NCBI GenBank assembly: GCA_002705795.1
Contig: PAHG01000012.1
Span: 26,397 to 59,479, forward strand
Direction of reading: 5' to 3'
Source: Gammaproteobacteria bacterium
GTDB lineage: Bacteria; Pseudomonadota; Gammaproteobacteria; Pseudomonadales; Litorivicinaceae
Length of the DNA: 33,083 nucleotides
A program made the position numbers and the translations under genes. Below the pieces are notes generated by a model, which searched no databases, had not been told where the DNA came from, and saw nothing but the letters and a program-made list of their open reading frames with translations. Shown piece by piece: positions 1-33,083 of the stretch (positions within the stretch are counted from its first letter, which is position 1; the number at the start of each line of letters is the position of its first letter).

Positions 1-1451
1 GCGTCGACATCTTCAAGTAATGAGAAATGAGGTTCGATAAAATTCCCTCGACGCGCCACTGCAGTCGTTGCAGCCGCCAGCTGCAAAGGCGTTGTCACCC
101 AGAATCCCTGGCCAATGCCCGAGATTACGGTCTCACCCAAATACCAAGGCTCGTTTTTAGCAGTACGTTTCCACTCTCGACTGGGAAGAATACCCGGGAG
201 ATCACCTTGGATATCGCGGCCCTGTCGGCGTCCGAATCCGAAGCTCTTCATACCCTCCGACATCTGGTCAATACCGAGCCGGACAGCCATGTCATAAAAG
301 TAGGTATCGCAAGACTCAATAACGGCTTTATTCATATTAACTCGACCGTGACCCCACTCTTTCCAATCCCGATATTTGTGGTCATTTCCTGGCAACTGAA
401 AAAAACCTTTAGAAAAATATTCTGTTTTCCAGCTGACGGCACCATAGTGCAATCCTACAATACCAAGCATCGGTTTGATTGTTGATCCAGGCGGGTATTG
501 TCCACTCAACGCTCGGTTAAAGAGGGGGGTATGTTGATCAAGTTGTAACGCCTTGTATTCAGCCTGACTGATCCCTCCGATGAATGAATTGGCATCATAT
601 GTCGGCGTACTCGCGAGTCCTAAAATTCCCCCATTTTTTGGGTCGAGAGCAACAATTGCACCACGCCTATCACCCATCACCTCGTAGAGCTTGGCAGTCA
701 GTCCAATATCTAAGTGTAAAGGAATGTTTTCACCCGGCGTTGGATCCTCACGATCAACCGATCGCATAATCTGTCCTCGGGCACTTGTCTCGACCCGCTC
801 CACGCCAACCTGACCGAGAAGTGAGTCTTCATAAGCTTTTTCTACACCAAGCTTACCGATGGTATCAGTACCCGCGTAGCGGCTTTCTTCAACACTTTGC
901 GACTCACTCAGCGATAATCGTCCAACATACCCGAGACTGTGTGCGGTCAAACCACCATAGGGATAATAGCGTGTTGGACGGGCCTCAAGTTTTAATCCTG
1001 GAAACCGAAATAGATCCACGGCAATACGCGCCGCATCGAATTCTGATAATTCGTCTTTCACAACGACTGGATCTCGCGGTCTGCGGCGCGTTTTTAAATT
1101 TTTTGAAAAACGCTCCGCATCGTTATCTGTAAACCCAATTCGCTGACGGATATCTATGATCAGTTGGTTCAGATCAGGCACTTCTTCCGGAACTGCTAAT
1201 AGTTGAAGGTTCGGTTGGTTTTCGGCCAGTACAATCCTGTTACGATCAATTATCAACCCGCGTGCGGGCCCGACGGGAAGAGTCTGTAAACGGTTTTCCT
1301 CAGAAGCTGTCTGAAACCGCTCCGTTTCGACTAATTGCAGCCAAATCAATCGCATCAGAAGGAGCGAGAGAAGACACGCTCCACCGAGAGAGGCAACTGC
1401 CACCCGTGACTGAACTAGATTCTTTTCACGAACGCTGGTCGAAAGTTCCAA
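1..1451 (-). CDS. mrdA: Penicillin-binding protein 2 (peptidoglycan transpeptidase), C-terminus cut by window edge
   Basis: Not in the ORF track because it runs off the left edge. Manual reverse-strand translation from TTG at 1451 is open to position 1: ...LPVGPARGLIIDRNRIVLAENQPNLQLL...GGILGLASTPTYDANSFIGG...LFNRALSGQYPPGSTIKPMLGIVGL...SCDTYFYDMAVRLGID...GIGQGFWVTTPLQLA. Contains the YPPGSTIKP active-site motif. Lies next to rlmH. Confidence 0.93.
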   Translation of the reverse strand, partial: MELSTSVREKNLVQSRVAVASLGGACLLSLLLMRLIWLQLVETERFQTASEENRLQTLPVGPARGLIIDRNRIVLAENQPNLQLLAVPEEVPDLNQLIIDIRQRIGFTDNDAERFSKNLKTRRRPRDPVVVKDELSEFDAARIAVDLFRFPGLKLEARPTRYYPYGGLTAHSLGYVGRLSLSESQSVEESRYAGTDTIGKLGVEKAYEDSLLGQVGVERVETSARGQIMRSVDREDPTPGENIPLHLDIGLTAKLYEVMGDRRGAIVALDPKNGGILGLASTPTYDANSFIGGISQAEYKALQLDQHTPLFNRALSGQYPPGSTIKPMLGIVGLHYGAVSWKTEYFSKGFFQLPGNDHKYRDWKEWGHGRVNMNKAVIESCDTYFYDMAVRLGIDQMSEGMKSFGFGRRQGRDIQGDLPGILPSREWKRTAKNEPWYLGETVISGIGQGFWVTTPLQLAAATTAVARRGNFIEPHFSLLEDVD

Positions 1452-1453
1452 CT

Positions 1454-1915
1454 CTAACTCCTGTGATATGGATGTCCTTGACGGACACTATCCGCACGAT
1501 ACAGTTGTTCGACGACGATAACGCGGGCCAAGGGATGAGGAAAGATAAGTTTTGACAGACTCCATTGGCTGTCTGCAAGTGCCCTCGACTCTTCGCACCA
1601 TCCATCAGCACCGCCAATAGCAAAGACGAGAGAACGGCCCGAAAGTTCCCATTGTGTTATTTGATCGGCTAACTCAAGCGTGGAATACGATCGTCCGCGT
1701 TCATCCAAGAGAACCAAAAAATCATTCTGTTTTAAGCGGCCCAACAATTTTTTTTTATGTTCCGTTTGTGCATCAGCACCCTCTTTTTTTGATACAGGGA
1801 TCTCTTCAATCTGCACCTTAAACTGGTGACGAAACCTAGGAAGGTAATCTGCACAGGCAGCCTGAACCCAGGATGGCATTTTTTGCCCTACCGCCAAAAG
1901 CCTCACATTTGCCAT
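1454..1915 (-). CDS. rlmH: 23S rRNA pseudouridine(1915) N3-methyltransferase RlmH
   Basis: 153 aa; ...LVFAIGGADGW...LSKLIFPHPLARVIVVEQLYRADSVRQGHPYHRS, the typical RlmH C-terminus; between mrdA and rsfS. Confidence 0.95.
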   Translation of the reverse strand: MANVRLLAVGQKMPSWVQAACADYLPRFRHQFKVQIEEIPVSKKEGADAQTEHKKKLLGRLKQNDFLVLLDERGRSYSTLELADQITQWELSGRSLVFAIGGADGWCEESRALADSQWSLSKLIFPHPLARVIVVEQLYRADSVRQGHPYHRS

Positions 1916-2274
1916 TAACGCTCGCCATTCTCAGCTGTATCCCGGCTACGGCGGTCCCATAGTCTTTCTAAATCATAAAACTCTCGGATGGGAGGCTGCA
2001 TCACGTGAAGAACAACTGAATCGAAATCAACTAAAACCCATTCAGCTACGTCAGCCCCCTCACTACCAAGAGCAGTAACGCTATACTTGACTTTCATTTC
2101 TTGAGAAACATGCTCAGCGAGTGACTTCACGTGCCGGCTGGAGGTGCCACTTGCAATCACTAACCAGTCAGTTACAGAGGTCTGGCCCCTGACATCAACA
2201 ATTCGGATATCGAGTGCTTTCAACTCTTCTAGCGCATCAACAATAAGTTGCCTCAGTGGGATTTCTTCTGTCAT
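1915..2274 (-). CDS. rsfS: Ribosomal silencing factor RsfS
   Basis: 119 aa; ALDIRIVDVRGQTSVTDWLVIASGTSSRHVKSLAEHV; neighbours nadD and rlmH. Confidence 0.94.
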   Translation of the reverse strand: MTEEIPLRQLIVDALEELKALDIRIVDVRGQTSVTDWLVIASGTSSRHVKSLAEHVSQEMKVKYSVTALGSEGADVAEWVLVDFDSVVLHVMQPPIREFYDLERLWDRRSRDTAENGER

Positions 2275-2894
2275 TCAATGCCCTGGTACAAGTGATATCT
2301 CTTGATATAGTCCGCAATTTTCGACGGTACAGGAAGAGTAGGTTCATTTTTGGCAATCAGTTCTCGTACCTCAGTAGAAGAGACCGGAATATCGGGGGTA
2401 GCTAGATATACAAGTAGGCTACATGCTTTTTGATTCAAATCCGATAGAGTGTCCGTAGAGTGGTACGACGATAATACTCCGGGGATTACGGTAGACTGAC
2501 TCGCGCGATTTAAAACACAAACGTGACAAAGCTCTGGGAGAAGCTCTGGCTGATACCACTCATCAACTACGCGGACTGCATCCGCGCCCAAACACAGCAC
2601 CAGCGACTCTTTCCCACCAAACTGCTCTCGGAGAGCTCGCAGCGTATCCACGGTGAAGCTTGGCCCGTCTCGACCAAGCTCGATTGCATTGACTAAAACT
2701 CGAGGAATCCCCTCCATTGCCAAACCAAGCATTGCCAAGCGATGCTCAGATGATACATAGCTCTTGCGATGAGGCGGCTGACGATTAGGAATCACGTGGA
2801 TTATTGCCCTAGGAAATGCTTTCACTAGGCTTTCCGCCATGACAACGTGGCCGTTATGAACAGGATCAAAGGTTCCGCCAAATAGAACTTGCAC
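2271..2894 (-). CDS. nadD: Nicotinate-nucleotide adenylyltransferase
   Basis: VLFGGTFDPVHNGHV nucleotidyltransferase motif. The ORF extends to 2930, but GTG at 2894 (TAGTG overlap with the proA stop) fits the family start better. Confidence 0.93.
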   Translation of the reverse strand: MQVLFGGTFDPVHNGHVVMAESLVKAFPRAIIHVIPNRQPPHRKSYVSSEHRLAMLGLAMEGIPRVLVNAIELGRDGPSFTVDTLRALREQFGGKESLVLCLGADAVRVVDEWYQPELLPELCHVCVLNRASQSTVIPGVLSSYHSTDTLSDLNQKACSLLVYLATPDIPVSSTEVRELIAKNEPTLPVPSKIADYIKRYHLYQGIE

Positions 2895-4147
2895 TACACG
2901 CGCACCTGTCCTTCTCCGAACACGACCCACTTTTGATTGGTTAGTCCTTCAAGGCCGACTGGGCCACGCGCATGGATTCGGTCGGTTGAAATACCAATTT
3001 CCGCCCCGAGCCCGTATTCAAACCCATCTGCGAATCTTGTCGATGCATTCGCGATAACAGATGACGAATCAACCGCCCGCATGAAATGACGAACTGTTTT
3101 GTAATTCGTCGACACAATCGCATCAGTATGATGCGAGCCGTAGGTGTTAATATGCTCAATCGCTGCATCAACTGATGGCACAACTTTAACCGCAACAATC
3201 GGGCCGAGATATTCCTCGAACCAATCATCTTCAGTCGCAACTTTTGCCGATGGCATAATAGCACGAACACGTTCACAACCACGGATCTCAATCTCGTAAG
3301 GCTCCAGAACAGCATTAAGTGCCGGTAGCAATGCCTCAGCAACAGCCTCATGAATCAAAAATGATTCAGCAGCGTTACAGACACCGTAACGATGTGTCTT
3401 CGCATTTTCTAATATTTCTAGCGCTTCCTGCTGATCGCTCTCGGCGTCCACATACACATGGCAATTACCATCCAAATGCTTGATCACAGGTACTCGCGCA
3501 TCTTTTGAAATACGCTCAATCAAGCCTTTGCCGCCACGCGGAATGATGACATCGCACATCGGATGGTCACCGCCAATCATCGCGCCGACAAATTCACGAT
3601 CTGCAGTCGGCGCAACTTGAACACAGGCTCCAGGAAGCCCGGCCGATGCAAGGCCTATTGATATGCATTCGGCGATTGCTTGATTGGAATGAAATGCTTC
3701 ACTTCCGCCACGAAGTACGGAGGCATTACCTGATTTAAGGCACAGTACTGCCGCATCCACGGTAACGTTGGGCCTTGCCTCATAAATGATTCCGATGACG
3801 CCTAAGGGCTGTCGCATGAACCCTACTTCAATCCCGGATGGACGACGCGTCATCCGCGATAACTCGCCGACCGGATCAGGCAAGGCGATAACCTGCTCAA
3901 TACCCTCTATCATGGCGTCGATACGCGCCTCATTCAATTCCAACCGATCAAGCAGTGCGCTATCAAGACCGTTAATTCGACCTGCGTCGAGATCTTTCTC
4001 ATTCGACTGGAGGATTTTGACGCGAGACGCTACTACCGCGTCGCGTATCGCCAAAAGCGCTGAATTCTTGGTATCCGTCGAGGCGGTACCTATGGTCGTT
4101 CGGACCGATTTGGCTGACATAGCCATGGCTTGATAATTCATTCTCAC
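2894..4147 (-). CDS. proA: Gamma-glutamyl phosphate reductase
   Basis: 417 aa; [60 protein letters not shown]. Confidence 0.96.
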
Positions 4148-4190
4148 CCCACTGTACTGTGCTAATTATACAGTGGGTCGCTGCAAGAAA

Positions 4191-4793
4191 TCAGGCGTCG
4201 CGGCCTCGAATTTGGAGTTTCGTTACCTCGGCCTCTAATTCAGCAAGCCTCACAAGTGGATCACTAATCTCAAAAAACGCTTGTTTAACTTCATTATCGA
4301 GTGGCAGAAGTTCCGTAAGTCTTGAACTGACTTCAGTTGCGTCGGTGTAGTCTATCTCGCTGTAAAGACCCCGCACTGCAGGATGCATTTTCAAGCTCTT
4401 CAACAATTCAACCAGCCCAGAATAATCGAAAGGGACCTCCAAAGACTCCTCCATCGGAAGATCCGCCCCGTCAGCAAACCACAAACCATCTTCGCGCTGT
4501 CGCGGGTTGAATAGTTGCTGTTTACGTTCCCCAATTGCCAAGATACCGAGCAATCCATTACTTAATTGATCAAAGTCGCGGATCGACACCTCACATCCTA
4601 AGTCAGCAAAGCCCTCAGCGCGGGACATTGTAACGACGAAGTTATCGCCCTCGCGCATGCATTTACCAACCATATCCAAATACCGCGCCTCAAAAATCTG
4701 AAGCGGTAGACGGCCACCTGGAAACAACACCAGAGGGAGCGGGAAAAGTGGTTTGGTCACAACAACCTCAGGGCCGATAGTTTCAAAGATCAT
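4191..4793 (-). CDS. Stand-alone LON-substrate-binding-domain protein
   Basis: 200 aa; PLFPLPLVLFPGGRLPLQIFEARYLDMV is a Lon N-terminal domain signature; no ATPase or protease domain. Confidence 0.85.
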   Translation of the reverse strand: MIFETIGPEVVVTKPLFPLPLVLFPGGRLPLQIFEARYLDMVGKCMREGDNFVVTMSRAEGFADLGCEVSIRDFDQLSNGLLGILAIGERKQQLFNPRQREDGLWFADGADLPMEESLEVPFDYSGLVELLKSLKMHPAVRGLYSEIDYTDATEVSSRLTELLPLDNEVKQAFFEISDPLVRLAELEAEVTKLQIRGRDA

Positions 4794-4824
4794 GAGATGT
4801 ACTGTGTGGTTGCTTCAGAATTTT

Positions 4825-6285
4825 TCAACGACCTCTTATACGCCCAACAACTCGATCCTGGATGCCTGAAAATCCTCCGTTGGACATAAAGATAATCTGT
4901 CCCGATTGCAGTCCTGCTAATTCATCTTCAAGTGTTAAAGCGTCTCGCACAACGAGTGATGTCCCATCTGTGCGCTTAAGTACAGAAGAATCAAACGCTG
5001 CATCCCCCGGCAGTACCCAGATTACTTGGTCTGCATGAGTGACTGAATTCAGTAGCGTAGCGCCATGAATCCCAGCCTTCATTGTATTCGAACGTAATTC
5101 AATCACAGCAATCAATGGAACATGACCCGTTCCGGCTGTCCTCAGTGCGTCGAGTGTTGCTTCTATGGCAGTTGGATGGTGTGCAAAGTCATCCCAAATT
5201 TTCAGATTATCTGTTTCGAACAACAAGTTGAGTCGGCGATCGACACCCTCAAAAGAGGCAAGCGCGCCAAACGCCCGGTCCATCGGTACATTGACCGTAT
5301 GTGCCATCGCTACCGCAAGCTCAGCATTCTCTGTATTGTGGGTTCCACGCATCGTCCACCGAATTCTTTGACCAAGTGCATCGCTGATCAACTCACCCGA
5401 CTCGGTACGAAAATGAACGGCTGTCCCGCGCCCTATGGGTAACTGGTTAGACCAACATCCTTGAGCCAAAACACGGTCAATTGCGTCTACACCTGACCGG
5501 CTGACTACAAAACCTGACCCAGGAACCCGACGAACCGCGTGATGAAATTGAGTTTCGATCTCCGATAAGTCAGCAAAAATATCGGCGTGATCGAACTCTA
5601 GATTGTTAATTCCAAAGATATCCGGATGGTAGTGTACAAATTTTGACCGCTTATCAAAGAACGCTGTATCATATTCATCGGCCTCGACGACAAACAACTC
5701 CCCACCACCTAGGCGCGCTGACACACCAAAGTTCTGCGGGACACCGCCGACCAGAAAGCCTGGTCCCATTCTCTGAGACTCCAATATCCAAGCGAGCATA
5801 CTGGTCGTCGTTGTCTTGCCATGGGTCCCAGAAACCGCAAGCACCGTCATATCGGCAGTTAAACGCCCTAAGAGTTCTGGGCCTGAGAGAAATGGAATTT
5901 TTCGGTCCAAAACAGCTTCGACTAAAGGATTTCCACGAGACATCACATTACCAATCACAACCAAGTCGAGATCATCGGTTAAGACTGCCGAGTCGAAACC
6001 CTCATGCAAAACAATGCCAGCTCGACGGAGTTGATCCGACATCGGTGGATACACGTGCTGATCCGAGCCGGTCACCTCCCAACCTTTTTGACGACATAGC
6101 TGCGCTAGCCCGCCCATAAAAGTGCCACAGATACCCAAAAAATGAATTTTCAAATTGTGCTCTCTATCGCTTAGACCATTCATGGTGTCATTGCGCGCCA
6201 CAAACAGCAATTGGCGACGTTGTTTCATCTCACGATGACGATCGATGCGGGTATCGGTTGAAAAAGAGACTGAAGCACCGGACAC
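4825..6285 (-). CDS. mpl: UDP-N-acetylmuramate:L-alanyl-gamma-D-glutamyl-meso-diaminopimelate ligase
   Basis: KIHFLGICGTFMGGLAQLCRQKGWEVTGSDQHVYPPMSDQL..., VSGTHGKTTTTSM, DDFAHHPTAIEATL. The true start may be an internal TTG directly before KIHFLGICG rather than the ORF-track start. Confidence 0.93.
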   Translation of the reverse strand: MSGASVSFSTDTRIDRHREMKQRRQLLFVARNDTMNGLSDREHNLKIHFLGICGTFMGGLAQLCRQKGWEVTGSDQHVYPPMSDQLRRAGIVLHEGFDSAVLTDDLDLVVIGNVMSRGNPLVEAVLDRKIPFLSGPELLGRLTADMTVLAVSGTHGKTTTTSMLAWILESQRMGPGFLVGGVPQNFGVSARLGGGELFVVEADEYDTAFFDKRSKFVHYHPDIFGINNLEFDHADIFADLSEIETQFHHAVRRVPGSGFVVSRSGVDAIDRVLAQGCWSNQLPIGRGTAVHFRTESGELISDALGQRIRWTMRGTHNTENAELAVAMAHTVNVPMDRAFGALASFEGVDRRLNLLFETDNLKIWDDFAHHPTAIEATLDALRTAGTGHVPLIAVIELRSNTMKAGIHGATLLNSVTHADQVIWVLPGDAAFDSSVLKRTDGTSLVVRDALTLEDELAGLQSGQIIFMSNGGFSGIQDRVVGRIRGR

Positions 6286-6334
6286 TTATTACTTAAAAGT
6301 GCACTTGCTTATCTACTAACCAACTGAGGACCTT

Positions 6335-6862
6335 ATGAGCTTCAATGACATTCCTGCGGGAAAGGACATCCCAAACGACATCTATGTCGCAATAGAAATT
6401 CCAGCAAACTCAACTCCAGTCAAGTATGAAATAGAGAAAGAATACGACGCCGTATTCGTTGACCGTTTTATGGCAACTCCGATGTTCTACCCAGCGAACT
6501 ACGGATATGTGCCAAATACTCTCTCAGACGACGGAGATCCGCTCGATGTGTTGGTGGTTACACCATACCCCGTTCAGCCAGGCTCAATTGTTCGTGCACG
6601 TCCGATAGGTATTTTAGATATGAGTGATGAAGGGGGCCGGGACTCGAAAGTGCTTGCGGTACCGCACGACAAGCTCACCACGCAGTATAAAAATGTCAAA
6701 GAGCCACAGGAGCTGGGCTCATTGCTCCTTGACCAGATCGAGCATTTTTTTGAGAACTACAAAGACCTTGAAGCGGGCAGGTGGGTCAAGGTCGATGGCT
6801 GGCGCGGATCCGACGCAGCACGCGATGCTGTGGTTGCATCGGTCGAAGCTGCCAAGAAGTAA
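6335..6862 (+). CDS. ppa: Inorganic pyrophosphatase
   Basis: 175 aa; [51 protein letters not shown], a family I PPase. Confidence 0.96.
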
Positions 6863-7888
6863 TCACCCTTGAACCAACAGCGCACGCAGATCAGAAATGG
6901 CTGCGTGCGCTCTAGCGATATAACTCGCCATCACCAACGAGTGGTTGGCAAAAACTCCGAATCCAGACCCGTTCAAGATCGTCGGCGACCAGACAGTTTG
7001 CTGGGTGGCCTCTAATTCACGAATCACCTGCTTCAGCGATACACGTGCATTCTTGTTCTCAAGGACCGAACCGAAGTCACGTTCGATAGCTCGTAATATA
7101 TGTAGAAGTGCCCAGGCGGAGCCGCGCGCTTCATAAAAGACGTCATCAATCTCGAACCATGGCGTCTTGATCACCCGCTCTGATACACCTATCGTGGACT
7201 GGTTTGCTGCCGGATCCCCCGCCAGATCAATATTAAATCGTGCCTGCCCAACACTTGCAGATAGCCGCTGGCTCAGAGAACCAAGGCGCGTCTCCACGTC
7301 GGCCAGATAATTACGCAGATTATCAGCGCGGGCATAGAACTGAGCTCCTTCTTCCGGCGTAGCCAAACGAATCTGGTAAGAGTTTAGTGAGTTTGTTGCT
7401 TTGTAATAGCTCGACTCCGCAGACGGAAACCACTTGCTAGAATCATAGTTAAGCGCAGGTTCAGCGACCACCAAGTCAGCATCCTCAGTTGATTGAGACT
7501 GACTGCGTGATAAGTCTTTGCGCAGAGCGCGCGCTAAATCGCGGGCCTGTACCAACGCACCAAACTCCCAGTTTGGCATGTTATCTAACCAAAGCCCTGG
7601 AGGTGTGACGTCATTGGATAAGTAACCACCGGGTTTTTCGAGCAAAGTCTGTGTTATGAAAATCAAGGTGCTAACAGTTGGATTACCAATCGTCGCCCCG
7701 TTATCAACAGGTCCCGTCTTCGCCAGAATGTCATCAACACCGCGTTGCTCCGGCGGCTGACTCCAGTGGATCCCCAACAGAACCGCGCCGAGAAAAAACA
7801 ATACAAAGGCACCAAACCCGGCGGCAATCCATGTTGATTGGCCTTCAAGGTTGGTAAGCCAGCTTTTCAAAGATCCAAGCATGCTCAA
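6863..7888 (-). CDS. DUF2333-like single-pass membrane protein
   Basis: 341 aa; N-terminal TM segment (TWIAAGFGAFVLFFLGAVLLGIHW) followed by a soluble region resembling gammaproteobacterial DUF2333 proteins (from memory). Confidence 0.6.
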   Translation of the reverse strand: MSMLGSLKSWLTNLEGQSTWIAAGFGAFVLFFLGAVLLGIHWSQPPEQRGVDDILAKTGPVDNGATIGNPTVSTLIFITQTLLEKPGGYLSNDVTPPGLWLDNMPNWEFGALVQARDLARALRKDLSRSQSQSTEDADLVVAEPALNYDSSKWFPSAESSYYKATNSLNSYQIRLATPEEGAQFYARADNLRNYLADVETRLGSLSQRLSASVGQARFNIDLAGDPAANQSTIGVSERVIKTPWFEIDDVFYEARGSAWALLHILRAIERDFGSVLENKNARVSLKQVIRELEATQQTVWSPTILNGSGFGVFANHSLVMASYIARAHAAISDLRALLVQG

Positions 7889-7950
7889 TCCGTTTCTCTA
7901 ATAAATGAACAAGGAGTATCATCGGATAATATGACAAGGGGAGGAAACCA

Positions 7951-8367
7951 GTGCAACGCGTTATCTCAAGTTTTATTGTAGCGATTTGTGTCTTCGGGGC
8001 ACCCCCCGTTGAGTCTCAAGGCTCCTTTGGCTCAAGTTTTGGCGCTCCAGACCTTTTGGCACCAGAACAGGCGTTTATCGTCTCGCAACCACGGGCTGAC
8101 GTCATCGAAATCGCAATCGCAGACGGCACATACCTCTACGATGAAAGGACAATCGTGCAAAACGACACCGGTGATATCTTGGAAACAACGCGATCTGCAT
8201 CTGAAATGTATGACGACCCACTACTCGGACCGACGGCAATCCATAAAAAACGCTTGCATATGACCGTATCTAGCGCGCCCAATTTGATGGTTTTAACCTA
8301 CCAAGGGTGCGCGGATATCGGGTTCTGCTATCCCCCCCAACAAACAGAACTGTCATTTTCACGTTAA
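7951..8367 (+). CDS. Stand-alone DsbD N-terminal (nDsbD-like) domain protein, probably periplasmic
   Basis: 138 aa, GTG start after GGGGAGG; N-terminal signal-like segment; PDLLAPEQAFIVS...LTYQGCADIGFCYPPQQTELSFSR matches the nDsbD YQGCA(D)xGFCYPP redox motif; stops where the TM domain would begin in full DsbD. Confidence 0.75.
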   Translation: MQRVISSFIVAICVFGAPPVESQGSFGSSFGAPDLLAPEQAFIVSQPRADVIEIAIADGTYLYDERTIVQNDTGDILETTRSASEMYDDPLLGPTAIHKKRLHMTVSSAPNLMVLTYQGCADIGFCYPPQQTELSFSR

Positions 8368-8411
8368 ATCGCGCAAAATAGCGACAATTTTTACGAATTT
8401 GCGGTGATTTC

Positions 8412-8849
8412 ATGTCAAAGGTGCTTGTCCTAAACGGCCCAAACCTCAACTTGCTCGGACAGCGAGAACCTGAAGTTTACGGCGCCACTACCTTGCAGGA
8501 CCTGGAAAACAGACTCACCTCCGGTGCGCCAACTGGAATGAATCTCGAATTTTACCAAAGCAACCACGAGGGCGAGATGATTGACCGCATCCATCAATTA
8601 ATGGATCAACCGGTCGACGGGATTGTAATCAACCCTGGTGCATGGACTCATACCAGCGTGGCCATTCGTGACGCCCTGAGCACCGTAACAGCCCCATTCG
8701 TCGAGGTACATATCTCAAACGTGCACGCACGTGAGGCGTTTCGTCATCATTCATATGTTTCTGATATCGCACTCGCGGTCATAGTGGGGTGCGGAATACA
8801 AGGCTACACATTCGCCCTGGAAACACTGGATCAACACATACAACACTAA
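8412..8849 (+). CDS. aroQ: 3-dehydroquinate dehydratase, type II
   Basis: 145 aa; [43 protein letters not shown]. Confidence 0.96.
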
Positions 8850-8858
8850 GGCCCGACT

Positions 8859-9314
8859 ATGGATATCCGTAAGATTAAGAAGCTGATCGAACTTCTGCAC
8901 GACACCGATGTTGCTGAGATTGAAATTTCAGAGGGCGAAGAAAGTGTCCGCATCACACGCGGCAGCACAAATCAAGTCGTTGTTCAAACGCCACAAATGT
9001 CTGCGCCTCAAACTATCGTGGCGCCACAGGCCGAACCTCAGCAAACTGCTAATGAACCATCTGAAGCCCTAGCTCCTGTCGGCCATCAAGTGAAATCACC
9101 AATGGTTGGAACCTTCTATCGATCGCCATCGCCAGACGCGGCCGCCTTCATCGAAGTGGGTAGCGAAATCAAAAGAGGCGACACGATCTGCATCGTTGAG
9201 GCAATGAAGATGATGAATCAAATCGAAGCCGATACCTCTGGCAAAATTGTGGCGATTCTTGTTGATGACGGAGATGCCGTTGAGTTCGACCAGCCACTGG
9301 TTGTGATTGGATAA
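8859..9314 (+). CDS. accB: Acetyl-CoA carboxylase biotin carboxyl carrier protein
   Basis: 151 aa; [15 protein letters not shown], biotinylation motif [13 protein letters not shown]. Confidence 0.96.
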
Positions 9315-9318
9315 TTCA

Positions 9319-10662
9319 ATGTTTGAAAAAATAGTCATCGCTAACCGCGGCGAAATTGCACTCCGTATTTTGAGAGCGTGCCGCCAACTCGGCATCCGGA
9401 CAGTCGCCGTACACTCGGTATGCGATAGAGATTTAAAGCACGTCAAGCTTGCTGATGAGGCGATATGTATTGGTCCAAATCCGTCAAATCAAAGCTACCT
9501 CAACGTTCCGGCAATTATCGCAGCAGCCGAAGTGACTGACGCACAAGCTATCCATCCGGGATATGGGTTCTTGGCAGAAAATGCAGATTTTGCTGAGCGA
9601 GTTGAGCAGTCGGGTTTCACGTTCATTGGTCCGTCGGCGGCAACTATTCGCTTGATGGGAAACAAAGTAGCCGCGATTGAAGCGATGCAAGCAGCCAGCG
9701 TTCCCACAGTGCCGGGCTCAAATGGCCCATTGGGCGTCGATGATGCGAAGAATCTGGAAATCGCTGACAGTATCGGATTTCCGCTCATCGTAAAAGCGGC
9801 AGCAGGCGGTGGCGGTCGTGGCATGCGAGTCGTTCTTTCTAAATCCGACCTGTTGAGTTCAATCCAGATCACACAGTCTGAGGCAAGAGCATCCTTTGGT
9901 GACGCGACCGTCTATCTCGAAAAGTTTCTTGAAAAACCTCGCCATGTTGAAGTTCAAGTCTTAGCCGATAACCATGGCAACGCGATCCACCTCTACGATC
10001 GCGACTGCTCACTACAACGCCGTCATCAAAAGGTTTTAGAAGAAGCGCCGGCCCCTGGAGTTGACCCAAAAGCACGCACGCAGGTGCTTGAAGCGTGCGT
10101 TACAGCATGCAAGAACATGGGCTATACGGGTGCTGGTACATTTGAATTCTTGTATGAAGACGGCCGTTTCTACTTCATTGAAATGAATACGCGCGTGCAG
10201 GTTGAACACCCGGTGAGTGAAATGGTTACTGGTATTGACATAATCCGCGAACAAATTTCGGTTGCGGCTGGTAACCCGTTGTCGGTCACACAAGACCTAA
10301 TCAAACTCAACGGTCATGCGATTGAGTGCCGTATCAATGCAGAAAACCCAAATACGTTTTTGCCAAGCCCTGGTTTGATCTCAAGGTATCATCCACCGGG
10401 CGGTCCAGGTGTTCGCGTGGACTCGCACATTTATTCAGGGTATGCGGTCCCTCCGCATTACGACTCAATGATTGCTAAATTCATCACTCACGGAGCGACA
10501 CGGGAGGAGGCCTTAAAGCGCATGGAAATAGCGTTATCTGAATCGTTGATTGACGGCATCCAAACCAACATTCCACTGCAACGCGACATTGTGACTGATG
10601 CCACATTTGTAGGTGGCCCAGTAAGTATTCACTACCTTGAGAAAAAACTAGGGCTGTCATGA
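9319..10662 (+). CDS. accC: Acetyl-CoA carboxylase biotin carboxylase subunit
   Basis: [26 protein letters not shown]...; ATG at 9319 preferred over the ORF-track TTG at 9307. Confidence 0.96.
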
Positions 10663-11543
10663 CCGAGTTCCGGCAGCTCACAGTTATAGCCAGAGACGAC
10701 CAAGCAGAACTTCTTGAAGAGCTGCTATTTTTGGCAGATGCCCAGGCAGTAACGCTAGTCGATGACGGCGACACACCGATTTTCGAGCCCCCAATTGGAA
10801 GTCATCCAGTGTGGCCTCAGACTCAAATTCAAGCCCTGTTCTGTGACGAAAGGCCCGACTCTGAAATCCTTGAAGATCTTGCAACATACTTTCAACGCGC
10901 AAACATATTGATTGAGCTACCAAAAGAATTCACATCTCTCCCAGACGAAGATTGGATCAGAGCATCGCTCGACCAATTTAAACCAATCAAGATCGGTGGA
11001 CTCTGGATCAGACCATCATGGAATGATGCCCCAATTCCTGAGGACCTCACTGTGCTGAATTTAGACCCTGGTCTGGCATTTGGGACGGGCATGCATCCCA
11101 CGACTCAGTTATGTCTTGAATGGCTCAGTGCGCGCAGACTCTCGGGTCAAACAGTCATGGACTTCGGATGCGGATCGGGAATCTTGGGCATCGCAGCGAG
11201 TCGCCTGGGCGCAAGTCAGGTGACAGGAATTGATATCGACCCACAAGCTCTCATTTCGACGGAAAACAATGCAAGTCTCAATAATTTAGTGGTCGAGACA
11301 CTGCTTCCTGATCAGACACCGAGCTGCACCTATGATATTGTCATCGCCAATATCCTAGCTGACCCATTAATTGAGCTCGCGAGCACACTCACAGGGTTCG
11401 CGCGACCAGGCGGTAAAATTGTCATGGCTGGCCTACTCGATAAACAAGCCGATCAAGTGGAGGCGGCCTACCCTGCAATCGTCTTTGATGACAAGGTATC
11501 TAAGGAAGGCTGGACCCGTCTTTCGGGAATCAAAGCCGAGTAA
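10659..11543 (+). CDS. prmA: Ribosomal protein L11 methyltransferase
   Basis: 294 aa; [21 protein letters not shown]...[24 protein letters not shown] overlap with accC. Confidence 0.95.
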
Positions 11544-11548
11544 TTGCC

Positions 11549-12538
11549 TTGCGTATCGGTCCCCATCAACTTGATAACCCTGTGTGGTTAGCGCCCATGG
11601 CTGGCGTAACCGATCGCCCTGTTCGCATCTTATGCAGAGCGCTCGGAGCGGGCATGGCGATTTCCGAAATGGTTCACTCCGATACTAGCCTATGGGATAC
11701 AAAAAAAAGTGATAGACGGCTCGATATTCAAGACGAACCGGGCCCTATCAGTGTCCAGATTGCAGGCTGTGATGCCCAGATGATGGCCAGAGCTGCTCGA
11801 GCAAACGAGGAACGAGGAGCAGATATCATCGACATCAACCTAGGCTGTCCCGCCAAGAAAGTGCTCAAAAAAGCAGCCGGGTCGGCCCTTATGCGCGACG
11901 AGGCACTCTGTGCCGAGATTTTCCGTCAGGTGGTGAATGCAGTCGAGATTCCGGTCACCGTAAAAATGAGAACCGGTTGGGACCACCAGTCAAAAAATGG
12001 TCCCGTGATCGCGAAAATGGCCCAAGATCTTGGTCTTCAAGCAGTCACGATGCACGGAAGAACACGTTGCGACATGTACAAAGGCGGTGCCGAATACGAC
12101 ACTATTCGACGTACACGTGAAGCGGTCCAAATCCCATTGATCGCGAATGGCGACATTACTTCGACAGATAGAGCCCGCGAGGTGCTATGGGCCACTGGAG
12201 CAGATGCGGTCATGGTCGGTCGCGGAACTCAAGGCGATCCATGGCTGCCAGGAATCATTGCAGGTGAACTCAAAGGCCGAACGGTATCTCGGCCCACTGT
12301 CGATGTCCAGATTGCGACCATGGCTGAACTGATTCGAGAGATCCAGCTGTTTTACGGCGAAAATACTGGCGTCAAAATGGCGCGCAAGCATATGCAATGG
12401 TTCTTAAAACGATTTGCAAATGGGGCAGAAGCATGGTCACAATTGCATCCTATTGTCGATCCTGATCTTCAATATCAACAATTCAAGGAATTAATAGACG
12501 GAGGAGGACTCCGCGATGGGATTGAAGGAACTGGTTAG
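11549..12538 (+). CDS. dusB: tRNA-dihydrouridine synthase B
   Basis: 329 aa, TTG start; PMAGVTDRPVRILCR, DINLGCPAKKVLKKAAGSALM; overlaps fis as in the classic dusB-fis operon. Confidence 0.94.
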   Translation: MRIGPHQLDNPVWLAPMAGVTDRPVRILCRALGAGMAISEMVHSDTSLWDTKKSDRRLDIQDEPGPISVQIAGCDAQMMARAARANEERGADIIDINLGCPAKKVLKKAAGSALMRDEALCAEIFRQVVNAVEIPVTVKMRTGWDHQSKNGPVIAKMAQDLGLQAVTMHGRTRCDMYKGGAEYDTIRRTREAVQIPLIANGDITSTDRAREVLWATGADAVMVGRGTQGDPWLPGIIAGELKGRTVSRPTVDVQIATMAELIREIQLFYGENTGVKMARKHMQWFLKRFANGAEAWSQLHPIVDPDLQYQQFKELIDGGGLRDGIEGTG

Positions 12539-12743
12539 AAAACATATCGACCAGTATTTCGAAGAGCTCGATGGCGAGATTCCACAAGATCTATACGGCC
12601 TCGTCGTTAGTCAGGTGGAGCATGCGCTGCTTGAAGCCGCTCTTCACCAAAGTAACAGCAACCAATCAAAAGCAGCCGAGACGCTTGGCATCAGCCGAGG
12701 GACCTTGCGTACCCGTATGAAACAATTCGGTTTGCTCTCCTAG
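12516..12743 (+). CDS. fis: DNA-binding protein Fis
   Basis: 75 aa; [39 protein letters not shown], Fis-type HTH. Confidence 0.92.
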
Positions 12744-12795
12744 ACAGTACAAGACGCTGGTATACTTCCCGCCTTTTCAGGGGGTTCTAAAAAGG

Positions 12796-14358
12796 ATGCC
12801 AGCCACCGATTCGATTCAGGTGCGTAGAGCGCTTCTCAGTGTTTCAGACAAAACAAACTTATTGGAGTTTGCCCGAGGTCTTCACGATCTTGGCGTTCAG
12901 TTGGTATCCACGGGCGGAACATTCCGCGCACTCCAGGATGAAGGCATACCAGCTACCGAGGTATCCTTTGTGACAGAGTTCCCTGAAATGATGGATGGCC
13001 GCGTAAAAACACTTCATCCAAAAATACATGGTGGAATACTCGGTCGTCGCGACCAGGACCAGGCTGCCATGGTGGAGCATGGAATTGAAGCAATCGATTT
13101 GGTGTGTGTGAGCCTCTATCCGTTCCGAGAAACGATCGCAAATCCTGAGAAAACTCACGAAGACGCTATCGAAAATATTGATATCGGGGGCCCTGCCATG
13201 GTTCGGTCAGCTGCCAAGAATCATCAATTTGTTGGCATTGTGACCTCACCACTTCAATATCAATCGGTGTTATCTGAACTCCAAGCAGGGGGACTCTCGT
13301 TTCAAACTCGGAAGCAACTTGCTAAAGCCGCCTTCCAGCATACTGCGGAGTACGACGGCGCAATTGCTAACTATCTGGGGCGCGACAACGAAGCGGCCCA
13401 ATATCCCGAAAAACTATTTATGTACTTCGAGCGTGACTCAGTATTGCGTTACGGTGAAAATCCGCACCAGTCCGCCGCTTTTTATCGGGACCCTAATGTC
13501 ACGGAGTCGTCTGTGGGCACATCGCAACAACTCACGGGAAAAGCACTCTCCTTTAACAACATCGCAGACACAGATGCCGCTCTTGAATGTGTTCGCCAGT
13601 TTGAAGCACCTGCTTGCGTTATCGTGAAACACGCAAACCCATGTGGTGTTGCGGTCAAAGGATCGATTCTTGAGGCCTATGAAAAAGCATTTGAGACAGA
13701 TCCAACCAGTGCATTTGGCGGAATTATCGCGTTCAATCGCCCACTAGACACACAAACTGCGGACCGAATCTTAGAGCGGCAATTCGTTGAGGTGATTATA
13801 GCGCCAGGTGTTAACCGAGGAGTAATTGGACTGTTCGAGAAGAAGCCATCAGTTCGCTTACTTACCGTTGATCCACTCGACAGGACGCCAACGCAAGCGG
13901 ATTATCGTCGGGTTCAAGGCGGACTCCTGATTCAAGACACCGATACAGGAAGTCGAGCAGAATCTGAGCCCACTTGCGTCACGGACACCAAACCAACTGC
14001 AGCACAAATGGCAGACCTTTTATTTGCATGGAAAGTCGCGAAATTCGTGAAATCAAATGCGATTATCTACGCGAGAAACAACCAAACAATTGGCGTAGGC
14101 GCAGGTCAGATGAGTCGTGTGTACTCGGCACGGATCGCTTCGATCAAAGCACACGACGCCAATCTTACAGTAGCGGGTAGCGTGATGGCCTCTGACGCGT
14201 TTTTTCCTTTTAGAGATAGTATTGACGCGGCTGGAGATGCCGGAATCATAGCAGTTATCCAGCCCGGCGGATCCATTCGCGATGACGAGGTCATCCAAGC
14301 TGCAAATGAATATGGTATCGCAATGGTTGTCACCGGAATGCGTCATTTCCGACACTAA
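12796..14358 (+). CDS. purH: Bifunctional AICAR formyltransferase / IMP cyclohydrolase
   Basis: 520 aa; [55 protein letters not shown]. Confidence 0.97.
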
Positions 14359-14367
14359 GGATTGATA

Positions 14368-15648
14368 ATGAAAGTTCTTGTAATTGGCGGCGGCGGCCGT
14401 GAACATGCCCTCGCTTGGAAACTCGCACAATCCCCTCGAGTGACCGAGGTGTTTGTGGCACCGGGAAATGCCGGTACGGCTCTTGAAAACAATGTTACCA
14501 ACATTGATTTATCTGTCTCTGATCTGGATGGTCTGGTCAGATTCGCAGAAAGAAACGCGATCGACTATACCGTGGTCGGCCCAGAAGCCCCCCTCGTGGA
14601 TGGAGTTGTCGATCGTTTTGAAGCAAAGGGGTTACGCTGCTTCGGCCCGAACGCTGATTGCGCGCAACTCGAGGGATCTAAAGCGTTTACGAAAGAATTT
14701 TTAAATCGCCACAATATTCCAACAGCGGCATATGGCACCTTTACCGATGTAGACCAAGCTCTGGCCTATCTCGATTACGTCGGCGCACCAATTGTGATTA
14801 AAGCCGACGGCTTAGCTGCAGGTAAAGGTGTGATCCTCGCAAAAACGTTGGATGAGGCGAAGTCTGCTGTCAAAGATATGCTGCAAGGCAATCAGTTCGG
14901 CGACGCGGGCAGGCGAGTCGTTATTGAGGAGTTCTTAACCGGTGAAGAAGCAAGCTTCATAGTGATGGTTGATGGGACAGATGTTCTTCCACTCGCATCA
15001 TCACAAGATCACAAAGCAGCCAATGAGGGCGACACCGGCCCAAATACTGGTGGCATGGGAGCATACTCACCAGCCCCTGTTGTCGACCAAAATTGCCATA
15101 ACCGCATCATATCGCAAGTTATCAAACCGACAATCCATGGCCTTGTGGCAGATGGATTGAAATACCGAGGATTCCTGTATGCCGGTATTATGGTCACCGC
15201 CGACGGTACGCCCAAAGTGCTCGAGTATAACTGCCGTTTTGGCGACCCAGAAACACAACCCATTCTGTTCCGTTTAAAAAGTGACCTTCTCGATCTGATC
15301 GAGGCCGCTTGCCATGGAAGCTTGGCAGATCAGATCGCGCTATGGGACTCGCGCGCTGCATTGGGAGTCGTTATGGCGGCGTCCGGCTACCCCGGTGATT
15401 ATCCAAAGGGAGCCACAATCAGCCTAGGTCAGGATATTGAAGATACCAAGGTGTTCCATGCCGGAACAGGAATGAACCGAAACCGACCAGTCACATCAGG
15501 CGGCCGAGTGCTTTGCGTTACCGCTCTCGGATCAGGGGTGACAGAGGCTCAAACCAAAGCATATGAACGCCTAAAAACCGTGCAATTTGAAGGCGCTAAA
15601 TATCGTACTGATATCGGATACCGGGCGGTTGCACGCGAAAACGCCTAA
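14368..15648 (+). CDS. purD: Phosphoribosylamine-glycine ligase
   Basis: MKVLVIGGGGREHALAWKLAQSPRV...APGNAGT; ATG at 14368 preferred over upstream TTG at 14362. Confidence 0.96.
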   Translation: MKVLVIGGGGREHALAWKLAQSPRVTEVFVAPGNAGTALENNVTNIDLSVSDLDGLVRFAERNAIDYTVVGPEAPLVDGVVDRFEAKGLRCFGPNADCAQLEGSKAFTKEFLNRHNIPTAAYGTFTDVDQALAYLDYVGAPIVIKADGLAAGKGVILAKTLDEAKSAVKDMLQGNQFGDAGRRVVIEEFLTGEEASFIVMVDGTDVLPLASSQDHKAANEGDTGPNTGGMGAYSPAPVVDQNCHNRIISQVIKPTIHGLVADGLKYRGFLYAGIMVTADGTPKVLEYNCRFGDPETQPILFRLKSDLLDLIEAACHGSLADQIALWDSRAALGVVMAASGYPGDYPKGATISLGQDIEDTKVFHAGTGMNRNRPVTSGGRVLCVTALGSGVTEAQTKAYERLKTVQFEGAKYRTDIGYRAVARENA

Positions 15649-16331
15649 TCAAGCTCCAAAGGAAGCGCTCCGTTAAACCGAATATGATGCGGAGTGATTT
15701 CTGCTCCCACCGCATGAAAGGCAACCCCCGCATCGTGCGCCTTGATACACGCTTTGAAAAACTTCGGATCAAGTAATCGATGCGGTGCGACCGACTGAAT
15801 GCCCGTATGCATTGCGACAAAAACCAAATGGGTTTCGAGTCCATTCGCGGCCATTTCTGAAAGCAGACTGACATGCTGCGTAGCGCGCTCAGATGGCGCG
15901 TCCGGAAATAATCCAACACCCTGGTCCTCACAGAGCGTGACCGATTTAATCTCGACATACACGGGCTGGCCTTCACGCGATAACTCAAGATCGAATCGAT
16001 GCGATCCTACTTTCGGTTCACGGCGAAAATACGAGACCCCGGGAATCAAAAATGACAAGTCGATCGACGACAGCAATTCGTTGGCACGCGTGGTGTTAAT
16101 ACATGCCATGTCCGAAGCTACTTCAACTAACTCCCAAGCAAACCCCAGTTTTCGCCCCGAGGGTTGCTTACGAAACCAGACCCGCGAACCTTCCTCAATC
16201 AACCCTGTCATGCGTCCTGTATTTGCACAGTGAGCGGTTATAACCCCGTCGCCTGTATCGATATCAGCAAAAAATCTCTTGTAACGACTAATTAACCGTC
16301 CTTCTGTAAGCGTTGCCTGATAATCAATCAT
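15645..16331 (-). CDS. sfsA: Sugar fermentation stimulation protein homolog
   Basis: L-x-E-G-RLISRYKRFFADI, AHCANTGRM, VYVEIKSVT, FPDAPSERATQH. Likely start ATG at 16331 (MIDYQATL). Confidence 0.92.
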   Translation of the reverse strand: MIDYQATLTEGRLISRYKRFFADIDTGDGVITAHCANTGRMTGLIEEGSRVWFRKQPSGRKLGFAWELVEVASDMACINTTRANELLSSIDLSFLIPGVSYFRREPKVGSHRFDLELSREGQPVYVEIKSVTLCEDQGVGLFPDAPSERATQHVSLLSEMAANGLETHLVFVAMHTGIQSVAPHRLLDPKFFKACIKAHDAGVAFHAVGAEITPHHIRFNGALPLELD

Positions 16332-17496
16332 GAATAAAGCGGGCCATCCTATCCAGTGCCTCAAGCAATCGATCTTCAGGTTGCGTATAGGCAATACGAA
16401 TCCACGTCGGCGGAAGGCTTTTTGAGAAATCGATTCCGGGAGTAATCGCCACCCCTGTTCTACGAATCAAATCAGCACAAAATTGCTTACTGTCGTCTGT
16501 AACTCCCGACGCATCAGCGAACACATAAAAGGCACCATCAGGCTCTGCAGCGATCTTAAAACCCATAGCTTCAAGGCGAGGTATTAACAGATCGCGTCGC
16601 TCTTTCAATTCTCGCCGATGCATCTCTGCCTCTTCCAACGCGTCAGACTCGAAACAAGAGAGCGCGGCTTCTTGCGCGAATGATGTCGGACAAATAAATA
16701 AATGTTGCGCTAATCGCTGCGTCGCTTCAAGCGCGTACTCAGGAATCACAAGCCAACCAAGCCGCCAACCTGTCATGTTAAAGTACTTCGAAAAGCTCCC
16801 GACAACGAAATGTTGGTCAGAGATCGCAAGACTACTATCCAAGGCATCGTTAAATGATAGGCTCTGGTAAATCTCATCGACAATTAAGTGGCGATTGGTT
16901 TCCAAGCACCATTGAATCATCCGCTCAAGCTCTGCACTTGGAACGGCCTGCCCCGTCGGATTTGCCGGATGCGCAAGCATTAATGTTCGGTCACTTGCTT
17001 TCGCCTCAAGCTCAAGCGCCTCGCAGGTAGGTTGAAACCGTGATGAAATGTCTGTTTCGATCCAGTGAACCTGGCCACCGACTACCTCGACAAATCTTGG
17101 ATTACACGGATACGTCGGGTCTGCCATCAACACTCCCTCGCCTGGGTTCGTCGTAGCAGCAGAGGCTAGTAAAAGCCCAGCCGATGCCCCCACAGTAATT
17201 TGAATCCGGCGCGCTGACACATCCAGGCCCTGCGCTTTATACCAAGTTGAAAGCGCGTCCCGGAGCGCCTGAATCCCACGCGCATCAGTGTATCGTGTCT
17301 TGCCGGCCTGCAAGGCAATGCATGCTCGCTCAATTACTGATGATGATGTTGAAAAATCGGGCTCCCCCACCTCAAGATGGATAACATCAACACCCTTTGA
17401 TTCAAGCTCCTCTGCTATCCGCACCACCTCCATCACATAAAAGGGAGGAATTGATTGGAGTTTGTTAGCCAGTGGGCGCGGGTCAATTGGTCTCAA
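16324..17496 (-). CDS. PLP-dependent class I/II aminotransferase
   Basis: GVDVIHLEVGEPDFSTSS, AHPANPTG, VDEIYQSLSF, GSFSKYFNMTGWRLGW (PLP lysine). TTG at 17496 with upstream GGGGAG is the likely start; the 17766 ORF start would overlap dksA. Confidence 0.88.
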   Translation of the reverse strand: MRPIDPRPLANKLQSIPPFYVMEVVRIAEELESKGVDVIHLEVGEPDFSTSSSVIERACIALQAGKTRYTDARGIQALRDALSTWYKAQGLDVSARRIQITVGASAGLLLASAATTNPGEGVLMADPTYPCNPRFVEVVGGQVHWIETDISSRFQPTCEALELEAKASDRTLMLAHPANPTGQAVPSAELERMIQWCLETNRHLIVDEIYQSLSFNDALDSSLAISDQHFVVGSFSKYFNMTGWRLGWLVIPEYALEATQRLAQHLFICPTSFAQEAALSCFESDALEEAEMHRRELKERRDLLIPRLEAMGFKIAAEPDGAFYVFADASGVTDDSKQFCADLIRRTGVAITPGIDFSKSLPPTWIRIAYTQPEDRLLEALDRMARFIHD

Positions 17497-17585
17497 TTTG
17501 TTCTCCCCTGGAAAGAAGGTGGTACAGTTAGCGATGTTCTGATACTTTCTCGCGTCTAATTTTATAGTGTGGAGTTTCGCCAACA

Positions 17586-18020
17586 ATGGCAACGAATAAA
17601 CAAGAATCACTCTTAGGCTACGTTGATCCGTACCAGGCATCGAAAGGTGAAGAGTACATGAGTGAGGCGATGCGTGAACACTTCGTGAAGATTCTCGAGC
17701 AGTGGAAGCGGAATCTGATGGAGGAAGTTGACCGCACCGTTTCCCACATGAAAGAAGAAGCCGCAAACTTTGCCGACCCAGCTGATCGTGCCACGCAAGA
17801 AGAAGAGTTTAGTCTCGAGCTTCGCACCAGAGATCGTGAACGCAAGTTGATAAAAAAAATCGACAAGACCCTCGAAGCAATTGAGAACGACGATTACGGT
17901 TTTTGTGAAACCTGTGGAATCGAAATTGGGCTGCGTCGTTTAGAGGCACGCCCGACTGCAACGCAATGCGTTGACTGCAAAACACTCGACGAGCTTCGCG
18001 AAAAACAGATAGGCGCCTAA
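17586..18020 (+). CDS. dksA: RNA polymerase-binding transcription factor DksA
   Basis: 144 aa; YMSEAMREHFVKILEQWKRNLMEEVDRTV..., zinc finger CETCGIEIGLRRLEARPTATQCVDC. Confidence 0.96.
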   Translation: MATNKQESLLGYVDPYQASKGEEYMSEAMREHFVKILEQWKRNLMEEVDRTVSHMKEEAANFADPADRATQEEEFSLELRTRDRERKLIKKIDKTLEAIENDDYGFCETCGIEIGLRRLEARPTATQCVDCKTLDELREKQIGA

Positions 18021-18024
18021 AGCC

Positions 18025-18894
18025 GTGATCCAGTATCGCGGTCGGTTTGCACCCTCAGCAACCGGCCCGTTACATCTAGGGTCTATCTTCGCTGCGCTGA
18101 TTAGCTACGTTCATGCGAAGCACCATCAAGGTGAATGGCTGATCCGTATTGATGATCTTGATGAGAAGCGTTGTAAGCAGACCTACGTCGACTCTATATT
18201 AGAATGTCTCAACGAATTTGAATTGAAATCCTCCGAGCCAGTTCGCTTCCAAACCGACAGAATCACTCGCTACGCGCAAGCCTTTAACACACTAGAAACG
18301 AACGGTCTTCTGTATTCGTGTGACTGCTCCCGAAACTCGTTACCTTGCGGCCCCTACCCAGGTTTCTGTCGACACCAAATCGGCAAGCCCCTCATCAGCG
18401 ATTACGCAGTTCGCATCGATACTAACGAGATCGATTTAACGATCGACGATCAGATTACGGAGCTTCAAGGCAGCGACGCGCCCGGTGACTTCATTATAAA
18501 GAGGCGAGATGGTCTATTTGCTTATCAGCTCGCGTGCGCCGTAGATGAGCATATCGACCAAATTACCCACGTGATTCGCGGTATTGATCTCCAAGAATCA
18601 ACAATCATGCAACGATTTATAGCAGAACGACTTGGGTATCGGAGTCCAATGTATGGACACTTCCCCATTCTATTGGGCTCAGATGGAACGAAGCTTTCAA
18701 AACAAACATTTGCGAGACCTGTCGACTTGAGCCATCCCGGCCAAAGTTTTGCAGCTATTTCCCGGCTCTTGTTACTAAACGATACGCCCAGCCACAAAGA
18801 CAGACCAAATGTTTGGATCGATTATTTTCTATCGCTAGATAATTTAATCTCCATCATAACGGGCGTTTCAGAAGCGAATACCCTTTCAGGGTAG
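18025..18894 (+). CDS. gluQ: Glutamyl-Q tRNA(Asp) synthetase
   Basis: 289 aa, GTG start; RFAPSATGPLHLGSIFAALISYVHAK, IDDLDEKRC, CDCSRNSLPCGPYPGFCRH; follows dksA. Confidence 0.93.
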   Translation: MIQYRGRFAPSATGPLHLGSIFAALISYVHAKHHQGEWLIRIDDLDEKRCKQTYVDSILECLNEFELKSSEPVRFQTDRITRYAQAFNTLETNGLLYSCDCSRNSLPCGPYPGFCRHQIGKPLISDYAVRIDTNEIDLTIDDQITELQGSDAPGDFIIKRRDGLFAYQLACAVDEHIDQITHVIRGIDLQESTIMQRFIAERLGYRSPMYGHFPILLGSDGTKLSKQTFARPVDLSHPGQSFAAISRLLLLNDTPSHKDRPNVWIDYFLSLDNLISIITGVSEANTLSG

Positions 18895-18927
18895 AAACTC
18901 GTAAACTGTCAGGGACAAAGGAGCATC

Positions 18928-20256
18928 ATGGCTACGCTACTTCTCGTTACAGACGAAGCTATTGTTCGCAAATCAATTCAAATGGGCCTCGAACAGCAAG
19001 GGCACCAAATTCTGTCTGCCAAATCACTTAAAGAAGTTATGGCGGGTAGTTTTGATGTCGATTGCGTCATTAGCGAGCATTGGCTACCCGATGGGTCAGG
19101 CATTGATTTGATTTCGCATTTCAAACCAATTCCTCTAATTCTTTTAGTCGGGCAAGTATCGCTACAGGCCGGTATTATCGCGATGCGTAAAGGGGCATTC
19201 GACTGTTTCACAAAACCCGTCGACCACCAAGATCTGTTCCGCGCTATAGAAAAAGCTTCAGCAGACTGTCCTACCAGCAAAGACAACGCCATGATTGGAG
19301 AATGCGATGTAATGCTTAAGCTTAAAAAGCAAATAGTACGGGTCGCTCCTCTGGATACTACAATTCTTATTGGAGGTGAGTCAGGTACGGGCAAAGAGCT
19401 TGTTGCGCAATCCATTCATCAAATGTCCTCACGCACCGAGAAAGAAATGATTTCAGTGAACTGTGCGGCAATCCCGGAGTCTCTCATTGAAGCCGAACTG
19501 TTTGGCCACGTAAAAGGCGCATTTACAGGCGCGACTCATGACCGGGCTGGTTTAATCGAAACCGCCGACGGTTCTACATTATTTCTAGATGAAATTGGCG
19601 AACTTCCATTGGAGGCTCAGTCAAGATTACTTAGAGTGCTTCAGGAGGGAGAGATCCGCCGAGTAGGGAGTACGGATCGAACATATGTCGACGTTCGACT
19701 CGTCGCTGCCACACATCGTAACCTCCTGGAAATGGTCTCCAAAGGACTTTTTCGTGAAGATTTATACTACCGGCTTAATGTAATCGAGCTCAGATGTCCG
19801 CCACTCAAAGAGCGCGGCAAAGATATTGAAATGCTGGCAGATGCTTTCCTTGACCGCTTGAAGCAACAAATGAATCGACCAGAGCTTAAGTTTAGTAGCA
19901 ACGCAAGGGCGGCTATTGATGGTCATAGCTGGCCCGGTAACGTTCGAGAGCTGGGAAATGTGATTGAACGGGCTGTCGTTCTCTGTGAGGGCCCTCTCAT
20001 TGATCACTTAGACCTTGGGCTCCCGAACACGATAAACCAAGGGCACGAGTTCTCCGCTGGTGAGCAACGATCCCAGGGTCGTGCACAGCCTACGATGTCA
20101 CTTGAAGACTACTTTCAGCACTTCGTTCTATCCCATGAAGAACATATGAGCGAAACGGAGCTAGCCAAGCGATTGGGCATCAGTCGAAAGAGTCTGTGGG
20201 AACGTAGGAACCGACTTAAAATTCCGCGGCGCAAAGACGATCAATCGAATTTGTAA
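18928..20256 (+). CDS. cbrB: CbrB-like sigma54-dependent response regulator with degenerate receiver domain
   Basis: 442 aa; Walker A GESGTGKE, sigma54-contact motif GAFTGA, Walker B GSTLFLDEIGELP, Fis-type HTH SLEDYFQHFVLSHEEHMSETELAKRLGISRKSLWERRNRLKIPRRK closely resembling remembered Pseudomonas CbrB; between gluQ and pcnB as in Pseudomonas. Confidence 0.85.
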   Translation: MATLLLVTDEAIVRKSIQMGLEQQGHQILSAKSLKEVMAGSFDVDCVISEHWLPDGSGIDLISHFKPIPLILLVGQVSLQAGIIAMRKGAFDCFTKPVDHQDLFRAIEKASADCPTSKDNAMIGECDVMLKLKKQIVRVAPLDTTILIGGESGTGKELVAQSIHQMSSRTEKEMISVNCAAIPESLIEAELFGHVKGAFTGATHDRAGLIETADGSTLFLDEIGELPLEAQSRLLRVLQEGEIRRVGSTDRTYVDVRLVAATHRNLLEMVSKGLFREDLYYRLNVIELRCPPLKERGKDIEMLADAFLDRLKQQMNRPELKFSSNARAAIDGHSWPGNVRELGNVIERAVVLCEGPLIDHLDLGLPNTINQGHEFSAGEQRSQGRAQPTMSLEDYFQHFVLSHEEHMSETELAKRLGISRKSLWERRNRLKIPRRKDDQSNL

Positions 20257-20290
20257 CAAGCTAATGTTACAAAAAGTAACTAATAGTAAC
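20251..20290. promoter_or_regulatory. Candidate upstream activating sequence (CbrB-type half-site cluster)
   Basis: TTGTAAC (20251-20257), GTTACAA (20266-20272), GTAAC (20276-20280), GTAAC (20286-20290). Four half-sites in 40 bp, including perfect inverted repeats TTGTAAC-N8-GTTACAA and GTTAC-N5-GTAAC, ~100-140 bp upstream of a -24/-12 promoter. Confidence 0.6.
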
Positions 20291-20359
20291 TTTTTTGCTC
20301 CGAAATATCTAAACACTACGTCTAACTGAATTGCCCCAGCGCCCTAGAAAATCATTTTA

Positions 20360-20372
20360 AATCAGGTATTTA
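20360..20372 (+). promoter_or_regulatory. Candidate IHF-binding site
   Basis: AATCAGGTATTTA matches WATCARNNNNTTR at every defined position; lies between the UAS cluster and the -24 element. Confidence 0.5.
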
Positions 20373-20388
20373 TTCCAATTAAGCCAAT

Positions 20389-20405
20389 TTGGCACAGCAT
20401 GTGCA
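20389..20405 (+). promoter_or_regulatory. Sigma54 (-24/-12) promoter
   Basis: TTGGCAC-AGCAT-GTGCA: GG at 20391-20392 and GC at 20403-20404, exact N10 spacing; predicted +1 near 20416. Confidence 0.8.
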
Positions 20406-20415
20406 ACCTAAATTG

Positions 20416-20687
20416 GTGTTCGGGATAAGACCAATAAAAAAGAACGCTGCCAGCGAAAAAAATAACAAGATAGCTGGACAAGATTACGGTTCACTGTGAG
20501 AACTTAGGTTCATGGGAGCAGGATTGCTTCCCCAGGCCGATAAAAATAACAATGCGAAAGCTGAGGCCTTGGTTGCACGAATGCAACTTGAAGTTGAGAT
20601 TGCACACTGAAAGGTAATTTTTAGATGCTCGGACAATAAATATAAATGACGAGCAATTATATAGAGGGGCGAAAGCCCCTTTTTTAT
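20416..20687 (+). ncRNA. CrcZ-like Hfq/Crc-sequestering small RNA (candidate)
   Basis: Predicted from the sigma54 +1 to the intrinsic terminator. No supported ORF on +. AANAANAA motifs at 20433-20440 (AATAAAAA), 20461-20468 (AATAACAA) and 20545-20552 (AATAACAA), plus a near match at 20635-20642; hairpin GTTGCA-CGAA-TGCAAC at 20572-20587 and imperfect hairpin near 20513-20534. Same locus position as Pseudomonas crcZ (between cbrB and pcnB). Confidence 0.75.
20665..20686 (+). terminator. Rho-independent terminator
   Basis: AGGGGC-GAAA-GCCCCT followed by TTTTT; 6-bp stem with GNRA loop and U-tract. Confidence 0.88.
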
Positions 20688-20734
20688 TTCTCGGCTCTGG
20701 TATCATTTGCGGGTTATGCGAGTGGAGCCCTCTT

Positions 20735-22066
20735 TTGTTTTCGGTGTTTAAAAAGAAACCTTCCATCACTGGTATCGAGGTATTCAAAGACGTAATCTCT
20801 CAGGAATATCACGGCATTAATCACCGGGACCTCTCGCATGGGAGTCTCCGCGTTATCGAAATCCTCCAGCGGTCCGGTCATGAAGCCTATTTAGTGGGAG
20901 GGGGAATAAGAGACTTACTGCTGGGAAAAAATCCTAAAGACTTCGACGTCGCAACCAACGCTAAACCTGCTGAAATCCAAAAGCTATTTAGAAAGTCCCG
21001 CATCATCGGCCGCCGATTTCAAATTGTTCATGTCCGCATGGGGCCCGAAATCATCGAAGTAACGACGTTCAGAGGCGCCGCTGAAAACAGTCACAAGCGA
21101 CAAGCAAATGCTTCGGGGATGCTCGTTCGCGACAATGTCTTTGGATCAGTGGAAGATGACGCGGTTCGCCGTGACTTCACAATGAATGCACTCTATTACA
21201 ACCCCTCAAATAATGAGGTAATAGATTTCGTCGGAGGATACGATGATCTCGAAGATGGTGTAATTCGGATCATCGGTGATCCGGAAACGCGCTATCGAGA
21301 AGACCCAGTGCGCATGCTCAGAGCTGTGCGGTTTATTGGCAAGTTGGGGCTAAAGCTAGAGACTGAAACAGCCGAACCAATTCAGCGACTCGCCCCTCTA
21401 CTAAGAGACGTCTCTCCTTCCCGATTGTTTGATGAAATCCTGAAGTTACTTCAAGCGGGACATGGTCATTCAACATTTCCGCAGCTTTTAAAATATGACC
21501 TGTTGCGGCCTCTTTTTCCGCAATCTGAAGCTCTAATAACTGAAGCTGACAGTCTGCGCCATCGACGACTTATCGATCTAGCACTTTTAAATACAGATAC
21601 GCGACTAAACGAAGGTAAATCAGTCACCCCCGCTTTCTTATATGCGTCACTGCATTGGCCACAAGTTCAATATCGCTGGGTTGAACTGGAGAAGGAAGGG
21701 CACGGCCGGACACAAGCTCTAACGATAGCGTGCTCTGAAACGCTCGATTTTAATCAACAATTCATCGCCATACCCAAAAGATTCAGCATCACCATACGAG
21801 AGATATGGGAGATGCAGGTGAGGTTGGAAAAGCGACATGGCCGTCGCCCCGAATCGATCCTTGAACATCCAAGATTCCGCGCGGGTTATGACTTCTTGCT
21901 TTTACGAGAACGATCCGGAGAAATGCCGGGTGGTCTCGGCGAATGGTGGACTCAATACCAAATAGCCGATGAGGCCCAGCGTCGCGGTCTTATTGCAGCA
22001 GTCAATGACGGCGAACTAGAGCAGCCAAAACGCTACCCACGGAAAAAATCGAGGCAGCGTGACTAG
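20735..22066 (+). CDS. pcnB: Poly(A) polymerase
   Basis: AYLVGGGIRDLLLGKNPKDFDVATNAKPAEIQKLFRKSRIIGRRFQIVHV...RRDFTMNALYYNP; start TTG 20735 or GTG 20744. Confidence 0.94.
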   Translation: MFSVFKKKPSITGIEVFKDVISQEYHGINHRDLSHGSLRVIEILQRSGHEAYLVGGGIRDLLLGKNPKDFDVATNAKPAEIQKLFRKSRIIGRRFQIVHVRMGPEIIEVTTFRGAAENSHKRQANASGMLVRDNVFGSVEDDAVRRDFTMNALYYNPSNNEVIDFVGGYDDLEDGVIRIIGDPETRYREDPVRMLRAVRFIGKLGLKLETETAEPIQRLAPLLRDVSPSRLFDEILKLLQAGHGHSTFPQLLKYDLLRPLFPQSEALITEADSLRHRRLIDLALLNTDTRLNEGKSVTPAFLYASLHWPQVQYRWVELEKEGHGRTQALTIACSETLDFNQQFIAIPKRFSITIREIWEMQVRLEKRHGRRPESILEHPRFRAGYDFLLLRERSGEMPGGLGEWWTQYQIADEAQRRGLIAAVNDGELEQPKRYPRKKSRQRD

Positions 22067-22532
22067 CCAGATTTTCCTGTCACTGGGCTCAAACCTCAAT
22101 GATCCTGTCTCCCAGATACAACGAGCTATTAAGACATTAGCTAGCTTGGTCAGCACGATCGAATGCGCACCACTCTATCATTCCAAACCACTCGGCCCGC
22201 AAGATCAGCCAGATTTCGTCAATACGGTAGTTTCCGGATATACAGATCTATCTCCAGAGGAGTTACTAATAACCATCAAAGGAATCGAACGGCAACAGTA
22301 CCGGGTGAAGACCAAACACTGGGGACCAAGGACAATCGACATAGATATCCTTTTTTATGGAAACATCCAAATAAAAACCCCCGACCTCACCATTCCCCAT
22401 AAAGAGCTTTTTAATCGCCCATTTGTGACAATCCCCCTCCTCGACTTAATCCCCGACGGAATCACGCCAACAGGTGACCAACTCAAACGAAACCGCTACG
22501 ATTCGACAGGTTTGGTTCGAATCGATACATAG
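22059..22532 (+). CDS. folK: 2-amino-4-hydroxy-6-hydroxymethyldihydropteridine pyrophosphokinase
   Basis: 157 aa; IFLSLGSNLNDP, PLGPQDQPDFVNTV, WGPRTIDIDILFYG, PHKELFNRPFVTIPL. Confidence 0.95.
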   Translation: MTSQIFLSLGSNLNDPVSQIQRAIKTLASLVSTIECAPLYHSKPLGPQDQPDFVNTVVSGYTDLSPEELLITIKGIERQQYRVKTKHWGPRTIDIDILFYGNIQIKTPDLTIPHKELFNRPFVTIPLLDLIPDGITPTGDQLKRNRYDSTGLVRIDT

Positions 22533-22542
22533 GAAATATACT

Positions 22543-23340
22543 GTGGTGCAAATTACCCTCAACACGTTGAAAAGACATCGGGCTGAAAACACTAAGTTCA
22601 GTGTGGTCACCGCATATGATGCCTGTTTTACACGCATCGCATCGGAGGCCGGCGTCGACGCAATCTTAGTCGGTGATTCGCTCGGCATGGTTCTCCAGGG
22701 GCACAAAAGCACACTTCCCGTAACGGTCGCAGATATTGCATACCACACCCAAAGCGTCGCAGCGGCCTCTACGCATTGCCTTATTGTCGCCGACATCCCT
22801 TTTATGGCATCAGCAACCACACAAGATGCAGTCGATTCCGCTCGCGAATTGATGCAAGCTGGAGCACATATCGTCAAAGTCGAAGGCGGAAGTAATCTCG
22901 CAGACTTAATTAAACTGTATCTAGATCAGGGTGTCGCTACATGCTGTCATCTCGGATTAACGCCACAATTCGTTAATCAATTTGGTGGATATCGCGTCCA
23001 AGGCAGAACAGATGAAGCCGCAAAACGACTCATTGATGCAGCAGCCACTCTCGATCAAGCTGGCACAGATGTAATTTTACTTGAATGTGTTCCTAATCAT
23101 GTCACAGATGCCATCATGAAAGTCACAACAGTGCCAGTAATTGGAATCGGAGCTGGTCCATCAACCACTGGACAGGTACTCGTAATGCATGACCTATTGG
23201 GTATCACACCAGGTAAATCGGCTCGGTTCGTCAAGAATTTCATGGAAACTGCTGATTCGATTCAGGACGCATTTAAATTATATGATCAGGCTGTCAAGAA
23301 TGGCTCTTTCCCCGCTGCGGAGCATTGCTTTGAAAATTGA
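22543..23340 (+). CDS. panB: 3-methyl-2-oxobutanoate hydroxymethyltransferase
   Basis: FSVVTAYDACFTRIASEAGVDAILVGDSLGMVLQGH; GTG at 22543 (or 22546) preferred over the ORF-track start inside folK. Confidence 0.94.
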   Translation: MVQITLNTLKRHRAENTKFSVVTAYDACFTRIASEAGVDAILVGDSLGMVLQGHKSTLPVTVADIAYHTQSVAAASTHCLIVADIPFMASATTQDAVDSARELMQAGAHIVKVEGGSNLADLIKLYLDQGVATCCHLGLTPQFVNQFGGYRVQGRTDEAAKRLIDAAATLDQAGTDVILLECVPNHVTDAIMKVTTVPVIGIGAGPSTTGQVLVMHDLLGITPGKSARFVKNFMETADSIQDAFKLYDQAVKNGSFPAAEHCFEN

Positions 23341-23350
23341 TCAAACACCG

Positions 23351-24193
23351 ATGATTTTTAAAACTGTCGGTAACCTTGTTGAATTCCTCAGTAAGATACG
23401 TAGCCAAGGGAAAGCCGTTAGCTTCGTCCCTACAATGGGGAACCTGCATCAAGGACACCTCGATCTAGTTGATAAAGCCGCGGAGCTATCAAATATTGTT
23501 ATCGTCAGTATTTTTGTGAATCCAATGCAGTTCGGGCCGCATGAAGATTTTGACGCTTACCCAAGAACATTAGAATCAGACTGCAAATCGCTCGCAAATC
23601 GCCCTTGTGTTGCAGTGTTCGCGCCGACAGTTCGTGAGATATATCCAGAGGGAGTCAATACTGAAATCGATGTACCAAGCCTAACAACAATTTTATGTGG
23701 ACATCATCGGCCCGGACATTTCAAAGGTGTTGCCACAGTCGTTGCAAAGCTTTTGAATATCATAAAACCCGATGTCGCAGTCTTTGGAAATAAGGACTAC
23801 CAACAACTCCAAGTGATAAGAACCATGGTCGCTGATCTACTGATACCTGTGACCATTGTCGGCGCAGATACCACCCGAGAACCAAGTGGTTTAGCGATGA
23901 GTAGCCGAAATATGTATCTCTCTGCCGAGGAAAAAGAAACTGCCTCAATGCTTTATTCAACCCTGACAACTATCAGTGACGAACTACAAAATGGGACGCA
24001 AATTAGCGCTACGCTGAAATACGAAAAAGAGCGACTAGCGTCTGCTGGCTTCCTACTGGACTATTTAGAGATCAGGGACGCCGAAGACTTATCAAAATCT
24101 TATGTCGAAGCTGACTTTGCTGTCATCTTGGTAGCCGCAAAACTTGGCAGAGCGCGACTGATCGATAACCTTGTCGTCAATTTAAACCGATGA
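23351..24193 (+). CDS. panC: Pantothenate synthetase
   Basis: VSFVPTMGNLHQGHLDLV, SIFVNPMQFGPHEDFDAYPRT, VFGNKDYQQLQVI, SSRNMYLS; ATG at 23351. Confidence 0.95.
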   Translation: MIFKTVGNLVEFLSKIRSQGKAVSFVPTMGNLHQGHLDLVDKAAELSNIVIVSIFVNPMQFGPHEDFDAYPRTLESDCKSLANRPCVAVFAPTVREIYPEGVNTEIDVPSLTTILCGHHRPGHFKGVATVVAKLLNIIKPDVAVFGNKDYQQLQVIRTMVADLLIPVTIVGADTTREPSGLAMSSRNMYLSAEEKETASMLYSTLTTISDELQNGTQISATLKYEKERLASAGFLLDYLEIRDAEDLSKSYVEADFAVILVAAKLGRARLIDNLVVNLNR

Positions 24194-24195
24194 AG

Positions 24196-24224
24196 CAAAA
24201 GGCCTCACAATCTGCAAGGCCTTG
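24196..24224 (-). terminator. Possible terminator between convergent panC and pnp
   Basis: AAGGCC...GGCCTT inverted repeat; on the minus strand followed by TTTTGC. Confidence 0.45.
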
Positions 24225-24260
24225 TATAAAGTCTAGGAGGATGAGAACACCGTTCTCGAG

Positions 24261-26336
24261 TTAGATATCTTTCATGGTGAGTTTTATTCGACCGCGTGCG
24301 TCAACATCTAGCACCTTGACTTTAACAACGTCACCGACCTTCATATAGTCTTCAACGTTCTCAACACGTTCCTCAGAAATCTGGCTAATATGGACCAAGC
24401 CGTCCTTTCCGGGAAGGATATTAACGAACGCACCAAAATCGACGATTCGCTCTACCTTACCCTTATACAAACCACCAATTTCCGCCTCGGCTGTGATTGC
24501 TTCGATCATCGAGATTGCTTTTTGGGCTTTTTCTTTAGTCTCTGCATATACACGCACTAAGCCATCATCATCGAGGTCGACTGTCGCGCCAGAGGTTTCA
24601 CAAATGTTACGGATCGTCGCACCACCTTTACCAATGACTTCACGAATTTTATCTGGATCAATACGGAAACTATAAGTGCGTGGTGCTGTGTCAGCGACCT
24701 CGTCACGTGCGCTATCGATCACTTTGTTCATCTCGCCAAGAATGTGTAAACGCGCTTCTTGCGCTTGAGCTAATGCGACTTGCATGATCTCTTCAGTGAT
24801 ACCCTGAATCTTGATGTCCATTTGAAGCGCCGTCACACCATCGGATGAACCAGCAACCTTGAAATCCATGTCTCCAAGATGGTCTTCATCACCTAAAATA
24901 TCTGTCAAAACGGCATAATCCTCATCTTCTTTTACAAGACCCATCGCGATACCAGCGACAGGTGTACGTAACGGGACGCCCGCATCCATTAGCGCCAACG
25001 ACGCACCACATACCGATGCCATTGATGAAGAACCATTTGATTCAGTGATCTCACTAACAACACGGATCGTGTATGGGAACGTCTCTTCATCAGGGAGCAT
25101 CGCGTAGACGCCGCGACGAGCTAAACGGCCATGACCAATTTCACGACGCTTAGGACCAGACATCATGCCGGCCTCGCCCACACAGTAGGGAGGGAAATTA
25201 TAATGCAGCATAAAGGTGTCTTTTTCGTCACCCATCAGACCGTCAACAAATTGTGCATCGCGTAGTGCCCCGAGAGTCGTCACAACGACTGCCTGCGTTT
25301 CACCGCGTGTGAATACAGCTGAGCCGTGTGCGCGCTTTAAAGTACCGACTTCGCAGTTAATGGGACGGACCGTTTTTTGGTCACGACCATCGATACGTGG
25401 CAACCCTTGAATTACACGGCTGCGAACGACGCTTTTCTCGACTTTACTAAAGAGCTCACCAACGGCTTCGGCGTTCTCGCCCTCAGCACCACCAAGCGCA
25501 GCGATCGCATCCGAGCGAATTTCACCCAATGCGTTATACCGAACCATTTTTTCAGAAATCTGGTACGCATCAACGATACGCGACTGATACTGCTCTTTGA
25601 GCTGAGAAAATAGTGCCTCATTAACTGTTGGTGCGTCCCATTCCCACGCGTCTTTACCAAACTTCTTGCCGAAGTCTCCAATCGCGTCAATCGCAACCTG
25701 GAACTCCTTGTGCGCGAACATAACAGCGGACAGCATCTGTCCTTCTGTCAGCTCATCTGCCTCAGACTCTACCATCAGTACAGCATCTTTCGTTCCCGCA
25801 ACCACCATGTCGAGCCGTGATTCAGACAGCTCGTCAAATGATGGATTCAACAAGTACTGGCCATCTTCAGAAAAACCGACACGTGCAACCCCTAGCGGGC
25901 CGTTGAATGGGATACCTGAAATTGCTAGCGCAGCTGATGCGCCAAGCATCGCCACGATATCTGAGTCATGTGTTTTAGAAGCCGACATCACCGTCAAAAC
26001 AACCTGAACTTCGTTCATGAAACCAGCTGGAAACAGTGGACGAATCGGACGGTCGATCAGACGCGAAGTCAGTGTCTCCTTCTCGGTTGGGCGACCTTCT
26101 CGCTTGAAGTAGCCTCCAGGAATCTTGCCTGCGGCGTATGTTTTTTCCTGATAGTGAACCGACAGTGGGAAGAAATTCTGGCCAGGCTTTGCATTTTTTG
26201 CCCCGACGACTGTCGCGAGAATTTGTGTCTCGCCCATTGATATTAAAACGGCACCTGTTGCCTGACGCGCGACCGATCCTGTCTCCAGCGTGACATCTTG
26301 CCCGCCAAACTCAAATTGTACTACTTGCTTTTCCAT
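24261..26336 (-). CDS. pnp: Polyribonucleotide nucleotidyltransferase (PNPase)
   Basis: 691 aa; two RNase PH-like modules, KH ([28 protein letters not shown]) and S1 ([32 protein letters not shown]). Confidence 0.97.
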
Positions 26337-26355
26337 TATTTCCTACTTCCGATAT

Positions 26356-26372
26356 GCCGGATCTGATCCGGC
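26356..26372 (-). other. Stem-loop in pnp leader
   Basis: GCCGGAT-CTG-ATCCGGC perfect 7-bp inverted repeat between the rpsO terminator and the pnp start. Confidence 0.6.
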
Positions 26373-26379
26373 TAAAATG

Positions 26380-26407
26380 CGAAAACGGCCCCGAAGGGCC
26401 GTTTTCG
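26380..26407 (-). terminator. Strong UUCG-capped hairpin between rpsO and pnp
   Basis: CGAAAACGGCCC / GGGCCGTTTTCG perfect 12-bp stem, TTCG loop on the minus strand. Confidence 0.75.
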
Positions 26408-26418
26408 TTTTGGTCCGA

Positions 26419-26688
26419 TTAACGGCGAAGACCAAGTTCTTTGATCAATGCTGCGTAACGGCCCAGATCCCTCGACTTCAGATAGTCGAGAAGCTTACGA
26501 CGCTGATTAACCATCCGAATCAAACCGCGACGACTGTGGTGGTCATGAATGTTCTTTTTAAAGTGACTCTGAAGAGCTTCAATATTAGCAGTCAACAGGG
26601 CAACCTGAACTTCCGGTGAGCCTGTATCGTTATCGCCACGACCAAACTTCCCAACTATTTCAGCCTTCTTCTCTACTGATAAAGCCAT
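26419..26688 (-). CDS. rpsO: 30S ribosomal protein S15
   Basis: 89 aa; [49 protein letters not shown]. Confidence 0.97.
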
Positions 26689-26717
26689 TTTTTACTCCTA
26701 CGATGGCATGCCCGACC

Positions 26718-27674
26718 TTATTGGCCAGAATCCGGGCTGCCGCGCATGCCAGCAGCAGCCGGAGATAGCATCCGCTTTGCGCTGATTATCCCGTTAGAAT
26801 CAACGGACACCAGACCGACAAAAGGACCCCCTGTAAAATAGGCGCGCATAGTATCGCACACATTAACCCCTTTTCCAGAAAGTTTTTGTCCTTTAATAAG
26901 AGTTATACATTCATTATCCGTAAACTCGATCCGTGGAAATTGACTCAAGATCGCATCGATAGGTAGCAGCGAAGATTCAAGTGTTGCATAGCCACGCTTT
27001 TGCTGTGATTCGATTGTACTCCATGGCTGCGCTTGGTCTAGCGAAAATCCACCCGACAGATCGCGCCGCAACCGACTCAGATGCGCGACGGTTCCAAGCG
27101 ACTTACCGATCGTTTCAGCGAGGCTCCGTATATATGTGCCTTTGGAGCATCGGACACTGATATCGATCCAACCCTCACCTGCATCAAACCGCACAAGCTT
27201 GTTACTCAAGATTTGAATTGCTCGCGGAGGCCGCTCAATTTCCCGGCCCTGACGAGCCCATCTATACAGGGGCTTCCCTCGATATTTGAGCGCCGATACC
27301 ATTGGAGGTATTTGCATAAGCGAGCCCGTGAGCGAATCCAGCGCAGCCACTATGATATGTTCCGTTAATTCAGGAATTGGCTTGACTAAAATAACATCGC
27401 CGTCGGCATCAAGCGTATTGGTCGTAGAACCGAGTTGAACACGCGCGAGATAACCTTTGTTCGCATCGAGGCCGTACTGACTGAACTTAGTAGCCTCTCC
27501 AAATACGACAGGCAAAACACCAGTCGCCATAGGGTCAAGCGAACCCGTATGTCCGACCTTTTTTGCATTAGACCATCTCTTCAATCGACTCACCACGCCA
27601 TTAGAGGTAAGGCCAGAAGGCTTGTCCACAACCAAGATCCCGTTTACATCGCGGCCCTTGTCGCTCTTACCCAT
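26718..27674 (-). CDS. truB: tRNA pseudouridine(55) synthase
   Basis: 318 aa; GILVVDKPSGLTSNGVVSRLKR, KVGHTGSLDPMATGVLPVVFGEATKFSQYGLDANKGY. Confidence 0.95.
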   Translation of the reverse strand: MGKSDKGRDVNGILVVDKPSGLTSNGVVSRLKRWSNAKKVGHTGSLDPMATGVLPVVFGEATKFSQYGLDANKGYLARVQLGSTTNTLDADGDVILVKPIPELTEHIIVAALDSLTGSLMQIPPMVSALKYRGKPLYRWARQGREIERPPRAIQILSNKLVRFDAGEGWIDISVRCSKGTYIRSLAETIGKSLGTVAHLSRLRRDLSGGFSLDQAQPWSTIESQQKRGYATLESSLLPIDAILSQFPRIEFTDNECITLIKGQKLSGKGVNVCDTMRAYFTGGPFVGLVSVDSNGIISAKRMLSPAAAGMRGSPDSGQ

Positions 27675-28045
27675 TAGCTTTTCTGGTCACTCTTCAATGC
27701 TTGATGGATAAGCTCGTTAATTCTTGCCCCGCGCTTTAATGAATCGTCGTAGTGAAATCGTAAATGCGGAACTTTACGGACTCTCAGGCCGCGACCAAGC
27801 TCCGTTCGCAAAAATACCGAAGCCTCATTCAGGATTGCGAGACTCTCAACAATCTCCTCATCAACGTCTCCAGGCACTAATACCGTGACATTCACATCGG
27901 CATAGGATAAGTCTTTCGATAGTTGAACGAAGTTAACTGTCACCATTCCAATACGAGGATCTTTCAACTCGCGCTGGATAAGCAGAGCAAGATCTCTCTT
28001 GATCCGCTCACCTAACCGTTGCGCACGATTAAATTCCGCCGGCAT
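27674..28045 (-). CDS. rbfA: Ribosome-binding factor A
   Basis: 123 aa; RAQRLGERIKRDLALLIQRELKDPRIGMVTV; between infB and truB. Confidence 0.95.
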   Translation of the reverse strand: MPAEFNRAQRLGERIKRDLALLIQRELKDPRIGMVTVNFVQLSKDLSYADVNVTVLVPGDVDEEIVESLAILNEASVFLRTELGRGLRVRKVPHLRFHYDDSLKRGARINELIHQALKSDQKS

Positions 28046-30525
28046 TAGATTTTCCGTGCAACCTCGCGCACATCGAACACCTCAATTTTGTCGCCTGACT
28101 TCACATCTGTGTAGTTCTTCACGCCGATACCACACTCAGTACCATTCCGAACTTCGTTAACGTCATCTTTAAATCTGCGAAGAGATTCAAGCTCACCCTC
28201 ATAAATCACGACGTTATCACGCAGTACACGAATCTTCTTGTTTCGATAAACGATACCTTCAATCACCATACATCCGGCGATTTGACCAAATTTTGGTGAA
28301 TTGAAGACATCCCTTACTTCGGCTACACCCACAATTTCCTCGCGAAGCTCAGGTGCAAGAAGACCTGACATAGCAGCTTTCACATCATCCACAATGTCAT
28401 AAATAACGCTGTAGTAGCGGAGCTCAATACCATCACGCTCGATCACCTGACGGGCGCCAGCATCTGCACGCACATTAAAGCCCAGGACAATCGCGCCTGC
28501 AGATGACGCAAGCGTCGCATCCGATTCCGTGATTCCACCGACACCTTGAACGACTATGTGCACACGCACTTCATCAGTAGCTAGCTTAAGGAGCGCAGCC
28601 GATAATGCTTCTAGTGTGCCTCTTACGTCAGTTTTCAGAACGATGTTGAGGTTCGAAACCTCACCAGCCTCCATATTTGCGAACATTTGATCGAGCTTTT
28701 GTGCGTGCTGACGCTTGTGTTCAGCATCACGTGTTCGCTCAGAACGGAATTCTGCTACTTCACGAGCCTTACGTTCATTCTCGAGAACTATGAGTTCATC
28801 ACCCGCATCCGGGGTTCCGGATAAACCAAGAATCTCAACAGGAATCGACGGGCCAGCCTGCTTGATTTGCTTACCGTTTTCATCAACTAATGCACGCACT
28901 TTACCCACCTGCTCACCGGCGAGGATAGCGTCACCAACTTTCAGAAGACCATTTTGTATGAGCATTGTCGCAACAGGACCACGACCTCTGTCTAGACGTG
29001 ATTCTATAACTATGCCCCGAGCAAAGCCCTCAGGAACAGCCATCAACTCCAACAATTCAGCCTGCAGCAATACTGCTTCAAGAAGCTCATCAATACCTTG
29101 GCCAGTATGCGCACTCACTGGAATAAACTGCACATCACCACCCCAATCTTCTGGGATGACTTCTCGGCTCGCCAATTCGGTTTTCACACGATCTGGGTCC
29201 GCCTCTTCCTTATCAACTTTATTCACTGCAACAACCATCGGAACACCAGCCGCACGCGCATGCTGAACCGCTTCTTCCGTCTGAGGCATCACGCCATCAT
29301 CCGCTGCAACCACAAGGATAACGATGTCAGTCACTTGAGCACCACGTGCGCGCATACTTGTAAAGGCCGCGTGACCTGGCGTGTCAATGAAGGTAATCAT
29401 GCCGTTATCTGTGTTTACGTGATAGGCGCCAATATGCTGAGTGATCCCGCCAGCCTCGCCAGCCGCAACACGTGATTTACGAATCCGATCCAGTAGCGAC
29501 GTTTTACCATGGTCAACATGGCCCATGACCGTCACGACCGGTGCCCGTGGGACTCGCTCCCCTTTTAGCTCTTGATAGTCGTCAAGTACTGATTGTTCGA
29601 GAGCATCATCAGCCACGACCTCAATCTTGTGACCCATCTCTTCGACTACAAGAACTGCAGTATCTTCATCCAACACCTGATTTATCGTAGCCATGACACC
29701 CATTTTCATCAAAATCTTAATCAGCTCTCCTGACTTCACGGCCATTTGGCTCGCCAACTCGGCAACGGTGACGGGTCCTGAAATTTTTACTTCACGGATA
29801 ATTGGCGCCGCAGGCTTCTCAAATTTGTGCGAAGACAATTCTTCGGCTGCCTTACCTGGCTTCCGTTTACCGCGCAATTTAGGTCCACGCTCGTCTTCAA
29901 CAGAAACGATCTTTCCTCGTTTGTCGTCGCGCTTTCCAGCCGGCTTATTAGAACGACGCGGTTCGTCATCGTCGCTAGGACGGTCGCGACGCATATGTGG
30001 TTCTTTCTTGTGGCGACGACCATCATCTTCTTTTGGTGGTGGAGGCGGTTCTAGGATCACTGGATCAACAACCTCTCCAATAATCTCTTTGGCCGCCGGG
30101 GTTATTTCAGAAGCACTCGAACTGGCCTCGGTAGCATTTTCTAATTCTCCAACCTGAGGATCTGCATGCTCATTAACTCCCTCAACTTCACGTGATTTAA
30201 CTTCGTCAATTTCGCGCTGCTTTTCAGCCTCAGCGGTTAAGTCCCTGTGGACATAGGTACGCTTCTTCCGCACTTCCACGTTAACCGCACCTGCACCAGC
30301 CTTAATAGTTGAAGTCGACTTACGACGTAACGTCACCTTGGCTGGTTCGGCAGAGACTCTTGCTTGCCCCGAGCGAATATGTGCAAGTAATTTCTGTTTC
30401 TCATTGTCAGTAACGACATCATCAGAGGAAGACTTATCGATTCCCGCTCCGGTCATCTGAGAAAGTAATTGTTCAGTTGTAATGCCAACGAGTGTGGCCA
30501 GCTGCTTTACTGTTGTATCAGACAA
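28045..30525 (-). CDS. infB: Translation initiation factor IF-2
   Basis: 826 aa; [53 protein letters not shown]. Confidence 0.97.
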
Positions 30526-30528
30526 AAC

Positions 30529-32049
30529 TTACTCCTGCTCGCTAATTTCTTCAGCTGATTCATTAGCGTCATCTGCAAACCAAGGTTCACGAGCTTTCAT
30601 AATGAGGGCCGCTGCAGCGACTTCATCTACACCCTCAATTTCAGTCAATTCATCAACCGACAATTCTGCCAAGTCTTCCATAGTGCAAACACCACGATCT
30701 GCAAGCTGATATGCAAGTCCTGGAGCCATACCTTCCATCGTTAAAAGATCATCCTGCGGCTCACTTGATTTGTCACCAACAAGCGCAGCTGTTAACAATA
30801 CGTCACGCGCTCGCGCTCTGAGAGTCTCCACAAGATCTTCATCAAACCCATCAATCGAAAGCATTTCCTCAACAGGGACGTACGCTACTTCATCAATCGA
30901 GGTAAATCCCTCTTCAACCAAAATACCTGCCAATTCAGCATCCACAGCCATTCGAACCATAAACATGTTGACTAGCTTCTCAGACTCAGCTTCCTGGCGC
31001 TCAACGGCTTGTTCTTCGCTCATAACATTGAGCTTCCAATTGGTCAGTTCAGACGCCAAGCGCACGTTCTGCCCACCGCGACCGATCGCCTGAGCAAGGT
31101 TGTCACCGGTAACTGCAACATCCATTGAGCGGTTATCTTCATCCATCACTATCGAAGATACCTCCGCAGGCGCCATAGCGTTGATTACAAGTTGCGCAGG
31201 ATTATCATCCCACAATACGATATCCACACGCTCACCATTGAGTTCATTGGAAACGGCCTGTACGCGGGCACCACGCATACCAACACAGGCACCAACCGGA
31301 TCGATTCGTCCGTCATTGGTTTTAACAGCAATTTTTGCTCTCATTCCAGGATCCCGAGCCGCACCACGGATTTCGATGGTTTCTTCAGCGATTTCTGGAA
31401 CTTCAATTTTAAACAACTCAATCAGGAACTCTGGTGATGTACGAGACAAGATCAATTGTGGGCCGCGACCCTCGGTACGAATCTCCTGAAGAATCGCTCG
31501 TACACGATCATTCACACGGAAGATTTCTCGACCAATCAAATTCTCACGCGGCAGTAGGGCTTCTGCAACTCCGCCAAGATCAATAATCACAGAATCACGA
31601 GTAACTTTTTTCACAGTCCCGTTGATCAAACTGCAGAGACGGTTCTCATATTCTACGACGACTTTTTCGCGCTCGGCCTCGCGTACTTTCTGAACAATGA
31701 CTTGCTTCGCTGTTTGCGCTTCAATACGACCGAAATCAACAGATTCAACTTCAATCTCATACTCATCCCCAACTTGCAGGCCCATATCGATCTCGGCAGC
31801 TTCTTCAGTGGTCAACTCTGAACCCAAAATAGCAAGGTGGTCGTCTGGCACAACGACCCAACGACGAAAAGTGTCATATTCGCCAGTCGCGCGATCAATC
31901 GAGACACGAATATCGGCCTCTTCATCTCCATAACGCTTGCGCGTTGCCGTCGCCAATGCATGCTCGATTGCTTCAAATATAATTCCTTTCGGGATCCCCT
32001 TTTCATTTGAAAAGAGTTCAACTACCTGAAGGATTTCTTTGTTTCCCAT
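30529..32049 (-). CDS. nusA: Transcription termination/antitermination factor NusA
   Basis: 506 aa; S1 and KH domains ([29 protein letters not shown]), C-terminal acidic repeats. Confidence 0.97.
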
Positions 32050-32530
32050 CTTTACTTCTGCCTACTTTTGTGACGTCAGCCACCACCAATTGACCTCGTT
32101 CAATATGCTCTGCTGGGAATTCATACTCAGTATCCCCTTGCTGCAAAAGAACTGACGCATTCTCGACTCGAACGATAAAGCCCGAGTAATTTTTTCTTCC
32201 TTCAAACGGAACCTTCAACTTGAGCTTCGCCTGATAACCAACGAATCGCTCGAAGTGCTCGAGTCGGTAAAGTGCGCGCTCGATCCCTGGCGAAGACACC
32301 TCAAGGGTGTATCGTTCAGGGAGTGGATCTTCTATATCTAGAATACGTGAGACTTGCCTACTAACAGCCTCACAATCATCCACTGTTATTGGCCTATCGG
32401 GATGATCAATCACCAACCGTAACGTTGATCGGTTAGCTCTGCCAATTATCTCGATTGCCCATAACTCAAGATCAAGAGAAGTTACACTCGACCCGAGAAG
32501 TGTAGTTAATTGCTGCTGCTTTGGTGTCAT
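32018..32530 (-). CDS. rimP: Ribosome maturation factor RimP
   Basis: [68 protein letters not shown]; start at MTPKQQQL (32530). Overlaps nusA by 32 nt. Confidence 0.93.
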
Positions 32531-32541
32531 ATCCAACCGCC

Positions 32542-32567
32542 AAAAACAAAAAAACCCCAAATTGGGG
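32542..32567 (-). terminator. Intrinsic terminator / attenuator-like element in the rimP leader
   Basis: On minus strand CCCCAATTTGGGG followed by TTTTTTTGTTTTT, ending 11 nt before the rimP ATG. Confidence 0.7.
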
Positions 32568-32666
32568 TCATGGCCTGCGTATTCTCTCCTCACGGCACTT
32601 GGCGAAACGCAAATTCAGCCAAGGCCCCCTCGTAAAAAGTGGCAATAGTATGACCGAGAGGCATTA

Positions 32667-32903
32667 CTAAATCAATGTCTTCTTATGTACCGTCCTGTCG
32701 ACAGCACAACGCTCGCCAGTAGGACATAACAAATTGCGAAGTCGCTTATCAGATTTTTCAACGAAAACATTCGGTTCATCAGGCTTCGGATAGGAGCGAA
32801 AGGCCCACATTTTGGTGTCCCTCAACAAACGAACTACCCCTACTGGGACGCCAAGCCGAAAAACCTCAAAGCTTCGTCGCCCGAGTCGCTTAATTGTAAG
32901 CAT
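32667..32903 (-). CDS. Small hypothetical protein (78 aa)
   Basis: MLTIKRLGRRSFEVFRLGVPVGVVRLLRDTKMWAFRSYPKPDEPNVFVEKSDKRLRNLL...; AAAAGGAG ribosome-binding site upstream of ATG 32903; family not recognised. Confidence 0.5.
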   Translation of the reverse strand: MLTIKRLGRRSFEVFRLGVPVGVVRLLRDTKMWAFRSYPKPDEPNVFVEKSDKRLRNLLCPTGERCAVDRTVHKKTLI

Positions 32904-33002
32904 AGCGGACTCTCCTTTTCCCCATTCCAACCTAGTTCGAGCTTAAGAAACCAAAGTCATTTTTTCAAACCGGCTTAGTCGAAGATCATTGCGCACCCGC
33001 AA

Positions 33003-33083
33003 TAGAGCTGTAGAGCTGTAGAGCTGTAGAGCTGTAGAGCTGTAGAGCTGTAGAGCTGTAGAGCTGTAGAGCTGTAGAGCTGT
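33003..33083. repeat. Perfect 8-bp tandem repeat (TAGAGCTG)n, truncated by window edge
   Basis: Ten complete identical copies of TAGAGCTG plus one base, running to the last base. Confidence 0.98.

What the first reader, a model, noticed from the sequence alone, without database searches (positions are those of the whole stretch)
20389..20405. Exact-spacing sigma54 promoter directly downstream of a sigma54 activator gene
TTGGCAC-N5-GTGCA gives GG-N10-GC, the diagnostic sigma54 geometry, differing from TGGCACG-N4-TTGCW only at the G after CAC and the first T of TTGC. It lies ~135 bp past the stop codon of a gene encoding a GAFTGA-containing activator and points into the candidate sRNA, which suggests a self-contained activator-target pair.
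Basis: partly seen in the sequence, partly recalled or inferred. Interest (0 to 1): 0.7.

Follow-up and report, generated by a model that had tools for sequence, protein, structure and literature searches.

The report
CbrB–CrcZ-like sRNA sigma54 promoter, kinase lost
The short DNA motif is very probably a genuine sigma54 promoter by which the neighbouring activator (a CbrB relative that has lost its sensor kinase and its phosphorylation site) switches on a CrcZ-like small RNA; in some sister species the promoter, then the activator's sigma54-contact loop, then the activator gene itself have decayed while the RNA survives.

Summary
TTGGCACAGCATGTGCA (20389-20405) has GG at 20391-2 and GC at 20403-4, with predicted +1 at 20416. 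It is the best of 208 GG-N10-GC sites in the window, and the odds of an equal site in this intergenic region are about 0.006. A comparable box stands at the same place in 13 of the 19 related (OM252/Litoricola-type) genomes that carry the sRNA, 28-30 nt before a conserved RNA 5' stem.

The unit is the dksA-gluQ-cbrB-sRNA-pcnB locus, known in Pseudomonas as CbrB activating crcZ. GTAAC activator repeats and an IHF-like site also match; the spaced GTAAC pair occurs once in the genome. The sRNA has a covarying structure with A-rich (CA-motif-like) loops, weakly matches Rfam CrcZ, and the genome has hfq, crc and rpoN.

The new part is upstream. CbrA is absent throughout this genus, and the CbrB phospho-acceptor Asp is Glu in every readable receiver; the sister genus keeps Asp and a short CbrA-like kinase. 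Six genomes lack the box. In five, CbrB's GAFTGA is broken or the gene is a pseudogene or deleted, while other sigma54 activators keep GAFTGA and the sRNA survives.

Expression, constitutive activity and Hfq/Crc titration are inferred, not shown.

The parts
18928..20256 (+). cbrB-like gene, 442 aa NtrC-family activator (REC + AAA+ + HTH), no cbrA beside it
   Evidence: Pfam Sigma54_activat, AAA lid, Response_reg; about 50% identity to Pseudomonas CbrB over its length, same synteny
18949..18951 (+). Codon of Thr8, replacing the first acidic-pocket residue (Glu8 in Pseudomonas CbrB)
   Evidence: alignments
19075..19077 (+). Codon of Glu50, at the place of the phospho-acceptor Asp (Asp52 of Pseudomonas CbrB)
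   Evidence: Glu in all 14 genus genomes with a complete receiver; Asp in the sister genus and all other order members aligned
19516..19533 (+). GAFTGA sigma54-contact loop (residues 197-202), intact here
   Evidence: broken in G005, G012, G014
20253..20290 (+). CbrB-type binding array: GTAAC 20253, GTTAC 20266, GTAAC 20276, GTAAC 20286, about 10-13 bp apart
   Evidence: GTAAC-N5-GTAAC unique in the genome; P. putida consensus TGTTAC-N12-14-GTAACA-N15-19-GTAACA (PMC8871633)
20360..20372 (+). IHF-like site AATCAGGTATTTA (one mismatch to WATCAANNNNTTR; exact in four congeners)
20389..20405 (+). sigma54 -24/-12 promoter TTGGCACAGCATGTGCA
20416..20685 (+). CrcZ-like sRNA from the predicted +1 to the end of the intrinsic terminator
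   Evidence: fold z = -6.1; covariation 25 of 67 pairs, 0/500 shuffles; Rfam CrcZ 23.6 bits, E 2e-4, below the gathering score 95
20430..20442 (+). A-rich (CA-motif-like) loop of hairpin 1, ACCAATAAAAAAG
20460..20470 (+). A-rich loop of hairpin 2, AAATAACAAGA
20482..20620 (+). Genus-specific conserved core: long stem GATTACGGTTCACTGTGAGAACT with GAGATTGCACACTGAAAGGTAATTT, enclosing three hairpins
   Evidence: model R1 hits 19 of 22 genus genomes and none of 94 others
20542..20554 (+). A-rich loop of an inner hairpin, AAAAATAACAATG
20632..20648 (+). A-rich loop of the hairpin before the terminator, GACAATAAATATAAATG
20663..20685 (+). Intrinsic terminator of the sRNA
18025..18894 (+). gluQRS, upstream neighbour (cbrA lies between it and cbrB in Pseudomonas and most of the order)
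   Evidence: NCBIfam; neighbours
20735..22066 (+). pcnB, downstream neighbour
   Evidence: NCBIfam

Best explanation
The motif is the sigma54 promoter of a CrcZ-like sRNA. CbrB binds the GTAAC array just after its own stop codon, IHF bends the DNA, and CbrB contacts RpoN-RNA polymerase at the -24/-12 box and starts the RNA at about 20416. The RNA exposes A-rich loops, binds Hfq (with Crc) and so relieves translational repression of target mRNAs, as CrcZ does in Pseudomonas. Unlike Pseudomonas, this genus has no CbrA, and its CbrB has Glu in place of the phospho-acceptor Asp, plus changes in the acidic pocket and the switch Thr. The activator is therefore most likely phosphorylation-independent and active by default, and sRNA output is set by CbrB level, IHF or other inputs rather than by a carbon signal through CbrA. 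Once output no longer depends on a signal, some lineages replaced the sigma54 promoter with a simpler one, and the now unneeded GAFTGA loop and then the gene decayed while the RNA was kept. Shown by sequence: box, array, RNA structure, missing CbrA, Glu50, co-loss of box and GAFTGA. Inferred: transcription, default activity, Hfq/Crc titration, replacement promoters, order of events.
For: Promoter: best GG-N10-GC site in the window, 0.006 by chance in this region. A comparable box in 13 of 19 genus genomes, 28-30 nt before the RNA's GTTC 5' block. The 5' stem GUGUUC/GAACGC begins at the predicted +1. The P. putida crcZ promoter has the same order of parts: CbrB subsites, IHF, GG-N10-GC (PMC6296734, PMC8871633). 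RNA: 25 of 67 pairs with double changes, 0/500 shuffles, 97% paired against 31-50% when slid; A-rich AANAANAA motifs enriched in all 14 genomes; CrcZ as best Rfam match. Partners: rpoN, hfq, crc at an argB-pyrE-crc-rph locus with degenerate catalytic residues. Lost input: own genome has only kinase-domain-strength hits to CbrA; Glu in 14/14 receivers; sister genus keeps Asp and a short CbrA-like kinase 11 nt before cbrB. Natural test: 12 genomes with box and GAFTGA; 5 without box and with GAFTGA broken or gene lost; 1 without box but GAFTGA intact (Fisher P = 0.0007, not corrected for kinship). On the pcnB tree 3 box losses and 2 GAFTGA losses, the latter only in box-less lineages. Other activators in those genomes keep GAFTGA or GSFTGA, and rpoN remains in G005, G012, G014, G019 and G008.
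Against: No expression or binding data exist. Only two independent losses of GAFTGA carry the coupling argument. The switch Thr is also changed, so Glu50 may not act as a phosphomimic; some pseudo-receivers do not depend on that residue (PMC12632262). The sRNA scores far below the Rfam CrcZ gathering score, and its central domain is not in Pseudomonas CrcZ. Most genomes are MAGs or single cells; in G006, G003 and G011 the receiver lies outside the contig. rpoN was not found in G003 (92% complete), although G003 has a box.
Confidence: 0.78

Rival explanations
1. Same promoter and RNA, but CbrB here is a pseudo-receiver protein regulated by something else (a small ligand, a protein partner, or its own abundance), not default-active; Glu50 is a by-product of lost phosphorylation.
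For: The switch Thr and one acidic-pocket residue are also replaced, which weakens a phosphomimic reading; pseudo-receivers with other controls are known (PMC12632262). The receiver is still 77-86% identical among close relatives, so it probably does something.
Against: Asp-to-Glu is the classic activating change in this protein class (LuxO D61E, PMC4878744), and no alternative residue is found in 14 genomes.
Confidence: 0.35
2. The box is a chance match; the sRNA is transcribed from a sigma70-type promoter everywhere, and CbrB acts elsewhere.
For: Low-stringency matches are frequent; six genomes keep the RNA without any box.
Against: Conserved position and spacing in 13 genomes, a comparable box across the order, and GAFTGA loss confined to lineages without the box. 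No sigma70-like site was found in 20200-20800.
Confidence: 0.06
3. The RNA is not a CrcZ-type Hfq/Crc decoy but a base-pairing or protein-binding RNA whose conserved 150-nt core is the active part, with another regulatory output.
For: The strongest conservation is in the long stem core, which is absent from Pseudomonas and from the sister genus; the Rfam CrcZ score is far below gathering.
Against: Locus, promoter logic, several A-rich loops and presence of hfq and crc all match CrcZ.
Confidence: 0.2

Closest known systems
CbrB - crcZ (and crcY) module of Pseudomonas and Azotobacter
   Same: Gene order gluQ-cbrB-sRNA-pcnB; sigma54 box after cbrB; GTTAC/GTAAC activator sites; IHF site; sRNA with A-rich motifs ending in an intrinsic terminator
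   Different: No cbrA; receiver Asp replaced by Glu; activator sites packed at about 10-13 bp instead of about 20; RNA shorter (about 270 against about 400 nt) with a genus-specific stem core; Rfam score below gathering
LuxO - qrr sRNA module of Vibrio
   Same: NtrC-family activator driving a sigma54-dependent sRNA; Asp-to-Glu makes LuxO constitutively active (PMC4878744)
   Different: In LuxO that change is a laboratory mutant; here Glu is the natural residue of a whole genus; not homologous as a module
NtrC of Caulobacter and Rhodobacter capsulatus lacking GAFTGA
   Same: NtrC-family proteins that lost the sigma54 loop and act at sigma70 promoters (PMC10274813), a possible end state for the G005/G012 and G014 proteins
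   Different: Those are working regulators with phosphorylatable Asp; here loss is followed by a pseudogene and deletion in sister genomes, so decay is as likely as reuse
Bacterial pseudo-receivers (aspartate-less receivers)
   Same: Orphan regulator, Glu at the D position, other key residues replaced (PMC12632262)
   Different: None was found described for a CbrB

Membership tests
sigma54 (RpoN) promoter | GG-N10-GC with TGGCAC/TTGC-like context | tested here: met
   12 of 14 scored positions, best in the window
sigma54 (RpoN) promoter | Activator with GAFTGA and RpoN in the genome | tested here: met
sigma54 (RpoN) promoter | Transcript starts 12 nt after the GC and needs RpoN | not testable with these tools
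   Only indirect: the RNA 5' stem begins at the predicted +1
CbrB orthologue | Full-length similarity and gluQ-cbrB-sRNA-pcnB synteny | tested here: met
CbrAB two-component system | Cognate CbrA sensor kinase | tested here: not met
   No CbrA beside cbrB; own genome has only weak hits of kinase-domain strength (best E 1e-13), and the longer hits in congeners are a 1304-aa SSF-PAS-HK-REC hybrid
CbrAB two-component system | Phospho-acceptor Asp in the receiver | tested here: not met
   Glu50 in 14/14 genus genomes
CrcZ (Rfam RF01675) | Covariance score at or above the gathering score of 95 | tested here: not met
   23.6 bits, E 2e-4, full model length; positive control Pseudomonas 278 bits, Marinobacter 53 bits
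CrcZ-like function | Several CA (AAnAAnAA) motifs in accessible loops; hfq and crc present | tested here: met
CrcZ-like function | Binds Hfq/Crc and relieves repression | not testable with these tools
   inference only

The most novel reading that the evidence does not exclude
A whole genus of marine bacteria has turned the carbon-sensing CbrAB-CrcZ switch into a signal-free circuit: CbrA lost, CbrB locked on by a natural Asp-to-Glu change. In at least two lineages promoter control then passed from sigma54 to sigma70, followed by stepwise decay of the activator (GAFTGA loss, pseudogene, deletion) while the RNA stayed under strong structural constraint.
Probability: 0.45. Interest if true: 0.72.

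Novelty: new variant of a known kind. Interest (0 to 1): 0.55.

Why it matters
CbrAB-CrcZ is described as unique to Pseudomonadaceae (PMC8871633). Here its parts are followed across the order and into the OM252 marine clade, where the sensing half has been removed. That gives a natural test of what a CrcZ-type RNA is for when it is no longer told about carbon, and of how a sigma54 circuit is dismantled step by step. Two cultured isolates (HIMB30 and LSUCC0096) carry the intact version, so the predictions can be tested.

Tried and rejected
Consensus matching alone: rejected as evidence, since 3-mismatch hits are at chance level.

A small protein in the conserved core: an ORF opens in some congeners (ATGAGATTACGG...) but the start is missing in the window and in L012, and conservation is paired at RNA level.

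A second GG-N10-GC inside the sRNA in L003-L005 (TTGGAACTGAGATTGCA): rejected, because GG is not conserved and TTGCA is held by the RNA stem.

The 1304-aa SSF kinase of congeners as a displaced CbrA: rejected. It is an SSF-PAS-HisKA-HATPase-REC hybrid, similar hits occur beside true CbrA in other order members, and it was not found in the window's own genome.

Loss of rpoN as the reason for box loss: rejected for G005, G012, G014, G019 and G008, which keep rpoN. G016 (56% complete) gave no rpoN hit.

A sigma70 promoter in the window's intergenic region: none found.

Rfam at gathering threshold: no hit.

My regex for tabulating box positions failed; spacings were read from the printed sequences.

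Full report
WHERE IT IS. The window lies in a 1.79-Mb genome (31 contigs, 91% complete) whose nearest named relatives are HIMB30, LSUCC0096 and uncultured Litoricola single cells, i.e. the OM252 marine clade (PMC8269220). Gene order is dksA, gluQRS, a 442-aa NtrC-family activator, the finding, pcnB, folK, panB, panC (dksA, gluQRS, the activator and pcnB by profile; folK, panB and panC read from the translations). In Pseudomonas the same order holds cbrA and cbrB between gluQ and crcZ.

THE BOX. TTGGCACAGCATGTGCA is exactly where stated. Loose consensus matches are at chance frequency, but with GG-N10-GC required this is the best of 208 sites in the window, and an equal site would appear in this intergenic stretch with probability about 0.006. 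Among the 19 genus genomes in which the sRNA was found, 13 have a comparable box at the same place, with the conserved GTTC of the RNA 28-30 nt downstream of its first base. Comparable boxes follow cbrB in Pseudomonas, Azomonas, Marinobacter and Billgrantia.

UPSTREAM SITES. Four GTAAC/GTTAC units straddle and follow the cbrB stop codon; the GTAAC-N5-GTAAC pair is found once in the whole genome. P. putida CbrB binds TGTTAC-N12-14-GTAACA-N15-19-GTAACA, with IHF between these sites and the GG-N10-GC promoter (PMC8871633, PMC6296734). An IHF-like site lies at 20360-20372 (one mismatch here, exact in four congeners) and falls in the stretch missing from four genomes without the box.

THE RNA. From 20416 to 20685 the strand folds far better than shuffles (z = -6.1), with a 5' stem that starts at the predicted +1. 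Across 13 genomes, 25 of 67 pairs show changes on both sides that keep the pair, 0 of 500 shuffles reach this, and slid partners pair in only 31-50% of cells against 97%. Four hairpin loops carry A-rich CA-like motifs. Rfam's best match is CrcZ over its full length, but at 23.6 bits against a gathering score of 95; Pseudomonas and Marinobacter controls score 278 and 53. A model of the 150-nt core hits 19 of 22 genus genomes and none of 94 others. It is therefore described as CrcZ-like, not filed as an Rfam CrcZ.

PARTNERS. rpoN, hfq and a Crc homologue with replaced catalytic residues at an argB-pyrE-crc-rph locus are present.

THE LOST INPUT. CbrA is missing next to cbrB, and the own genome has only weak hits to it, of kinase-domain strength. 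In all 14 genus genomes with a readable receiver the phospho-acceptor Asp is Glu; the first acidic residue is Thr and the switch Thr is Gly, Ser or Asp, while the Lys is kept. The sister genus keeps Asp and, in G024, has a kinase of 364 aa resembling the PAS-HisKA-HATPase end of CbrA, 11 nt before cbrB. Glu at this place activates LuxO (D61E; PMC4878744) and is the commonest replacement in natural pseudo-receivers (PMC12632262). Default activity of CbrB is thus plausible but not shown.

A NATURAL TEST. Six genomes keep the RNA without the box. In G012 and G005 the GAFTGA loop has become KKLTAA and EELTSV. In G014 it is GAFTNA, with damaged Walker B and arginine-finger residues. In G016 cbrB is a pseudogene with five stops, and in G008 it is reduced to a remnant between gluQ and the RNA. 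Only G019 has lost the box with GAFTGA intact. All 12 genomes with the box and a readable AAA+ domain keep GAFTGA (Fisher P = 0.0007, ignoring kinship). On a pcnB tree this is three box losses and two GAFTGA losses, each within a box-less lineage; too few events for a formal test that respects kinship. The other sigma54 activators of these genomes that could be read keep GAFTGA or GSFTGA, and rpoN remains in five of the six. The likely order is kinase loss and Glu, then promoter replacement, then decay of the activator. Possible replacement -10 elements (TATGAT in G019, CATAAT in G014, TGGTTTACT in the G005 group) are readings by eye.

VERDICT. The kind is known (CbrB-crcZ). The variant, an orphan CbrB with a non-phosphorylatable receiver and sister lineages caught in stages of losing sigma54 control, I did not find described in the held literature.

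Noticed in passing
window 20317-20326 and the same place in the genus: A motif TAGGTCTAA / TACGTCTAA about 60 nt after the cbrB stop is conserved in the aligned genus genomes, with or without the sigma54 box; function unknown (possible second regulator site or promoter element).
   Followed up: partly
L039:17-1108 (G024): The sister genus has a short CbrA-like kinase (PAS-HisKA-HATPase, no transporter domain) directly before cbrB, an intermediate between full CbrA and no CbrA.
   Followed up: yes
L109 (Marinobacter), L089 (Billgrantia), other order members: Full-length cbrA-cbrB with a downstream sigma54 box, and in Marinobacter a weak CrcZ match, occur outside Pseudomonadaceae, against the published statement that the system is unique to that family.
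   Followed up: partly
L221:805-4716 - (LSUCC0096): A 1304-aa SSF-PAS-PAS-HisKA-HATPase-REC hybrid kinase is present in most genus genomes but was not found in the window's genome; it resembles CrbS-type acetate sensors (from memory, not tested).
   Followed up: partly
L134 (G000:C26:72745-73515): The genus Crc has replaced catalytic residues (CLQDVR, GDFGV, DDRVP) yet is conserved, in keeping with a non-nuclease role.
   Followed up: partly
G007, G017, G021: No cbrB and no sRNA were found in these three incomplete genus genomes; assembly gap or true loss not resolved.
   Followed up: no
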